In this document: piece after piece, positions 1-64,000 of the stretch | Layout of the letters: each line of letters opens with the position of its first letter | Position numbering within the stretch: the stretch's first letter is position 1 | Assembly (NCBI GenBank): GCA_015272325.1 | Contig: JACYLU010000015.1 | Location: 186,001-250,000 of the forward strand | DNA length: 64,000 bases | Source of the DNA: Synechococcales cyanobacterium C42_A2020_086 | Lineage (GTDB): Bacteria; Cyanobacteriota; Cyanobacteriia; Elainellales; Elainellaceae | Direction of reading: 5' to 3' | Made by a program: the position numbers and the translations under genes | Notes under the pieces: generated by a model | What the model was told of the DNA's origin: nothing | Seen by the model: the letters and a program-made list of their open reading frames with translations, nothing else | The model's database searches: none

Positions 1-218
1 CGATTGGTGGCAGTGCCGCAGCCCGGTTGATTCGCCGCAACGTCACCCCGATCAAAGCGCAATCCGAAGATGCTGAAATTGACGATGTCTTGACTCGTTT
101 GGTGCAAACCCTGAATGGCAGCCCTCCCCCTTGGCTGCGCAAGGCGCTGCAACAGCGTGTCAAGCCGCTCGATGATGATCTGGAAACTGAACTAGAACCT
201 GAGGAAGCAACCGTATGA
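1..218 (+). CDS. nifX: NifX, C-terminal part (cut by window start)
   Basis: The reading frame is open from the first bases and ends at 218. The visible tail contains IGGSAAARLIRRNVTPIK and a PPPWLRKAL segment, both typical of cyanobacterial NifX. NifX binds FeMo-cofactor precursors (NifB-co, VK-cluster) and hands them on during nitrogenase cofactor assembly in the cytoplasm. The stop codon overlaps the next start (215) by 4 bp, so the two genes are translationally coupled. The true start lies outside the window; an internal TTG at 27 is not a credible start. The gene order nifX-DUF269-DUF683-nifW that follows supports the call. Confidence 0.9.
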   Translation, partial: IGGSAAARLIRRNVTPIKAQSEDAEIDDVLTRLVQTLNGSPPPWLRKALQQRVKPLDDDLETELEPEEATV

Positions 219-700
219 GTATCACTGAAGTCAATGGACACGCCACTGAAGCTACTACCCTGGAAGTCAAAGATTCGCCATTTTTGCAGGCCTTGGTGCA
301 GCAAATTCGTGTGAACGATCCCTATGGCACCTTTCGCAATTGGTCGGATGATTTGCTTCTGAAGCCATTTGTAGTTAGCCGTGCCAAGAAGCGGGAAATT
401 TCAGTGGAGGGTGAAGTCGATCCGATCACCAAAGGACGGATTCTCGCTTTCTTCCGAGCCGTGGCGACCCGCATCGAGCAGGAAACGGGACAAATGTCGC
501 AGGTGGTAGTGGATTTGAGCCACGAAGGATTTGGCTGGGCGCTGGTCTTTTCGGGACGGCTATTGCTCGTGAGCCGCACCCTGCGCGACGCCCAACGCTA
601 CGGCTTCGATTCGCTAGAAAAACTGGCAGCCGAAGGCGAAAAACTGACCCAGTCCGGCGTGGACATGGCAACCCGCTATCCCGAGGTCTGCAAGCTCTAG
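215..700 (+). CDS. NifX-associated nitrogen fixation protein (DUF269)
   Basis: This 161-residue protein belongs to the DUF269/NifX-associated family that sits directly after nifX in most diazotrophs. I recognise the N-terminal block around SPFLQALVQQIRVNDPYGTFRNW and the central VEGEVDPITKGRILAFFRAVATRIEQETG. The C-terminal DAQRYGFDSLEKLAAEGEKL segment is also typical. The molecular role of the family is not settled; it is assumed to help cofactor maturation. The ATG overlaps the nifX stop (ATGA-type junction), which shows it is co-transcribed. No truncation is seen. Confidence 0.92.
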   Translation: MSITEVNGHATEATTLEVKDSPFLQALVQQIRVNDPYGTFRNWSDDLLLKPFVVSRAKKREISVEGEVDPITKGRILAFFRAVATRIEQETGQMSQVVVDLSHEGFGWALVFSGRLLLVSRTLRDAQRYGFDSLEKLAAEGEKLTQSGVDMATRYPEVCKL

Positions 701-728
701 AACTCCTTTTCCCACCATTTCCTCAATC

Positions 729-965
729 ATGCAATTCTGTATGCCGCAATCGACTTCCATACCCACCGACCCCGAGGCGCTGAAGGCTCAAATTAAACGG
801 CTCAACAGCAAAGCGGGACAACTGAAGATGGATCTGCACGATCTGGCGGAAGGGCTGCCCACGGATTATGAACAGCTCATGGAGGTGGCAGGTCGCACCT
901 ACGAGATCTTTCGCCAGATTGATCACCTGAAGCAACAGCTAACCCAGATGGAGCAAGGACAATGA
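729..965 (+). CDS. DUF683 (CCE_0567-type) small nif protein
   Basis: This 78-residue helical protein matches the DUF683 family found between DUF269 and nifW in cyanobacterial nif clusters. The family forms helical hairpins, seen here as DPEALKAQIKRLNSKAGQLKMDLHDLAEGLP and the YEIFRQIDHLKQQLTQME helix. Its biochemical role is unknown; a metal- or partner-binding role in nitrogenase assembly is an inference from context. An in-frame ATG at 741 is an alternative start that would remove four residues. The stop codon overlaps the nifW start by 4 bp. Confidence 0.88.
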   Translation: MQFCMPQSTSIPTDPEALKAQIKRLNSKAGQLKMDLHDLAEGLPTDYEQLMEVAGRTYEIFRQIDHLKQQLTQMEQGQ

Positions 966-1273
966 GCAAAACATTGGCAGAATTCAACCAGATCACAGAT
1001 GCAGAACAGTACTTTGAATTCTTTGATCTACCCTATGATCCGTCGCTGGTGAATATAAACCGCCTGCACATTTTGCAGAAATTCTCAAATCTCATTAAAA
1101 CTCTAGATACCAGCGGCATGAACGAAGCTGAGAAGCTACAGGAATACAAGTTTGCTCTCCAGCAAGCCTATGAGGTATTCCTGGTCTCGAATTCCCTAGA
1201 GCAGAAGCTGTTCAAAGTTTTCAACAAAAAGCCACAAAACGTGGTGCTGCTCTCGGAAATTGGTGGTGACTAG
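962..1273 (+). CDS. nifW: Nitrogenase-stabilizing/protective protein NifW
   Basis: This is a 103-residue NifW. The sequence opens with an ITDAEQYFEFFDLPYDP block and has the long helix LQKFSNLIKTLDTSGMNEAEKLQEYKFALQQAYEVF, both family hallmarks. NifW associates with the MoFe protein and is thought to protect it from oxygen or assist its assembly. The start overlaps the DUF683 stop. The next gene, hesA, begins within or just after the nifW end, as in other cyanobacteria. Confidence 0.93.
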   Translation: MSKTLAEFNQITDAEQYFEFFDLPYDPSLVNINRLHILQKFSNLIKTLDTSGMNEAEKLQEYKFALQQAYEVFLVSNSLEQKLFKVFNKKPQNVVLLSEIGGD

Positions 1274-1304
1274 GATCGATGAATCTGCTGTTGTGCTCAT
1301 TGCG

Positions 1305-2141
1305 ATGAGGAACGATGTCGTGTTGAATCTAACTCCGACTGAATTAGAGCGCTATCGCCGACAGATCATGCTGCCAGGATTTGGGGAAGATGCCCAGCGG
1401 CAGTTAAAAGCAACGACAGTGCTCGTCACAGGTGTGGGTGGATTAGGAGGCACTGCGGCCGTCTATCTGGCAGTGGCGGGCATTGGGCGCTTGATTCTGG
1501 TGCGTGGTGGAGATCTACGCCTCGATGACATGAATCGCCAGATCCTGATGACACACGATTGGGTGAATCGGCCGCGGGTGTTTAAAGCCAAGGAAACCCT
1601 AGAGCGAATCAATCCTGATGTCCAGATTGACGCTATCTGCGAATACATCACGCCCGACAACGTCGATCAGCTCGTGCAGTCGGCGGATCTCGCCCTCGAT
1701 TGCGCCCACAATTTCGACGAGCGCAACTGGCTGAACGCTGCCTGTGTACGCTGGCAGAAACCGATGATCGAAGCTGCCATGAACGACATGGAAGCCTACC
1801 TAACGACGATTGTCCCTGGTCAAACCCCCTGCCTGTCCTGCATCTTCCCCGAAAAACCTGACTGGGATCGGCGAGGCTTTGGTGTGTTGGGCGCGGTTTC
1901 GGGAACGCTGGCTTGTTTAACGGCATTAGAAGCCATCAAGCTAATCACGGGATTAGGACAGCCCCTACAGTCGCAGCTATTGACGATGAACTTCAACCAC
2001 ATGGAGTTTGTTAAGCGGCGTCCCTATCACGATCCAGATTGCCCGGTGTGCGGCAGTCTGTCCTTCACTCAGCGCGTTTTGGACCAGTCCGTCCGTTCGG
2101 CCCCTGCCAACTCCCTAGATTGGGTAGCACTGAATCGCTGA
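1305..2141 (+). CDS. hesA: HesA (ThiF/MoeB-like adenylyltransferase)
   Basis: HesA is an E1-like ATP-binding enzyme of the ThiF/MoeB superfamily linked to nitrogenase maturation. The nucleotide-binding glycine motif GVGGLGGTAAVYLAVAGIG is near the N-terminus, followed by DMNRQIL and the DLALDCAHNFDERNWLN segment. Two CxxC pairs (CLSC and CPVC) form the expected zinc site. I chose ATG 1305, giving 278 residues and starting 13 residues before ERYRRQIMLPGFG. In-frame TTG/GTG codons from 1260 would overlap nifW, so the start is uncertain. The following gene is a HesB-type scaffold, the usual partner. Confidence 0.9.
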   Translation: MRNDVVLNLTPTELERYRRQIMLPGFGEDAQRQLKATTVLVTGVGGLGGTAAVYLAVAGIGRLILVRGGDLRLDDMNRQILMTHDWVNRPRVFKAKETLERINPDVQIDAICEYITPDNVDQLVQSADLALDCAHNFDERNWLNAACVRWQKPMIEAAMNDMEAYLTTIVPGQTPCLSCIFPEKPDWDRRGFGVLGAVSGTLACLTALEAIKLITGLGQPLQSQLLTMNFNHMEFVKRRPYHDPDCPVCGSLSFTQRVLDQSVRSAPANSLDWVALNR

Positions 2142-2146
2142 ACCCA

Positions 2147-2168
2147 AATAGATTCCGAATAGATTCGG
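2147..2168 (+). repeat. 11-bp tandem duplication downstream of hesA
   Basis: Unit AATAGATTCCG occupies 2147-2157 and recurs at 2158-2168 with one mismatch. A more decayed third copy (AGTAGGTTCCG) follows. It lies just past the hesA stop. Confidence 0.8.
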
Positions 2169-2233
2169 AGTAGGTTCCGAGTGAGTTTCAAATCTCTCTC
2201 ATCTGCTCTATTCTTCATGGTATTTACTCAACC

Positions 2234-2512
2234 ATGTCTGTGTTGTTTCTACTTTCACTACTGTTTTCTATTCTTGCCTTTTGGCTAGCCTATTCTGTGT
2301 CCGGGGAAGCCGAAAAACTAACCCTGTTCCTGATGAGCGGCGGTTGTTTGCTGATTAGCGTCGTCGCGGCTCCCTGGATCGTGCAGCTACTGCTGGTTGT
2401 GGGGCTGCTGGCCACCCCGACCTGTGTGGCCGCTCCGGGCTGTTCCCGCTTCTGTACTTGGCGGCTGCGGTTTCATCGGTTTTGTCCTCACCAAGTTCAC
2501 CCTAAACCCTAA
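2234..2512 (+). CDS. Small membrane protein between hesA and hesB
   Basis: I do not recognise a named family. The 92-residue product has two clear hydrophobic segments: roughly residues 2-22 (SVLFLLSLLFSILAFWLAYSV) and 29-61 (LTLFLMSGGCLLISVVAAPWIVQLLLVVGLLA). They are followed by a short Cys/Arg/His-rich tail with CVAAPGCSRFC. It sits within the nif operon, so a role linked to nitrogen fixation is possible but not shown. The overlapping +1 frame is open through this end into hesB, so a frameshift near 2400 that altered the tail cannot be excluded. Confidence 0.6.
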   Translation: MSVLFLLSLLFSILAFWLAYSVSGEAEKLTLFLMSGGCLLISVVAAPWIVQLLLVVGLLATPTCVAAPGCSRFCTWRLRFHRFCPHQVHPKP

Positions 2513-2537
2513 CGTCTATCTCATGTCTGGAGGCTCT

Positions 2538-2906
2538 ATGGCTGTTACGCTCACCGAAATTGCTGAACTGCGGCTGCGCGCTTTTCTGCAAGCGTCCACC
2601 AAAACCGACAATCCGGCCCAAGGGATACGGGTGTCGGTTGTAGACGGCGGCTGCAGTGGTTACGAATACGCGCTCGACCTCACCCACACTCCTCAAGCAA
2701 CGGACCTCGTGTTTGAGCAGGGCAAAGTTAAAGTCTATGTCGATCAAGCGAGTGCCCCACTGCTCGACGGCGTGGTGATTGACTACGTGGAAGGATTAAC
2801 CCAGAGCGGCTTCAAGTTTTCTAACCCCAATGCTACCGACACCTGCGGCTGCGGCAAATCCTTTAAAGCCGGCGACTGCGCCCCTGCAGGTGTGCCCTGT
2901 AGCTAG
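2538..2906 (+). CDS. HesB/IscA-type Fe-S assembly protein
   Basis: The 122-residue protein is an A-type Fe-S carrier. The three conserved cysteines are present: C39 in [10 protein letters not shown], and C103 and C105 in DTCGCGKSF. In cyanobacteria hesB follows hesA in the nif cluster and helps supply Fe-S clusters to nitrogenase. I start it at ATG 2538 because a GGAGG lies just upstream (2529-2533) and the family begins close to [15 protein letters not shown]. An in-frame ATG at 2523 has no ribosome-binding site. The tail [11 protein letters not shown] adds two extra cysteines beyond the core motif. Confidence 0.92.
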
Positions 2907-2950
2907 ACCCAGCCCGATGAAGGGTTGCCCAATCAATAACTCGCTACTGT

Positions 2951-2976
2951 ACCCAATCTACTCACCCAATCTATTC
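2951..2976 (+). repeat. 13-bp tandem duplication upstream of fdxH
   Basis: The 10-mer ACCCAATCTA plus a 3-nt spacer is repeated: 2951-2963 and 2964-2976, differing at one base in the spacer. It lies in the hesB-fdxH spacer. Confidence 0.8.
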
Positions 2977-2997
2977 CCACCCTTTGAGGAGAACATC

Positions 2998-3297
2998 ATG
3001 GCTACCTATCAAGTTCATCTCATCAGCAAAAAATACAATCTCGATGTCACGCTTCCGGTAGACGAAGACACCTCGATTCTAGAAGCCGCCGAAGACAACG
3101 GTATTGATCTTCCCTTCTCCTGCCAATCGGGATCCTGCTCAAGCTGCGTTGGCAAACTCATAGACGGCGAAGTCGATCAATCCGAGCAGGTCTTCCTCGA
3201 TGAGGAGCAAGTCGCTAAGGGCTTTGTGCTGCTCTGTGTCTCCTATCCCCGCTCAGACTGCACGATCCGCACCCATCAAGAAGCGTATCTCGTCTAG
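2998..3297 (+). CDS. fdxH: [2Fe-2S] ferredoxin, FdxH type
   Basis: This 99-residue plant-type ferredoxin has the four cluster ligands C42, C47, C50 and C80. FdxH is the direct electron donor to the nitrogenase Fe protein in cyanobacteria. Position after hesA and hesB matches the standard cyanobacterial order. A strong ribosome-binding site (GAGGAG) precedes the ATG at 2998. FdxH occurs in non-heterocystous diazotrophs too, so the gene does not prove heterocysts. Confidence 0.94.
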
Positions 3298-3338
3298 ATC
3301 GGCCTGTTCATCCCCCCTCCCCATTCCCCAACTCTGCC

Positions 3339-3593
3339 ATGCGTTACTCACCGTTCACTCTCACTGGCTCTTCCCTGAAGCTGCTCAAACCTGGAGAGCG
3401 GGGCATTGTGGCTCGCCTTGTCGCTGCGAATGACCGCATTGCCCGCAAGCTCAAAGAACTGGGTATTGTGCCCGGCATGACTATTCGAGTGGAGCAACGC
3501 TCGCCGCGCTTTATCATCCAAGCTGGGCTGACCCGTCTAGCCCTCAGTGATGAGGTGATTCAAGCCATTTACGTGCGGTTGCCTAGCCATTGA
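3339..3593 (+). CDS. feoA: FeoA-type SH3-like protein
   Basis: An 84-residue FeoA-domain protein with the signature LKPGERGIVARL, then KLKELGIVPGMTIRVEQ and a terminal LSDEVIQAIYV strand. FeoA is a small cytoplasmic SH3-like partner of the ferrous-iron transporter FeoB. No feoB is present here, so this is the stand-alone nif-linked copy seen in cyanobacterial nif clusters. It presumably relates to iron supply for nitrogenase. Confidence 0.9.
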   Translation: MRYSPFTLTGSSLKLLKPGERGIVARLVAANDRIARKLKELGIVPGMTIRVEQRSPRFIIQAGLTRLALSDEVIQAIYVRLPSH

Positions 3594-3614
3594 GCGATTC
3601 ATTATCACTGTCAT

Positions 3615-3644
3615 ACTGATCTGCACTGATCTGCACTGATCTGC
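3615..3644 (+). repeat. 10-bp unit in three perfect tandem copies
   Basis: ACTGATCTGC occurs at 3615-3624, 3625-3634 and 3635-3644, all identical. It lies between feoA and fdxB. Confidence 0.95.
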
Positions 3645-3671
3645 ACGCGATCCTTAGAATTGGAGACACCC

Positions 3672-3968
3672 ATGACCTACTTAACCAACTTGACCCTCGG
3701 CAAAAAATCCTGGACGCCGCACTTTGTAGAATCGATTGAGCAAGATCGCTGTTTGGGCTGTGGTCGCTGCTTCAAAGCTTGCGGTCGTGATGTGCTGCTG
3801 CTGCGAGCCATGAACGATGAAGGTGAGTTTGTAGATAACGAAGAAGACGAAGAAATTGAACGCAAGGTGATGGCAATTATCCATCCCGAGAACTGCATTG
3901 GCTGTCAGGCGTGTGCCAGGGTTTGTCCCAAGAATTGTTATACTCACAGTCCCATGGAGCTGAACTAG
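3672..3968 (+). CDS. fdxB: 2[4Fe-4S] ferredoxin, FdxB type
   Basis: A 98-residue bacterial-type ferredoxin. The first cluster motif uses C27, C30, C33 and C37; the second uses C75, C78, C81 and C85, with a further C89. An acidic stretch ([14 protein letters not shown]) links the two motifs, as in nif-associated FdxB proteins. It probably carries electrons to nitrogenase or to cofactor-assembly enzymes. ATG 3672 follows a GGAGA ribosome-binding site; an upstream in-frame TTG (3660) is less likely. Confidence 0.9.
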
Positions 3969-3983
3969 CTTCTGAACTAGCTG
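3960..3983 (+). repeat. 12-bp tandem duplication across the fdxB stop codon
   Basis: CTGAACTAGCTT (3960-3971) is followed by CTGAACTAGCTG (3972-3983), with one mismatch. The first copy contains the last two fdxB codons and the stop codon. Confidence 0.85.
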
Positions 3984-4063
3984 AAACAATTGATTGAACG
4001 AATGACTGAGCGAGTTATTGAACGAGTTCACAAATTCTGCCTCTAACGCTGCGAGGTGCCCCC

Positions 4064-4720
4064 ATGCCTACACTTTCCCCTACGCCCCATCCCATTCCCG
4101 GTCATGACTGGAGTTCTTACTATCAAGCTGTGCAGGGCCGCCCACCCCGCGATACCCTGCTGATGGCTCTAGCTCGGTTCGAGCAGGACCAGAATACGCC
4201 GTGCAATCGCTTTGCGGTTGATCTGGGCTGCGGTGACGGGCGCGATACCGTGGAGCTAGTGCGGCGCGGGTGGCGCGTGCTGGCTATCGATGCGGCAGCC
4301 GAGGCCATCGAGCGGCTGAGCCATCGTCCCGATATTGATCAGACGCAACTGCAAACCCGCGTTGATCGCTTTGAGACGCTATCATTGCCCGTTGCCTCGT
4401 TCGATTTAATCAACGCCAGCTTCTGTCTGCAATTTTGTCCGCCGCCTGCCTTTCCTGCCTTCTGGCAGCAGATCGTCACGGCTCTGCGACTGGGAGGACG
4501 ATTCTGCGGGCAGCTAATCGGCAATCGCGATTCCTGGACGATGTATGCCCACATGAACCACCACAGCCGCGAGCAGGTTGAGGCACTGCTGACTCCTTTC
4601 ATCGTGGAGTCGCTGATCGAAGAAGACCATCCCGGCAAAACGGCCCTCGGCGTCGAGAAGCACTGGCATATTTTTCACATTGTGGCTCGCAAGACCACTG
4701 CAACCGCTGAGCCTTCGTAG
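4064..4720 (+). CDS. SAM-dependent class I methyltransferase
   Basis: The 218-residue protein has a Rossmann SAM-binding fold. Motif I is VDLGCGDGRDTVELVRRG, followed by the acidic strand end VLAIDAA and the post-motif SFDLINASFCLQFCPP. It resembles TehB/thiopurine-type small methyltransferases, but the substrate cannot be read from the sequence. It sits between fdxB and cysK on the same strand, so it may be part of the nif-linked transcription unit. Start ATG 4064 has no strong Shine-Dalgarno. Confidence 0.8.
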   Translation: MPTLSPTPHPIPGHDWSSYYQAVQGRPPRDTLLMALARFEQDQNTPCNRFAVDLGCGDGRDTVELVRRGWRVLAIDAAAEAIERLSHRPDIDQTQLQTRVDRFETLSLPVASFDLINASFCLQFCPPPAFPAFWQQIVTALRLGGRFCGQLIGNRDSWTMYAHMNHHSREQVEALLTPFIVESLIEEDHPGKTALGVEKHWHIFHIVARKTTATAEPS

Positions 4721-4775
4721 ACGCAGGGGAAAACACCCAAACACATCAATCAACCGACCAACAGGAGACTGAGCC

Positions 4776-5840
4776 ATGAAGATTGCCCATGATGTTACGG
4801 AACTGGTGGGCCGCACACCCCTCGTACAGCTCAACCGCATTCCCCAAGCTGAAGGCTGTGTGGCTCGCATTGTAGTGAAGCTAGAGGGGATGAATCCTGC
4901 TGCCTCCGTCAAAGACCGAATTGGCGTCAACATGATTCGCGCCGCCGAGAACGAGGGGCTGATTCGCCCTGGCAAAACGACTATTGTGGAACCCACTTCA
5001 GGCAACACGGGTATTGCACTGGCCATGGTAGCCGCTGCCAAGGGCTACCGGATTATCCTGACGATGCCAGAGACCATGAGTTTGGAACGCCGCGCGATGC
5101 TCAAAGCCTACGGAGCCGAACTGGAACTCACCCCCGGACATTCAGGCATGAAAGGCGCTATTGCTCGCGCTACGGAACTAGCGGAATCTCTGCCCGATGC
5201 CTTTATGCCGCAGCAGTTCCAAAACTCAGCGAATCCCCAGGTGCATCGCGAAACGACCGCCGAAGAAATCTGGGCTGATACCGACGGCGAGGTGGATATC
5301 TTAATTGCTGGTGTGGGCACGGGCGGCACGATCACCGGCATCGCCGAAACGATTAAACCTCGTAAACCGACCTTTCAAGCAATCGCCGTGGAACCTCAAA
5401 ACAGCCCGGTGCTGTCGGGAGGAGCCGCTGGGCCGCACAAAATTCAGGGCATTGGGGCGGGCTTTATCCCGGCAGTGCTGCGGCTCGATCTGATCGATGA
5501 GGTGATTCCCGTAAAAGACGAGGATGCCATTGCCTTGAGCCGCCGCCTAGCTCGTGAAGAAGGTCTGCTGTCGGGTCTCTCATCTGGAGCGGCGTTGTGG
5601 GCTGCGATTCAGGTAGCCAAACGACCAGAAAATGCCGGTAAGCTGATTGTGATGATTCAGCCTAGCTTTGGCGAGCGCTATTTGAGTACGGTGTTATTCA
5701 AAGAGCCAGTGGCAGCACCAGTTGAGCCTGCCTCGGCAGCACCGGTTCAAGCTGCCACAGACGCCACAGACGCCACGGACGCCACCGTTCACTACAGCTT
5801 TTTAGATCCTCTGCCGATTGTTCCGCTTGCCTTCGCTTGA
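4776..5840 (+). CDS. cysK: Cysteine synthase A (O-acetylserine sulfhydrylase)
   Basis: This PLP enzyme makes cysteine from O-acetylserine and sulfide. The PLP lysine is K46 (NPAASVKDR); the substrate loop is [10 protein letters not shown] and the phosphate-binding loop is [11 protein letters not shown] good ribosome-binding site (AGGAGA) precedes ATG 4776. The protein is 354 residues, about 40 longer than usual. The extra C-terminus is Ala/Pro-rich, contains an [11 protein letters not shown] run coded by a 9-bp repeat (5757-5787), and ends in [14 protein letters not shown]. Position after the nif genes suggests cysteine supply for NifS-dependent Fe-S assembly. Confidence 0.93.
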
Positions 5841-6004
5841 TCCTGTCTCCCTTCGATTCTCGGGATGCCCAGTAGGGTTTTTCCAGGGAACATTTTTCCG
5901 AGAGAACGTTATTTTCCCAAAGGACACTGGAAGACATCATCTGCTATTGCAGCGTCACGAAACCGAATACAGAAGCAACACCATCCACGAAGCGCTACTG
6001 AAAT

Positions 6005-6223
6005 TTAGTCATGCTCGTCTACCGCAACCATGACGTCCGAGGATTTCACCACCGCATAAACTTCCTTACCTTCAGCCAGTTGTAGGGATTCAGCAGAGCT
6101 TTTCGTGATAATTGACACGATTTCTACACCTGGTGCAACTTCTATGATCACTTCGGCATTCACCGCACCGGGTACTATTGCTTTCACCGTTCCCTTTAAA
6201 ACATTGCGAGCGCTAACTTTCAT
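6005..6223 (-). CDS. mop: Mop molybdopterin/molybdate-binding protein
   Basis: A 72-residue single TOBE/Mop-domain protein beginning MKVSARNVLKGTVKAIVPGAVNAEV, the family signature. Mop proteins form hexamers that bind molybdate or tungstate in the cytoplasm and buffer it for nitrogenase or molybdenum enzymes. It lies convergent to cysK and at the edge of the nif region, where cyanobacterial clusters often keep molybdenum genes. Confidence 0.92.
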   Translation of the reverse strand: MKVSARNVLKGTVKAIVPGAVNAEVIIEVAPGVEIVSIITKSSAESLQLAEGKEVYAVVKSSDVMVAVDEHD

Positions 6224-6465
6224 GGTTACAGCCGATTGCTAACAAAACTTTTGACTCATCCTAACAGGGATCAGCCCGAAATTTGGTTTGCTACATGACG
6301 ATGAATTGGGAATCCTTGAACTATAATGCGCCACCGCTCAGCAACAGGCAACAGATAGTGTAGTGTGGGTGGTTCGAGTGTTGTCAGTCAACTAGAGCAG
6401 TTTCTCTATGAATGATCAAACTCCAATCAGATTCAACGATCAAACGATGAGAAGTCGAGTTCACC

Positions 6466-6801
6466 ATGCTCACAGAAGATCTGCTGACCCAAGAATTTAT
6501 TACCCTTGTCAATCAGTTTTATCCAGAGCTGCAAAACTTGCTGCGCCATTGCTACGTTAAAGTTGTCAGCTCCTACGGCACCCGCATCCGTAAACGTCTG
6601 CTCTACGTTGTGCTGTACTGCCCCGAGGAAATTCTGATGCTCGTGCAGGGTCAAAAAGCGGCCTTTAGCGATATTGCGCACAACATGGGACTGGCCGATG
6701 TGGTCTGTATCAACGCAACTCGCCTCCTGCGCGATCCGGCCTCAACCCTGAAGCAGCGATATCCCCGCCTCTGGCTCGATCTACACTTCATGCTACGCTA
6801 G
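6466..6801 (+). CDS. Conserved-looking hypothetical protein
   Basis: I do not recognise the family. The 111-residue product is compact and mixed helix/strand, with LLTQEFITLVNQFYPELQNLLRHCYVKVVSS, a hydrophobic strand RLLYVVLYCPEEILMLV and a basic C-terminus. No signal peptide or membrane segment is seen. It is transcribed divergently from mop across a 242-bp spacer and may be the last nif-linked gene. Codon use and GC match the neighbours, which supports a real gene. Confidence 0.65.
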   Translation: MLTEDLLTQEFITLVNQFYPELQNLLRHCYVKVVSSYGTRIRKRLLYVVLYCPEEILMLVQGQKAAFSDIAHNMGLADVVCINATRLLRDPASTLKQRYPRLWLDLHFMLR

Positions 6802-6863
6802 CTACGCTGGGATGTCCGTAACTTGGGTTCCAGCAAAGCTTAGAAAAAGTTTAGAAAGATAGC

Positions 6864-7376
6864 TCACTCGGGTAGCGGCTGTCCCCAGAGGCTGGCATTG
6901 AAGTCCAACTCAGGAGGAAACTCCCCCGTTTGTACCTGCTTTCGCAGGCAATCCACCTTTCCCCACGCCAAAAGCTCGATATAGCGACGTGCTGCTCCTA
7001 GCAGGTTGCCGGCACTATCATAGACTTCCAGCCATCCATCGTCACCGTCGGTGGTCACCTGCACCACGTAAACTGACTGCCCCGCCAGGGTTGGCTGATA
7101 GACGGCAACGCTGCCCCAGTCGGCTTGAGCCACTTCCTGGTCATAAAACTCGTAGGCAGCAGACACGGCTGGCGGCACCTGCTCTAGGGAATCGAGGCGA
7201 TACTCAGCCCAGAGCATCTCGGGACTGGACTGCCCGGTGCAGTAGGCGCGATACTGCGCTAGCCAAAAATCATGCAGCTGTTGAGCGATGGCATCCCGAA
7301 TCATCTGCGAATCGAGCTGGGATGAATCGGGGGGCAGGTCACTCGGAGTAAGGGCGGGTTCAGGATCAGGATTCAT
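6864..7376 (-). CDS. Hypothetical protein, 170 aa
   Basis: Not recognised. From ATG at 7376 the product begins with an acidic Pro/Ser-rich leader (MNPDPEPALTPSDLPPDSS). A soluble domain follows with IAQQLHDFWLAQYRAYCTG, a strand-rich middle (SVYVVQVTTDGDDGWLEVYDSAGNLLGAARRY) and a WGKVDCLRKQVQTGEFPPEL end. The frame is open upstream to 7601 but that part reads as the antisense of the SPOR gene. It lies 91 bp downstream of the SPOR-domain gene on the same strand, so the two are likely co-transcribed. Confidence 0.65.
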   Translation of the reverse strand: MNPDPEPALTPSDLPPDSSQLDSQMIRDAIAQQLHDFWLAQYRAYCTGQSSPEMLWAEYRLDSLEQVPPAVSAAYEFYDQEVAQADWGSVAVYQPTLAGQSVYVVQVTTDGDDGWLEVYDSAGNLLGAARRYIELLAWGKVDCLRKQVQTGEFPPELDFNASLWGQPLPE

Positions 7377-7467
7377 TCGCTTTCCGGGTTCGCCATGCGA
7401 TTTGGTGCTGACGTTGATGCTGACTATGCAGCGTCTGAGGCATCCTCGAAACCGCTTCACGAACTCT

Positions 7468-8934
7468 TCAGGGGCGATAGATTTCGGCTGGAATGCCTTG
7501 CTGCTGCAGCTCTTGTAGCAGCTCTTGAGCTTTTTCCTCTTCGCTAAACGCTCCCAATTGCACCCTTGCTCCCTCGGAGGGCAGGTTGCGTACGTAAGCA
7601 TCGGGAACGACGGTTCGGGCCTGCTGCAAGCTCGTATCGCCGCTGTAGTCCGTCATGACGTAGACATAATTGGGGGTAGGTGCTGTAGCCGAAGGTGCAA
7701 CTGACTCAGTTGGAGTGGGTGCAGTCCCCGTGGGGTCAGGAGCCGGTAAGGGAGCGGTGGATACCTCGGGCAGGGGCGGTAAAGGCGCAACTGGTTCGGG
7801 GGCGACTGCAGGCGGCACAGCTGGAGCCGGAGCTGGAGTTGATATGGCCGGCTGCGATGGCACAGTAACTGCCGGCATAGGAGCCGGAGCGACCTCCGGC
7901 AAACTGTACACAGGGGGTGCACTAACCGTGGGATTTTGAGTGGGGGCTGATTTAGGACGACTGGCGGACTGGGGGGTAGTGGCAGGGGTGGATGGCTTGG
8001 CAGCAGGCGAATTACCCCGCGGCAGGGTGCCCAAGTTGTCTAGATTCAAATCTACAAATTCCTCAGCGGCTAGGTTCGGCGAAGGCGCTCTATCCGCGGT
8101 TTCTGATGGAGCTGAATCAGGGATCTGGGTTCCTGTAGAATTAGAATCTTCAGATGGCTCCTCTGGCGTCCCGATCTGCAGACTCGTAGGGTTCATGATC
8201 ACATAGCCGAGAGTGACGCTAGAGAGCAACAGCAGCAGCATCGACCCGATGCCTATCGGCGTCAGCAGGGTGTCTAGCAAGCGATTGGGTTCTGGCTCGG
8301 CTCGCAGGTCTGGATCTTCTTCGGCAATGCTGCGCAGCAGTTCCTCCGAGGAGTCGAGGTAACCGTCGTAGGCGGTGGATGGGTCGGCTGGCAGCGGATG
8401 ATGCACAAATTTTTGAATCGCTGCGCTGGGTTCAAAGTCGGCCAAATCGGGGTGAGTGTAGGGAGCAATGCCCGCAGCTCCAGCGGCAAAACCCAGCGGG
8501 ACACTCCTTGGTAACTCAGCTTCGTCGGCTACGAGGGGCGGTTGGGTCACGGCTGCCGTCGCCTGCGATTTTGAAGGACGTACCGGAGCGTTGACCTTCG
8601 AGGGCACCTCTGAGGACACCTCGCGGCGTGGCTCCACCGGCGGCATCGTTGTCTGGGCGGCAGCACGCTGAATGTTGAGCATACGCTGCACCTGCTGCTG
8701 AGCTGGCTCCGGCAGCGGATCACCTAGGCGAGGTTGCGGCAGGCGCACGGCGGCCGGCTTGGAGGCAGTCCACGGCGTGCGGGAAAGATCGGGCGGCAAC
8801 TGGCGACGACGGCGATAGCGTGCCAATTCTTCCTCGAGCTGTACGTCTAAGTTATCCAGCGCCAGGATCAGGGCAGGATGCAACGAAACAGCGGCAGACG
8901 GGGTAAAGGTTTCAATTGAGGACGGTCGGCGCAT
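7468..8934 (-). CDS. SPOR-domain membrane protein
   Basis: From ATG 8934 the product has 488 residues. The N-terminal half is cytoplasmic and low in complexity. One membrane helix lies near residues 225-250 (LLDTLLTPIGIGSMLLLLLSSVTLGYVIM). A long Pro/Ala/Thr/Ser-rich periplasmic linker follows. The C-terminal 80 residues (NYVYVMTDYSGDTSLQQAR ... EGARVQLGAFSEEEKAQELLQELQQQGIPAEIYRP) form a SPOR domain, which binds denuded peptidoglycan glycans at septa. A role in cell division or wall remodelling is therefore likely. An upstream in-frame ATG at 8973 would add 13 residues. Confidence 0.8.
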   Translation of the reverse strand: MRRPSSIETFTPSAAVSLHPALILALDNLDVQLEEELARYRRRRQLPPDLSRTPWTASKPAAVRLPQPRLGDPLPEPAQQQVQRMLNIQRAAAQTTMPPVEPRREVSSEVPSKVNAPVRPSKSQATAAVTQPPLVADEAELPRSVPLGFAAGAAGIAPYTHPDLADFEPSAAIQKFVHHPLPADPSTAYDGYLDSSEELLRSIAEEDPDLRAEPEPNRLLDTLLTPIGIGSMLLLLLSSVTLGYVIMNPTSLQIGTPEEPSEDSNSTGTQIPDSAPSETADRAPSPNLAAEEFVDLNLDNLGTLPRGNSPAAKPSTPATTPQSASRPKSAPTQNPTVSAPPVYSLPEVAPAPMPAVTVPSQPAISTPAPAPAVPPAVAPEPVAPLPPLPEVSTAPLPAPDPTGTAPTPTESVAPSATAPTPNYVYVMTDYSGDTSLQQARTVVPDAYVRNLPSEGARVQLGAFSEEEKAQELLQELQQQGIPAEIYRP

Positions 8935-8986
8935 CGCAGTACTCCTACCCGAAGCTAAATCCCTAGATATCAAACAGGTTTCAGGC

Positions 8987-9014
8987 GCTATCCCCTCTCA
9001 GCTATCCCCTCTCA
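8987..9014 (+). repeat. 14-bp perfect tandem duplication
   Basis: GCTATCCCCTCTCA at 8987-9000 is repeated exactly at 9001-9014. Confidence 0.95.
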
Positions 9015-9039
9015 ACAGTGTCGATTCAACAGTGTCGAT
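9012..9039 (+). repeat. Second 14-bp perfect tandem duplication
   Basis: TCAACAGTGTCGAT at 9012-9025 is repeated exactly at 9026-9039. It overlaps the preceding duplication by 3 bp but has an unrelated unit. Confidence 0.95.
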
Positions 9040-9377
9040 GACGCAGGAGGGACTACTCAGTTAATCAAGGCTAAGGCTTAGGGAGCCAGCCCCAGAGGAT
9101 AGACTCCTAAGGGACGCTAACTCCCCCGAGCAGAAAGGTGCGCTGAAACAGTTTTCCAAATATAGCGTAAAAGCGTTAAAAAAGCGGATGAATTGGCCAT
9201 ATGTAGAGTTTAGATTCCCTAAGGGGACCTCGACTCATGGGTAATGATAGCGGATTTTTGAAAAAATGCCGTATTTTAATGCCAAGGATTCATTTTGCCC
9301 ATTCGCAAACAATTCTTTCAGGGGCTTGTTGCTCCTGCTATTCAACGCTAGAGTGAATCGTCAAACTTTGGGGCGCT

Positions 9378-10019
9378 ATGTCGTTTCAAACACTGCACCA
9401 GGTTTTAAACGCCTTTGACCACCAGGCGAGCTGGAAAGAGCGACGTCAATTCCAACAATTGCTGACCTGTTGGGCAGAGGTGGTTGGGCCGGCCGTTGCT
9501 GCCCAGACTCGTCCGATAGCGCTGCAGCGGCAGGTGCTACAGGTCGCCACAGCAAGTTCGGTCTGGGCGCAAACCCTCGCCTTCGAGCGGCTGCGCATTC
9601 TGGAGAAACTGAATCAGCGAGTGCCGCTAGGGCTAACCGACATCCGCTTTTCCACGGCCCACTGGTGCTCCACCTCCCCGCCAAGCGCTGCGGCTGAGTC
9701 AGCAATCGTTTGGCAAAATCATCCGAGCCGCCTGCAAAGCCCCCGTCCGCCGGTTCGCCTACCCACTGCGACCGATCCGCACACCGCCTTTCGCAACTGG
9801 GCGAAAACGATACGCCTGCAATCGCAGCAGTTGCCACTTTGCCCTGTCTGCCATTCTCCAACTCCTGAAGGGGAACTAATCCGCTGGTCGGTTTGTGCTC
9901 TCTGCGCCGCACAGCAATTTGGGCAGGAATTTGGGCAGGCTGCTCCCCCCTCAGACCGCTCTACCTCCCCACTGTCTGCGTCTCTCCCTGATGCTGCTCC
10001 CCCTTCCTCAATTCCATGA
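9378..10019 (+). CDS. DUF721/DciA-like protein
   Basis: A 213-residue protein whose N-terminal ~100 residues match DUF721. The match covers LHQVLNAFDHQASWKERRQFQQLLTCWAEVVGPAVAAQTRPIALQRQVLQVATASSVWAQTLAFERLRILEKLNQ. DUF721 includes DciA, the helicase-loading factor used by bacteria lacking DnaC, but many members are uncharacterised. The C-terminal half has a CPVCHSPTPEGELIRWSVCALC zinc-ribbon-like segment, then FGQEFGQ coded by a 12-bp tandem duplication. It overlaps the MBOAT gene by 4 bp (ATGA). Confidence 0.82.
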   Translation: MSFQTLHQVLNAFDHQASWKERRQFQQLLTCWAEVVGPAVAAQTRPIALQRQVLQVATASSVWAQTLAFERLRILEKLNQRVPLGLTDIRFSTAHWCSTSPPSAAAESAIVWQNHPSRLQSPRPPVRLPTATDPHTAFRNWAKTIRLQSQQLPLCPVCHSPTPEGELIRWSVCALCAAQQFGQEFGQAAPPSDRSTSPLSASLPDAAPPSSIP

Positions 10020-11512
10020 CTCTGCTTTCCATCACCTACGGACTATTTTTGCTCAGCACCCTCGGCATCTATTGGTCGCTGGAACGCTCGTCGCGGCGAC
10101 TCTGGATCTTGCTGATTGCCAGCCTGGTGTTCTATAGCTCGCTGCAAATCCAATATGTGCCGCTGCTGCTGGTGATCAGTCTCATTACTTTTTATGTGGG
10201 GCTGGCCTTGGGTGCTCCAATGGACTGGCGGACCGATGACCGCGAGTGGGCATTTGCCCAGCAGGACTGGCACCGACGGCGACTGATGCTGCTCTGGGTG
10301 GGCATTGGCTGTAATTTGCTGCTGCTGCTAGGATTCAAGTACCTTCCGTTCCTGCTGGAAACTGCAGGAGTGGTGCTATCTCTTCCTGCTGCCACCGAGC
10401 ACGCCACCTGGATCCGCGATTCTTTAATTGCGCCCCTCGGCATCAGCTTTTTTAGCTTTGAGTGCATTGCCTATCTCGTTGATGTCTACCGAGGTGCCCC
10501 TGCCACCCATGATCTGCTTAAGTTTTTTGCCTACAAGCTGTTCTTTCCGAAGCTGATTTCGGGACCAATTAGTCGCTTCCACCCCTTGGCGGCTCAATTT
10601 CAGTCTCAAACTGCTCCTGCTCCTACCCAAATTGTGGAAGGACTCTGGCTGATTGCCTGCGGAGCCGTTAAGAAGCTGCTGCTAGCCGATCATCTGGGCA
10701 CCGTAGTGAACCTGATCTACGGCAATGTTGAGCGGGCTGGCAGCGGTGACCTCTGGCTGGCGGTCTTAGCCTACGGGCTACAGCTCTATCTCGACTTTAG
10801 CGGCTATGTAGATGTAGCACGGGGTAGCGCGATGCTGCTTGGCTTCAACCTGCCGCAAAACTTTGACTTTCCCTACTTCAGCCCCAACATTGCCGACTTC
10901 TGGCGGCGCTGGCACATGACCCTGGGCGATTGGCTGCGCAATTATCTCTATTTCCCGCTGGGCGGCTCGCGGCAAGGCTTGGCCCGCACCTGCCTCAATC
11001 TAATGATTGTGATGCTGCTGGCCGGTATTTGGCATGGAGCCGCCTGGGGCTTTGTTGCCTGGGGCGCTTTGCATGGGCTAGCGCTCGTTGTGCATCGGCT
11101 GACCGCAGCGCTATCAAATCGCTGGACAGCTTTGGGATACTGGTGGCAAAGCCTGCCCGGTATTGTTCTGGCGTGGCTGATCACTCAATTCATGGTGTTC
11201 ACCACCTGGATCTTCTTCCGCCTACCGAATTTGCAGGATTCGATTCGCGTTGTGCAGCGCCTGTTTGGGCAGACGGCCGATATTCAGTTTGCTCAAAAGG
11301 TCTATGTTGAAACGCTGCAGATGGAGCGGCTGCATCTGTTTCTGCTCATTGGGCTGCTGATCGCCGGCATGGGCGGTGCCTATACGTTGCAGCGCGGCTT
11401 CAAGCTACAGCTCGCCTGGATGGTCAAGATCCTGCTGGTCCCCATTTGCCTGTTTGCTGCCTGGCTGCTGGCTCCCAACGAAACGCCTGCCTATATTTAT
11501 TTCGATTTTTAG
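10016..11512 (+). CDS. MBOAT-family O-acyltransferase (AlgI-like)
   Basis: A 498-residue multi-pass membrane protein of the AlgI/DltB branch of MBOAT. The catalytic histidine lies in MIVMLLAGIWHGAAWGFVAWGALHG. Other family blocks include GISFFSFECIAYLVDVYRG, KLFFPKLISGPISRF and FWRRWHMTLGDWLRNYLYFPLGGS. Such enzymes move acyl groups, usually acetyl, across the inner membrane onto exported polysaccharides. No AlgJ/X-like partner is adjacent. The start overlaps the DUF721 stop, so translation is coupled. Confidence 0.92.
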   Translation: MTLLSITYGLFLLSTLGIYWSLERSSRRLWILLIASLVFYSSLQIQYVPLLLVISLITFYVGLALGAPMDWRTDDREWAFAQQDWHRRRLMLLWVGIGCNLLLLLGFKYLPFLLETAGVVLSLPAATEHATWIRDSLIAPLGISFFSFECIAYLVDVYRGAPATHDLLKFFAYKLFFPKLISGPISRFHPLAAQFQSQTAPAPTQIVEGLWLIACGAVKKLLLADHLGTVVNLIYGNVERAGSGDLWLAVLAYGLQLYLDFSGYVDVARGSAMLLGFNLPQNFDFPYFSPNIADFWRRWHMTLGDWLRNYLYFPLGGSRQGLARTCLNLMIVMLLAGIWHGAAWGFVAWGALHGLALVVHRLTAALSNRWTALGYWWQSLPGIVLAWLITQFMVFTTWIFFRLPNLQDSIRVVQRLFGQTADIQFAQKVYVETLQMERLHLFLLIGLLIAGMGGAYTLQRGFKLQLAWMVKILLVPICLFAAWLLAPNETPAYIYFDF

Positions 11513-11550
11513 AATTTGGTCGGGAGATACGTTTCTGGCAACCTGTCTTT

Positions 11551-11576
11551 ACACTTGGGCACAACACTTGGGCACA
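11551..11576 (+). repeat. 13-bp perfect tandem duplication
   Basis: ACACTTGGGCACA at 11551-11563 is repeated exactly at 11564-11576, about 40 bp past the MBOAT stop. Confidence 0.95.
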
Positions 11577-11740
11577 GGTTTTGGAAGCCGAGTTTCCAGC
11601 AGATTTGACCCAGAACTGAACCCCAGAGTCGTCTGAGTTTGCATCAAGCCCCGGCTCTATCGCGGTTCTATCACGCTAAAGCTCTTGGCTGGTGATGATC
11701 TCCCGTTGCAAGCGGAGCGGCAACCCTCCCGACGTCATCC

Positions 11741-12544
11741 TCAGCCTGCCACCGAATCGAGCTGGTTGGGCAGTGCAGCCGGTCCGAGGGGTGCCGGGCG
11801 AGTCACCGTTTGCGCTAGCGTCTGGGAGATTTGGCGGCAGTAGTCGTTGAATAAGGGCGAGGTGCGGAAGTCTTCGTCGCGGGGATAAGGAGCCTCAATC
11901 GCGATATCGGCCACAACCCGCCCCGGACGGGACGCCATCACAACGACCCGATTTGACAGATACACCGCTTCGTAAATGTTGTGGGTGACAAACACCACCG
12001 TCCATTGCTTTTGCTGCCAAAGCGCGAGCAAATCGCTGTTGAGCCGGCTGCGGGTCATTTCGTCGAGTGCCCCAAAGGGTTCGTCCATCAGCAGCAGTTC
12101 TGGCTTGGTTACCAGGGCCCGAGCAATCGAGACGCGCATCCGCATCCCTCCCGACAACTCTCGCGGGTACGCCTGCTCGAAGCCCTGGAGGTCTACCAAT
12201 CGCAGCGCTTCGGTGGTGGCAGTAGCTGCTTCGCGTTTGTTCATCCCCGCCAGTTTCAGCGGCAGCTGCACATTCTCCTGCACCGTTGCCCAGGGCATTA
12301 GAGCCGCCTCCTGAAACACAAAGGCTAATCGCTGCTGCGTCCGACTGCCACCCCAATAGAGCTGTCCCGTGCTTAGGGTGCCCAATCCGGCAATTAGGCG
12401 CAGTACCGTACTTTTGCCGCAACCGGAAGGTCCCAGCAAGCTGACAAACTGCCCATCGCCAATCGTTAAATTCAGATCCTTGAGGGCTACGGTGCCGTTG
12501 GCGTAGGTTTTGCTGACATGGCTGAGGGTGACAGCAGGCGTCAT
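11741..12544 (-). CDS. ABC importer ATPase (SsuB/TauB/ThiZ-like)
   Basis: A 267-residue nitrate/sulfonate/taurine-type ATPase. It has Walker A (LLGPSGCGKSTVLRLIAG), a Q-loop (FVFQEAALMPWATVQENV), the signature LSGGMRMRVSIARAL, Walker B (LLLMDEPFGALDEMTR) and the H-loop (VVFVTHNIYEAVYLSNRVVVM). It couples ATP hydrolysis to uptake of a small organic solute at the inner membrane. The binding-protein gene lies 85 bp upstream on the same strand. No permease gene is present in the window, so one must be encoded elsewhere or has been lost. Confidence 0.9.
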   Translation of the reverse strand: MTPAVTLSHVSKTYANGTVALKDLNLTIGDGQFVSLLGPSGCGKSTVLRLIAGLGTLSTGQLYWGGSRTQQRLAFVFQEAALMPWATVQENVQLPLKLAGMNKREAATATTEALRLVDLQGFEQAYPRELSGGMRMRVSIARALVTKPELLLMDEPFGALDEMTRSRLNSDLLALWQQKQWTVVFVTHNIYEAVYLSNRVVVMASRPGRVVADIAIEAPYPRDEDFRTSPLFNDYCRQISQTLAQTVTRPAPLGPAALPNQLDSVAG

Positions 12545-12629
12545 GCGCAGATCTCCTAGGAGGGTTCAACGGAATACAGCAGTGAGTCAGCAGTCTAGAC
12601 CTGAGCGGCCTCAGCACACCCCGATGTGT

Positions 12630-13727
12630 CTAGCTCCGGTAAGCTGCCACGCCCTTATTGACAAATTGCAGCGTATACGCCTGAGTATAGGGCGTTTCGG
12701 GCTTGAAAATTCCCTCTGCCGCCATGGTTTCAAAGAAGGTCTGCCAGCGTTGATCGACCATAGCACCAATGCCTTGGGTTTCGGCCTCTCCCGATATGAC
12801 AATGCCGTATTCCTTCATCTTGGCGATGCCGTAGGCAATCTGTTCATCGGTCATTTCTGGGTTATCTTTTTTGATCAGCTCGTTGCCAGGGGTGGGGTCA
12901 CCCTCTAGATAGCTGTACCAACCCTTGATCGAGGCATCGACAAAGCGCTGCACCAAATCGGGATTTTGCTCAACCAGCTCCCGTTTGCACTCAATCGTCG
13001 TCGAATAGGGTTCATAGCCATAATCGGCCAGCAAAAACACCAGCGGCTCAAACCCACCTTCTTTTCGGATCTTCAGCGGCTCCGAACTGAGATACCCCTG
13101 CTGCACGGAATTTTTGTCTGCTAGGAAGGGACCAGAGTTGAAGTTGTAAGGGCGCTTCTGCGAATCTTCAAATCCATATTTGGCTTTCAAGAACGGCCAG
13201 AACGTCGTGTTAGCAGCCGCAGAGATAAAAATCGGTCGTCCCCGCAGGTCTTCCAGCGACTTGGCACCAGTTTCGGGATGGGCCATCAAAATTTGCGGAT
13301 CTTTCTGGAAAATGGCCGCCACGGTAATTTTGGGAATGCCTTCTTCCACCGCCTTGATGGCATCCGAGGCGTAACCCATGAAGAAATCAACCGCGCCGCC
13401 CATCAGGAGTTGCGTTCCGTTCACCTGCGGTCCGCCCATTTTCACCGTTACATCTAGCCCATGGTCCCGATAGATCCCCGTAGCGACTGCCTGATAAAAC
13501 CCGCCATGCTCTGCCTGGGCATACCAGTTGGTGCCAAAGGTCAGTTGAGTCAACTCTCCAGGGCTAGCTGCCGGCTGTTCACTGGTTGAATTACCGGCTG
13601 AATTGCCTGATTGATTAGCTGCACACGCTGTGACCAAACCGCTACCAACGGTCAGCAACCCATACTGCACGAACCGCCGCCGACTGAGACCGTAACTCCC
13701 CCGCTGTGAGTAACGCCATTGACTCAT
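12630..13727 (-). CDS. ABC importer substrate-binding lipoprotein (NMT1/THI5-like), Tat-type signal
   Basis: A 365-residue NMT1/SsuA-like periplasmic binding protein. The signal peptide has a twin-arginine motif (SRRRFVQYG, residues 15-23) followed by a lipobox with Cys35 (LVTAC), so it looks like a Tat-exported lipoprotein. The mature domain begins LTQLTFGTNWYAQAEHGGFYQAVATGIYRDHGLDVTVKMGG, typical of the THI5/NMT1 fold. Possible ligands are thiamine pyrimidine precursors, sulfonates or nitrate; sequence alone cannot choose. It is followed by the ATPase gene and shares its operon. Confidence 0.88.
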   Translation of the reverse strand: MSQWRYSQRGSYGLSRRRFVQYGLLTVGSGLVTACAANQSGNSAGNSTSEQPAASPGELTQLTFGTNWYAQAEHGGFYQAVATGIYRDHGLDVTVKMGGPQVNGTQLLMGGAVDFFMGYASDAIKAVEEGIPKITVAAIFQKDPQILMAHPETGAKSLEDLRGRPIFISAAANTTFWPFLKAKYGFEDSQKRPYNFNSGPFLADKNSVQQGYLSSEPLKIRKEGGFEPLVFLLADYGYEPYSTTIECKRELVEQNPDLVQRFVDASIKGWYSYLEGDPTPGNELIKKDNPEMTDEQIAYGIAKMKEYGIVISGEAETQGIGAMVDQRWQTFFETMAAEGIFKPETPYTQAYTLQFVNKGVAAYRS

Positions 13728-13807
13728 GCCTTTCTCCTGAACCCTTCACTCTAACTAGATGAGCCGAATCCTACGTTATCTTAACGAAAGTTAAACAAAA
13801 TCATAGC

Positions 13808-13835
13808 AAAAACCCGTTGACCCTCCAGGGCGGGT
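13808..13835 (-). terminator. Rho-independent terminator downstream of gshB
   Basis: Read on the minus strand, an ACCCG...CGGGT stem with an inner CCCT/AGGG pairing is followed directly by TTTTT. It lies about 150 bp after the gshB stop. Confidence 0.7.
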
Positions 13836-13983
13836 ATAGCCACTCATCAGGCTTGGAGCCGCGTCGCCGCCGAGGGAGTAGCACCTTCACTCCACTGACT
13901 CGACCGTACTAAACCCCTGCTCACTGAATTGTATCTGGAGCTACCAGTTCGATGGATAAACTCTGCATTCCGTGGTTCCCTGT

Positions 13984-14973
13984 CTAGGAGGGCATAGTCG
14001 CCAGCGCCATTTGGCTCTTTTGCTGCACCACCCACTGAATCACCTGCTGCCCTAGCCGCACGTTGCTGAGGCGATCAATCTCGCGGATCCCAGTCGGACT
14101 TGTAACATTTACCTCGGTTAAGTAGCCGCCAATCACATCGATGCCCACCAGCACTAACCCATCGCGGCGCAAGCTCGGAGCCAGCCGGGCGCAAATCTGC
14201 CGCTCTCGCTCTGTAATCGTAGTAGGCACCGCCTGTCCACCCACCGCCATGTTGCCGCGAAACTCCTTACCGCTGGGCACACGGTTAACCGCTCCAATTG
14301 GCTCACCGTCTAGTAAGATAATCCGCTTATCGCCCTCTTGAGCGGCCGGCAGGTAAGCTTGCACCATCACAGGCATTTTGCCTAGGGTGCTGATCTCAAT
14401 CAGCGAGTTGAAGTTGCGGTCGTCGGGGGTCATTAACAAAATGCCTTCCCCGGCTTTACCGCCCAATGGCTTCAGCACTGCCGCCCCGTGGCGCTCTACA
14501 AACTCGCGAATCACCTGCTTGTCTTGCGAAACAATTGTCTCGGGCATCACATCGGTGAATTGAAGCGCATACATCTTTTCGTTAGCGGCTCGCAGCCCAC
14601 GGGGGGAATTAATGACTAGAGTTTTGCTGGGATCGATCGCATCTAGGATATAGGTGGCATAGAGATAGGCAATCGTCACCGGCGGGTCGGTTCGCATAAA
14701 TACCGCATCCATGTCCTGGAGCCTGAGCTGCCGCTGTTCGCCAAGCTGAAACCACTCCGGCACCGCCACCCAGCGATCTGCCCCAAGCTGCACCGGCTGA
14801 AGCTGGACGCGCTGCGCCAACGCATAAGCTTGACCTGCCACCACACTAAGCTGAGACGCTTCGGTGATCCACACGTCGTAGCCCATCGCTTGAGCAGCTT
14901 CCATCAGCGCCACGCTGGTATCATGCCCCGGATCCAGCTGCTGGATCGGATCAATAATGAACGCAAATTTCAC
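13984..14973 (-). CDS. gshB: Glutathione synthetase
   Basis: A 329-residue ATP-grasp enzyme that adds glycine to gamma-glutamylcysteine. The N-terminus MKFAFIIDPIQQLDPGHDTSVALMEAAQAMG is diagnostic. Later motifs are FMRTDPPVTIAYLYATYILD, the ATP-grasp loop VLKPLGGKAGEGI, and GLVLVGIDVIGGYLTEVNVTSPTGIREI. A glutaredoxin gene lies immediately upstream on the same strand, the conserved cyanobacterial grxC-gshB pairing. Confidence 0.96.
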   Translation of the reverse strand: MKFAFIIDPIQQLDPGHDTSVALMEAAQAMGYDVWITEASQLSVVAGQAYALAQRVQLQPVQLGADRWVAVPEWFQLGEQRQLRLQDMDAVFMRTDPPVTIAYLYATYILDAIDPSKTLVINSPRGLRAANEKMYALQFTDVMPETIVSQDKQVIREFVERHGAAVLKPLGGKAGEGILLMTPDDRNFNSLIEISTLGKMPVMVQAYLPAAQEGDKRIILLDGEPIGAVNRVPSGKEFRGNMAVGGQAVPTTITERERQICARLAPSLRRDGLVLVGIDVIGGYLTEVNVTSPTGIREIDRLSNVRLGQQVIQWVVQQKSQMALATMPS

Positions 14974-15044
14974 GCCGTTGTTCTCCGGTGTTTAAATCTT
15001 TTAGGTGAGTTGAGCGAATGAACTTGGCTATGGCTAGCGCTGCC

Positions 15045-15308
15045 CTAGGAGCGCGACAGCAGGGGATCGAGTTCTCCCCGAGACTCTAGAGCATACAGAT
15101 CGTCACAGCCGCCGATATGCTGATCGTCAATAAAGATCTGCGGTAAGGTGCGTCGCCCGTGGGCCCGTTGTGCCATCTTGGCTCGTGCTGCCTCGTCGCC
15201 ATCAATACAGTATTCGGTGAAGTCTACCCCTTTCTTGGTGAGTAGTGCTTTTGCCCGAATGCAGAAGGGACAGGTGCTCCAGGTATAAATTTCAACGTGA
15301 GAAGCCAT
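15045..15308 (-). CDS. grxC: Glutaredoxin 3
   Basis: An 87-residue dithiol glutaredoxin with the CPFC active site (C13, C16) in YTWSTCPFCIRAKALL. The TLPQIFIDDQHIGGCDDLYAL block supplies the cis-proline and glutathione-binding residues. It reduces protein disulfides with glutathione. I chose ATG 15308; an upstream ATG at 15332 would add eight residues. It is 71 bp upstream of gshB and probably co-transcribed. Confidence 0.95.
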   Translation of the reverse strand: MASHVEIYTWSTCPFCIRAKALLTKKGVDFTEYCIDGDEAARAKMAQRAHGRRTLPQIFIDDQHIGGCDDLYALESRGELDPLLSRS

Positions 15309-15471
15309 AGGAATGGTGTGTTCTTGCAACATTTCTTTATCTTAAAGGGTAAGGGGATTGCAGCTCATCGATGTAAACCTAAAGTCTTGGTGGATTCTAG
15401 ACAGCCCAGATAGCATAATGAGGCATAATTGACGAACTCATGTTGTTTCTGGCGGGGTCTTGCAATTGTTT

Positions 15472-15933
15472 ATGAGAAAGTTTTCACTACCTAAAATCAG
15501 CCTCCCCCTGATGGTGCCAGCCACTGCACTCGCCATTGGGTTGGGAACCCTGTCTGCCCAAGCCCAAACAGAGGCACCGCTTTACAATCCCATACCGCTT
15601 CCTGCCAACAATGAGGTGTCGGATAGCTTGACCGATAAAGACATTCCGACGGGTTTGGGCGGCTTTGCTCGCGACTATCTTGTATCCTTCAAAGAAGGCG
15701 AGCAGGTTGTTATGGATCTCACGTCTGAAGAATTCGATACCATCATCACGCTGATTGCTCCCGATGGGGCAACCGTTGCCGAAAACGATGATGCTCCTGA
15801 CGGCTCAACCAACTCTATGCTGTTTGCCCGCATTACTCGCCCCGGCAACTACATTGTGCGAGTTAGCCCCTACGCTGGACAGGGGGTAGGACGGTTTAAC
15901 CTCAAAGTCACTCGGTTGCGACCCGTCGATTAA
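15472..15933 (+). CDS. Secreted PPC-domain protein
   Basis: From ATG 15472 the product is 153 residues. A signal peptide is clear (basic MRKFSLPK, hydrophobic core, cleavage near SAQAQT). The rest is one bacterial pre-peptidase C-terminal (PPC) beta-sandwich domain: DYLVSFKEGEQVVMDLTSEEFDTIITLIAPDGATVAENDDAPDGSTNSMLFARITRPGNYIVRVSPYAGQGVGRFNLKV. PPC domains usually accompany secreted proteases; here it stands alone and no protease is adjacent. The in-frame TTG at 15460 is less likely. Confidence 0.85.
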   Translation: MRKFSLPKISLPLMVPATALAIGLGTLSAQAQTEAPLYNPIPLPANNEVSDSLTDKDIPTGLGGFARDYLVSFKEGEQVVMDLTSEEFDTIITLIAPDGATVAENDDAPDGSTNSMLFARITRPGNYIVRVSPYAGQGVGRFNLKVTRLRPVD

Positions 15934-16107
15934 ATCGCAATTGCCAAAATCGGGGACAGATCACCTCCAAAAGCCCGATCCGCAGCGAATTGCCCTTGCT
16001 TTGTCTCCCCTATAGTCCTCGACGCCTCTGCCTTGGTCCTCGATTTTGGCTAAACCCTTGCCAATCTTTTGCAATGTTTGCTACTTTAGTTAAGCGCTAT
16101 GCACCCT

Positions 16108-16180
<73 letters not shown>

Positions 16181-16197
16181 TTCCAGGTAAATCAAGT

Positions 16198-16231
16198 AAA
16201 AAGCTTCAGCCATAAAGGTTGGGGGCTTTTT
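16198..16231 (+). terminator. Rho-independent terminator after tRNA-Phe
   Basis: AAAAAGC (16198-16204) pairs with GCTTTTT (16225-16231). Inside, CAGCC (16207-16211) pairs with GGTTG (16217-16221) around an ATAAA loop. The stem ends in a T run. Confidence 0.8.
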
Positions 16232-16289
16232 AGTTTCATCGCTCAATAAACATTTAAGCTAGTTTTTAGGCATTTTTAGGTCGGTTTGG

Positions 16290-16848
16290 GTGGCAGATTG
16301 GGGGAAATTTTTGGGGGGAACTGGCTGTACTTTCAGTACAAATATACTGTTAACCAGGAGCGCAGCCATGTATTCCAGAGACGGGCAAGGCAACGTCAGC
16401 AAAGGGTCAGTTCAAAACGACGCGGTGCGGATTCGGGATTGGCTGGTGGCAAACAAGACTCCAGATGCTGGCAAACGCATGTTGACTCAGTTTTCTGCCT
16501 GCTGCAAATGGGCCATGAAGTCAAAGCTGATCGCTGAGAATCCCTTCGAAGGATATGGCAGTGGATGTGAAAGTCCCGAAGGGAGATGACGAGGTACCGA
16601 TATCAATCCCTTTACCCTTGAGGAGCACGATTCTCCAATTCTCCAAGGGAGAGGCTAACGCCAACGTATCATTGCAGCCTTCTAATGCTCCGCTAGCTGC
16701 GCTTTTAGCATCGATCAAACCTGCTCATGCCACTGGGGAAACCAAAGTTTTTCCATCGCCAAAGGGCACCTGGATCGACGTTCATAACCTGACGAATCGG
16801 GGATGGCGCGCTGTTGTGTCAAAGTTGGAAGGGACGATCGCATCTTAA
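16290..16848 (+). pseudogene. Degenerate tyrosine recombinase (integrase) next to tRNA-Phe
   Basis: Pieces of one integrase lie in different frames. The first frame has the SAM-like core-binding domain (NDAVRIRDWLVANKTPDAGKRMLTQFSACCKWAMKSKLIAENPFEG). An extra T near 16553 shifts the frame to MAVDVKVPKGDDE, then DINPFTLEEHDS appears in a third frame near 16600. After a deletion, KVFPSPKGTWIDVHNLTNRGWRAVVSKLEG from the catalytic region returns at about 16745-16835. The catalytic Arg-His-Arg-Tyr set is not present, so it cannot be active. It is the remnant of an element that entered at the tRNA gene. Confidence 0.85.
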
Positions 16849-16849
16849 C

Positions 16850-17525
16850 TGGAAGTCGAATGGCACTGACAGAAGGTGTATCAGGCAGGCCGCTTAGCTT
16901 TGAGAACTGAGCGAGGCTGTTGCACATCCTGGGAAATGGCTTCGGTCTACGTTTAACAACTCTGGGTTCGACTCGGTGAGGACGCAGGGGGACAAGCTGA
17001 TGAGGAATGACCGCTAACAAAGTCGTGTAGAGCTGCCGTCGAGGTTGATTCGATGCCCTTGCCAGGTGCGGTCTGAACTGATTGAACTGCTGTCGAGTTC
17101 CCTGTAAAGAAGTCCGCAAGACTGGCACATTCTCTGACTGGGCAGCTTGCCACATCAACGTTCGGAGCAAATTGTACGCCAGCATATACATCCAGATTTC
17201 CTTTTGCACCATTGCTGGAGTCTTGGCAACAATCATCTCCATCCTCAGGGTGGTTTTGAGATGCTGGAGATTGACTTCAGTGGCTTGCCAACGCAGTTGA
17301 TAGAGGTCAGCTAAGCTGGCTTTGCGGTAGCGTTGGGCATCGAGTAACGTCGTCACTAGGATGATTGCTTTAGAACGAAATCCAGGCTGTTGAATCAACA
17401 GGTGAACTTCTCTGACGGCAATGCTTTTGGGTAATGCCTCAAACTCTGCTAGCGCCATTGCAGCAGGGCAAGTCAGGGGACGCTGCCACTGCACAAGATG
17501 GTCGCCGTAGTTCGCAGATTCGAGA
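16850..17525 (-). pseudogene. IS4-family transposase, truncated
   Basis: The minus strand encodes the C-terminal part of an IS4-type transposase. The homologous stretch runs from about YGDHLVQWQRP through EFEALPKSIAVREVHLLIQQPGF, then LADLYQLRWQATEVNLQHLKTTLRMEMI and IWMYMLAYNLLRTLMWQA. The Y-(2)-R-(3)-E-(6)-K signature (YQLRWQATEVNLQHLK) is present. The N-terminal DDE half is missing where the element meets the IS110 remnant. At the other end the frame runs on into the integrase remnant, so the 3' end is also altered. Confidence 0.82.
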
Positions 17526-18366
17526 ACTACAAAACCTCGTGGAGTGGCGGCGCAAGTTTGTCGATGATGGTGTGCGTTTGAGCAATCGCATCACCGATGT
17601 ACTCAAGGGCTACTATCCACAAGTACTGGAATGGTTTAGAGATAAGAACACCCTGGTGTTTTGCGATTTTCTCACTCAGTATCCTACGCTTGAAGCAGCC
17701 CAGCAAGCAGAGCCAGAAACCCTGAATCAGTTCTCCATATCGCATCGCTTTAGATACACAAAAACGAATTCTAGACGAGTAGAGAAGATAAAAGCAGCAA
17801 CACCGCTGACGAGCGATAGAGGTATCATTGAGCCATCGCAGATGATTGTCAAAGCATTAGCGTCGCAGTTACGAACATTATTACTGAGCATTGAACAACT
17901 TAATCACAAGATTGAGCAGTTGTTTGCACAAATGCCTGATACCGATTTGTTTGCAGCATGACCTGGAGCGGGAGAACACCTTGCACCTCGATTGTTGTTG
18001 GCGTTTGGCGAAGAGCGTTCTCGCTTTACCACTGCTCAAGACCTATTGCAGTATGCAGGGATTGTTCCAGTGACAGAGCGCAGTGGCAAGAAGGATTGGG
18101 TGCATTGGCGATGGGCTTGTCCCAAGTTTTTACGCCAGAGCTTTGTGGAGTGGGCAGAGCAGTCCAGGCAGCACTCGTTTTGGGCAAAGGCGTTTTATGA
18201 AGCTCAAAAGCGCAAGACGCATCAAGAAGCAATTCGGGCATTGGCGTTCAAGTGGGTACGGATTGTCTAGCGTTGCTGGCAGGACAGGAAGCTCTACGAT
18301 GAGGCAAAATACTTGCTGGCGCTCAAAAAGAAAGGGTCGCCACTGGTAGTTCAACTCGCCCTCTAG
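17490..18366 (+). pseudogene. IS110-family transposase, truncated with two in-frame stops
   Basis: The plus strand carries the C-terminal two thirds of an IS110 transposase in one frame: RELQNLVEWRRKFVDDGVRLSNRI, then LASQLRTLLLSIEQLNHKIEQLF, then PGAGEHLAPRLLLAFGEERSRF (Transposase_20 region). TGA at 17959-17961 and TAG at 18268-18270 break the frame; the last part (CWQDRKLYDEAKYLLALKKKGSPLV) follows the second stop. The N-terminal RuvC-like DEDD domain is missing at the junction with IS4. It is inactive. Confidence 0.85.
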
Positions 18367-18445
18367 CCAGTTTCTTGACCGCTGTCAACCTCAGGGCTTA
18401 TGTTAGCTGGCTGGTATATTTGCAGCATTACTAACAGTTGGAAGA

Positions 18446-20206
18446 TTACGCTTGGACAACAAAATCTGATGCTCGTAGATTCAAACCGTTTTTGAAATCT
18501 GCAAACTGCCCACCCTGACCAAAACCCGGTGCTCTACCGTTCTGATTGTAGAACAGCGCCCCTGTAGAACGGACATAGGTAATCAACGCTCTACTATTTT
18601 TTGCTTGTACGACAATTCTAACAGATTGAAACCTAAGACGATTTCTCCTTAGAGCTGTAGAGGTGGTGCGATCGAGAACGATTTTGTCGGGGCGCTGAAA
18701 ATCAGTAATCACGTCAATGCCCATTAGAGATCGATTGAAACGTCGCCCAATATCAAACACAAACTGATCTGCATCCGCCCCGCCAGTAAGGGTATCCTTG
18801 CCAATTCCACCAATCAAGCGATCGCGTCCGGCACCACCAATGAGAGTATCATCACCATTTCCACCAATCAAAACATCATTACCACCATTCCCATTGAGGT
18901 TATCGTTACCGTCAGTTCCGGTTAGCCTGTCGTTGCCTACATTGCCCGTCAAATTAATACCAAAGGGCATTAATGTGCCGCTTCCTAAATCTCGTAGATA
19001 AATTTGAGGGATAACGACGCCTTCATTATTCATGTTTCGACCATTTGACATGAAGACAATTCTGCGCCCATCACCAGAAATGGTACCGTTGTAGGACTGG
19101 GTACCCCTAAGCCCTGCAACTGGTTCTTCCCCATTTGCATTAACGGACACACGGATTGTTATACCTCTTACAACATCCCGTACAAACACATCAAGAGCAT
19201 TATTAGTATCTCCAAGCACCAGATTGTTAGCAACGGATTGAAATACGACATATCGACCATCAGCAGAAATAGCAGACTTACCAGCACCCAGTGCGCTAGC
19301 GCCATTAGCTTGATTGCCATTAGAGTCTACTGAAACTAAAGTAGTTGTGCGGGTTTGAAGGTCGTGCAAGAAAATATCAGCAACCCCATTTGTATCATTA
19401 GGAACTAAGTTGCTAGCACTGGATGTAAACGCCACATAACGCCCATCAGAAGATAAGTGTGGATTGTTGGAGTCGCCATTTCCACCCGTTGGTTGGCGTT
19501 GGATGTTGATAGACGCAAGATTTGTCATTTGAGTAAGGCGGTCGTAGACAAACACATCGTAGCTAAAGTTGAGAGTTGTATTATTTCCCACCAAGTTGTT
19601 AGCCAAAGAATCATACGCGACAAAGCGACCATCAGCAGATATAGAAGGATTTGAACCCCCAACTGGAACCCCGCCAGTACTAGCAGAAATGAGTGTAGTT
19701 GTACCTGACATAACATCTCGCACAAAAACGTTTCTGCTAGTGCTAGTTGATGAAGTGGATTGAAAGGCAACAAAGCGTCCATCCGCGGAAATGGCAGGTC
19801 TAAATTGAGATTCAAAGGTGTTAGATGGTAGCGGATTACCATTCGAATCTAGTGAAATCCGGGTTGTTGTTCCAGTAGTCGTGTCGCGCATAAACAACTC
19901 ATAATCGCTCCTTGTGTCGTTCGGAACGAGATTGCTCGCATTTGATGCGAACACGACAAAACGCCCATCGGCAGAAATAGCAGGTGACGCCAAAAATGAA
20001 GAATAGTCATTTCCCAATACTTCATCCGAAGAAACAGAAACAAAATAAAATAGACCTGTTACTAAGTCTTGCAAGATAACATCGTCAGATCCATTGGAAT
20101 CTCCAACAAATTCATCACGTTTGGACACATAAGTGATATAGCGCCCATCAGCAGAGATGACGGGGAATTCACCCCAAAGGGTGCCGATGCGAGTTGTGGT
20201 TGCCAT
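18446..20206 (-). CDS. Secreted PD40 beta-propeller protein with RTX repeats
   Basis: From ATG 20206 the product is about 586 residues. Residues 1-430 hold at least seven PD40/TolB-like repeats with the core [23 protein letters not shown]...DVFVRDxxTGTTTxVS, predicting a beta-propeller. About residues 435-500 are glycine/aspartate RTX nonapeptides (GNDxLxGxxGND), which bind calcium. The C-terminal block [12 protein letters not shown]...[15 protein letters not shown] is typical of type I-secreted proteins, so export without a signal peptide is likely. No transporter is adjacent. It is intact among pseudogenes and looks AT-richer than the flanks, so it may be acquired. An upstream TTG (20317) is a weaker start. 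Confidence 0.8.
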
Positions 20207-20438
20207 ACAGTAAAAGGTTCTAATATCAACCCTTTCAAGAGCAATTGAGTCACTTTTAATAATACTGAACTCCTTGCTAAATCTTGTCGCTTTTGGTTTC
20301 GGCTGTTTGAATATCAATGGTGATAGTAGCCACAGTAATTACTCTCCTAATGGTTTGAGTAAAGTTCAACACCCACAAGCGACTGACAAGTTTGCTGTAC
20401 AGTTGTAACCAGAGAACGCAGCCAGCTAACTCTTTATT

Positions 20439-21373
20439 AGAGGATGTTTGGAAAGTAGCCAATGCTACCCGTAACTAAAAAAGCTCCCTGGAGCATAGGC
20501 TGGATATTGTCAAAAGTTCGACAGCCCTCCAGGAAGCTATGACTCTAGCCTACGATACAGAACTCACTGCAGAACAATATGAATTGTTGGCATCCCTTTT
20601 TCCCGCTGATGCCACCCCAGGCAGACCCCGCAGTGTCAGCTTGATGGCAGTGATGCAGGGCATTCTCTATGTCCTTGCCACCAGTTGCGCTTGGCGCTTA
20701 CTGCCTCACGACTATCCCCCTTACTCCACCGTCTATTACTACTTTCGCAAATGGCAGAATGATGGGAGTTGGAAACGGATTGATGACCATTTGGTGCAAT
20801 GGGTCAGAGTCGATCAAGATCGTGAACCTAGCCCCAGTGCTGCCAGCCTCGACTCCCAAAGCGTGCCAACGGCAGTGATGATTCACGAAGCGGTGGGCTA
20901 CGACGCAGGCAAGAACATCAAAGGACGCAAACGCTTTACCTTGGTCGATACCTTGGGATGACTGATCAGTGTCAAAGTGGTCGCTGCCAGTGTACCGGAA
21001 CGAGACGGGGCAAAACAATTGCTTGAACAGTTATACCAAGAGCGATCGCGCGTTCCTCGCCTGGTTCATATCTGGGTCGATGGGGGCTTCAACGGGGAGG
21101 ATTGTTGCCATTGGATCATGGATCGGTTTCGTTGGTTGTTAGAGGTGGTCTTACGTCCTGATGGGGTAAAAGGGTTCGTCTTGCTACCGAAGCGGTGGAC
21201 GGTGGAGCGCACCTATGGCTGGTTGCACTGGTGTCGTCGGTTAAACGTCGATTACGAGCGCTTGCCCGCTTCTTCAGAAGCGTTTATTCACAGTGCGATG
21301 ATTCGACTGATGCTGCGAAGGCTCACTTAAAAGCAGGTTGTACCGAGAGACTCAGTATTTCCAAACATCCTCT
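20439..21373 (+). mobile_element. IS5-family insertion sequence (full length, inactive)
   Basis: A 935-bp element bounded by 16-bp perfect inverted repeats: AGAGGATGTTTGGAAA at 20439-20454 and its complement at 21358-21373. A TA follows both termini, consistent with the short target duplication of IS5 subgroups. It carries one transposase gene with an internal stop. The right end abuts a LysR gene remnant; no matching LysR start lies on the left. Confidence 0.88.
20539..21330 (+). pseudogene. IS5-family transposase with internal TGA
   Basis: The two halves are in the same frame, split by TGA at 20959-20961 after TLVDTLG. All DDE residues remain: D in SLDSQSV, D in HIWVDGGFNG, E in WTVERTYGW. 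The N-terminus LTAEQYELLASLFP and GRPRSVSLMAVMQGILYVLATSCAWRLLP are typical. A single base change probably turned a leucine codon into the stop. Readthrough cannot be ruled out, but as written the protein is cut to 140 residues. Confidence 0.88.
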
Positions 21374-22046
21374 AAACAACTGCTGTCTCAGGCAGACGTA
21401 GCTATCCAACTGACTAGACGCACGGCTCGTGGTGAGGTGGGACATCTGACCATCGGCTTCACAGAAACCGCAGCCCACACCGTCCTACCGAGATTGGTAA
21501 AAGAATTCTGTAACAATTACCCCAATATCGAACTCACCATGCTAGGCTCTCCACGGAAGCACAGGTTGCTGCCTTAAACGAAGATCAAATCGACATTGCC
21601 TTCATCCTCCCATTGACGAGTGCGGCTTGAATTTACACCCCATTTTGTCAGCAAACTTTGTGGTTGTTTTGCCACAACAACATCCCCTACTACAATGCGA
21701 GAAGATTACGCTAGAAGCTCTAGCCAATGAGTCATTTATCATTCATCCCCGCCAAGAAGGGCCTATTCTCTACGATGGGTTTATCCAAATTTGCCAAACT
21801 GTAGGTTTTTACCCCAAAATTGTCAAAGAATCTATCTCTTTACAAACACGAATCTGTCTAGTTGCTGCGGGCTTAGGGATTACGTTTATTCCCGAAAACT
21901 TACAGTTTTTGGTCGGCAGCGAAGTGGTTTGTAAAGCCTTACAAGACTGTCCAATTTGTCTAAAGTTTGCAGCGGCTTGGCAGCAAAACTCTATCAGCCC
22001 AACCTTGCGTGAATTTTTAAAGATTATGCGCGAAAAGCTTGCCTAA
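21374..22046 (+). pseudogene. LysR-family regulator, N-terminus lost, two frameshifts
   Basis: Only the linker and effector-binding domain remain. The linker starts KQLLSQADVAIQLTRRTARGEVGHLTIGFTETAAHTVLPRLVKEF. Near 21547 the frame shifts to LSTEAQVAALNEDQIDIAFILP, and near 21625 it shifts back to LNLHPILSANFVVVLPQQHPLLQ through to the C-terminus. The winged-helix DNA-binding domain is absent; the IS5 copy sits exactly where it should be, and no LysR start lies on its far side, so DNA was also deleted. It cannot regulate anything. Confidence 0.85.
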
Positions 22047-22136
22047 ACTTGACTAAATTATTTGCTCTGAATTTCTGCCGTAATTTGTGTCTGTGCATTC
22101 GGCTTTGCCATCTTGGAGAGAATCGCCTCATAAACA

Positions 22137-22180
22137 TCCTAAGTCAACACTCTACAAGTCCTAAGTCAACGCTCTACAAA
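22137..22180 (+). repeat. 22-bp tandem duplication
   Basis: The 22-bp unit at 22137-22158 (beginning TCCTAAGTCAAC, ending CTCTACAAG) is repeated at 22159-22180 with two mismatches. It lies in the 352-bp spacer before the ammonia-lyase gene. A 9-bp TTTATAAAG pair follows near 22290. I see no gene in this spacer. Confidence 0.9.
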
Positions 22181-22398
22181 AAACTTTACGATAAACAAAA
22201 TTTTGACACAGACAGATAATCTTACTGGGCGGTTCCTACTGAGATATGGAGCAGCCCAACAAACAAATGGAGCCGAGCGTCGAAAGACTGTTTATAAAGT
22301 TTATAAAGACTATTTATTCAGAGCGTTCCAAATTATCTGCCGCCGCTCACTTTAGCTGTTAGCGTTATAGCAAATATTCTGTTTTTTCCAGGATCTGA

Positions 22399-23388
22399 AT
22401 GTCTGATTCTTCTTTAGAGATGCCGGTGACCTACGCAGCAGTAGCAGCAGCAGCCGATCGCCTGCGGGAGCAAGCCCATCAAACGCCGGTTCTCACCTCT
22501 CGCACCGTCAACAAGCTGACCCAGAGCCAGGTTTTCTTTAAGTGCGAAAACTTTCAGCGCACTGGTTCCTTTAAGTTTCGCGGTGCATACAATGCTCTGG
22601 CGCAGCTTTCGCCTCAACAGCGGCAGCGGGGCGTGTTGACCTATTCGTCGGGCAATCATGCGCAGGCAGTAGCGCTGGCTGGGCAACTGCTCGGCATCAA
22701 AACTACGATCATCATGCCGCAGGATGCTCCGGCGGTGAAGCAAGCTGCGACTCGGGGTTATGGCGCCGAGGTGATGCTGTATGACCGGGCTGAAGTCACC
22801 CGAGAGTTTGTTGCCGCTCAGCTTGTGGCAGAGACGGGCGCAACGTTGATTCCGCCCTATGATCATCCTGATGTGGTAGCGGGGCAGGGCACGACCGCAC
22901 ACGAGCTGATTCAAACCGTAGGACCGCTGGATCTACTGCTGGTCTGCTGTGGAGGGGGTGGGCTGCTCTCGGGCTGTGCGATTGCAGCGGCTGCCTTGAC
23001 TCCAAATTGCCGCGTGATTGGCGTTGAACCCGAGAAAGCTGACGATGCCACCCGCTCTTTCTACAGCAGAACTCTGCAAACTGTTCACAACCCCGATACA
23101 ATTGCCGACGGTGCCCGCACCCCATCTCTGGGAACCATCACCTTTCCGCTGGTGCTGCACTACGTTCATGATATGGTGACTGTCTCCGATGAGGCGCTGC
23201 TCCGTACCCTCTTCTTTCTCTGGGAGCGGCTAAAAATTGTGGTGGAACCCACTGGCGCTCTGGCAGCAACCGCCCTACTCAACGGTCCCATCAGGGCACC
23301 CGGAGCCAAGATTGGCGTGATCATCAGCGGCGGCAATGTTGATATCTGCCAGATTGCGCGGCTGCACTCGCAGATTTATCCAAACTAG
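22399..23388 (+). CDS. PLP-dependent threonine dehydratase / serine racemase-like ammonia-lyase
   Basis: A 329-residue fold-type II PLP enzyme. K59 in FQRTGSFKFRGAYNAL is the Schiff-base lysine. SSGNHAQAVALA is the substrate loop and CCGGGGLLSGCA binds the PLP phosphate. There is no C-terminal ACT domain, so it is not the feedback-regulated biosynthetic IlvA. The length fits catabolic threonine/serine dehydratases, serine racemase or threo-3-hydroxyaspartate ammonia-lyase; the exact substrate cannot be chosen from sequence. It converges on the SRPBCC gene with only 14 bp between stops. Confidence 0.87.
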   Translation: MSDSSLEMPVTYAAVAAAADRLREQAHQTPVLTSRTVNKLTQSQVFFKCENFQRTGSFKFRGAYNALAQLSPQQRQRGVLTYSSGNHAQAVALAGQLLGIKTTIIMPQDAPAVKQAATRGYGAEVMLYDRAEVTREFVAAQLVAETGATLIPPYDHPDVVAGQGTTAHELIQTVGPLDLLLVCCGGGGLLSGCAIAAAALTPNCRVIGVEPEKADDATRSFYSRTLQTVHNPDTIADGARTPSLGTITFPLVLHYVHDMVTVSDEALLRTLFFLWERLKIVVEPTGALAATALLNGPIRAPGAKIGVIISGGNVDICQIARLHSQIYPN

Positions 23389-23402
23389 GTTGATCAATAT
23401 CA

Positions 23403-24011
23403 TCAATATCCAAATAGCTGATCTGCCCGCCGCCGAATCGCCGTTAGGTTAACCGCTAGGTTGCTCTTTAGTCGCCGTTCAATCAACCCAATCGGCATCG
23501 TCCGGGGTGGCAGTACCGAAACTTGGTAGCAGAGCTGAGTTGTCGCTTCAGTTGCCTCAATAGGCTGCAAGATCCAGCTTCCGGAGAAAGCCTTGAAGTC
23601 GCCTTCCACCATTTCGAAGTCGAGCCGATGGGGACACTGCTCGATCATGTCCAGCACCACGCGAGCACAGAACTTGAACTTGAGCAGCGATTGGGTGCCG
23701 ACTTGCTCGATGCGGATGCCGCCTTGAGGATGGGCGATTCGTCGGCTCGTTGCCAGGTTGGGAATAAAGTCGGCGAGGTGGTCATAATCAGTAAGAATCT
23801 GCCAGACCCGCTCTAGAGAATGGGGAATGTGGATACTCGCAGAGAGCTGTCGCCCCCGACCTGCTAAGCGCTCGGTTGTTACCTCAATGGCTTGCAACAG
23901 CGCCGCATCAGAGTAGTCCTCATTGTCCTCTAAGTTCTCATCCTTGCCCTCGGAGATCAGATCCGGCTCGTCGAAGTTTTCGGTCAATAGGGGTTCTCTA
24001 TCGGTACTCAT
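23403..24011 (-). CDS. SRPBCC/START-like (polyketide cyclase/dehydrase) protein
   Basis: From ATG 24011 the product is 202 residues. After an acidic leader it holds a SRPBCC hydrophobic-ligand fold: VTTERLAGRGRQLSASIHIPHSLERVWQILTDYDHLADFIPNLATSRRI, then KFKFCARVVLDMIEQCPHRLDFEMVEGDFKAFSGSWILQP. This is the Polyketide_cyc/COQ10-like family, common in cyanobacteria and chloroplasts, with lipid or chlorophyll-related roles in some members. An in-frame ATG at 24086 would extend it into the 89-bp duplication and is less likely. Confidence 0.82.
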   Translation of the reverse strand: MSTDREPLLTENFDEPDLISEGKDENLEDNEDYSDAALLQAIEVTTERLAGRGRQLSASIHIPHSLERVWQILTDYDHLADFIPNLATSRRIAHPQGGIRIEQVGTQSLLKFKFCARVVLDMIEQCPHRLDFEMVEGDFKAFSGSWILQPIEATEATTQLCYQVSVLPPRTMPIGLIERRLKSNLAVNLTAIRRRADQLFGY

Positions 24012-24036
24012 CACTCTCTCACTGCGGCGTGTCCTA

Positions 24037-24214
24037 TCCTGCTCGTTGATCCTGGTTGAGTCCCTGGCGCTTTTAAAGTCAATCAAGGAAATTAAGCAAT
24101 TGTACTTGCTAATTCCAGCTTAAGCTCCTGCTCGTTGATCCTGGTTGAGTCCCTGGCGCTTTTAAAGTCAATCAAGGAAATTAAGCAATTGTACTTGCTA
24201 ATTCCAGCTTAAGC
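24037..24214 (+). repeat. 89-bp perfect tandem duplication
   Basis: Positions 24037-24125 and 24126-24214 are identical along all 89 bases and directly adjacent. Each copy holds a short hairpin (AGCAA/TTGCT) and, at its right end, the last codon and stop of the upstream histidine kinase. Only the copy nearest the kinase serves as its gene end; the other lies 26 bp before the SRPBCC start. The leader of that gene is therefore doubled. Confidence 0.98.
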
Positions 24215-26326
24215 GATCGTCGGCTCTGCTCCTTCGGGGCATTGGGGTAACCGCAGCGTAAAGCAAGTTTCCCAGAATGTGCTGTGCTCGATCGGAGAGC
24301 TAGTGGCTTCGATGCTGCCGCCCAAGTGCTGCACCAGTCCTTTGACCAGCGCCAGCCCCAACCCGGTTCCCTGGATTGCTTGCTTCGTCACCCCTTGGCA
24401 GCGACGAAATTTGTCGAAAATAAAGGGCAATTCTGCCGCTGGGATGCCCGCCCCCACATTGTGTACTGTAATTTCGATCGGGTGCGTTGAGTGCTGCAGG
24501 TTTTGCTCAACACACAGGCGCACCAAGCTGCCCGCTGTCGAATATTTGCGGGCGTTCGTCAATAGCTCCAGCACAATTCGATTGAGACTCTCTGCCTCGG
24601 TGTAGATGAGCAGCGCTTGGGTAGGTAAATTGAGCGCGAAGGTCAAGTCTGCTTCTGCCCAGATGGTTTCCATCGATTGCACCAGATTGCGAATCAATTG
24701 ACCCACGTCTAGCTTTTGCAACTGCAACGGGGTCGGATTAGACTCTAGCTTTCGCAGCGCTAGCAAGTCATTGATCAGATTGGTTTCCTGGACACACTGC
24801 TGCTCCAGAATGTCCAGGTAGCGCGTCCGCCGTTCGGGAGGCAGATCAGCCTGCCGCAGCATCCGAATGGCCAGAGTCATACTCGTCAGAGGGGTCAAGA
24901 GTTCATGGCTCACCGTGCTCAGAAATTCTTCGCGCTCTTCATTCAGCCGCCGCAATTGTTCCACCTGCTGCCGGGTTTTCTCATACAGTTTTGCCTGCAC
25001 CTCCAGACTGCGCTGAAGTTGGGCGGTCCGCTCCTTGACCACAGCCTGCACCTGCTGCAACGTCCGCGTCTGGATAATTGCCGTACTGAGCTGAGCCGCC
25101 ACCAGCTTCAGGAAAGCCACCTCCTCAGGCAGCCAATAGTGCTGAACGTATTGCACCACTAAACACCCGAGCACTGTCCCCTGATTCTCCAGGGGCACCA
25201 TCACCATCGCTGGGAATCGATCCAGGGCGAATAGCGTTGCCGCTTGACTAACCTCAACCCCCAGAGCAGTTGCCAATCCAGAACTCGACTCCATCTCCTC
25301 TGGCAAGCGGGTCGAAATCACCACCTGCGACTGACCGAGCAGCATCTGCTGACAGAGACAACAGTCTGACGCCCAAAACGAGGGCAGCATCTCAATGGCA
25401 GGCAGGTCTGCCTCTCTTGGTTCTGGGGCTAGCTGCGTCGGTGCTTCTGGTCGGGCAGCATCACCCTGAAGAGCGTTTGCCGTGGGCGGCTGCGGTTCCT
25501 GCTGGCTGACTGCATAGGCTGCTACATTGGCTCGTGCCTTCGGAATGGCGGCCGCTGAACGACGCAGCGGATCAGCATATTTGAATAACAGCAGCATCCC
25601 TTGATGAGCGTGCAGGATCTCCACCACGCCAGCGACCGCTTGCTGATAAATGACATTGAGATCGAGGTTGTTTCGAATTGCTGTAGTCAGCCGATCAATC
25701 AGGGCTTGGCACTGGATCTGGCGCTGGATCTGCTGTTCAAGCTGCGCCTGAGAAATCGTCACCGCAACTTGGGGAGCTAGGGTCTGTAACAGTTGCACCT
25801 CTGATTCCTCCCAAAACCGGGGTTGGGTACTCAATAGCAGCAGTATGCCGTTGCACTGCCCGTGAAGCACAGTTCGAACAGCCAAAATCCCTCGGAAGGG
25901 GAACTGTCGTAGAGAAGCCACTGTGCCGGCAGCGTTCCATTGAGGCTGTAGCGCAGTGGCATCCCAAACATCGCTAATGCTCAAGAGGGGAGCCTCTACA
26001 GCGTCCAGCATCTGTAGACAGGAAAGCAGGTTCGCTGGCAGCGGACTCACCTCCTGTAAGGTGGCAGACCAGCAGATTCCACCGTTGACTCCACCATCTG
26101 AAGAGGCTCCTGCCCCCATACCGACAATACACTGCTCTACTGCCAAAGCTGACCCCACGGCTTGGGCGATCTGAGAAAGGGCAAGCTCAGCCGTTTGACT
26201 ATCTCGCAGCAATCGCAGCAATCGCTGTTCCAAGTCTCCATTCCCATCCACAGCGGATCTCGCGGCAGCGAACGCGTGGGGCAGCGGTGGAGTGGACGGA
26301 TGGGTAGCCATGTCAGAGGGGATCAA
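24209..26326 (-). CDS. GAF-domain sensor histidine kinase
   Basis: A 705-residue soluble kinase without membrane segments. Two GAF-like regions (about residues 35-190 and 205-440) precede a coiled coil and HisKA with the phosphorylatable histidine near 474 (FLSTVSHELLTPLTSM). The HATPase domain has LTNARKYS near 595 and GTGLGLALVKGLVQHLGGSI near 660. It probably senses a small ligand or light through GAF and passes phosphate to an unlinked response regulator. M6 (26311) is an alternative start. Confidence 0.9.
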   Translation of the reverse strand: MIPSDMATHPSTPPLPHAFAAARSAVDGNGDLEQRLLRLLRDSQTAELALSQIAQAVGSALAVEQCIVGMGAGASSDGGVNGGICWSATLQEVSPLPANLLSCLQMLDAVEAPLLSISDVWDATALQPQWNAAGTVASLRQFPFRGILAVRTVLHGQCNGILLLLSTQPRFWEESEVQLLQTLAPQVAVTISQAQLEQQIQRQIQCQALIDRLTTAIRNNLDLNVIYQQAVAGVVEILHAHQGMLLLFKYADPLRRSAAAIPKARANVAAYAVSQQEPQPPTANALQGDAARPEAPTQLAPEPREADLPAIEMLPSFWASDCCLCQQMLLGQSQVVISTRLPEEMESSSGLATALGVEVSQAATLFALDRFPAMVMVPLENQGTVLGCLVVQYVQHYWLPEEVAFLKLVAAQLSTAIIQTRTLQQVQAVVKERTAQLQRSLEVQAKLYEKTRQQVEQLRRLNEEREEFLSTVSHELLTPLTSMTLAIRMLRQADLPPERRTRYLDILEQQCVQETNLINDLLALRKLESNPTPLQLQKLDVGQLIRNLVQSMETIWAEADLTFALNLPTQALLIYTEAESLNRIVLELLTNARKYSTAGSLVRLCVEQNLQHSTHPIEITVHNVGAGIPAAELPFIFDKFRRCQGVTKQAIQGTGLGLALVKGLVQHLGGSIEATSSPIEHSTFWETCFTLRLPQCPEGAEPTIA

Positions 26327-26329
26327 ATC

Positions 26330-26713
26330 GTGGTGAATCCGTTAATTTCAATATTCCCAAGAGCACCAGCACTGCACCGTGATCCTGCATCGTAATTAGG
26401 AGGTACCCAAGCAGCCGACTGCCTAGGACTTCGTTGGAGTCTCACAGTAGGGAGCACGTTGACATCTACACCACTGCCTTACCATTACACACTTCTACAG
26501 CAAACGTATCCGTGATTTCCTGCCGAGAGCAGAAACATCCCTTTGCCTTTGGTCGGCTAGGGGCGATCTGTCTTGCCAGGTTTTTTGCAATATTTTTTGC
26601 AATGAGAGTAACCATTAGAGTAATACGAGTGTATGCTTCTAACCAATTGATGTTGATGTATTGATGTCGTTCATCTCGTTGCTCGTTGGTTTTTGCCGGG
26701 TATTGACGTCACT
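26330..26713. other. 384-bp intergenic region before the HerA-like gene
   Basis: It contains the divergent promoters of the histidine kinase and the HerA-like gene. A 12-bp tandem duplication occurs at 26581-26604. The rest is AT-richer and has no supported gene. Confidence 0.5.
26581..26604 (+). repeat. 12-bp tandem duplication
   Basis: TTTTTTGCAATA (26581-26592) is followed by TTTTTTGCAATG (26593-26604), differing only at the last base. Confidence 0.85.
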
Positions 26714-28411
26714 ATGGTTTTTGTCTCTTCCCTCTCATCTCCTTATCCTATTGGCACCGTTAAAGGTCCGGGCGAGAACGCCAACCAGTATGTGTTTATT
26801 ACCGCAGACAACCGTCAGGTCAAGATTGGGGAATTTGTTTACTATGAAGTTCACCGCCCCAAGGACCCCTATTTGCCCAACTGTCTGCAAATTCTGGGGA
26901 AAATCTGTGACCGCTGTTTGATCGATCATTTGCCCGATCGAATTTTTGCCGACACAGAAATCAGCCCGGAAGCAATTGCAGCTCTAGTGGGGTTTGTGCA
27001 TCCAAATCCTGAAATCTACGAAGTTACCGTGGAAGTGATTGGCTACTTCCATCCAGCCCTCGGGTTCATGAATCCTCGGCTGACGCCCGATCCCGGCGTT
27101 AAGGTGTATTTAGCCAGCGATGAAAGCCTGAAGCGGGTGCTGAGTAAAAAACAGCCGGGCGAGGTTGGCGCAGCGCATATTGGCTCATTGCTGCTACGAG
27201 AGGCAGGAGCGGTGCCGGTGGCGCTAGACGTCAAGGAGTTGGTGAGCACCCACATGGCGATTCTGGCGGGCACTGGCTCCGGGAAGTCTTACACGGCGGG
27301 AGTTTTAGTTGAGGAACTGCTGCTGCCCCATAACCGGGCGGCGGTGCTGATTTTTGATCCCCATGGTGAATATGGCACCTTGGCGCAAATGCGAGGGCAT
27401 ACCGCCTTCCAAGCGGCTGATGGCTACACGCCCAAGGTGAAGGTGCTTAGCCCTGAGGATGTACGCATCCGTGTTTCCTCGCTGGACTACTACGATATCC
27501 TCACCCTGCTGCCAGAAATGAGCGACCGCCAGCAGTCAATTCTCAACAAAGCCTTTGCGATTCTAAAGCGGCATCAGCGCGGGCAATACCGCTGGGGTGT
27601 GGAAGACCTGATTGCTGCCGTATTTGAAGCCGACCGCACCCAGGATGATGAGGGTAACGAGAAAGTAGGTACATCGGCCCCCGCCTTGGAATGGAAGTTA
27701 GAGCGGCTAGCGCGGTCGCCTTACTTCCACACCATTAACCACCTCGCTCCTAAGGATCTGTTCGAGCCGGGCCAGGTGACGGTGCTGCAAATGAACGAAA
27801 TTAGCCAGGAAGAGCAGCAGGTGATCTGTGCCACAGTGCTGCGGCAGGCCAATCAGGCGCGGATGAACACCCAGAAGGGGCTAATCACCCCCGATGATGA
27901 AAATTACTTGCCCTATCCAGTGTTTATTTTGATTGAAGAAGCCCATCGCTTTGCCCCCGCCCACGAGCCATCGCGCTGCAAGATGATTCTGCGCACCATT
28001 CTCAGCGAAGGGCGCAAGTTTGGGCTGGGGGTGGGTTTGATTACGCAGCGGCCCGGCAAGCTTGACTCGGATGTGCTCTCTCAGTGCATGAGCCAATTCA
28101 TTATGCGGATTGTCAATCCGGTGGATCAAGATAGCCTCAAATATGGCGTCGAGGCGGCTGGGCGCGATTTGCTCAAGGAGTTGCCCGCTCTCACCAAAGG
28201 GCAGGTGATTATTGCGGGTGCTTGCGTCAACACGCCCGTGCTGTGTCAGGTGCGAAAGCGAATTACGGATCACGGCGGCGAAACGCTGGATGCGCCCGCT
28301 CTTTGGCAAACCTATTTCCAGGCGCATCAGGTTGCCAGCCGCCAGATCGAGCAGTCGCCGGTTGCCAGCCGCCCTCGTGCCAACACTGTGCGAGGGGTCA
28401 GCATTGAGTAA
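26714..28411 (+). CDS. HerA-like helicase/translocase ATPase (DUF87)
   Basis: From ATG 26714 the product is 565 residues. An N-terminal HAS-barrel-like domain (about 1-130) leads into a FtsK/HerA RecA-like core. Walker A is LAGTGSGKSYTAGVLVEELL near residue 186, followed by FDPHGEYG. Walker B is PVFILIEEAHRFAP near 404, and LSEGRKFGLGVGLITQRP carries the sensor region. HerA proteins form hexameric DNA translocases, often paired with the NurA nuclease in DNA-end resection. No nurA is nearby. The C-terminus repeats VASR twice. TTG 26693 is an alternative start. Confidence 0.9.
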   Translation: MVFVSSLSSPYPIGTVKGPGENANQYVFITADNRQVKIGEFVYYEVHRPKDPYLPNCLQILGKICDRCLIDHLPDRIFADTEISPEAIAALVGFVHPNPEIYEVTVEVIGYFHPALGFMNPRLTPDPGVKVYLASDESLKRVLSKKQPGEVGAAHIGSLLLREAGAVPVALDVKELVSTHMAILAGTGSGKSYTAGVLVEELLLPHNRAAVLIFDPHGEYGTLAQMRGHTAFQAADGYTPKVKVLSPEDVRIRVSSLDYYDILTLLPEMSDRQQSILNKAFAILKRHQRGQYRWGVEDLIAAVFEADRTQDDEGNEKVGTSAPALEWKLERLARSPYFHTINHLAPKDLFEPGQVTVLQMNEISQEEQQVICATVLRQANQARMNTQKGLITPDDENYLPYPVFILIEEAHRFAPAHEPSRCKMILRTILSEGRKFGLGVGLITQRPGKLDSDVLSQCMSQFIMRIVNPVDQDSLKYGVEAAGRDLLKELPALTKGQVIIAGACVNTPVLCQVRKRITDHGGETLDAPALWQTYFQAHQVASRQIEQSPVASRPRANTVRGVSIE

Positions 28412-28513
28412 AGGATGCCCCTAAATTGGCACAGCATAGAGAGTCCAGAGTTATATCTAGTCTGTCACTCCCCAGCTCAGGCTAGAATCAGGGCAAGTTT
28501 TGCACGCGCTGCT

Positions 28514-28927
28514 ATGAGTAATCCCCTCCGCAGTCTCAAGCGTTTACCTTGGACGCCCCTGTTGCTGAATGCCATCCTCACGGTGTTCTGGATCTTTGTG
28601 ATCGAATTTCTGCTCTGGCTTGGGTTGATGTATGTGCCTCTAGTCAGAGATGTAATCGGGATCCTATATGCGCCACCGCTAAACATTCTGATGGAGTTGG
28701 CGGTCGCGATTGGTGTGGGTGCCCTTGCTGTCTATCTCCTTGAAATTGTCCACTCGCAGGTTCTCATCAATGCAGGAACGCTGTGGGCCCTATTGCTGTG
28801 CTTAATGCTGGTTATGATCATCAAAGCGCTGCTGCCGATACCGGCACTGCTGGTGAGGCCAGGCACCACGCTCCTCGTAGGTATGATGGTGGGGATTTTT
28901 TTGAAGGGCAAACCGTACTGGCGTTGA
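28514..28927 (+). CDS. Small membrane protein, 137 aa
   Basis: Not recognised as a named family. The product has a short basic N-terminus (MSNPLRSLKRLPW) and about four hydrophobic segments: LLLNAILTVFWIFVIEFLLWLGLMYV, ILMELAVAIGVGALAVYLLEIV, AGTLWALLLCLMLVMIIKALL and TTLLVGMMVGIFL. It is 102 bp downstream of the HerA-like gene on the same strand. The start ATG 28514 is chosen because the upstream part of the frame has no membrane or domain character. Confidence 0.65.
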   Translation: MSNPLRSLKRLPWTPLLLNAILTVFWIFVIEFLLWLGLMYVPLVRDVIGILYAPPLNILMELAVAIGVGALAVYLLEIVHSQVLINAGTLWALLLCLMLVMIIKALLPIPALLVRPGTTLLVGMMVGIFLKGKPYWR

Positions 28928-28958
28928 AATGAGGTGAATAAGCCGGCTTTGGGTCAAC

Positions 28959-29048
28959 CTACTCGGGCTGAGCAAGCACCGTAACGAAGACTTTGTAGAC
29001 CAAGGCATAGCCAGCAAACAATACGAGTCCTGCGACGATAACTGGCAT
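28959..29048 (-). CDS. Single-pass membrane microprotein, 29 aa
   Basis: A short frame on the minus strand encodes 29 residues, starting MPVIVAGLVLFAGYALVYKV and ending TVLAQPE. A strong Shine-Dalgarno (AAGGAG) lies 9 nt before the ATG. The product is one transmembrane helix with a short C-terminal tail, the size class of photosystem, cytochrome b6f or NDH-1 small subunits. I could not match it to PsbX, PsbM, PsaM, PetL, PetM, PetN or Ycf12 from memory, so no name is given. It stands alone between a membrane-protein gene and a hybrid kinase. Confidence 0.7.
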   Translation of the reverse strand: MPVIVAGLVLFAGYALVYKVFVTVLAQPE

Positions 29049-29206
29049 AATTTTTCTCCTTCTGCAGGGTACGGATAGATTGAAAGGATTGGAGAACGTT
29101 CACATGTTCTACCTTACTTCCTAGGCTAGATGACCCTTGAAAATAGCGCATCACCCAAATGGGGAATTTTCATCTACCTGAAGGGTTAGGTGGCAGCTCA
29201 ATGCGT

Positions 29207-30676
29207 TTACTCGTTGAAGGCTGATACGGATTGAATGGGCAGAAACACGGTGAAGGTTGTCCGTCCCGGAACGCTCGCAACCTCAATGTGCCCGGCATGT
29301 TTCTCAATAATTTGGTTGACAATACTAAGGCCCAAGCCGCTGCCTTCCCCTTTTGGCTTGGTTGTGAAAAAAGGCTCAAAGATCCTGGACTGCAATTCGG
29401 GGGGAATGCCTTTGCCGCTATCGGTAATGGCGACACAGATCTGCTCTGGATCGGGCTGCTGAACAGTGATGCTGATCTGACCTTTGTATTCCATGGCTTG
29501 CAAGGCGTTGTGCAGCAGATTGGACCAGACCTGATTTAATTCATCAGGGAAAGCCCAGATCAGTGGGACCGGGTGATAGTTGCGGATGATCTCAACACGC
29601 TGACGGCACTGGTCATAGTACAGCGCTAAGGCTGTTTCAATGCTTTCTACCACATCGGTTTCCGTCTTTAGTCCACTGGCATCGTGGTGGATGTAGCGGG
29701 TCAAGGCCAGGACAATACGAGCAGCGCGATCGCTTGCGGTCAAGATTGTATGGGCGCTTTTGTGCAAACTCGCGAGCTGATAGGCGGCATTGAGCACGCG
29801 CTGGCTGGTTTGGTCGTACAGTAGCGGCAGTAGCGGGTCCAGGTCATCATAAATCGCCATATCGACCAAGGTATCTGCCACATGTTCACAGTGGGGAATA
29901 TCATGAACTGCCAACTGCTGTACCAAGGAACGACGCAACTGCCGCTTCTCTCGGCTCGAGAGACTAGGGAACTTAGCCATCCCCAGACGGGCACGTTGCA
30001 GCAATCGCAAAAAGAGCTGCCAGTGGTGCGGCGGAATCGCTTCTAGCACCTGCGGCAGTTGCTCTAGGGTTTGATGCAACACCCCATGAATATTTTTGGC
30101 TGAAGACCGAATAGCCCCTAGAGGCGTATTAATTTCGTGGGCAACATTGGCGATCAATTGTCCTAGGGCCGCCATTTTTTCGGCCTGAATCAGCTGAGCT
30201 TGCGTACTTTTGAGCTGATGTAGCGTTTCGGTCAGATCGTGGTTCTTTTGCTTGAGGGTGTTTTGGAGGGCACAGATCGTTAGATGTGTTTTAATTCGAA
30301 CAACAGCTTCTTCGATTTGAAAGGGTTTAGTGATGTAATCGACCCCACCCACTGAGAAAGCTTTGACTTTATCAAAAACATCGCTCCAGGCGCTCAAGAA
30401 AATAATCGGAATGGCGCTAGTGCGTTCATCGGCTTTGAAACGGCGGCAGACCTCGTAGCCGTCCATCTCTGGCATATTGATATCCAGCAAGATCAGATCG
30501 GGAGGCAGGGCCTGAGCCGCTGCGAGAGCCAGTCTGCCATTGGGAGCAGCTCGCACCTTATAGCCTTGGTCCGACAAGATACCGACCAACAGCCGCAGGC
30601 TATCAGGGGTATCATCCACCACCAAGATATTAAATTGTGGCTGATCGTGTGGCTGATCCGAAATCATTGAGACCAA
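29207..30676 (-). CDS. Response regulator-histidine kinase hybrid
   Basis: A 489-residue soluble protein with an N-terminal receiver domain (phospho-acceptor aspartate near residue 62 in DLILLDINMPEMDG) fused to a histidine kinase. The HisKA histidine is near 180 in LIANVAHEINTPLGAIRSSAKNI. The HATPase domain has NLLHNALQAMEYKG and GEGSGLGLSIVNQIIEKHAGHIEV. The REC-first order is common in cyanobacteria and suggests a mid-chain component. M4 (30667) is an alternative start. It has no adjacent partner. Confidence 0.92.
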   Translation of the reverse strand: MVSMISDQPHDQPQFNILVVDDTPDSLRLLVGILSDQGYKVRAAPNGRLALAAAQALPPDLILLDINMPEMDGYEVCRRFKADERTSAIPIIFLSAWSDVFDKVKAFSVGGVDYITKPFQIEEAVVRIKTHLTICALQNTLKQKNHDLTETLHQLKSTQAQLIQAEKMAALGQLIANVAHEINTPLGAIRSSAKNIHGVLHQTLEQLPQVLEAIPPHHWQLFLRLLQRARLGMAKFPSLSSREKRQLRRSLVQQLAVHDIPHCEHVADTLVDMAIYDDLDPLLPLLYDQTSQRVLNAAYQLASLHKSAHTILTASDRAARIVLALTRYIHHDASGLKTETDVVESIETALALYYDQCRQRVEIIRNYHPVPLIWAFPDELNQVWSNLLHNALQAMEYKGQISITVQQPDPEQICVAITDSGKGIPPELQSRIFEPFFTTKPKGEGSGLGLSIVNQIIEKHAGHIEVASVPGRTTFTVFLPIQSVSAFNE

Positions 30677-30791
30677 CGCGAGGGATTTCCCCTAACTTAT
30701 CGCACTCGCCAGTATCAGGGGCAGGGGGTACTCCCGCCCCTAAATCTAGAGTTCAAAAGCATGCCGTTGTTTAGACGTTTAGCTTTGCCGC

Positions 30792-31571
30792 TCAAGCGGC
30801 TGTCTCGGCGATCTCGGTGGACTGCGAGATCTCACCGTTCTCAGACAGTTCGCTAGGAACCCCATCCCGGGCTAAAGAGGGAATAGCACCGCCTTTTTGC
30901 AGCAGGTTGCCCACCATAGCCAGCATGGCGTTGACTTTGCGCGTCCGCCACTCGTCGATTAATGCCGTTACTTCGGCATAGGGGAGGCGGCGCTGCAATG
31001 CTTCTCGCAGATAGGCAGCGTGGTATTGCTCGTCTTTGGCAATGCTGAGCAGCCCTTTCTTGAGATTGATGCTAGCGGTATCACTGTCGGGCAGAGCATT
31101 GGCCATGCGAACGAAATCGTGGCAAGCATCTCGCTCCAGAATGTGGGTGCTCGCGAAAAACACCAGCCAGTCGATGGTTTGCGGTGACAAATTATCCCGC
31201 GAATAGCCTTCGTAGTATGCCTCAAAAAATGGGCTGCGGCGTCGCTCGTCCGGTTCACCGTTTGGCTGGGTTCGCGGCAAGCGGCTGAAGTCAATGACCT
31301 GCTTGTTGAGTTGCTTTAGGGCATGGGCAAAGATCTGCCCGTGGCGGCGTTCATCTTGGGCATGGCGGGCAAGCTGCTCTGCAAGCCAGCAATCGCCTTC
31401 TTGAGCGGCACGCTGCTGCAGTGCCTCTAGGAACGGTACGGAGCCAGATTCAGCTAACTGAAAGCCAGCCAGCATGTCGGGGCGGGTGTTGAGGTCGCGC
31501 AGGTTGCGAGCCGTAATGTAGGCTACGGCGCTAGACCCGAGCAAATGGAGGGTTTGAGTGAGAAGGTTCAT
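30792..31571 (-). CDS. Ferritin-like di-iron protein
   Basis: From ATG 31571 the product is 259 residues and helix-rich. Ferritin-like metal ligands are visible: HAQDERRHGQIF (ExxH), ILERDACHDF (E..H), and AKDEQYHAAYL (ExxH). This fits a four-helix bundle with a carboxylate-bridged di-iron site. Function could be oxidase, hydroxylase or iron handling; it is not a classical cage-forming ferritin by length. The N-terminus MNLLTQTLHLLGSSAVAYITA is mildly hydrophobic. The longer upstream frame is discarded because it crosses a 13-bp duplication and lacks domain character. Confidence 0.75.
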   Translation of the reverse strand: MNLLTQTLHLLGSSAVAYITARNLRDLNTRPDMLAGFQLAESGSVPFLEALQQRAAQEGDCWLAEQLARHAQDERRHGQIFAHALKQLNKQVIDFSRLPRTQPNGEPDERRRSPFFEAYYEGYSRDNLSPQTIDWLVFFASTHILERDACHDFVRMANALPDSDTASINLKKGLLSIAKDEQYHAAYLREALQRRLPYAEVTALIDEWRTRKVNAMLAMVGNLLQKGGAIPSLARDGVPSELSENGEISQSTEIAETAA

Positions 31572-31594
31572 AGCAGTGCAAATCTGAAGAGAAC

Positions 31595-31620
31595 GAAGAC
31601 CAACATCGAAGACCAACATC
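31595..31620 (+). repeat. 13-bp perfect tandem duplication
   Basis: GAAGACCAACATC at 31595-31607 is repeated exactly at 31608-31620, just upstream of the ferritin-like gene on its 5' side. Confidence 0.95.
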
Positions 31621-31801
31621 AAAGGACAAGAAGCCTCCCGTTCAAGGTAACGCACTCTATGAGCCAAGGGGGAGGGGCAACCCAGTGCTTGGGGTTCTGC
31701 AAATTCATGAGTCCAATTTGTGTCAGAACTGAGAAGTTCAATTACTATGCATGGGCATAGATTTTTTCTGCCACCCTTGGTCAACCGCGTGTGCTAGGCA
31801 A

Positions 31802-32335
31802 ATGAAATTTAAGACGAATTCTGATTCAACTCGCAACACTGCTGCTCCCGCTGCCAATCATCCCGCTTCAGTGCCGATCTCGGTTTATCGAGAGCTAGCT
31901 GCCGAGCTGCAGGCTACCCGCGCCATGGTCGATTCGCTGAATCTGCGCAACCAGCAATTAGCTCAAGACAACTACACCCTGCGACAAGAAATGGAGCGTG
32001 TAGTTCACTCGGCGCTAACCTTGCAGCAATGGATCAACCCGCCCCATGCCAGTGCAGACGCAGGGTACGAACAGCCCGGCGTTTCAGGAGCGCCACCTCG
32101 CCCCTCGATTGAAGAAACGGTTTCGGCGGCTGCCATTGCTGCGAAACTGCGAGAGCCATCTTCATCCAATTCATGGCTGACCGAGGAAGCCGCACCACCC
32201 CAGCGCCTCAACCATACGAAACCGGCTCGCTTCGGCGGACTTTGGTTGACACTAACCGTAGTAGCAATTATTGTTACAGCCTTTGGGGCAGGCTTTCTGG
32301 TGATGCGGCCCTTTCTGCCCACTGCGAACCGCTAG
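31802..32335 (+). CDS. Hypothetical protein with coiled coil and C-terminal membrane anchor
   Basis: From ATG 31802 the product is 177 residues. Residues 20-75 form a predicted coiled coil (YRELAAELQATRAMVDSLNLRNQQLAQDNYTLRQEMERVV). A Pro/Ser-rich region follows. One transmembrane helix is near the end (GGLWLTLTVVAIIVTAFGAGFLVMRPF). This is a tail-anchored topology with the coiled coil in the cytoplasm. I do not recognise a family. It lies upstream of the endonuclease/exonuclease/phosphatase-family gene. Confidence 0.65.
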   Translation: MKFKTNSDSTRNTAAPAANHPASVPISVYRELAAELQATRAMVDSLNLRNQQLAQDNYTLRQEMERVVHSALTLQQWINPPHASADAGYEQPGVSGAPPRPSIEETVSAAAIAAKLREPSSSNSWLTEEAAPPQRLNHTKPARFGGLWLTLTVVAIIVTAFGAGFLVMRPFLPTANR

Positions 32336-32449
32336 GGGCGGGTCACCCTGGGGGCAGGTCGATTGTGTGCCCTAAGGGATATACCCTAGACCATCTAGCG
32401 CCTTTTGCTAGAATGGGCGGCGTTGACCGCTGCGAGGGAAAAACGTGCG

Positions 32450-33436
32450 ATGTCATGTTTGACCTGGGTCATGTCATTGCTAGCTCTGGGAGGAATTGCG
32501 GCTCTCACGCTGCTGGCTTATCTGACATCCCACTATGGCTGGCCGATCTACTTAGAGCTTTTCTCGCACTTTCAAGTGCAATATCTAGGTCTGGCGTTGC
32601 TGCTGCTGGGCGGCCTGCTGCTATTGCGCCACAAGGGGTTGGTTTGGGTAGGCCTATTGCTCTGTGCGGCTCTATCGCTGCCGATTTTGACCTGGTATCT
32701 GCCGCCCCGCCTGACGACTGACAGTGCCAATGGTGCCAATCCAGACCTACGAGTCCTGATTGCCAATCTCAACACGCAGAACCAGAGCTACAGCAAGGTT
32801 CTCAATCTGACGCAAGCCGAAAATCCTGACCTGGCTATCTTCCTAGAAGTTAGTGCTCCCTGGAAGGTCCAGCTCGATCAGCTCAGGACTGCATTTCCCT
32901 ACTTGTCGGCACCTAGCTCCTCTGATCCGGGAGTAGTGGTTTATAGTAAGCAGCCGCTGCAGGATACCCAAATTGACTTCTTTGGCACCGAGCGCAATCC
33001 CAGCGTGATCACGCAATTAACCGTTGCTAACGAGCCAGTAACGCTGGTAGCCACTCACCCTTTGCCGCCTATTAGGCCCAGTTTTTTTCACTCGCGAAAT
33101 CGCCAGCTCGCCGGCATCAGTGACTATTTGGCCAATGTGGATCAGCGAATGATTCTGGCAGGTGATCTGAATACCACCATGTGGTCGCCCTATTATCAAC
33201 GGCTGGTGAACCGAACTAGACTGAGCAATACCCGCAAAGGGTTTGGCATTCTGCCGACCTGGCCAACCAGCGGCACTTATACCGGCATTCCCGACTGGCT
33301 GACCTCGCTGATGCAGATTCCGATTGATCACTGCTTAATTAGCTCCGGGCTAAAAACAACCCGCATGGCTATCGGCAGCGATACCGGCTCCGATCACAAG
33401 CCCTTGATTGTGGATTTGCAGATTACTCGCCGGTGA
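32450..33436 (+). CDS. Membrane-anchored endonuclease/exonuclease/phosphatase family protein
   Basis: From ATG 32450 the product is 328 residues. Three N-terminal hydrophobic helices (about 1-95) are followed by an EEP-fold domain: LRVLIANLNTQNQSYSKVLNLTQAENPDLAIFLEV, VVYSKQPLQDTQIDFF, VTLVATHPLPP, MILAGDLNTTMWSPYY, and a terminal SDTGSDHKPLIVDLQI. These supply the Asn, Glu, Asp-Asn and Asp-His catalytic set. The family covers phosphodiesterases and phosphatases; substrate is unknown. The catalytic domain probably faces the periplasm. Confidence 0.82.
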   Translation: MSCLTWVMSLLALGGIAALTLLAYLTSHYGWPIYLELFSHFQVQYLGLALLLLGGLLLLRHKGLVWVGLLLCAALSLPILTWYLPPRLTTDSANGANPDLRVLIANLNTQNQSYSKVLNLTQAENPDLAIFLEVSAPWKVQLDQLRTAFPYLSAPSSSDPGVVVYSKQPLQDTQIDFFGTERNPSVITQLTVANEPVTLVATHPLPPIRPSFFHSRNRQLAGISDYLANVDQRMILAGDLNTTMWSPYYQRLVNRTRLSNTRKGFGILPTWPTSGTYTGIPDWLTSLMQIPIDHCLISSGLKTTRMAIGSDTGSDHKPLIVDLQITRR

Positions 33437-34546
<1,110 letters not shown>

Positions 34547-34564
34547 TGCTGCATGGCTCGTGGC

Positions 34565-35971
34565 TTATTCGGTCGCTAAAGGCGGGCGACGTTGGCTCCA
34601 GGGGTTTGCCGCTTCGAGCTGAGCCGCAAGAGCAATAATCGTTGCTTCATCAGCCGGACGCCCCACCAGCTGAATCCCGACTGGCAAGCCGTTGGCATCA
34701 AAATCAGCCGGAATCGAGATCGCGGGTTGCCCTGTGGCGTTGAAGGGAGGACAGGGCGCCACCCACTGCATGATCTTGTTCAGGATTTTGGCGGGTCGCA
34801 GCCTGGCCCATTCGCCGACGCGGATCGTGGGATGCAGAAACACGGGAGCCACCAGCACATCGAAGGGCTGTAGGGTGGCGACAAGGCGACGCGCCGCAAT
34901 CTGCATTCGGGCAACGGCCATTAAGTAGTCTCCTCCCGACCGGGAACGAGAGCGGCGCAGCAGCCAGCGATTGAACTTGCTGAGAAAAATGCCGGGTATG
35001 CCCACATCAACGCCCGCTTGCCAGACCGTCACCAGCGGTTCCACCAAGTCTGTGAAGTCCAAGTCGATGGACTCTACCGAGTGCCCCAACTCCTCTAGAC
35101 GGCGCACAGTTTCTAGCACTGCCGCTTCGCAGGTTGGATCGGCAAACCCAATCGGCGGGAAAGCGGTGGTAAAGGCAATTCGCTGCGGGGCAACTGGCTG
35201 TTGCGTCATCTCCAGAAACGAGGGATCCGGATTGGGCAACCAGTAGGGATCGCCGACAATGGGACCTGCCATCACATCTAGCAGCGCAGCAGCATCAGCG
35301 ACGGTGCGGGCTAGTGGTCCTTCGGTGGCTAAGCCGCTGAGGCGATCACCAGTGGGCGCAAAGGAGACCCGCCCCCGAGCCGGCTTGATGCCAACAATGC
35401 CGCAGCAGGCCGCCGGACCACGAATCGAGCCGCCGCCATCGCTGCCTTGAGCCACTGAACACAAGCCCGCCGCCACGGCCGCCGCTGACCCGCCGCTCGA
35501 GCCACCGGGCGTATAGTCGAGATGCCAAGGGTTGCGAGTCGGAGGAAACCCCGGCGGTTCAGTATAGGGCGTGGAACCGAGTTCTGAGGTGGCGGTTTTA
35601 CCCAGCAGCACAAAGCCGGCTTGCCGCAGCCGCATCACCACACCCGCATCTTCGGTGGCTATCCGGTTGCGCAGAATCTTGACGCCGTAGCTGCACGGAA
35701 CATTGCTGACGGTGGTGAGGTCTTTAATTGCCGTTGGGACGCCAAAGAAAGGCGGCAAAGGCTCCGTGGTCTGCATCAAATGCTCGGTCTTGGCTTTGGC
35801 ATCCTCCAGTGCCTGCTCGCCCATGACCAGAAAAAAGCTGCCTAACCGGGCATCGAGGGCTTGAATTCGGTCGAGGTAGAGCTGCACCAGTTCTAGGGGC
35901 GACAGCGCTTTGCTGCGAATCAATCGAGCCTGCTCTAGGGCTGACGCGAATACAAGATCAACAGAACCCAT
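34565..35971 (-). CDS. Amidase (amidase-signature family)
   Basis: A 468-residue hydrolase with the Ser-cisSer-Lys triad: the lysine in GVPTAIKDLTTV, and the serines in YTPGGSSGGSAAAVAAGLCSVAQGSDGGGSIRGPAACCG. The family includes GatA, but GatA-specific C-terminal features are not obvious, and the ending NATGQPAISIPADFDANGLPVGIQLVGRPADEATIIALAAQLE fits general amidases. It hydrolyses an unspecified amide in the cytoplasm. It converges on ilvC with 18 bp between stops. Confidence 0.92.
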   Translation of the reverse strand: MGSVDLVFASALEQARLIRSKALSPLELVQLYLDRIQALDARLGSFFLVMGEQALEDAKAKTEHLMQTTEPLPPFFGVPTAIKDLTTVSNVPCSYGVKILRNRIATEDAGVVMRLRQAGFVLLGKTATSELGSTPYTEPPGFPPTRNPWHLDYTPGGSSGGSAAAVAAGLCSVAQGSDGGGSIRGPAACCGIVGIKPARGRVSFAPTGDRLSGLATEGPLARTVADAAALLDVMAGPIVGDPYWLPNPDPSFLEMTQQPVAPQRIAFTTAFPPIGFADPTCEAAVLETVRRLEELGHSVESIDLDFTDLVEPLVTVWQAGVDVGIPGIFLSKFNRWLLRRSRSRSGGDYLMAVARMQIAARRLVATLQPFDVLVAPVFLHPTIRVGEWARLRPAKILNKIMQWVAPCPPFNATGQPAISIPADFDANGLPVGIQLVGRPADEATIIALAAQLEAANPWSQRRPPLATE

Positions 35972-36094
35972 GATGATGTCCTTTGGTCACTGTTGCTGAC
36001 TGTAGCAGCTTGCTGGAAAGAGGCAACCGCCACATGCACTGACTTTGGAACTGTAGACTGGTTGACGGCTCATATCCGGCAGAAGACTGATCAG

Positions 36095-36577
36095 CTACTG
36101 CGGTAACCGCTGCGGCACCCCGGCTTGGGGAGGACGCTGGGGCACAGCTTGCGGCGGACGCTGCGGTGGAACTTGCGGCAAACGGCGTTCCGGGAAGGCA
36201 CATTCTACAGTGACCTTGATGTTGCAGCCCACGGTGCCGGCAGCAATATAAGGCACTCCCCCCATCCCGCTGACGTTTACGCCAAATTCCAGGGTTACTT
36301 TCTGCACCTCGGCTAGAGCTGCGTCCTTAAAGGCGTTCAGTGTGTACTTGGTATAGGTTTTAATGGTCGTTTCAATAGCTTGAAAGCTTTGGGCGATTTG
36401 CATATCAGCGGAACGCCCTCCCCACCCCTTAGCGCCACTCCGCTGCACTTCACCCGAGTCTTGCCCATTGGCTGCAGCCGTAGGAGCGAGAGTCTCCTCA
36501 TTGGCTTCTAGGTAAATAACCGTATTGTCGTCAATTTGAATTGCTTGCAGTTTACTCATGCTGGCAGTCTTAGCCAC
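36095..36577 (-). CDS. Trypco1-like (CU044_2847 family) protein with Pro/Gln-rich tail
   Basis: A 160-residue protein that resembles the trypsin-co-occurring domain 1 family. It has the N-terminal strand IQIDDNTVIYLEANE, a helix with FQAIETTIKTYTKYTLNAFKDA and the characteristic KVTLEFGVNVSGMGGVPYIAAGTVGCNIKVTVEC. That family often accompanies trypsin-like proteases or NTPases in predicted biological-conflict modules; none is adjacent here. The tail has about four PQRPPQ-type repeats. ATG 36559 (MSKLQAIQ) is an alternative start. Confidence 0.7.
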   Translation of the reverse strand: MAKTASMSKLQAIQIDDNTVIYLEANEETLAPTAAANGQDSGEVQRSGAKGWGGRSADMQIAQSFQAIETTIKTYTKYTLNAFKDAALAEVQKVTLEFGVNVSGMGGVPYIAAGTVGCNIKVTVECAFPERRLPQVPPQRPPQAVPQRPPQAGVPQRLPQ

Positions 36578-36690
36578 GCCCGGTGGCGCTAACGGTACGT
36601 CTATCGACGATAGGCGACGCTGACACCAATCGAAAATGGGATTGACACCCCCTACCCGAGCAGACTTTTAGATCTTGCTCAAGATCTGGC

Positions 36691-37248
36691 TCAGCGACGC
36701 CCTAGCCATTCCCGCAGACGAACCCGGCTTGCCACATACAGCGGTAGCTGATAGTGCTCGGCCAGGAGCCAACCCATCATCAGCAGATGGACACCCAAGG
36801 TGCAGCCGATCCAAATCCCAGGAAACCACGACCAAACACTGCCCGGCAACGGTGGAAACAAATAGGACATCAACCAGACAATTGAGGCAGGAAGGGTCAC
36901 CAAGACAATACCAATCAGCCACAGCACAGCCGTCAGACTAGGATCGTCTTGGTGCGTAGATTGCCAGTTCCGCCCAGTCCAGCGCCACGTTAAGGGTTGC
37001 GAGCTATCAACCACCTGCACGGTCTGCTGCTGCAGATTTGCCGTGAAAATATGGCGACAAAAGCTGCAAGCGAAGGCATCCATCAGGGTTAAGCCCGTGA
37101 TGTGCCCATGACGACAAATTGGACAAAGATAGCTGCCCTGGTAACTGAGGGTTGCATCAGGTTTGGAACTCGACGCTTGGGCCTTTGAGCCACGGAACGG
37201 AACAACAGCGCTGAAGCGATCATCTTCGGGGGGTAGCTGGATCGTCAT
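36691..37248 (-). CDS. Zinc-ribbon protein with two membrane helices
   Basis: From ATG 37248 the product is 185 residues. A CPIC...CSFC zinc-ribbon (YLCPICRHGHITGLTLMDAFACSFCRHIF) precedes two hydrophobic helices (VLWLIGIVLVTLPASIVWLMSYLF and WIGCTLGVHLLMMGWLLAEHY). I recognise no named family. It is 82 bp downstream of the lipoprotein gene on the same strand, and the Trypco1-like gene follows. A longer start at 37290 is possible. Confidence 0.68.
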   Translation of the reverse strand: MTIQLPPEDDRFSAVVPFRGSKAQASSSKPDATLSYQGSYLCPICRHGHITGLTLMDAFACSFCRHIFTANLQQQTVQVVDSSQPLTWRWTGRNWQSTHQDDPSLTAVLWLIGIVLVTLPASIVWLMSYLFPPLPGSVWSWFPGIWIGCTLGVHLLMMGWLLAEHYQLPLYVASRVRLREWLGRR

Positions 37249-37330
37249 ATCCAAATCCTGCTCAACGGGATGAGGGCAAACGGATGGCAACGCTTCAGGA
37301 CACAGGTTGCCCCGCCTTCCCGAAGCAGAT

Positions 37331-38071
37331 TTAAAGGGCGCCGATCAAGGCGTTGCTGGAGCCAATAGCCCGCACAACTTCCTTACCATCCTGCTCCAGG
37401 ATAACAACAGGTTCCAATCCCATATCAACCCGCTTGACTAAAACCTGTCCGTTCGCTAGATACTCCCCAACGGCAACGGAACGGGATGTCTCTTCATCGG
37501 GAACCTGCACAATCAAATTGGTGACACCCCCTACCTCCACCACACCACTGATTTCGATAGCTTCGGCTAAGCTCTGAACAGGCATGGGTGCCGGCACACT
37601 CACAGCAGGCGGCGTGGCAGAGAGCGAAGGAGGCGGCAGTGGCGCGGGTTGGGGCAAGGCGGCTACAGAAACCGACGGCAAACTAGCCGGCTCAGCAGCC
37701 ACAACTGGAGTAGAATTGACGGCTGGCGGTCGAGTGGCCACAACGGTGGGTGTAAAGCCAAGGGAGGCAAAGGGGTCAGCGCGCCCGGTTTCCACCTGCG
37801 GCAACCGCTCGAGAGGCGCTGTCGGCGGAATTAAATTCGGTACAGGCAAGGGCTGCATCTCTGAGGCAACCATAGCATCCGGGAAAAAGTCCTGATCGGA
37901 CAGCGGTTGCGCGGTGGAGCTGATCTCGGGAATCGCTTCGGCACCATTGGCAGGCGTACCATTGGCATCTACAGAAGGCAGATCAGGCGACTGAGAGACC
38001 GACGACCGATCACACCCTGCCCCTAACAGAAGAAGCACCACTAGCCCCACTGTCCAGGTTTTGCTTTGCAT
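37331..38071 (-). CDS. Putative lipoprotein with Pro/Ala-rich middle
   Basis: A 246-residue protein with a lipoprotein signal peptide (LLLLGAGC, Cys20). The mature protein starts with an acidic, low-complexity region, then a long Pro/Ala/Val-rich linker. It ends in a compact domain: AIEISGVVEVGGVTNLIVQVPDEETSRSVAVGEYLANGQVLVKRVDMGLEPVVILEQDGKEVVRAIG. That small beta-rich end resembles PilP-type or secretin-pilot domains only in general character. An envelope location is likely; function is unknown. Confidence 0.72.
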   Translation of the reverse strand: MQSKTWTVGLVVLLLLGAGCDRSSVSQSPDLPSVDANGTPANGAEAIPEISSTAQPLSDQDFFPDAMVASEMQPLPVPNLIPPTAPLERLPQVETGRADPFASLGFTPTVVATRPPAVNSTPVVAAEPASLPSVSVAALPQPAPLPPPSLSATPPAVSVPAPMPVQSLAEAIEISGVVEVGGVTNLIVQVPDEETSRSVAVGEYLANGQVLVKRVDMGLEPVVILEQDGKEVVRAIGSSNALIGAL

Positions 38072-38392
38072 CGCTATTTCCTCTCTCTAGTCACTGTTAG
38101 GCAGCTTGCAGTGCCCGACATTGTGCTGGGTATGCAACTCTGCTGACTCGTACCGCGATAGCCCATAAGAATCGGCCATCTGGCGAGGCGATTGTAGAGT
38201 CATCTGTTCATGATACTGAGGAGTAGCCAAAACAACACAAAATTTTTTGAACAGAAAAAATTCTGCTGATTAAATCACGGCTGTGCAAACATAACCAAAA
38301 GCACTTCTGAAGGAGCCGTCCACAAACTGCTCTACCATTTCAAGCAAATATCTCCATCGCCTAGGTGAATGTAGACTGCCTAGATACAGAAC
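38072..38392. other. 321-bp intergenic region
   Basis: It separates the DUF4912 gene from the lipoprotein gene, both on the minus strand, and probably contains a promoter for the latter. I see no gene or clear hairpin. Confidence 0.45.
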
Positions 38393-41300
38393 TTAGAACG
38401 GCTCGTCTCGGGCATCCTCTTTGCTATTGGTATGACGAGAGGGAGTTTCCCGAGTGAATTGAAGATGAATCGAGCGGGTCTGTTCGCCATCCGCAGCCAC
38501 CGCCAAAATGGGGAAGTCAATTAAACCATCCTGGAACGACATTTGGAAACGGAACGTGCCGTCGGGGTTGAGGCGAACCGGACGACCGCCAATCGTCACC
38601 ATAGCGTCGGGTTCCGTTGCCCCGTAGATAATCAGCTCAGCATCGGCAAGCAGCCAAAACTTGCGGGAGCGCAAAGGCGGCATCGATGCGGAGAATCCTA
38701 CACCCGACATACCCACGCCGGACATGCTGTACATGCCGACCCCAGACATCATGCCTACGCCGGACATGCCGTACATCCCTACACCCGATTCGGTGTACAT
38801 GCCGATGCCCGACATGCTGTACATCCCTACACCCGATTCGGTGTACATGCCCACGCCCGACATCATCCCTACGCCGGACATGCCGTACATCCCCACACCC
38901 GATTCGGTAGGAACCGCCATGCCTACGCCCGACATGCCATACATGCCGACTCCAGACATCACGCCCACACCCGATTCGGTGTACATGCCGACTCCAGACA
39001 CCACGCCCACACCCGATTCAGTAGGAACTGCCATGCCCACGCCGGACATCATCCCCACACCTGAAGCCGTCACAAAAGAGCTGAGGGCTTCTTGAGGAAC
39101 TTGCTGCATGGAGCCAAACAGAGAACCCGCTACGCGCTGAGCCTCTGCCGACTCGGCTAAGCCAAAGATGCGTTCGTAGATGGGATGGGTCCAGCGCGAT
39201 TGCTGACGAGGTGATAATTCCAGAAACGTCTGTCCCTGTAGGGTTTCATCCCAATCCACCGTCAGGAATTGCTCTTCTTCCCAATCGGAAGGATACACCG
39301 GCGGAATTCGCACCGGCGCAGAGCGAGCCAGCATCAGCCAGCGCCCATCGCTCGCCACATACCCAATCTCCACGATGTAATCGCGATCGCTAACGGGCAC
39401 CGGCAGGTACCAATCTCGCGCTAATTCGTCGCATTCATACTGCTGCAAGCTGTGGGGGTTCTGTATCGCCAGATCCACATCGGTCACGTCATAAAAGCGC
39501 AGGGCTAGTCGCTGTCCGCCCTGACGTCGCAATTCCTGCTTGTGGGCATCGGGTGTGTCCCAGTAGGCATAAGCCCACTGAGGATCGCGAGGCAACAGCA
39601 CAATCGAGCTTTCGCCATAGCCCTCCGGCAACTCTGCCAGTCCTTCATCTACCGAGGCCAACTCTTCGCTGCTAAGATCACTCTGCCCCACATCAAATTT
39701 GGCAGCCTCCACAGCCGCTTGCGCCCGCTCCTCATCGGTAGCAGGTCCGTTATCAAGCCGTAGCGTTGCAGCAATCCCAGTTATCGCAGCTCCGGCTATG
39801 GGTGCTCCACTCGAGATGGCAGCAGGTGCTTCTTCCTCCAACGGAGCGGCAGGAACATAAATAGGTTCTGAGCGAGCCAGCAGCAACCATTGGTTGTCGG
39901 GAGTAAAATAGCCAATTTCTGCCAGATACTCTCGATTGCCCTCGACCGATACAATCTGATCCTGTACCGATTCAGCACAGTCGTAAACCTGAACTCGATG
40001 GGGTGGCTGGTGCTGGGGATCAATTCCGGTAACATCCAGAATGCGCAGGGCTGAGCGTTGTCCCCCTTGTTGACGCAGGGCAACCTGCTCCGACTCGGGA
40101 ACTTCCCAGTAGGCGTAGGCCTGTCCATTGGCGCGGGGGGTGAGTACAATCCGGCTATCCCGAGGGCGAGTTGCTATGCCGGCTGCAGCTCCCATTGCGC
40201 CCACAACCATCGCTGGAGGAATGGCAGCAGCAGGAGCATCCGGCTCAATCACATCTGGAACTGGGAATGGCTCAGCCAGGGTCGTGGTGGCTGGTGCAGC
40301 CGCAACTCGCACCGGATCCGATTGGGCTAACAGCAGCCAGCGATCGTCCGCGGTGCGGTAACCCACTTCAGCCATGTAGTCGCGCTCCGCTGCTGGAATC
40401 GGCACATGCCGATCGACCTCGGTTTCAGCACAGTCATACACCTGAACATAGCTGGGGGTTTGATGGGTCACATCAATATCTGTGACATCCAAAATACGCA
40501 GTTGGTATTGCTCGCCTCCCTGCTGCCGCAATGCTGCTCGTTCGCTATCAGGGGCTTCCCAATAGGCATAGGCCTGCTCGGCACTGCGCGGGGTTAAGAC
40601 GATACGGCTGTGACGCCTTGAAGCGGCCATACCAGCAGCCAGCCCTGCTGCTCCCAGTCCGGCCGCCAAGGCACCCGTGGATAGCCCAGGGGGCGGTAGC
40701 GGCAGGCTCGGGCTAACGGCAGTGGGAAGATCAACGACAGGGGCGGCGGAGGGAATAGCTGTTGGTGGCTCAACTGGCGGTGGCTCGACTGGTGGTTCAA
40801 CCGGCGCTGCTGAAGCAGGGCGTTCAGGAAGGGTAGCGCGGTCAGCCGTGACAACAGAGCCTGCTCGATCCGCTAAGCTGCCACCAGCCGGTGGAGCTGC
40901 CGGTGGTACCGCCGGAGCCGGGGCTTCCTCGATGGGAGCACTGCGACGTCCCTTGAGTCCCCAGAGCAGCAGTCCTAGCAGCCCCAACAGCGGTAACAAG
41001 AGCCAAGGCAGCCAGCCGCGTCCAGGTTGGGCAGGTTCAGTGGCGGCACCTGGAGTGGCAGCAGGAGAAGCAGCTACCGGACTAGCTTCAGGGCTGGCCT
41101 CAGGAGTGGCAGCAGGAGAAGCAGCTACCGGACTAGCTTCAGGACTAGCAGGCGGACTGGCCGGAATCGGGGCTGCGGCTGTCGGTGTCGTCTGCATCGC
41201 TCCAGCCACTACTTGCTGCCCAGCAGCTGAGGTCACATATCCCAGAAATGCTAGCACAGCTGGATTAGCAGCCTCTTTGTAAGCATAAGCTCGTGGCTGC

Positions 41301-42067
41301 GAGTAAGGGTAGCGAGGATCATCCGGCAAGGTCCCGTGCATAGGCACAATGCGGACATTCGGTTGCCCCAGCACTTGGCTGGCAACAGCATAGCTGATCC
41401 CATCTGCACCCAGTTCATTGATCACGGCAGCGGTGTCATCTTCAGCGATTTGGATGGCATTGGCACCGGTGGTGAAGGGTGCAGCTCTAAATACGCTATA
41501 GTTGCTCAGGGCTTGACGAGTATCGCTCGTTTCTGGACGATCCACTAGGCGAATGGGGCCGGCTGGACCCCCCACCTGTGACCAGTCCGTGATTTCACCT
41601 CGAAAAATTTGGGCAAACTGCGCGAAGGTGAGGTCGCCAGTAAAGGGGTTATCTGGACCCACAATAATGGCAATTTTGGCGCGGCTGAGGGGGACTTCAA
41701 CGAGTCCCTGTGCTTTCTCCGCCTCAGTTAGCGGCCGCCCAATCGCTGCCAGATCGACGGTTCCGTTCAAAACGCCTTGCAGAGCAGGGTCTGTTCCATC
41801 AGCCGCCAGCTGCACCTGAGTCCCGGCGTACTGGGACTCGAACTGCTGTTTCAGCGCTTGATTAGTCACCTCCATGCTATTGGAGCCGTTAATTCGCACG
41901 GTTGTTCCGCTCGGTACTGCCGATGGCAGCGGAAACGTTGGCGCAGGGGAACTAGACTGAGCCAGAACTGGATCGGCAAATAGCGATGCTGCCAGAGGCT
42001 TGGGTGTGACAGCAAGGGCAAGCATCAATGCTAGGGAAACCGCCGAGGAATTGCGTCGCAACATCAT
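38393..42067 (-). CDS. PstS-like / triple DUF4912 protein with SGVGM repeats
   Basis: A 1224-residue mosaic protein. Residues 1-37 are a signal peptide. About 50-290 resemble a phosphate-binding periplasmic domain (GSNSMEVTNQALKQQFESQYAG, AIGRPLTEAEKAQG, FRGEITDWSQVGG). An Ala/Pro/Ser-rich linker with a 51-bp DNA repeat (41052-41153) leads to a transmembrane helix at about 350-370. Three DUF4912 domains follow near 486, 636 and 820, each with SRIVLTPR..AYAYWE and a WLLLARSEPV end. Residues 998-1123 hold about 17 SGVGM-type repeats. A small beta domain (FWLLADAELIIYGATEPDAMVTIGG) ends the protein. The function is unknown; it may link the envelope to a ligand or polymer. Confidence 0.85.
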   Translation of the reverse strand: MMLRRNSSAVSLALMLALAVTPKPLAASLFADPVLAQSSSPAPTFPLPSAVPSGTTVRINGSNSMEVTNQALKQQFESQYAGTQVQLAADGTDPALQGVLNGTVDLAAIGRPLTEAEKAQGLVEVPLSRAKIAIIVGPDNPFTGDLTFAQFAQIFRGEITDWSQVGGPAGPIRLVDRPETSDTRQALSNYSVFRAAPFTTGANAIQIAEDDTAAVINELGADGISYAVASQVLGQPNVRIVPMHGTLPDDPRYPYSQPRAYAYKEAANPAVLAFLGYVTSAAGQQVVAGAMQTTPTAAAPIPASPPASPEASPVAASPAATPEASPEASPVAASPAATPGAATEPAQPGRGWLPWLLLPLLGLLGLLLWGLKGRRSAPIEEAPAPAVPPAAPPAGGSLADRAGSVVTADRATLPERPASAAPVEPPVEPPPVEPPTAIPSAAPVVDLPTAVSPSLPLPPPGLSTGALAAGLGAAGLAAGMAASRRHSRIVLTPRSAEQAYAYWEAPDSERAALRQQGGEQYQLRILDVTDIDVTHQTPSYVQVYDCAETEVDRHVPIPAAERDYMAEVGYRTADDRWLLLAQSDPVRVAAAPATTTLAEPFPVPDVIEPDAPAAAIPPAMVVGAMGAAAGIATRPRDSRIVLTPRANGQAYAYWEVPESEQVALRQQGGQRSALRILDVTGIDPQHQPPHRVQVYDCAESVQDQIVSVEGNREYLAEIGYFTPDNQWLLLARSEPIYVPAAPLEEEAPAAISSGAPIAGAAITGIAATLRLDNGPATDEERAQAAVEAAKFDVGQSDLSSEELASVDEGLAELPEGYGESSIVLLPRDPQWAYAYWDTPDAHKQELRRQGGQRLALRFYDVTDVDLAIQNPHSLQQYECDELARDWYLPVPVSDRDYIVEIGYVASDGRWLMLARSAPVRIPPVYPSDWEEEQFLTVDWDETLQGQTFLELSPRQQSRWTHPIYERIFGLAESAEAQRVAGSLFGSMQQVPQEALSSFVTASGVGMMSGVGMAVPTESGVGVVSGVGMYTESGVGVMSGVGMYGMSGVGMAVPTESGVGMYGMSGVGMMSGVGMYTESGVGMYSMSGIGMYTESGVGMYGMSGVGMMSGVGMYSMSGVGMSGVGFSASMPPLRSRKFWLLADAELIIYGATEPDAMVTIGGRPVRLNPDGTFRFQMSFQDGLIDFPILAVAADGEQTRSIHLQFTRETPSRHTNSKEDARDEPF
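38690..39075 (-). repeat. Coding array of SGVGM-type repeats
   Basis: On the minus strand this stretch encodes about 17 copies of SGVG[MV] separated by short M, YGM, YSM, YTE or AVPTE spacers. The DNA units are near-identical, so the array probably grows and shrinks by recombination or slippage. Confidence 0.95.
41052..41153 (-). repeat. 51-bp tandem duplication in the DUF4912 gene linker
   Basis: Two 51-bp units begin at 41052 and 41103; their first 41 bases are identical. They encode a doubled Ala/Ser/Pro/Glu segment just before the transmembrane helix. Confidence 0.9.
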
Positions 42068-42340
42068 GTAAGAGGAAGGTGAACTAACCCCAAATTAGGT
42101 TAATTTTTGCAAAAGACGAGCTAATTATATACCCCCCTTTTCGAGATGCTTTGCTACGTGATAGACCTTTCTCTTCCGGTTGAAGAAAGAATTTGTACCT
42201 CTTATGACGAACTGTCTTCTGGTTAACCTAGACTAATCAATCCTAAAACCCCGAGCGGTTCTTCATTGCGTCTGCGCCGGAATTCTCTGTGCTTCAAGTA
42301 GCAAATCGGAGCCATCAAACCCCGGAATTCTGTAAAATTA

Positions 42341-42952
42341 CTAGCTTGGATCAAGACGATTTTTCGCCTTTATCGCACGGTAGTTTGACCTAGGCTGCTT
42401 CGAGTGACTGGAGCGAGATCGGGGTAGACAAGAACCCTCACGACGCTGCATCCAAACTCGCGGTTGTCCGGTTGGCTCATTTCCTAGAAACATGCCGTTC
42501 TCAGTCTTCAATCGGTCGGAGCTGTGCCAGAGCGCAAGCAGCGCCAACCCCACGCTCAGCAGTAGCAACCCGCTGCCCGATACAAACAGCCCTAAAGCCA
42601 CATTAATCAGCCAATCAGCGTTGACCAAGGTACGAGCTGCCAAAACTAGCGTGCTGCCACCACTCAGCAACAGCACGTAATGGGACGCCAGCACCGCAGA
42701 GTGGGTCAGTCGGTAGTAAGTTCGCAGAGACTGCAACCGCAGCTTCGCGGAGGTGAGGTAATCACCCCTAGCAAACTCACCCTCTGATGCTTCTGATGCT
42801 AACGTCACATAGTCTTGATGGGCGGTTTGCAACTGGTATAAGCCGACCTGCAAGCGCAGCGATAGCCCGGCCAGCACGAGTGCCGATACCATGAGCAGTA
42901 GCAGCGAATTGAGAATTAGCTGGATTAATTGCGACGTTTGTTCAATGCTCAT
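42341..42952 (-). CDS. Hypothetical membrane protein, 203 aa
   Basis: Not recognised. Three hydrophobic segments are visible: LILNSLLLLMVSALVLAGLSLRL, SAVLASHYVLLLSGGSTLVLAARTLV and LINVALGLFVSGSGLLLLSVGLALLAL. A cytoplasmic loop between the first two (YQLQTAHQDYVTLASEASEGEFARGDYLTSAKLRLQSLRTYYRL) looks helical. The C-terminal ~60 residues are basic and Ser/Arg-rich. The gene lies 273 bp upstream of the DUF4912 gene on the same strand. Confidence 0.65.
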   Translation of the reverse strand: MSIEQTSQLIQLILNSLLLLMVSALVLAGLSLRLQVGLYQLQTAHQDYVTLASEASEGEFARGDYLTSAKLRLQSLRTYYRLTHSAVLASHYVLLLSGGSTLVLAARTLVNADWLINVALGLFVSGSGLLLLSVGLALLALWHSSDRLKTENGMFLGNEPTGQPRVWMQRREGSCLPRSRSSHSKQPRSNYRAIKAKNRLDPS

Positions 42953-43154
42953 GTTCGTTTCACTGCCAATGATTTTAGTACAATTGTATTAAAATCGCTG
43001 TTACCGCCTGCGCCGCCACAACATTTTTTATTATTCAGAGAATTCATAAAAACCGTCCAATCAGGTGATTCTTTGCCGCTTGCGTGAGGCGATGATCCGC
43101 CTAGCACCACCTGACTCTCTGAAATCGATATTCTGGAGGTAAGGCTAGCCCTTG

Positions 43155-43604
43155 ATGCAGATGTATGACGGATTCATGACAGATTCCAAACCTTCATTTG
43201 ACGTTGCTTCAGGCTCATCCTCGGCTGCAGCGACCGATCCGCAATTGCAGCAGCAGATCCAGCGCCTCTATCAGCTAACGGTTTATGGGCGCTGGATGCT
43301 TGTGGGCGCTTTGTGGCTCGGGTTGGCACCCCTTTGTTTATGGGGTCTCCGCTACGAAATTTCCCTGCTGCTAGATTATTTCACCTGGACGGCTGTTCGC
43401 TATGGCATTGCTTACAATCGCTTGCCTGCCTTTGGACTAGCCTTCTGCCTAGGAATGACGCTATCTGTTGCGACTTGGCAGGTCCGCAATCGACTCCTAG
43501 GGCTGTCATCTCGCGAGCGTAAGCGCCTGGTCAACCAAGTGATACGGATTCGCCGGCAGGGCAAGAGCCACCCGCTCTGGCAGTGGGTGTGCCGTCAAGA
43601 CTGA
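43155..43604 (+). CDS. Hypothetical membrane protein, 149 aa
   Basis: Not recognised. A Ser/Ala-rich cytoplasmic leader precedes two hydrophobic helices (WMLVGALWLGLAPLCLWGL and LPAFGLAFCLGMTLSVATWQV). A basic C-terminal segment follows (SSRERKRLVNQVIRIRRQGKSHPLWQWVCRQD). A GGAGG lies upstream, at 43135-43139. Starts at 43155 and 43176 are both possible. Orientation is divergent from the preceding membrane-protein gene. Confidence 0.65.
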   Translation: MQMYDGFMTDSKPSFDVASGSSSAAATDPQLQQQIQRLYQLTVYGRWMLVGALWLGLAPLCLWGLRYEISLLLDYFTWTAVRYGIAYNRLPAFGLAFCLGMTLSVATWQVRNRLLGLSSRERKRLVNQVIRIRRQGKSHPLWQWVCRQD

Positions 43605-43653
43605 GGAGGCTGCCCCGCCGTGGTCTTCAATGCCCCCTCAAAACGATTACTTG

Positions 43654-43683
43654 TGGACTGCTATATGGGGGACTGCTATGTGG
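43654..43683 (+). repeat. 15-bp tandem duplication
   Basis: TGGACTGCTATATGG (43654-43668) is followed by GGGACTGCTATGTGG (43669-43683), with two mismatches. It lies between two convergent genes. Confidence 0.8.
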
Positions 43684-43698
43684 ACCGTTAAGCTGTCA

Positions 43699-44397
43699 TC
43701 AGGGCGGGCAGGTGAGGTTGGTGAAATCACACTTATAAATGTGGCTTTCTTGCCAGCTCAAGGGAATTTCTAATAGGTCGCGTGCACCCGTCATGGCTTG
43801 ACCTACGAAAAACAGCAGCGCGATGCAGTTCAGCACAACATGAACAGTACGCCAGCGTTGGCTGCGGTCTTTGTAGATATCAGGATAAATTGCCAGGGAA
43901 AAAATCATCAGCATGGTGGCCGTCATGCCGTAGTAGTAGTGCGACACATACCACTCGAAGCCGCGCCGGAAAATTTCTGGCTGGCTACCCAGAATCACTA
44001 GTCCCATGCCGGTTAAGGTGGCAAAAATGCCACGCCACAGCCGCGTTCCAGCTCGATTTAGCAGCACGAGCGAGGCAAGGGTGACGCCAAACATCAACAC
44101 CACAAACCAAGCGCGAAAGCTATCCTGCGTCCACACCTGATTTCTAGCCATTTTGGTGAACAGCGGATGGGCCAGTCCGATCAGCGATAGCACTACAACA
44201 CCGTTGCTGAGCCATCGTCCAAGGCGCAAATGTTCTGGACCCACCGCAGCCGGAATCTTGCTCTTGCCAGTCTCCTGAGCCTGCAAGCGGCGCTGGCGTG
44301 TTTGCCAAGCGTAGTGGACAACAATCCCAATCAAAGGAAAAATCACGGCCACAGCCAGAGCCGGATGAATGAGACGGGTTACATCTTCAGTGTTCAT
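43699..44397 (-). CDS. DUF4079 membrane protein
   Basis: A 232-residue multi-pass protein of the DUF4079 family, found mainly in cyanobacteria and plants. It opens with IHPALAVAVIFPLIGIVVHYAWQTRQRR and continues with about five to six helices. Family features include HPLFTKMARNQVWTQDSFRAWFV, FEWYVSHYYYGMTATMLMIFSLAIYPDIY and RTVHVVLNCIALLFFVGQAMTGARDLLEIP. The conserved histidines recall cytochrome b561-type haem ligands, but haem binding is an inference. The tail carries CDFTNLTC. Confidence 0.85.
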   Translation of the reverse strand: MNTEDVTRLIHPALAVAVIFPLIGIVVHYAWQTRQRRLQAQETGKSKIPAAVGPEHLRLGRWLSNGVVVLSLIGLAHPLFTKMARNQVWTQDSFRAWFVVLMFGVTLASLVLLNRAGTRLWRGIFATLTGMGLVILGSQPEIFRRGFEWYVSHYYYGMTATMLMIFSLAIYPDIYKDRSQRWRTVHVVLNCIALLFFVGQAMTGARDLLEIPLSWQESHIYKCDFTNLTCPP

Positions 44398-45147
44398 AGG
44401 GAATCCTCTTTACCAGACAGGGGTAAGGAAATACGCAATACACTCAGAAGGGCAATCTTGACCCGCGACCGTTCAGGATCAGCAGCAACCCAAGCAACCC
44501 ATCAGCTATGAATCCGAGCTACATACCAGCTACCCAACTCCCTTTTTCAGGTGAATGCCTGCTCGTGACTCGATCCACTTGGACAGATCATTGGGTAGAT
44601 CAACGGATTGGGTTATTCAGCATCATACAGCCGCAACCTCGGGCAACTACAGGAGTCAGGGCTTAATCGATATGCGGTTGGTTATTCAGTTTGGTCATGT
44701 CTGTATCGGGTCCTACATGGATCATCTCTAGAGATACCCGAGCATCATCCAAGCAGGAGGAACTCACACCGCCTACGACCACCTTAAAAGCAGAAGTCGA
44801 TCCGGAGATGATTTTTACCTGAGAAATGTGTCACAGATATTTCAAAGCGACTTCACGCCCTTCTCAGGCAGTTCTCAGCCAGTAACGTTAAGAAATGTAA
44901 GGGCAGTCTCGGAACCTAGATGCTGGGGAACCGTCCCTAGTCGTAGGGGTTTTATGTCTACTCCAGGCAACTGCTGATTAGTGTCAGGTTTTGGTGAGTT
45001 AGTGAGGAGTTCAGCACAATCGCGAGGCGACACCGGCACAGGAACCGTGTATTCTGCCCAAATACCATATTTCTCCTCCAGGAGACACCAGGAAACACCG
45101 GCAGATCGTCAACCACAGACCTGTTTTTGGACATGCCGTGAGGGATC
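44398..45147. other. 750-bp intergenic region upstream of bcsA
   Basis: This is the second-longest gene-free stretch. It must contain the bcsA promoter and the upstream region of the DUF4079 gene. I find no convincing gene; a minus-strand frame at 44663-44830 has no start with a ribosome-binding site. A 10-bp near-perfect tandem duplication is at 45079-45098 (CAGGAGACAC / CAGGAAACAC). No c-di-GMP-I riboswitch core is visible. Confidence 0.5.
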
Positions 45148-47580
45148 ATGACCACTTCATTGAATAGCCAAAGTTCGCGCAACAGTCCATCTCTACCTAC
45201 GGGACCTCAACGCATTTCTCGTCCGCAGATCGCCACATTGATTATGCTCGGGGTGGTGGCATTGTCCGGGGCAATTGTGGCAGCTTGGTTTGCTGGGCAA
45301 GGCACCATTAGCCGCATCTTTTACCGATTGAACGAACTGCAAGAAACGCCACCGCTCTGGCTGAAAGTGCCCATGGTTGCCGGCGAGTATTTGCTATTTC
45401 CTACCGTGGCGCTGTTTCTGATTGTGCTGCTGGTGATGCGGGTCTCGCCTCAACCCAGAGCTTGGTCGCGGTTTGTCATGGTGGGCATTTTGCTGGCGCT
45501 GACGCTGCGCTATTTGCTGTGGCGGTCGTTGTCTACCCTCAACCTCAATACACCCCTCGATGGCGTGTTTAGCATTGGGCTGTTTTTACTAGAGTTGCTG
45601 ATGCTAACTAGCAGCACGATCCAGCTATTTTTAATGCTGCGGGTGCGCGACCGCCGTCGAGAAGCCGACTGGTTAGCCATGGATGTAGAAGAAGGTCGTT
45701 ACATGCCTACGGTCGATGTGCTGATTCCCACCTACAACGAGCCGACCTTTATTCTCAGGCGCACGGTGATTGGCTGCCAGGCGATGGACTATCCCCGCAA
45801 GCGAGTATATTTGCTCGATGATACCCGTCGCCCGGAGGTCAAGGCTCTGGCAGATGAGCTTGGCTGCGAATACCTGTCGCGGCCAGACAACCGCTACGCC
45901 AAGGCAGGCAATTTGAACCATGCCATTAAGCAGACAAGCAGCGAGCTAATCGTTGTGTTCGACGCTGACTTTGTGCCCACCACCAATTTCTTGACGCGCA
46001 CCCTCGGCTTTTTTCAAGATCCCCAAGTGGCGCTGGTGCAGACACCCCAGAGTTTTTATAACCCAGATCCCATTGCTCGCAACCTGGGACTGGAAAATGT
46101 GCTGACGCCTGAAGAAGAAGTCTTTTATCGGCAGATCCAGTTGATCCGCGATGGGGCCGGCAGCGTAATCTGCTCGGGCACGTCATTTGTGGTGCGTCGC
46201 ACGGCTCTAGAGGCAGCGGGCGGTTTTGTTACCGATTCCCTTAGCGAAGATTACTTTACCGGCATTCGCCTGTCGGCCCAGGGCTACCGACTGGTGTATC
46301 TCAACGAGAAGCTAAGTGCTGGACTGGCTGCTGAGAATATGGCGGCTCATGCCGTACAGCGGTTGCGTTGGGCACAGGGTACATTACAAGCCTTCTTTAT
46401 CAAGGCGAATCCCTTAACGATTCGGGGTCTCAACCCGTTGCAGCGGCTAGCGCACCTCGAAGGGCTGCTGCACTGGTTCACCAGCATTTCACGGGTGGGG
46501 TTTCTGCTGATGCCGCTGGCTTATTCATTTCTGGGCGTAATTCCGCTGCGGGCCACCCCAGCAGAGCTGCTCTATTTCTTTTTGCCCTACTACCTGGTGC
46601 AACTTTCAGTGTTTTCCTGGCTCAACTACCGCTCGCGCTCGGCACTGCTCTCTGATATTTACTCGCTGGTGCTGTGTATTCCCCTGGCGATTACCGTAGT
46701 GCGGGTGATGCTAAATCCCTTTGCTAAAGGGTTTCGGGTGACGCCAAAAGGCGCGGCCAGCCACCGCTTTTCGTTTAATTGGGATCTGGCCTGGCCGCTG
46801 CTGATTTTGTTTGTGGCGACTGCTATCAGTCTTTGGGTAAACTTTGGTCTCTGCATGTTGCAGGGAGCCTGGGTAGAAACGGTCTCACCTGAGGATGCTC
46901 TGCGGGCAAAAGGGATAGGCCTCGGCTGGATCTGGAGCAGCTATAACCTGATTATGATTGGCATTGCCCTGCTGATTCTGCTGGATGTGCCACGCCCCTG
47001 CCCCTATGAGTGGTTTGATCTGCGCCGCACGGTGCAGGTGAATCTGCTGCCGCGCTCAACCGCTCTAGAAGCGGAAATTCCGCAGGACAACAATTTGGAG
47101 CAGGGCCTTCGCCATCCTGGGTCGGTGCTGCCTCGGCCCCTGGCTGTGACTGCCCCTGGCTCTCTCGCGACGATGGCTCGACCTATTCCCTCTCAAACTT
47201 TCTGGGGGATAACGACCATGATCTCGGAGATTGGCGTAGAAGTTGCGCTCACCCAGTCCGGCTTCCCGACCGTTGAGCCAGGCGATGCTCTGCCCGTACA
47301 GCTAGAAATTTTGGAAGACAATATCTTCCTGACGGGAAACGCTGTTCGCACCGGCATGAACGGTGAGTTTCCCACTGTCCGCATTTTGTTTGAGTCTATT
47401 AGTCTCCAGCAGCAGCGGCAGCTAGTCGAGTTGCTGTTTTGCCGCCCTGGGCAGTGGAAGAGTCGCTGTACTCCCGGAGAAATCCAATCTCTGCTGCTGC
47501 TGTTCCGAATTTTGCTGCGCCCTCGGGTTTTGTTTGATCGCAATGTCGATGTAAGTGCGGTCTCGGTTGCACAGGTTTAA
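45148..47580 (+). CDS. bcsA: Cellulose synthase catalytic subunit (BcsA-like)
   Basis: An 810-residue GT2 processive glycosyltransferase. N-terminal helices (about 30-160) precede the catalytic core: PTVDVLIPTYNEP, YLLDDTRRPEVKALADELG, VVFDADFVPTTNFL, SEDYFTG and the QRLRWAQGTLQ motif. More membrane helices follow (LLHWFTSISRVGFLLMPLAYSFLG onward). The C-terminal ~190 residues look like a PilZ domain, but the RxxxR and (D/N)xSxxG c-di-GMP motifs are degenerate (MISEIG in place of the second). It makes beta-1,4-glucan from UDP-glucose and exports it. No bcsB or bcsC is adjacent. Confidence 0.9.
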   Translation: MTTSLNSQSSRNSPSLPTGPQRISRPQIATLIMLGVVALSGAIVAAWFAGQGTISRIFYRLNELQETPPLWLKVPMVAGEYLLFPTVALFLIVLLVMRVSPQPRAWSRFVMVGILLALTLRYLLWRSLSTLNLNTPLDGVFSIGLFLLELLMLTSSTIQLFLMLRVRDRRREADWLAMDVEEGRYMPTVDVLIPTYNEPTFILRRTVIGCQAMDYPRKRVYLLDDTRRPEVKALADELGCEYLSRPDNRYAKAGNLNHAIKQTSSELIVVFDADFVPTTNFLTRTLGFFQDPQVALVQTPQSFYNPDPIARNLGLENVLTPEEEVFYRQIQLIRDGAGSVICSGTSFVVRRTALEAAGGFVTDSLSEDYFTGIRLSAQGYRLVYLNEKLSAGLAAENMAAHAVQRLRWAQGTLQAFFIKANPLTIRGLNPLQRLAHLEGLLHWFTSISRVGFLLMPLAYSFLGVIPLRATPAELLYFFLPYYLVQLSVFSWLNYRSRSALLSDIYSLVLCIPLAITVVRVMLNPFAKGFRVTPKGAASHRFSFNWDLAWPLLILFVATAISLWVNFGLCMLQGAWVETVSPEDALRAKGIGLGWIWSSYNLIMIGIALLILLDVPRPCPYEWFDLRRTVQVNLLPRSTALEAEIPQDNNLEQGLRHPGSVLPRPLAVTAPGSLATMARPIPSQTFWGITTMISEIGVEVALTQSGFPTVEPGDALPVQLEILEDNIFLTGNAVRTGMNGEFPTVRILFESISLQQQRQLVELLFCRPGQWKSRCTPGEIQSLLLLFRILLRPRVLFDRNVDVSAVSVAQV

Positions 47581-47724
47581 AGGGTGCGCTTGCTCACTAC
47601 AGCCTTTTTCGAGCGAGTAAGGTACGACTGAACCTTGAGAACACGGGACCTAAACCCCTCGCCGCATCAAAGCAGAGTGAAAAATGCTGTGAATTCTACT
47701 ACTTTCTGATACTTACCTCATAAA

Positions 47725-47744
47725 TCCTTGTCTATCCTTGTCTA
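47725..47744 (+). repeat. 10-bp perfect tandem duplication
   Basis: TCCTTGTCTA at 47725-47734 is repeated exactly at 47735-47744, with a third degenerate copy following. Confidence 0.88.
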
Positions 47745-48037
47745 TCTTCTTGTCTCTTCGAGACGCTGTGGTCTTCTCACAAGAATATAGAGCAGACCTA
47801 AACTTCGTACTACCATGCCAATAATTCTGCGAATTTAAATTGGTACTGAATAAATACAGCGTTTTTGAAGCTGGTGAGGTATGAAGCTTGGTTACGAAAC
47901 CCTAGTCCTTCACGGGCGGGCCGTTCCCCACCGTGCAGGGGAATGTTGGATCGGTTTGCTGCGGTAATTTGCTATTATCTGGCTTGACCTGAATTTGGAA
48001 ACATCTGTCCCAAGGTCATCCGGTGTGCTAACTGTCT

Positions 48038-48063
48038 CTCAGTAGAATAGCTCGGTAGAATAT
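48038..48063 (+). repeat. 13-bp imperfect tandem duplication
   Basis: CTCAGTAGAATAG (48038-48050) then CTCGGTAGAATAT (48051-48063), with two mismatches. Confidence 0.75.
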
Positions 48064-48100
48064 CAGAGTCGGCAGCTTGAAACGGCTAGGGTGTCTGTGT

Positions 48101-49162
48101 ATGAATGAGCGCTCCAGACAGTGGCTGAAACGGACCGCGTTGACCGCAGTTTTTCTAAGTGGATTGGGACTGAGTGAGGCACCTGCCCTAGCTCAGGCAT
48201 CGGGTGGACGAGTACGGGGTGGCTCATTTGATGCGCCTGCGGCACCGAGTGCTCCAGCTCCCCCGCCTAGCTATCCATCGGGTCCTAGCTATACTCCTGG
48301 TTACGATTATCCCTACACGGCCGATCCCGGCTATTATCCTTACGATCCTGGCTATTATCCGCGTCGTCGCCGAACCCCAGTAATTGTAATGCCGCCTCAG
48401 TCTTACCCGGTGCCATCCTATCCGATGCCGGTGGATGCCGGTCCAGGGTATGTCAGCGAATCGACCGAAAACAGTCTGTTTCTGATCCTGGTGCTGTTTT
48501 GCGGCGTATCAATTTTGCCGATTCTGCTAACCTATCTCCGCACTGGTGGCTCTCGCAGCGCTCGGCGGGGCGGCTCCTCGGTGGGAGAGCTACATAATGA
48601 TCGCGTCACGGTGACTCGCGTTCAGATTGCATTGCTAGCCCAGGCCCGCTATATCCAGGATGAGCTGAACGAACTAGCCGGGCAGATTAACGTTGATACC
48701 TCTGCCGGTCTGACGGAGCTACTACGAGAAACGGTCTTAGTGCTGCTGCGAGCACCAGAAAACTGGACCCATGCCCGCGTCAGCTCGCAAACGGTGAATA
48801 GCCGCCCAGAAGCTTCTCGGCTGTTTGAGCAACTCTCGATTCAGGAGCGCAGCAAATTTAGCGCGGAAACTCTGGTCAATGTTGGAGGGCGGGTGCGCCG
48901 GCAGTCAGTCCGGATCAACGAAAACGATGATCCAGCTTCTTACATTGTGGTGACGCTGCTGCTCGGTACAGCAGATGATCAGCCGCTTGCTACGTCCGTT
49001 CATTCGGCAGAAGAGCTGAAAGCAGTATTACAGCGAATTGGCGGGATGCCGTCTGGCTATCTGATGGTGTTTGAGCTGCTTTGGTCGCCTCAGGATGCGA
49101 GCGACAGCCTCAGCCGCGATGAGCTGCTGTCTCAGTATCCTGATTTGATTCAAATTGCCTAA
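48101..49162 (+). CDS. DUF1517 family secreted/membrane protein
   Basis: From ATG 48101 the product is 353 residues. A signal peptide (residues 1-33, ending EAPALAQA) is followed by RVRGGSFDAP and a Pro/Tyr/Ser-rich region. One transmembrane helix comes next (NSLFLILVLFCGVSILPILLTYL). The C-terminal ~190 residues are the DUF1517 domain (VTVTRVQIALLAQARYIQDELNELA ... YIVVTLLLGTADDQPLATSVHSAEELKAVLQRIGGM ... MVFELLWSPQDASDSLSRDELLSQYPDL). The family occurs in cyanobacteria and chloroplast membranes; its function is unknown. Confidence 0.9.
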   Translation: MNERSRQWLKRTALTAVFLSGLGLSEAPALAQASGGRVRGGSFDAPAAPSAPAPPPSYPSGPSYTPGYDYPYTADPGYYPYDPGYYPRRRRTPVIVMPPQSYPVPSYPMPVDAGPGYVSESTENSLFLILVLFCGVSILPILLTYLRTGGSRSARRGGSSVGELHNDRVTVTRVQIALLAQARYIQDELNELAGQINVDTSAGLTELLRETVLVLLRAPENWTHARVSSQTVNSRPEASRLFEQLSIQERSKFSAETLVNVGGRVRRQSVRINENDDPASYIVVTLLLGTADDQPLATSVHSAEELKAVLQRIGGMPSGYLMVFELLWSPQDASDSLSRDELLSQYPDLIQIA

Positions 49163-49250
49163 GCCTGACCGGCGATGGAGTGATTTGGTTTGCCGAAGTA
49201 TTACACTAAACCGTGGAACAAAACCCTATAGTGTGTCGGAGGAGTGAACC

Positions 49251-49730
49251 TTGCTGGACGAACAGGCGAAAAAAACGATGCTGCGGAAAATTCCGCACGG
49301 TCTCTATGTGTGTGGTGTCAAAGATGGAGACGAAGTCAACGGCTTCACAGCCAGCTGGGTAATGCAGGGTTCCTTTCAGCCGCCGCTGGTAGTGAACTGC
49401 GTCAACCGTAGCTCGGGTTCCCATGCCATGATCCAGTCGAGCCAGGTGTTTGCTCTGAGTTTCCTAGAAGCGAGTCAGAAGGATCTGGCGCAAAAATTTT
49501 TCAAGCCACAGCGGCGCGTAGGCAACAAATTTGAAGATGTAGAGTTCTACCTAGGCGAGACGGGCTGCCCAATCATCTCGGACGCTTTGGGCTACGTCGA
49601 GTGCCGTGTGGTTGGTGCAGTAGAGCACGGCGATCACACGGTGTTTGTTGGCGAAGTGATTGCGGCAGGGGTGCATCGCGAGGGTGAACCGCTGCTGCTA
49701 GAAAATACCGGCTGGCAATACGGCGGGTAA
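49251..49730 (+). CDS. Flavin reductase-like FMN-binding protein
   Basis: A 159-residue protein starting with TTG 49251, supported by a GGAGGAG ribosome-binding site 8 nt upstream and an in-frame stop (49245) before it. Its blocks match the flavin reductase-like split-barrel: KIPHGLYVCGVKDGDEVNGFTASWVMQGSFQPPLVVNCVNRSSGSHAMI and FALSFLEASQKDLAQKFFK. HTVFVGEVIAAGVHREGEPLL closes the domain. It resembles the short C-terminal domain of cyanobacterial flavodiiron proteins, but stands alone here. It binds FMN or FAD; electron partner unknown. Confidence 0.85.
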   Translation: MLDEQAKKTMLRKIPHGLYVCGVKDGDEVNGFTASWVMQGSFQPPLVVNCVNRSSGSHAMIQSSQVFALSFLEASQKDLAQKFFKPQRRVGNKFEDVEFYLGETGCPIISDALGYVECRVVGAVEHGDHTVFVGEVIAAGVHREGEPLLLENTGWQYGG

Positions 49731-50100
49731 ACGATTTCCTCGATTTCCTGCCGCTGCTGACCATAGCCCGCGCAATTAAGAATTACCTGATGATGCTCAT
49801 CCCCCTTGGAATGCTGGTTGGGATGGGACCTGTGAGCAATGCCATCATCGATTTGAGTTAGTACTTAAGCTGGAGGGAGAATTAGCAGTCTGTAAGGAAC
49901 AATATGATTGGACTTGCGATTGGACATAACGAGACCGAACCAGGAGCTGTACTGGGCTGTAGGATGATTCAGTCGATTGAGTTAATTGAGCTTCAAGTCA
50001 ATTGAGCTTCAAACGTTATCTGCATCTGATAAGCTTGGTCGATCTCTAGATAAACCCGGAGAACTCTCGCTACAATGAGGGGTCCTGTTGGAGAACCGTG
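49731..50100. other. 370-bp intergenic region
   Basis: Between the flavin reductase and TM2-domain genes. It contains a 16-bp tandem duplication (49981-50012). A 23-residue frame from ATG 49790 has no ribosome-binding site and is not called. Confidence 0.5.
49981..50012 (+). repeat. 16-bp tandem duplication
   Basis: GTTAATTGAGCTTCAA (49981-49996) is followed by GTCAATTGAGCTTCAA (49997-50012), with one mismatch. Confidence 0.9.
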
Positions 50101-50496
50101 ATGCCCAATCCACCCAATCGGCGTGTGGCTGCTTTACTGGCATTTGCGGGTGTGATACCGCTACCGGGACTGCATGCTGTGGCAGGATTACACAAGTTCT
50201 ATCTGGGGCAAGCTGGCTGGGGGTGGGTTTATCTGCTGCTCGGTTTCCTGCCCATTCCGACGGCATCGATTGCTTGTGCGGTGGAAGGACTTTGGTTTTT
50301 GTTCCAGGATCCGGAAGAATTTAACCAGCGCTTTAGCCAAGATCCCGGAGCTGCGGCAAGTCCACGTGTCGAGGTTATGTCGGTTGCTGCCGTTTCCGAG
50401 GCGCTGCATCAGTTGGAGCAACTGCGGCAGGAAGGGCTAGTATCGGAGTACGAATTCGAGCAGAAGCGACGGCAACTGCTCAACCGCGTTGGCTGA
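50101..50496 (+). CDS. TM2-domain protein with SHOCT-like tail
   Basis: From ATG 50101 the product is 131 residues. A TM2 domain of two helices (VAALLAFAGVIPLPGLHAVAGLHKFYLGQAGWGWVYLLLGFLPIPTASIACAVEGLWFL) is followed by a linker and a short SHOCT-like end (ALHQLEQLRQEGLVSEYEFEQKRRQLLNRVG). TM2 proteins are small membrane proteins of mostly unknown role; SHOCT tails are thought to mediate oligomerisation. It is 46 bp upstream of the helix-hairpin-helix gene on the same strand. Confidence 0.85.
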   Translation: MPNPPNRRVAALLAFAGVIPLPGLHAVAGLHKFYLGQAGWGWVYLLLGFLPIPTASIACAVEGLWFLFQDPEEFNQRFSQDPGAAASPRVEVMSVAAVSEALHQLEQLRQEGLVSEYEFEQKRRQLLNRVG

Positions 50497-50542
50497 TTTG
50501 GAGCCTTAGTCCACTCAGGTTAACAACCCTAACACCGACTCA

Positions 50543-51103
50543 ATGACCTTGTTTGATTGGCTAGAACCTGTAGCTCGCCTAGCTGGGGACCTCAATCCTA
50601 GTTGGCAGTCGGTGCGCCGCCGCATTCTCAATGACCCCTACTATCGGTTGCAGTCGCTGCAGGAGGTGCGTTTAGCGGCTCAGTTAGGATGCACGCTAGA
50701 TGTAAATCAAGCCAATGTGGACGATTGGCTACGGTTACCCGGCATCTCGATTCATCAGGCGCGAACGCTGGTGGCATTGAGTCAGGCGGGGGTGGCGTTC
50801 TATAGCCTCGACGATATTGCGGCTGCGTTGCAGGTACCAGTACAGCAACTGCGGTTTCTGGAACCACTGCTCGACTTTCGCTACTACGACAATTTAGAGG
50901 CAAACCCCTTTGGTGGGTCAGTCCCCATCAATGCGGCAACGGCAGAAGAGTTAATGCAGGTGCCCGGCATCAGTTCGGCGCTAGCTCGAGCGATTGTGAA
51001 CCAGCGCCAGCACGCTCCCTATCGTCACCTTGCGGATTTGCAGCAGCGGCTTGGGCTATCGGGGCAGCTCACCACGGACCTGCTGCACTATCTGCGGTTC
51101 TGA
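50543..51103 (+). CDS. ComEA-type helix-hairpin-helix protein
   Basis: A 186-residue protein with two helix-hairpin-helix units: DWLRLPGISIHQARTLVALSQAGVAFYSLDDIAAALQV and NAATAEELMQVPGISSALARAIVNQRQHAPYRHLADLQQRLG. These motifs bind the DNA backbone, as in the competence protein ComEA. No signal peptide or membrane anchor is present, unlike classical ComEA, so a cytoplasmic DNA-related role is possible. Its 3' end overlaps the lepB 3' end by 48 bp on the other strand. Confidence 0.82.
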   Translation: MTLFDWLEPVARLAGDLNPSWQSVRRRILNDPYYRLQSLQEVRLAAQLGCTLDVNQANVDDWLRLPGISIHQARTLVALSQAGVAFYSLDDIAAALQVPVQQLRFLEPLLDFRYYDNLEANPFGGSVPINAATAEELMQVPGISSALARAIVNQRQHAPYRHLADLQQRLGLSGQLTTDLLHYLRF

Positions 51104-51748
51104 ACTGGTAGCCGATGGCAATTGTTGCTCAGCATTGAGCCAGCCTAATCGCTGGAAAGGAAAGAAGCGGAACACTGCCCGCCCAATGATATTGTGTCGC
51201 GGCAGGAAGCCCCAGACATGGGAATCGTTGCTGTTGTTACGGTTATCGCCCATAACAAAATAGTGGTCTGTCGGGACTTGCACCGGCGGCATCTCATAGG
51301 ACGGAGCCTCGGCAATATAGGGTTCGACGAGTGGCTGCCCGTTTCGGTATACGGTTCCTGCTTCGATCTGCACGATGTCGCCAGGCGTTCCGATAATGCG
51401 TTTAATGAAGGCCTTATCGGGAATAAATCCAAACTGCTCCTGAAACTGGGCAGGTGGATCAAACACGATGATGTCACCCGTTTGGGGTGGGTGCAGACGA
51501 TAGGAGACTTTCTCTACAACTAAACGATCCCCCACAAGCAGCGTGGGTTCCATCGAATCTGAGGGAATGTAGCGCGGCTCGGCAATAAAAATTCGGATCA
51601 CAACCGCCAGCACCAGCGCGATGACTAAAATTTGCAGATTTTCGCGCTGCCCCTGTAGCCAACGCCATCGCTGCGACTCGGGGAGTACCGGAGCCGTTGG
51701 CGGAGATTCAGACTGGACAGGCGGAGCATTCTGCGGATCGAGAGTCAT
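51056..51748 (-). CDS. lepB: Signal peptidase I
   Basis: A 230-residue S26 signal peptidase. One N-terminal transmembrane anchor (LQILVIALVLAVVIRIFIA) precedes the catalytic serine near residue 64 (YIPSDSMEPTLLVGDRLVVEKVSYR) and lysine near 113 (DKAFIKRIIGTPGD). Box E is present (YFVMGDNRNNSNDSHVWGFL). It cleaves signal peptides of exported and thylakoid proteins. The final 16 codons overlap the convergent helix-hairpin-helix gene. Confidence 0.95.
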   Translation of the reverse strand: MTLDPQNAPPVQSESPPTAPVLPESQRWRWLQGQRENLQILVIALVLAVVIRIFIAEPRYIPSDSMEPTLLVGDRLVVEKVSYRLHPPQTGDIIVFDPPAQFQEQFGFIPDKAFIKRIIGTPGDIVQIEAGTVYRNGQPLVEPYIAEAPSYEMPPVQVPTDHYFVMGDNRNNSNDSHVWGFLPRHNIIGRAVFRFFPFQRLGWLNAEQQLPSATSSEPQIVQQVRGELPR

Positions 51749-51829
51749 AGAGCGTCAGCACAGTAGAAGGCAATCTTGTATTCCAGAATGCCAGGGTTTG
51801 TATCATTGTGAGTACGATTTCTGAATCGC

Positions 51830-51853
51830 TCCCTTCTAATATCCCTTCTAATA
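51830..51853 (+). repeat. 12-bp perfect tandem duplication
   Basis: TCCCTTCTAATA at 51830-51841 repeats exactly at 51842-51853, followed by an 8-bp pair ATAAACTT at 51851-51866. It lies in the lepB upstream region. Confidence 0.93.
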
Positions 51854-51892
51854 AACTTATAAACTTGCAGACCGGCAACGAGAGTTTTGATC

Positions 51893-52069
51893 ATGACCAC
51901 CCCAACAGCCTGGTACATTGTGAAACAACCCAATGGTCAGTGCGCCATCACTTCGACACCTCCTGAAGGCGAGACAGCCACCGAGCAGTGGGGTCCCTTT
52001 GCTTCAGAGTCTGAAGCGATTGCTCGCCGCGTCGGGCTGATTCGTGCCGGAAAATGTCAGCCTGCTTAA
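51893..52069 (+). CDS. Small soluble protein, 58 aa
   Basis: A 58-residue product beginning MTTPTAWYIVKQPNGQCAI and ending SEAIARRVGLIRAGKCQPA. The pattern WYIVKQPNGQCAI...WGPFASESEAIARRVGLIRAGKC looks like a small conserved cyanobacterial family, but I cannot name it. The stop codon lies inside a 15-bp tandem duplication. A terminator hairpin follows. Confidence 0.7.
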   Translation: MTTPTAWYIVKQPNGQCAITSTPPEGETATEQWGPFASESEAIARRVGLIRAGKCQPA

Positions 52070-52086
52070 AATCAGCCTGCTTAAAA
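52057..52086 (+). repeat. 15-bp perfect tandem duplication across a stop codon
   Basis: TCAGCCTGCTTAAAA at 52057-52071 is repeated exactly at 52072-52086. The first copy contains the final codons and TAA of the 58-residue gene. Confidence 0.95.
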
Positions 52087-52114
52087 GAGGAGTCAGACCC
52101 GTCTCCTCCTCTTT
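52084..52114 (+). terminator. Hairpin terminator between convergent genes
   Basis: AAAGAGGAG (52084-52092) pairs perfectly with CTCCTCTTT (52106-52114). The A/T ends make it usable as a terminator for both strands. Confidence 0.7.
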
Positions 52115-52190
52115 GTTCAATGTTCGGTTCAATATTCAACCGTATTGATCACGTTGTTCGAGTGGTCTGGGCCGCAGCCGAAAAAACAGC

Positions 52191-52216
52191 TGAGTCAGTG
52201 AGTTGAGTCAGTGAGT
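52191..52216 (+). repeat. 13-bp perfect tandem duplication
   Basis: TGAGTCAGTGAGT at 52191-52203 is repeated exactly at 52204-52216, just after the protease gene on the minus strand. Confidence 0.95.
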
Positions 52217-52223
52217 GACCAGT

Positions 52224-53516
52224 CTATTGCGTAGTTACTTTGGACCCAGAGGACTGCGCTCGAATCTGCTGGCTGAGTACTTCCAGTGCCTTGGTATACT
52301 GCAAATCTTCGGGCGTGCCAATTTTGTTGCTGGTGCCAAATAGCTCCTGCCGCTGCTCATCCGACAGTTCTACAACAATATCGGGTTCAATCCCGGCATG
52401 GTTGATGTCTCGACCGCTAGGCGTCAGGTATTTAGCAACAGTGACCGCCAGACCCGAACCATCGCCCAAGCCCCGCACCGACTGCACTAATCCCTTACCA
52501 AAGGTTTTGGTGCCTACCAGAATAGCGCGTTGATCATCCTGCAAGGCTCCCGAAAGGATCTCGCTGGCGCTGGCAGAACCGCCGTCTACCAGAACCACCA
52601 AGGGCTTATCCGTAATGGCTGTACCGTTGGCAGCTTCTTGTTCCGCAACCCCTTGCCGGTTGACCGTAGACACAATCAGCCCTTCATCGATCCACATGCG
52701 GGCAATGTCGATACTGGCATAGAGCAAGCCACCGGGGTTGATCCGCAGATCTAGCACATAGCCTGCCACCTGCTGCGACTCTAAATCTTCAATGGCTGCC
52801 CGCATTTCTTCGGCTGCATTAGCACTGAACTGTGTCAGGCGGATATAGCCGATTTTCTGCCCGCTAGGATCCTGCCGCACGTCGTAGCGGACAGGGTGAA
52901 TCTCAATCCGAGCTCGCTTCAAGGTATAGTCGCGCTCGACTTCGCCACGCCGAATGGTCAGCGTCACCTCGGTGCCCACGGGACCGCGAATCAGGTTGAC
53001 TGCTGCATTCGTATCCATGCCTTCGGTGCTCTGACCATCGATCTTGACGATGACATCCCGAGCCATAATTCCGGCATCAAAGGCGGGAGTGTCTTCAATC
53101 GGTGAGACAACAATCAGCTCTTTCGTTTCTTCATCTTGGGCAAGCTGGATTCCAACTCCCGTTAGCTCTCCTGATGTCTCGACCTGCATGTTGCGAAACT
53201 CTTGCGGATCCATAAAGCGCGTGTAGGGATCTTCGAGCTTCTCTAGCATTTCGCGAATCGCAGCGTAGGCTTCTTCGCGGTTGCTGTAGGCACGTCCGAG
53301 ATACTCTTGCCGAATTGCTCGCCAGTCTACCTGATTAAACGTGGCATCGACATAATTGCGGTCAATAAGCTGCCAGACCTCATCAATCAGGTCCTTGGGG
53401 CTTTCTTGGAAGAAAGCCTGTCCCTGGGAGAGGTGCATCCCTGCGCCTGTGACCGTGACAGCCGTCACCGCAACCGCTGTCGCACCTAAAACGAGTCCAC
53501 GCTTTGTGATTGCCAT
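52224..53516 (-). CDS. ctpA: Carboxyl-terminal processing protease (S41 family)
   Basis: A 430-residue S41 peptidase. An N-terminal signal or anchor (RGLVLGATAVAVTAVTVTGAGMHL) is followed by DLIDEVWQLIDRNYVDATFNQ. A PDZ domain at about 100-190 has GVGIQLAQDEETKELIVVSPIEDTPAFDAGIMARDVIVKIDG. The catalytic Ser is near 314 (LVDGGSASASEILSGAL) and Lys near 339 (TFGKGLVQSV). Such proteases mature the D1 protein or process lumenal proteins in cyanobacteria; whether this is CtpA, CtpB or CtpC cannot be fixed. Confidence 0.93.
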   Translation of the reverse strand: MAITKRGLVLGATAVAVTAVTVTGAGMHLSQGQAFFQESPKDLIDEVWQLIDRNYVDATFNQVDWRAIRQEYLGRAYSNREEAYAAIREMLEKLEDPYTRFMDPQEFRNMQVETSGELTGVGIQLAQDEETKELIVVSPIEDTPAFDAGIMARDVIVKIDGQSTEGMDTNAAVNLIRGPVGTEVTLTIRRGEVERDYTLKRARIEIHPVRYDVRQDPSGQKIGYIRLTQFSANAAEEMRAAIEDLESQQVAGYVLDLRINPGGLLYASIDIARMWIDEGLIVSTVNRQGVAEQEAANGTAITDKPLVVLVDGGSASASEILSGALQDDQRAILVGTKTFGKGLVQSVRGLGDGSGLAVTVAKYLTPSGRDINHAGIEPDIVVELSDEQRQELFGTSNKIGTPEDLQYTKALEVLSQQIRAQSSGSKVTTQ

Positions 53517-53616
53517 ATTCCAATTTGACCGAAGAGGATAGACTGCAAGGCAAGTACGCCCAATCTAACACAAGCCGAGCAAATTGATAGTAACGAAAAT
53601 ACCGCAAAATTTGCCC

Positions 53617-53652
53617 TGCTCACTATGGTGCTCACTATGGTGCTCACTCTGG
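53617..53652 (+). repeat. 12-bp unit in three tandem copies
   Basis: TGCTCACTATGG at 53617-53628 and 53629-53640 (identical) then 53641-53652 with one mismatch. It lies in the spacer upstream of the ctpA-type and SDR genes. Confidence 0.95.
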
Positions 53653-53796
53653 TCCTTATCCTCCCGGACGTCCTTCAGGAAGCTTCGTTTCCTGCAAATT
53701 CTCTCTTGGGCAGTTGCCATCGCCTCATCCGTCTTAAAATTCAAATGCAGAAGCAGAATTCGCTGCATTGAATTCCGGCGAATCTTGGTAAGGGCT

Positions 53797-54471
53797 ATGA
53801 GCAATCAGGGCGAGATTTTTCTGGCAGGTGCGAGTCGGGGCGTCGGGCGAGAAATTGCGCAGCGATTGGCAACGCAGTTGGTGCCGGTGAAGGCGCTGCT
53901 GCGAAGTGAGGCAGCTCAAGCAGAGCTAGAAGCACTAGGGATCTCGGTGGTGATTGGGGATGCCCTGAATCCGGCAGCTGTACAGCGCGCCATGACCGGA
54001 GCACCCATTCAAGCTGTAATCAGCACCCTGGGTGGATTGCCCCAAGACGGGCAGCGGGCAGACTACCTCGGCAACAAGAATTTGATCGACGCAGCCGTGC
54101 AGGCGGGCGTGCAAAAGTTCATTCTGGTGTCGTCGATTGGGAGTGGCAACAGCCGCAGCGCCATTCCGCCGCAGGCCCTCGAAGCCCTCGCCGCCGTTCT
54201 TGCCGAAAAAGAGCAGGCAGAACATTACCTGATCGAGAGCGGCTTGACCTACGTGATTATTCGACCCGGCGGTCTCAAATCCGAACCTGCTACCGGCACA
54301 GCAGTCCTGACGCCCGACCCAACGATCGCGGGCACCATTCATCGCGCAGATGTGGCAGAGTTGGTTTGTAAGTGCCTAGTTTCGAACCAAGCCAATAACC
54401 GGATTCTGTCAGCGGTCGATCGCAACATGACCTACACCCAGACAGACTTTGAGATCCTGACGCTAGATTAA
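53797..54471 (+). CDS. Atypical SDR-family NAD(P)-binding protein
   Basis: A 225-residue NAD(P)-binding Rossmann protein with EIFLAGASRGVGREIAQRL and VIGDALNPAAVQRAM. The segment KNLIDAAVQAGVQKFILVSSIGSGNS follows, with YLIESGLTYVIIRPGGLKSEP, typical of NmrA-like/atypical SDRs. It probably binds NAD(P) without classical dehydrogenase chemistry; plant and cyanobacterial relatives act in stress or photosystem care. ATG 53797 has a GGTAAGGG site upstream; the longer frame to 53584 crosses the 12-bp triplication and is unlikely coding. Confidence 0.85.
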   Translation: MSNQGEIFLAGASRGVGREIAQRLATQLVPVKALLRSEAAQAELEALGISVVIGDALNPAAVQRAMTGAPIQAVISTLGGLPQDGQRADYLGNKNLIDAAVQAGVQKFILVSSIGSGNSRSAIPPQALEALAAVLAEKEQAEHYLIESGLTYVIIRPGGLKSEPATGTAVLTPDPTIAGTIHRADVAELVCKCLVSNQANNRILSAVDRNMTYTQTDFEILTLD

Positions 54472-54479
54472 GGGCGTTC

Positions 54480-57400
54480 TCAAGGCAGCCGCCCTTGCTC
54501 GATCACGGCTTCGGCTTGGTGGATGAGGGCACGGAGCTGCTCTAGGGTCGGCTGGGTAACGTCTTGCCAGAGTCCCCGCTGATGGGCTTCTAGCAATCGT
54601 TCTGCCATGTCGCGCAGGGCCCAGGGGTTGTGCTGCTGTAGAAACTGTTGCACTGTGGCATCCAGCAGATAGGCGGCAGCAACGCCTTGATACATGTAAT
54701 CCTCGACGCAGCGGGCAGTGGCATCGTAGGCAAACAGGTAATCTACGGTGGCGGCTAGCTCGAAGGCTCCCTTATAGCCATGCCGCATGACGCCAGCAAT
54801 CCACTTGGGGTTGACGACTCGCGAGCGATAGACGCGGGCAATTTCCTGCCGCAGGTGGCGCAGCTTCGGCTGTTCTGGCAGCGAATGATCGCCAAAGTAG
54901 GTTTCGGGGTTGCGACCCGTGAGAGCGCGTACAGCTGCCGTCAGCCCGCCCTGAAACTGATAGTAATCATCCGAGTCGAGCAGATCATGTTCGCGATTGT
55001 CTTGGTTGTGCAGCACGATTTGCAACTGCCGCAGTCGCTGCTCGAAGGCGTCAGGAGCGGAGCGGCCATCGCCCTGCCCAGTGTAGGCATAGCTGCTCCA
55101 GTTGATGTAAGCCCGCGCCAAGTCCTGATCATCCGTCCAGTTTTGAGATTCGATCAGCCCTTGCAGTCCGGCTCCATAGGCTCCTGGTTTCGAGCCAAAG
55201 ATGCGGTAGCGGGCCCGCTGCTCGGCCTGTTCGCTCGGTAATCCGGTAGCCTCCCAGTGGCGCTGATCCTGCTGGACTTGAGCGGCGAGTGGATTCTGGT
55301 CTGCCGGTTCGTCTAGGTCTGCTACTGCTGCCACCGCCTGCTGAAACAGATCGATCAAGTTAGGAAAGGCATCCCGGAAAAAGCCAGAGATGCGTAGCGT
55401 TACGTCAACCCGGGGTCGCCCCAAGACCGAAAGCGGCAGGATCTCAAAATCCACGACTCGGCGCGAGGCTCCATCCCAAACGGGCTGCACTCCCAGCAGT
55501 GCCAAGGCTTCCGCCAAATCATCACCGCCCGTGCGCATCGTCGAGGTGCCCCAGATAGAAAGAGCTAACGTTCTGGGGTATTCACCGTGCTCCTGGGTAT
55601 ATTGTTCGATCAACATTTCGGCAGCTTTGCGCCCTACAGACCAAGCGCTCTCGGTAGGCACGGCGCGAATATCCACGGCATAGAAATTGCGTCCGGTGGG
55701 CAGCACCTCGGGACGACCCCGCGTCGGAGCACCGGCTGCACCGCTGGGCACATAGCCGCCCTCTAGCCCGTGCAGCAGGTTGGTGATCTCCTGATCTGTC
55801 TGGCGCAATGCCGGCAATAGCTGCGTCTGAATCCAGTGCAATTCGCGAGTGGTGGCTACCCCGTTAGATAGGTTGGATAGCTCGATTGCAGGGGATGCCA
55901 GCAGTTGTTCGACCAAGCAAGCGGCTTCTTGCTCCAGTGCTTCCACGACATCGCCGACTGTCCGCCACTCGGGTTTCCAGTCCTTGCGCGACTGATGGTC
56001 GAGATCCAGCTTTCCTAAGTCGGTGAGGGGATCGAGGTCGAGTCCCCAGTCTTGCGCCAAAGCGCGGGTGAGTCCGAGTCGTGCTGTGGTCGGGTGACGA
56101 GCAATGGCGACAATCAGATCTCGGAGTTGCCGCCCGTCGGGGCACTGCCCGAAAATATGCAGCCCATCGCGAATCTGGGCTTCCTTCAGCTCGCAGAGGT
56201 AGGCATCGGCACGGCGGATAAATTCGCTGACGTCGGGCTGCTCTTGATTTTGGTGGGAGCGATCCTGGCGCAAGTCCTGATCCAGCTTTTCCTGCATTGC
56301 CAGCGCCATCAGCCGTTCTCGGATCACCGGCAGGCGGCTAGGATCGAGGCTCTGGGCTTCGTAGTATTCGTCGATCAAGCCTTCGAGCTGGTGCAACGAG
56401 CCATACAGTTCAGCGCGGGTCATGGGCGGCGTCAGGTGATCGAGAATTACTGCCTGGCCGCGACGTTTAGCCTGCGAGCCTTCGCCGGGATCGTTGACAA
56501 TAAACGGATAAAAGTGCGGCAGTGCCCCCAGCGCCACCTCGGGATAGCATTCCGCCGAGAGAGCAACTCCTTTGCCGGGCAGCCACTCGGCATTGCCGTG
56601 CTTGCCAATATGGACAAGGGCATGGGCACCAAACGTCTGCCGCAGCCAGCAGTAGAAAGCGAGGTAGGCGTGGGTCGGCTCTAGGTCTGGTGCGTGGTAG
56701 TTGAGGGAAGGATCGAGGTCATAGCCACGAGCCGGCTGAATGCCGACAAAAATCTGGCCGAGCTGCAATCCCGGAATCGAAAACCTTGCATCCGTCAAGT
56801 CTGCATCCGGGTTCCCCCAGCGGTTCGTAATGCCTTGCTGCACGGCGGTTGGCAGAGTCGCGAAGTATGCTTGATAGTCTGCCAGGGATAATGACTGTGC
56901 TACCGGACGCAATGCCTTGCCTTCCAGATCATTCGTAATGCCGGCCGTCAGCCGTTGGATTAGCTCATCGCCGGTTTCGGGGATATTTTCTACCCGATAG
57001 CCTTGCTCATGCAGCGCCTTGAGGATCGCCACACAGCTCGCGGGCGTATCCAGCCCAACACCATTGGCTAGACGACCATCGCGGGTAGGGTAGTTCGCCA
57101 GCACGAGGGCGATCCGTCGTTCCGCCGCCGGAGTTTGCCGCAGCCGCACCCAATTTGCCGCTAGCTCCGCTACCCACTGAACCCGATCCTCTAAGGGCTG
57201 ATAGCCAACCACGTCGGTTTCTAGCGCCGGATGCTGCGTCTGCACTGCCTTGAAGGATACCGCGCGGCTGATAATTCGCCCGTCTACCTCGGGCAGGGCC
57301 ACATTCATCGCCAGATCGCGGGGGGTAAGTCCACGGGTTTGGTTGCGCCACTGTTCTGCGGTGCTGCTGCCGAGAATCACCTGAATCACCGGCAGATCGA

Positions 57401-58238
57401 GCTGCTGCCACAGGTCTACATTGGGGGTTCCTGTTTCTAATCGGGCAAGGGAAAAACTCGTGGTATTGAGCAAGAGCTGCACTGGGTCATCGTCCTTAGG
57501 CTGAAGATAGACTCGCAGATCTGCCTGCACCTCGGGATCGCGCAGGGACGAAACAAACAGCGGTACAGGTTGGAGCTGCCGCTGAGTCAAGGCATCGCAG
57601 AGGGCATCGATTGCTGCTGTATTGCCCGCTAGATAATGCGCCCGGTAAAACAAAATTCCCACCTTGCTGCTGAAATTTGTGAGGCGCGGCCAGGGATAGA
57701 ACCCACTGCGGGGAACGGACTGCGGTGCTGTTGGTCGATAGCTTGTGCCCAAGCAGGTATCTGCCATCTGCATGAGCGCCTGGGTCATATTGGCAACGCC
57801 ACCCTCAGTGAGATAGCGCCACAGCCGATTCACCTCCGCGAGGGGCACCGTGGAATGGCTGAGCAGATCCGGATCGGGGCGGTCATCTCCCGGCAGCACC
57901 CACAAACAGGCTCCCGTCTGCTGCACAAGCTGTTTGACCACGTCCAGCCCGTAAGACCAGTAGGCTCTGCCGCCCAACAGCCGCAGCACAATGCCGCGAG
58001 CGTGACGCAGTACATCTTCGGCGTAGGCATCAATCGTGAAATGCTGCTGCAACTGCAACAGATTCATCGCCCGCAGCTCTGGAAACTCAGCCGGTAAGCT
58101 GGGCAACGCCGCCGCCAAGAGCTGGATGTCGGTGTCGGCCGCCGTCAAGAAAACCAGCGGTGCCGGACGCTGCTGAATCACAATTACTCCCTCGGTTTCC
58201 GGGGTCCAGCCTCCGGGCAGAGCTGCCAACCGATGCAT
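54480..58238 (-). CDS. cobN: Cobaltochelatase subunit CobN
   Basis: A 1252-residue CobN/magnesium-chelatase H family protein. The diagnostic core is ALVHIGKHGNAEWLPGKGVALSAECYPEVALGALPHFYPFIVNDPGEGSQAKRR near residue 546. The later blocks MRTGGDDLAEALALLGVQPVWD and TLRISGFFRDAFPNLIDLFQQAV also fit. CobN binds hydrogenobyrinate diamide and, with ATPase subunits, inserts cobalt. In cyanobacteria the ATPase partners may be ChlI/ChlD, since cobS/T are absent here. The sequence order and GNAEWLPGKG match CobN better than ChlH. No cobalamin riboswitch is seen upstream. Confidence 0.88.
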   Translation of the reverse strand: MHRLAALPGGWTPETEGVIVIQQRPAPLVFLTAADTDIQLLAAALPSLPAEFPELRAMNLLQLQQHFTIDAYAEDVLRHARGIVLRLLGGRAYWSYGLDVVKQLVQQTGACLWVLPGDDRPDPDLLSHSTVPLAEVNRLWRYLTEGGVANMTQALMQMADTCLGTSYRPTAPQSVPRSGFYPWPRLTNFSSKVGILFYRAHYLAGNTAAIDALCDALTQRQLQPVPLFVSSLRDPEVQADLRVYLQPKDDDPVQLLLNTTSFSLARLETGTPNVDLWQQLDLPVIQVILGSSTAEQWRNQTRGLTPRDLAMNVALPEVDGRIISRAVSFKAVQTQHPALETDVVGYQPLEDRVQWVAELAANWVRLRQTPAAERRIALVLANYPTRDGRLANGVGLDTPASCVAILKALHEQGYRVENIPETGDELIQRLTAGITNDLEGKALRPVAQSLSLADYQAYFATLPTAVQQGITNRWGNPDADLTDARFSIPGLQLGQIFVGIQPARGYDLDPSLNYHAPDLEPTHAYLAFYCWLRQTFGAHALVHIGKHGNAEWLPGKGVALSAECYPEVALGALPHFYPFIVNDPGEGSQAKRRGQAVILDHLTPPMTRAELYGSLHQLEGLIDEYYEAQSLDPSRLPVIRERLMALAMQEKLDQDLRQDRSHQNQEQPDVSEFIRRADAYLCELKEAQIRDGLHIFGQCPDGRQLRDLIVAIARHPTTARLGLTRALAQDWGLDLDPLTDLGKLDLDHQSRKDWKPEWRTVGDVVEALEQEAACLVEQLLASPAIELSNLSNGVATTRELHWIQTQLLPALRQTDQEITNLLHGLEGGYVPSGAAGAPTRGRPEVLPTGRNFYAVDIRAVPTESAWSVGRKAAEMLIEQYTQEHGEYPRTLALSIWGTSTMRTGGDDLAEALALLGVQPVWDGASRRVVDFEILPLSVLGRPRVDVTLRISGFFRDAFPNLIDLFQQAVAAVADLDEPADQNPLAAQVQQDQRHWEATGLPSEQAEQRARYRIFGSKPGAYGAGLQGLIESQNWTDDQDLARAYINWSSYAYTGQGDGRSAPDAFEQRLRQLQIVLHNQDNREHDLLDSDDYYQFQGGLTAAVRALTGRNPETYFGDHSLPEQPKLRHLRQEIARVYRSRVVNPKWIAGVMRHGYKGAFELAATVDYLFAYDATARCVEDYMYQGVAAAYLLDATVQQFLQQHNPWALRDMAERLLEAHQRGLWQDVTQPTLEQLRALIHQAEAVIEQGRLP

Positions 58239-58306
58239 GGCGCTTTCCTCCTCCTGAAATGACTGATGAGCCGACTAGTGAGCCAAGTTAGCGAGCTAGG
58301 TACTAT

Positions 58307-58332
58307 TGCCTCTCTCATCTGCCTCTCTCATC
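58307..58332 (+). repeat. 13-bp perfect tandem duplication
   Basis: TGCCTCTCTCATC at 58307-58319 is repeated exactly at 58320-58332. Confidence 0.95.
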
Positions 58333-58499
58333 ATGCCGCAGCCATTATTGCACTCTAGGATAGTCCTCCCACAAATTCCTTCCACATACTTAGGGAGCGC
58401 CGCCTCTTCAGCCTCTGCTCGAGAAACCAGAGCTAATCCCAGCAGTCCAATTGAGCTACCCTTGCCGTACCGTCTGGCTAGACCGTTTAGCCAGGAGGG

Positions 58500-58624
58500 A
58501 GCCGTGTCTACTTGCGCGGACCTGATTTCTTCGTGGTCCTTGACGTAGACGGTACCCGAGAACGGAAAGGTTGGGTGGCGTGGAAGGTGGACGCTATCCC
58601 GATGTCATTGTGGAGCTGCTTAGG
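58500..58624 (+). pseudogene. Uma2-family (DUF820) endonuclease-like fragment
   Basis: One frame encodes SRVYLRGPDFFVVLDVDGTRERKGWVAWK. After a single-base shift near 58586 the next frame encodes GGRYPDVIVELL. Together they form the conserved core of cyanobacterial Uma2 proteins (RGPDFFVVLDV...W.....RYPDVIVEL). The N- and C-terminal parts are not recognisable, so this is a decayed fragment. Uma2 genes are abundant and often lost in cyanobacteria. Confidence 0.8.
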
Positions 58625-59186
58625 CACAGAACAGGAAATGATTAAGCTCAAAAAGCCAGTCTCCGTAGTTTTGTCTTAGATGAGTACAAAATTGGTGGCA
58701 AACTCCGTGATAACTCGGTCAAAAGTGACAAAGTGTTTGAGATTCAACGGAAATCCACCTTCGCAAACTCAGTGATCTCCTCAGTCTGATGTCAAGTTTG
58801 CTGTGAGCGCTTCATGAAAACTTTATAAAACTCTGAAGAAATGGTCTTGATTGCCCATCAGCTCCTTGGGCAAAACTTTTTTAAGACAAAATACCCAGGA
58901 AAGCGATTATTCCTCAATTTGAGCAGTGTTTGAATTCCGGCTGGTTCAGGGATGCTCCATCGACTCTCTACGCGGTTGAGTCGGGAGGTAGAGCATGGTC
59001 AAGGCGCAAGGTCTTGGTGGGTCTGCCTTCTGAGCTGTGCGCTGGTAGTGTGCATCTAACTTCACCAATTAAGAAGTTTCTGCGAAGGCTTGGTCCAGGG
59101 CTGAGTTCTCTTCTGGAGGCAATCTATATTGCCTGTAGAAGTACTTAAGTGTTTATACGGTAACTTCTTCTAACTTACGACCGTCT

Positions 59187-59858
59187 ATGGATGCCGCAAC
59201 TTCAAAAGAAGCACTCACACCTGTTTCTCCTCACTTTCTGAGCCAGGATCCACACCCATCGACGGTGTCGTTGGTTAAGCGCCTCATGGATATTATCGGA
59301 GCGATAGTTGGACTAGTCCTTTTCGCACTTCTTTTTGTACCGATTGCTCTAGCAATCAGGCTAGACAGTCCTGGTCCAATACTGTATAGGCAAGAGCGGT
59401 TTGGGCTGCAAGGACGTCCTTTCACCCTTTATAAGTTTCGGTCCATGGTGCAAAATGCCGATGAGCTGAAAGCGATTGTGCCCAATGAAGCTAAAGGGCT
59501 GATTTTCAAAAACCAGCAAGATCCTCGGGTGACTCGGGTGGGTCAGTTTTTGCGCAAAACCAGCCTCGATGAGTTTCCTCAGTTCTGGAATGTCTTGAAA
59601 GGCGATATGAGCCTAGTGGGAACCCGTCCCCCCACCCGCGACGAGGTGAGTCGCTACAACAAGCACCACTGGAAGCGGCTGAACGTGAAGCCAGGATTAA
59701 CCGGCGAATGGCAGGTGCATGGCCGCTCTGAGGTCAAGGATTTTGAGGACATTGTCAAGCTAGACTTGCGCTATCAGCATCGCTGGACCCCTCTCTACGA
59801 TTTGCAGCTTATCGCTAAGACATTTGCAGTTCTGGCGAGCAAATCCGGTGCCTACTAA
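59187..59858 (+). CDS. Bacterial sugar transferase (initiating phosphoglycosyltransferase)
   Basis: A 223-residue monotopic phosphoglycosyltransferase. One hydrophobic N-terminal segment (LMDIIGAIVGLVLFALLFVPIALAI) leads into DSPGPILYRQERFGLQGRPFTLYKFRSM, then LRKTSLDEFPQFWNVLKGDMSLVGTRPP and KPGLTGEWQVHGRS. The catalytic Asp-Glu pair is in the SLDEFPQ motif. It transfers a sugar-phosphate to undecaprenyl phosphate to start an exopolysaccharide. The extra N-terminal helices of WcaJ/WbaP are absent. No other polysaccharide genes flank it. Confidence 0.93.
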   Translation: MDAATSKEALTPVSPHFLSQDPHPSTVSLVKRLMDIIGAIVGLVLFALLFVPIALAIRLDSPGPILYRQERFGLQGRPFTLYKFRSMVQNADELKAIVPNEAKGLIFKNQQDPRVTRVGQFLRKTSLDEFPQFWNVLKGDMSLVGTRPPTRDEVSRYNKHHWKRLNVKPGLTGEWQVHGRSEVKDFEDIVKLDLRYQHRWTPLYDLQLIAKTFAVLASKSGAY

Positions 59859-59902
59859 GCGACATCCGCTTCTCTGAATACGCTGACCTCCCAATAGCAC
59901 TT

Positions 59903-59940
59903 CCCAGTCCTCGGAATCATCTCGGATGCGAGGATCTGGG
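59903..59940 (+). terminator. Hairpin downstream of the sugar transferase gene
   Basis: CCCAG (59903-59907) pairs with CTGGG (59936-59940) and CCTCG (59909-59913) pairs with CGAGG (59929-59933). A short T run (TTTGCTGTTT) follows; a plausible terminator. Confidence 0.55.
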
Positions 59941-60180
59941 TTTGCTGTTTAGGGAAATGTGGCTCTGGTGGGGGCGCTATAGGGTCCACCCTACTAGCTG
60001 AGCGCTATCCAAGTATTTAGTCCACACCATTCTTTTCTTTATTTGATTTTTTAATTTAAAAGAAACCCCGAGGTGATGGTTGATTTTGCCGTAGGTTGAG
60101 TAGAGTTAAACAGGTTCATCTGGCAGGGTGTGCCATGCTACTCAGACATGCTCATTGGGCTGGTGTAAGGAAACGCGGCA

Positions 60181-61284
60181 ATGTTTGAACTGATCACTCA
60201 AATTTTGATTTTGGTGGGGCTTTACTATCTCCTCCGGGCGATCTGGCCTTCGATCTACAACACCAAGTTTTTCGCCTGGTTTGGAGTGGCCGTTCTCATT
60301 TCTCTGATCGTTCTGGCCTTTATCTATCCCACCAACACCACAATCGGCATTCTGTGGGCGATTCTTTCATTTCCACTACGTCCGTTGGGGTTAACGCTGG
60401 TCCTGCTGGCCTTTGCTCTAGCAGAAGGCTGGCAGAAAGCGAATAAACCGCAAGTGTTAGCCGCATTTTTAGTGCTGTTGATTTCCAGTTTGCCAATCAC
60501 TGCCTTCCTACTAACCGCCCAAACCGAGCAGCGGAATGTGATCGAAGCGATTCAGCGGCAGGACGCCTCTAATCCGCGTCAGGTCCAGGCAATTGTGGTA
60601 CTAGGAGACGGAACGCTGCCTCTGGATCCGGCGGCTCGCATTCGTACTCAGGTGACCGGACCCGGAAGTGGTGCCGTGAGCGTGACGCTGCAGGCTCGCC
60701 TGTTTTTTGCAGCAGAGCAATACAGCTTGCGAGCTCAGCGCGGCAGCAACCCCTTAGTGATTGTCAGTATTGGTCCCCAGCCTCGCTCTGCTGATCGCGG
60801 GCGCCACCTCTGGCCCTCGGAAGAAAAAGCCGTCGTCGATTTGTTGATTCGTTGCGGCATTCCGGCTAGCCAAATCCGTATTGATACTCAAGGCGTCGAT
60901 CCCCGCAGCAGCGCTATCTCGGTTCTAGAAATCCTGGGGCTGGGCAGCGATGTCAACTGTCGCATTTTTGCCGTCTGCGATGACAGCGTTCGACAATTGC
61001 CAACGGTGGGCAGCGGCCGACCCCGCATCCCGATTGTGCTGATTACCCCTGCCCTGATGATTCGGCGCTCGACTTCAACCTTCAATAATGTCGGTTTTGA
61101 GGTGATTCCGCGCCCGACCGATTTCTACGTGTTCCAGCTCCAAAGCGGCATTGGGCTGGCTGCCCTTACGGATTTGCTGCCGAGTGCCGAGGCACTGGTG
61201 ATCACCACGCGGGTGATCAATGAATATCTGGCGACGGTGTACTATTTCATTCGCGGTTGGCTTGCCGATCCGCTGACTGTTTAA
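60181..61284 (+). CDS. YdcF/ElyC-like (DUF218) membrane protein
   Basis: A 367-residue protein. About three N-terminal hydrophobic helices cover residues 1-120 (ILILVGLYYLLRAIW; FAWFGVAVLISLIVLAFIY; LGLTLVLLAFALAEG). The C-terminal domain resembles DUF218: QAIVVLGDGTLPLDPAARIRTQVTG, LRAQRGSNPLVIVSIGP, WPSEEKAVVDLLIRCGIPASQIRIDTQGVDPRSSAISVLEILG. ElyC and SanA members affect envelope integrity; the catalytic role is unclear. A weak AAGGAAA site precedes ATG 60181. Confidence 0.78.
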   Translation: MFELITQILILVGLYYLLRAIWPSIYNTKFFAWFGVAVLISLIVLAFIYPTNTTIGILWAILSFPLRPLGLTLVLLAFALAEGWQKANKPQVLAAFLVLLISSLPITAFLLTAQTEQRNVIEAIQRQDASNPRQVQAIVVLGDGTLPLDPAARIRTQVTGPGSGAVSVTLQARLFFAAEQYSLRAQRGSNPLVIVSIGPQPRSADRGRHLWPSEEKAVVDLLIRCGIPASQIRIDTQGVDPRSSAISVLEILGLGSDVNCRIFAVCDDSVRQLPTVGSGRPRIPIVLITPALMIRRSTSTFNNVGFEVIPRPTDFYVFQLQSGIGLAALTDLLPSAEALVITTRVINEYLATVYYFIRGWLADPLTV

Positions 61285-61409
61285 TTCTGTCATGAATCCT
61301 GTCGCGGCACAGGGCCCAGGATGAAGGCACAATGAAGGGTGGAGTGTTTTTGTATGGCTCGCTGGGCTGCTCCATTGCACTCATCCTGTTTATTTGTGCT
61401 TGACTCGCT

Positions 61410-63164
61410 ATGGCTCATTCTCGGCTCCAGACCCTAGGCAGCTACATGCGTCCCCACTGGCGACCCGCCGCATTGGGGATTCTGTCGTTATTGGTGGTGA
61501 ATGCCCTTGGGGTCTACATTCCGCTGCTAATTCGAGACGGACTGGATGAGCTGCAAATCACCTTTAGCTTGAATCGCGTCATCTACTACGCCGTGCTGAT
61601 TTTGATTCTGGCATCGCTGATGTGGATTGTGCGCATGGCTTCGCGGACGCTGCTGTTTGGTGTGGGGCGGCAGGTGGAGTTTGACCTAAAGCAGCGGATT
61701 TTCAATCATCTGCTGACGCTGGAACCTTCGTATTTTGCCGTCAATACCCCCGGCGACCTGATCAGCCGCGCCACGAGCGATGTTGACAATATCCGGCGGT
61801 TGCTGGGCTTCGCCGTTCTCAGCTTGGCAAACATGGTCTTTGCCTACGCCCTAACGCTGCCGACGATGTTGGGGATTAGCGTTCGCTTAACCCTGGTGGC
61901 GCTAGCGGTGTATCCCTGCATTCTGATTCTGGTGCAGCTCTTTAGCGGCAAGTTGCGCAATCAGCAGTTGCAGGTGCAGCAGGAGACCGCTGATCTCAGC
62001 GATCTCATTCAAGAAGACATGAGCGGCATGGCGCTAATCAAGATCTATGCCCAGGAAGAAAACGAGCGTCGTGCGTTTCGGCGGCTCAATCAAGACCTAC
62101 TGACTGCCAACCTGAAGCTGGCAAAAACCCAGAATACGCTATTTCCGCTGTTGCGTGGCTTGGCCAGCATTAGCCAACTCGCAATTCTAGCGCTGGGCGT
62201 CGGCGAAATTGCTAACGGCACTCTCAGCGTCGGGGATTTCGTGGCGCTGCTGCTGTTTGCGGAACGGCTCGTCTTTCCAACTGCCCTGCTGGGGTTCACG
62301 ATTACGGCTTATCAACGCGGTGAGGTCAGCGTCGATCGTCTAGAAACTATTCTCAGTACCAAACCCCAAATTCAGGATGACCCGAAGGCCGTGTCGCTGC
62401 CGCGGCTGGAAGTGCGGGGCTGGTTGAGCGCCCATCATTTGACATACACCTATCCCGGCTCCCAAACGCCGGCTCTCAATGATGTCAGCTTCACGATTCA
62501 GCCCGGCGAAACCGTGGCGGTCGTTGGTCCGATTGGCTCCGGCAAGAGCACCCTCGCCAATGCCCTGCCGCGACTGCTGGCGATTGATCCTGGTCAGCTC
62601 TATCTCGACGGCTTCGACATTACCCAGATTCGGCTGCGGGATCTGCGGGCGGCGATTGCCTATGTGCCTCAGGAAAGCTTTCTGTTCAGCACAACAATCA
62701 AGAACAATATTCGCTATGGCAATCCATTCAGCGAGCAGCCCGAGGTCGAGAACGCCGCTAAGCAAGCCCAGATCCACAGCGAGATTCTCAACTTTCCGCA
62801 GCAGTACGAAACCCTCGTCGGGGAACGTGGCATTACGCTATCGGGGGGACAACGCCAGCGGACGGCCCTAGCTCGGGCCCTGCTGGTGGATGCGCCGGTG
62901 CTGATCTTGGATGATGCCCTCTCCAGTGTTGATAACCAGACCGCCACGGAAATTCTGCACAATCTCTCAGAGGGCAGCCAGCGCAAGACTGTACTGTTTA
63001 TCTCGCATCAGCTCTCGGCAGCCGCAATGGCCGACCGAATTCTGGTGATGGATCACGGGCGGATTGTGCAGTCGGGCACCCACGAAGAGCTGCTGGCACA
63101 GGGCGGCTTGTATCAGTCGTTGTGGGAGAAGCACACCATGGAGGACGTTCAGGTTGACCGGTAA
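61410..63164 (+). CDS. ABC exporter, fused membrane and ATPase domains (MsbA-like)
   Basis: A 584-residue half-transporter. Six helices cover about residues 15-310 (LGILSLLVVNALGVYIPLLI onward). The ATPase domain has Walker A near 373 (VVGPIGSGKSTLANAL), Q-loop (IAYVPQESFLFSTTIKNNI), signature LSGGQRQRTALARALL near 478, Walker B (VLILDDALSSVD) and H-loop (VLFISHQLSAAAMADRILVMDHG). It forms a dimer that exports lipids, peptides or drugs. The 3' end overlaps the Rieske gene on the other strand by 16 bp. Confidence 0.94.
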   Translation: MAHSRLQTLGSYMRPHWRPAALGILSLLVVNALGVYIPLLIRDGLDELQITFSLNRVIYYAVLILILASLMWIVRMASRTLLFGVGRQVEFDLKQRIFNHLLTLEPSYFAVNTPGDLISRATSDVDNIRRLLGFAVLSLANMVFAYALTLPTMLGISVRLTLVALAVYPCILILVQLFSGKLRNQQLQVQQETADLSDLIQEDMSGMALIKIYAQEENERRAFRRLNQDLLTANLKLAKTQNTLFPLLRGLASISQLAILALGVGEIANGTLSVGDFVALLLFAERLVFPTALLGFTITAYQRGEVSVDRLETILSTKPQIQDDPKAVSLPRLEVRGWLSAHHLTYTYPGSQTPALNDVSFTIQPGETVAVVGPIGSGKSTLANALPRLLAIDPGQLYLDGFDITQIRLRDLRAAIAYVPQESFLFSTTIKNNIRYGNPFSEQPEVENAAKQAQIHSEILNFPQQYETLVGERGITLSGGQRQRTALARALLVDAPVLILDDALSSVDNQTATEILHNLSEGSQRKTVLFISHQLSAAAMADRILVMDHGRIVQSGTHEELLAQGGLYQSLWEKHTMEDVQVDR

Positions 63165-64000
63165 TATCCGGTTGCCTGGTTGCGAATCAGGCGCTGCACG
63201 CTGATTACGGTGCGGTTCAGCTCGTAGCTGCGGCGCTCGGGATGCTGCAAATAGGCCTGCTGCTCTTCTTCCATCATCAGCACATCCTGGCGAATCAAGC
63301 CCTCTAAGACATGCTGCGCCGAGCCAAACAGGCGGTTTTTCAAAAACTGGCGAAAGGCAACCGGCAGCTTGTGCAAATCCGGGAAGGCGTTCAGCGATGT
63401 GAAGTGGATCAAGTAGGCGCGGGTAGCGGTTTCGTGAATCGGACACACCAAGCAGCAGAGCTTGAAGTCGTTCCCCAGCGTCGCTAGCCAATGGGGATAG
63501 ACATAGCTCACCTGCAACGGCTCGGGATGAAGCTGCCGCAGCGCCGGAATAAAGAGCTGAGCAATCGACCAGATCTGGTCAATCTTGTAATAGCTTTGGG
63601 CTTGATAGTGGGCGTCTATGCGGTCGTTGGTTTCTTGGATCTCTTGCAATACCGGATTCGCCCACACCTGATACTCCTGATGCAAATGCCCGTGGTACAT
63701 ATCCATCAGGTTTTCCAGCAGAAACGAATAGTGGGCCTGGCATTCTAGGACAGCTACGCTGGCAATATAGTTGAGGTGATCCCACTCGGGCAGATCCAGC
63801 GGCGGCACCAATTCTGCCAAAGCCGGGTCGCCAGGAAATAGCCAGATAAAGCCATGTTGCTCGCGAACCGGATAGCGTCGGAGCTGACAGCTCGGCAGCT
63901 TTTGGTTATCCGCTAAGTAGGGAACCGCCACACAGCGTCCTGCTCCATCAAATGCCCAACCGTGATAGGCACACACCAGCCGATTGCCCTCGACCTGACC
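63149..64000 (-). CDS. Rieske-type aromatic-ring oxygenase (PaO/Tic55-like), N-terminus outside window
   Basis: The frame is open to the window end, so the N-terminus is missing. The second half of the Rieske motif is visible near the edge (GNRLVCAYHGWAFDGAGRCVAVPY). A non-haem-iron domain follows: LLENLMDMYHGHLHQEYQVWANP supplies a D..H..H set. The C-terminal region (YRAYLIHFTSLNAF-type) matches the PaO/VanA group common in cyanobacteria. It hydroxylates an aromatic or tetrapyrrole substrate using ferredoxin electrons. Confidence 0.88.
   Translation of the reverse strand, partial: GQVEGNRLVCAYHGWAFDGAGRCVAVPYLADNQKLPSCQLRRYPVREQHGFIWLFPGDPALAELVPPLDLPEWDHLNYIASVAVLECQAHYSFLLENLMDMYHGHLHQEYQVWANPVLQEIQETNDRIDAHYQAQSYYKIDQIWSIAQLFIPALRQLHPEPLQVSYVYPHWLATLGNDFKLCCLVCPIHETATRAYLIHFTSLNAFPDLHKLPVAFRQFLKNRLFGSAQHVLEGLIRQDVLMMEEEQQAYLQHPERRSYELNRTVISVQRLIRNQATGYYRST

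Follow-up and report, generated by a model that had tools for sequence, protein, structure and literature searches.

KdpF is a single-helix peptide with an accessory or regulatory role. Such a role is likewise ascribed to AcrZ (PMC7267776), MgrB (PMC10576120), and CydX (PMC4325964) in the available sections of the corresponding reports. The single-helix microproteins of cyanobacteria have been little catalogued. One studied case is SliP4, also called HliR1, a 37-residue protein from Synechocystis with one predicted transmembrane region that, according to the accessible part of PMC12850537, links NDH-1 with PSI or PSII; it alters photosynthetic electron flow. The accessible part of a second paper reports no homologues of it beyond Synechocystis (PMC5126843). 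That same portion describes Norf4, a 31-residue protein of unknown function with a single predicted transmembrane segment that occurs in many cyanobacteria.

The gene considered here lies within a 64 kb stretch of DNA, referred to as the window, and occupies positions 28959..29048 of the minus strand. It consists of 29 codons and a stop (MPVIVAGLVLFAGYALVYKVFVTVLAQPE), with the ATG at 29048-29046 and the TAG stop at 28961-28959; the plus-strand reading of the same interval does not correspond to the open reading frame. A first-pass annotation had placed a 29-residue membrane microprotein at exactly these positions, and this is confirmed, the strand having been left unstated. The Shine-Dalgarno sequence AAGGAG that it reported is indeed present at 29061-29056 on the minus strand, 7 nt 5' of the ATG, and the transmembrane helix is likewise borne out, with a best 19-residue Kyte-Doolittle window of 2.14 and a single helix predicted. 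Tyr 14 is the invariant residue of the family described below, and Lys 19 falls late in the hydrophobic stretch.

A scan of the 64 kb for open reading frames with an ATG start, a strong Shine-Dalgarno sequence, a length of 20-40 residues, and a strong transmembrane stretch returned this frame and no other. When the same scan was applied to dinucleotide-shuffled windows, three of 40 contained at least one comparable frame (mean 0.075), and thus the frame by itself may be a chance occurrence at approximately the 7% level. A DNA pattern designed from the family (Shine-Dalgarno sequence, ATG, and core motif) matched once in the window and in none of 100 shuffles. The question of chance is settled by the conservation of the family.

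Searching 60 genomes with the 29-residue sequence gave matches in ten of them, the only strong one being in its own genome. Several of the weak matches proved to be stand-alone ATG frames with the same core and their own Shine-Dalgarno sequences, and profiles built from these uncovered more. After the loci were read, 28 genes from 26 cyanobacterial genomes were accepted, with lengths of 23-35 residues and a single hydrophobic helix. The carriers comprise 15 of the 36 genomes from the window's order, all belonging to a single taxon family (f1), together with 11 from a second family (f16, which contributes 42 genomes to the table of the class-wide element scan described below). We take f1 to be the Elainellaceae and f16 the Leptolyngbyaceae of GTDB. 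Within the class samples, 388 genomes in all, f16 is the only further family with verified copies. The member count is a lower bound, given that some weak matches outside of f1 and f16 are unread (for example L028, G251, G092, G041, G102, G384, and G359). Matches at E ≤ 1 in three order genomes were not accepted, the frames in G001 and G009 having been read and that in G023 being unread. Other weak matches (L005, L006, L024, L030, L027, L032, and L065) were dropped because they lie in other frames. Two genomes, G030 and G206, carry the microprotein genes as tandem pairs.

When the 28 sequences are aligned on their core, the tyrosine is present in every one of them and is embedded in a patch of small residues that most often reads [GS]-Y-[AG]. 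The preceding residue is glycine or serine in 22 of the 28, the following residue is alanine, glycine, or leucine in all 28, and the position seven residues beyond the tyrosine is invariably phenylalanine or valine. No member has a lysine or arginine before the tyrosine, whereas 27 of the 28 have one after it. On the basis of the positive-inside rule, this distribution suggests a cytoplasmic C-terminus. A Shine-Dalgarno-like sequence precedes 26 of the 28 genes, the exceptions being those in G148 and G212. In all seven comparisons between close relatives, four of which are independent pairs, pN is lower than pS, with few sites contributing per pair; the values for the independent pairs are 0.10/0.40, 0.12/0.22, 0.04/0.52, and 0.13/0.45. 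The microprotein belongs to a real protein family under purifying selection. The first-pass annotation had called for a search for conserved cyanobacterial homologues and had counted their absence among the grounds for dismissing the gene; such homologues exist, and that objection fails. The frequency of comparable frames in shuffled DNA is the one point in favor of a chance frame, and it is contradicted by the conservation of the family, the Shine-Dalgarno sequences, the consistently lower pN, and the shared gene order described below, so that the probability of such a frame is negligible.

The distribution was also examined on a larger scale with the pattern of Shine-Dalgarno sequence, ATG, and core. 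Across 84,980 species, each represented by one genome, 27 stretches matched. Eleven of these encode a stand-alone peptide, without exception from cyanobacteria; the carriers include Stenomitos frigidus ULC18, Tildeniella nuda, Leptolyngbya sp. FACHB-8, Microcoleus sp. FACHB-1515, and filamentous cyanobacterium LEGE 07170. NCBI places Stenomitos in the Leptolyngbyaceae and Tildeniella in the Oculatellaceae. The other 16 stretches encode other frames. One of them, a 60-residue frame from a Clostridia metagenome-assembled genome (L073), looks core-like by eye; it was counted as a chance match because the pattern itself selects for the core and because the frame continues to 60 residues.

Profile searches with 26 members provided no credible relative. 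Pfam gave six unrelated families, each hit by one member with a best E of 0.065, NCBIfam gave none, and no PDB chain was matched at E ≤ 10. Specifically, no Pet, Psb, Psa, or Ndh small-subunit profile or solved chain was matched in the three collections, and neither was a KdpF profile or a KdpFABC chain; no kdp operon surrounds the window gene. KdpF is presumably included in the profile libraries that were searched. The first-pass annotation had regarded the gene as easily missed and as having no match among the known small photosynthetic subunits, and the curated families and solved chains support that view. A literature search, conducted mostly outside of the subscription journals, found no description of the microprotein family or of its upstream element.

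These results bear on the possibility that the peptide is a constitutive structural subunit of PSI, PSII, cytochrome b6f, or NDH-1, namely the counterpart of PetN, PsbM, or PsaM in this lineage. Its size and topology would fit, as would the restriction of the stand-alone matches in the 84,980-species scan to cyanobacteria. The verified copies, however, are confined to 15 of the 36 order genomes and one other family within the class samples, a patchy presence that argues against a core, or general, photosynthetic subunit, and the profile and structure collections that hold the known small subunits gave no match. We consider a structural subunit unlikely, and the control region discussed below points in the same direction. 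The first-pass annotation had proposed, more broadly, that the peptide could be a new small subunit of a membrane complex; it may be one, of a kind other than a general photosynthetic subunit.

Downstream of the microprotein gene, on the plus strand at 28514..28927, lies a convergent gene for a hydrophobic protein of 137 residues that has no family match. In G030, G033, and G004, homologues of this protein likewise sit convergent to the microprotein gene, and thus the arrangement is conserved in four genomes; the window protein shares 49.6-51.1% identity with these three (E ≤ 2.1e-43). In G030, G007, G017, and G006, the microprotein gene is preceded by a divergent gene that, judging from its sequence, we take to be kinase-like. 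Both arrangements occur together in G030, which links them. For part of the set, the shared gene order backs an orthologous relationship among the microprotein genes despite their low identity. On the upstream side in the window, a gene encoding a response-regulator receiver and a histidine kinase (29207..30676, minus strand) ends 158 nt before the microprotein ATG; it is viewed as context and probably lies outside of the microprotein unit.

The window microprotein gene stands alone, the next gene being convergent. More generally, the next downstream frame of at least 100 residues is on the opposite strand for 21 of the 28 members, the window gene included, on the same strand for six, and out of reach for one. 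In G212 the same-strand frame encodes 251 residues and begins only 11 nt from the microprotein gene. Following the microprotein gene in G206 and G148 (L055 and L059) are same-strand frames for hydrophobic proteins of 70-72 residues with no family match. Given the same-strand frames in G148, G206, and G212, the stand-alone status may not hold everywhere. These few cases, together with the shortness of the frame and a leader of approximately 80-220 nt ahead of it, are what would be expected of a leader peptide or upstream frame that regulates a following gene, or of the protein-coding portion of a small RNA with two functions. Such a role is very unlikely given the prevailing opposite-strand arrangement, the purifying selection at the amino-acid level, and the lack of an Rfam match at the loci searched.

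Two other features of the window were observed. Positions 24037-24214 contain a perfect 89-bp tandem duplication in two identical copies on the 5' side of a gene on the minus strand, such that the first 16 codons of that gene are present twice; it either arose recently or reflects the assembly. Positions 26693-28411 encode a HerA/DUF87-type ATPase of 572 residues whose scores fall well short of those that NCBIfam requires for its named HerA families.

An unsupervised motif search was conducted on the 300 nt upstream of 20 of the 28 members, a hand-chosen non-redundant set with one representative per close group. It returned CCCCnnnnGGGTGATGC with a score of 118-121, as compared to a mean of 61.3 (sd 3.5, maximum 68.9) for 60 dinucleotide-shuffled sets, and the motif was unchanged when the last 30 nt before the ATG were omitted. 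In the window, the element defined by this motif and by the corresponding matrix is TTCCCCATTTGGGTGATGC, a G-tract pseudopalindrome followed by GATGC at 29148..29166 on the minus strand; the 17-nt matrix match begins 117 nt before the ATG. Directly after it is a possible extended -10 sequence, TGC GCTATT (29142..29150, minus strand), with a weak hexamer. Its position was set by analogy with the TG[TC]TAnnCT of the ferrochelatase-paralogue promoters described below, in which the -10-like hexamer is stronger than in the microprotein promoters; a simple promoter scan found no site in this region of the window.

The pattern CCCNNNNNGGGKGATG occurs five times in the window's genome versus seven times for the reversed control, and the element is therefore not a genomic repeat. 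Three of the four other matches lie inside long coding frames, and the fourth is upstream of a ferrochelatase-like gene. A small upstream open reading frame beginning at the ATG inside GGGTGATG was rejected because that ATG is lost in several members (GGACTG in G264, GGGTGTGG in G014, and GGGTAAG in G017). A MerR-like geometry of the element was considered from its spacing only and was set aside. A LexA-like sequence, acatgttcta, is seen upstream of some members, and four relatives from one genus group (L080, L060, L070, and L095) display a palindrome-rich stretch of the type TAGTACTAC...GTAGTAG approximately 200 nt upstream of the microprotein gene.

The element was then sought elsewhere. In 16 chosen genomes CCCNNNNNGGGKGATGC matched 26 times versus 13 for the control, and in the 36 order genomes CCCCNNNNGGGGGATGC matched ten times versus four. 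One kind of ferrochelatase-like gene follows the element in G006, G013, G030, and G009, and in the window's genome by a looser pattern. The strictest pattern, CCCCNNNNGGGGGATGCT, showed no excess when scanned class-wide over 376 genomes (17 matches versus 18 for the control), and that scan is informative only because eight of the 17 matches precede one gene: they are situated 51-148 nt upstream of the ferrochelatase paralogue in four taxon families (f1, f8, f26, and f28). One of the 17 is upstream of a microprotein gene. The paralogue scores 143 bits against the Pfam Ferrochelatase family and 84.6 against NCBIfam hemH, which is under the cut-off of 124.6. It is found in 52 of 60 genomes, and the version in the window's genome has a histidine-rich tail.

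Thirty ferrochelatase-paralogue loci were fetched, of which 27 could be parsed, and at 19 of these the element is followed by the extended -10-like sequence [TC]TAnn[CT]. Written out in full, the element in these promoters reads TCCCC-N4-GGGGATG[TC]TAnnCT (L101, L136, L137, L142, L146, L149, L156, L162, L163, and L165-L194). An independent matrix, built solely from the 19 ferrochelatase-paralogue sites, was applied to the sequences upstream of the 20 microprotein genes. The best scores summed to 162.8, whereas 300 shuffles gave an average of -19.8 (sd 16.7) and a maximum of 25.3. Individually, 13 of the 20 genes carry a site at p ≤ 0.05, the window site scoring 17.0 bits (p = 0.0033); the matrix found no significant element in the other seven (G004, G017, G021, G028, G212, G284, and G303). 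The microprotein genes and the widespread ferrochelatase paralogue have an upstream element in common. It points to a peptide with an accessory or regulatory role that is expressed conditionally, rather than to a general photosynthetic subunit, and so counts further against the structural reading given above. The same element is located 94-95 nt upstream of genes for a cyanobacterial-type glutamate-cysteine ligase (gshA) in G022 and G035 (L143 and L145), which belong to one genus.

With respect to the factor that might bind the element, autoregulation is common in such systems, albeit not obligatory. The accessible part of PMC3902906 describes the type 2 operators of CsoR as G-tract pseudopalindromes with the consensus ATATACCCCTNAGGGGTATAT, and InrS, a nickel sensor of cyanobacteria, is a member of the CsoR/RcnR family according to the available portion of PMC4235346. 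Several of the microprotein sites similarly read TACCC(C)-N-GGG. By eye, the TAC/GTA dyad given as a requirement in the available sections of PMC3902906 seems not to be kept on its right-hand side: some sites have the left TAC (for example G003, G007, G010, and G018), and the window site lacks the right-hand GTA. The ferrochelatase-paralogue sites, which are mostly TCCCC..GGGGATG, also differ from CsoR operators. Of the 36 order genomes, 33 carry a CsoR/RcnR-family gene, among them the window's own, in which the encoded protein has a histidine-rich N-terminus. A scan of 30 CsoR/RcnR-family loci, run without a shuffle control, revealed no consistent site, the best in the window's genome being 4.4 bits. 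Control of the element by a metal sensor of the CsoR/RcnR type is thus speculative, a lead that the scan of these loci did not support.

Our preferred reading is that the microprotein functions as a separately regulated, lineage-specific, conditional accessory helix that is co-switched with the ferrochelatase paralogue and docks on a larger membrane protein. We assign it a probability of roughly 0.55. The promoter would be of the extended -10 type, with the element as an operator covering its -35 region; a transcription factor acting there would switch the microprotein gene and the ferrochelatase paralogue together, and the inducing signal may be a metal, a tetrapyrrole, or a redox change. By the positive-inside rule, the N-terminus of the inserted peptide would face outward, and the short tail, which is often basic, would lie in the cytoplasm. 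The face formed by the tyrosine and the small residues would then dock on a larger membrane protein or complex, at one of its transmembrane helices, and stabilize or tune that partner, as reported for SliP4, AcrZ, MgrB, or CydX. The proposed regulation, topology, docking, and partner are drawn from the anatomy of the family and from the microproteins already studied, and the docking step in particular is argued by analogy.

The same regulated-looking promoter could belong instead to a peptide that acts on the membrane itself, for instance a type I toxin or a TisB-like peptide that depolarizes the membrane under stress, and the single short hydrophobic helix, the patchy distribution, and the two tandem pairs would be in keeping with it. 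The long-term constraint on the tyrosine/small-residue face is better suited to a protein partner, and no Rfam family, antitoxin RNAs included, was found at the searched loci. Accordingly, we view a membrane-active peptide as quite unlikely.

A broader version of the accessory-helix reading is put forward tentatively, as a possibility that we regard as doubtful. The microprotein might be the membrane effector of a cyanobacterial regulon in which a factor acting on (A)TCCCC-N4-GGGGAT controls both the ferrochelatase paralogue and, in two lineages, the peptide, which in turn tunes a membrane complex. If this were so, the factor would bind just upstream of the extended -10 sequence in a regulon that is itself undescribed so far, and the peptide would tune a metal transporter, a tetrapyrrole enzyme, or a photosystem assembly factor when the metal or porphyrin supply is disturbed. 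Control by heme or metal would thereby reach the membrane via a helix of 29 residues. What is new is a microprotein family defined by an invariant tyrosine. The element that it has in common with the ferrochelatase paralogue offers a handle on its control, which is unusual for so small a gene, and renders both the signal and the factor directly testable.

How does this family compare with the systems described at the outset? In contrast to KdpF, AcrZ, MgrB, and CydX, the microprotein has no profile match in Pfam, NCBIfam, or the PDB, and no kdp, acr, or cyd gene adjoins it. It shares with these four peptides its size class and, by analogy, helix docking on a membrane protein as the likely mode of action. 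Norf4 is similarly very short with a single predicted transmembrane segment. As compared by description, Norf4 is extremely conserved and overlaps gap1 in antisense, according to the accessible part of PMC5126843, whereas the window family is patchy and divergent; the window gene overlaps no frame of annotated length. SliP4, again compared by description, is under the control of RpaB and high light and lies upstream of sodB, whereas the window family carries another element. Like SliP4, the microprotein is a cyanobacterial single-helix protein, long overlooked, lineage-specific, and, as suggested here from its upstream element, regulated. It is best placed among the lineage-specific single-helix microproteins of cyanobacteria, and the regulatory element shared with a ferrochelatase paralogue is the unexpected part.
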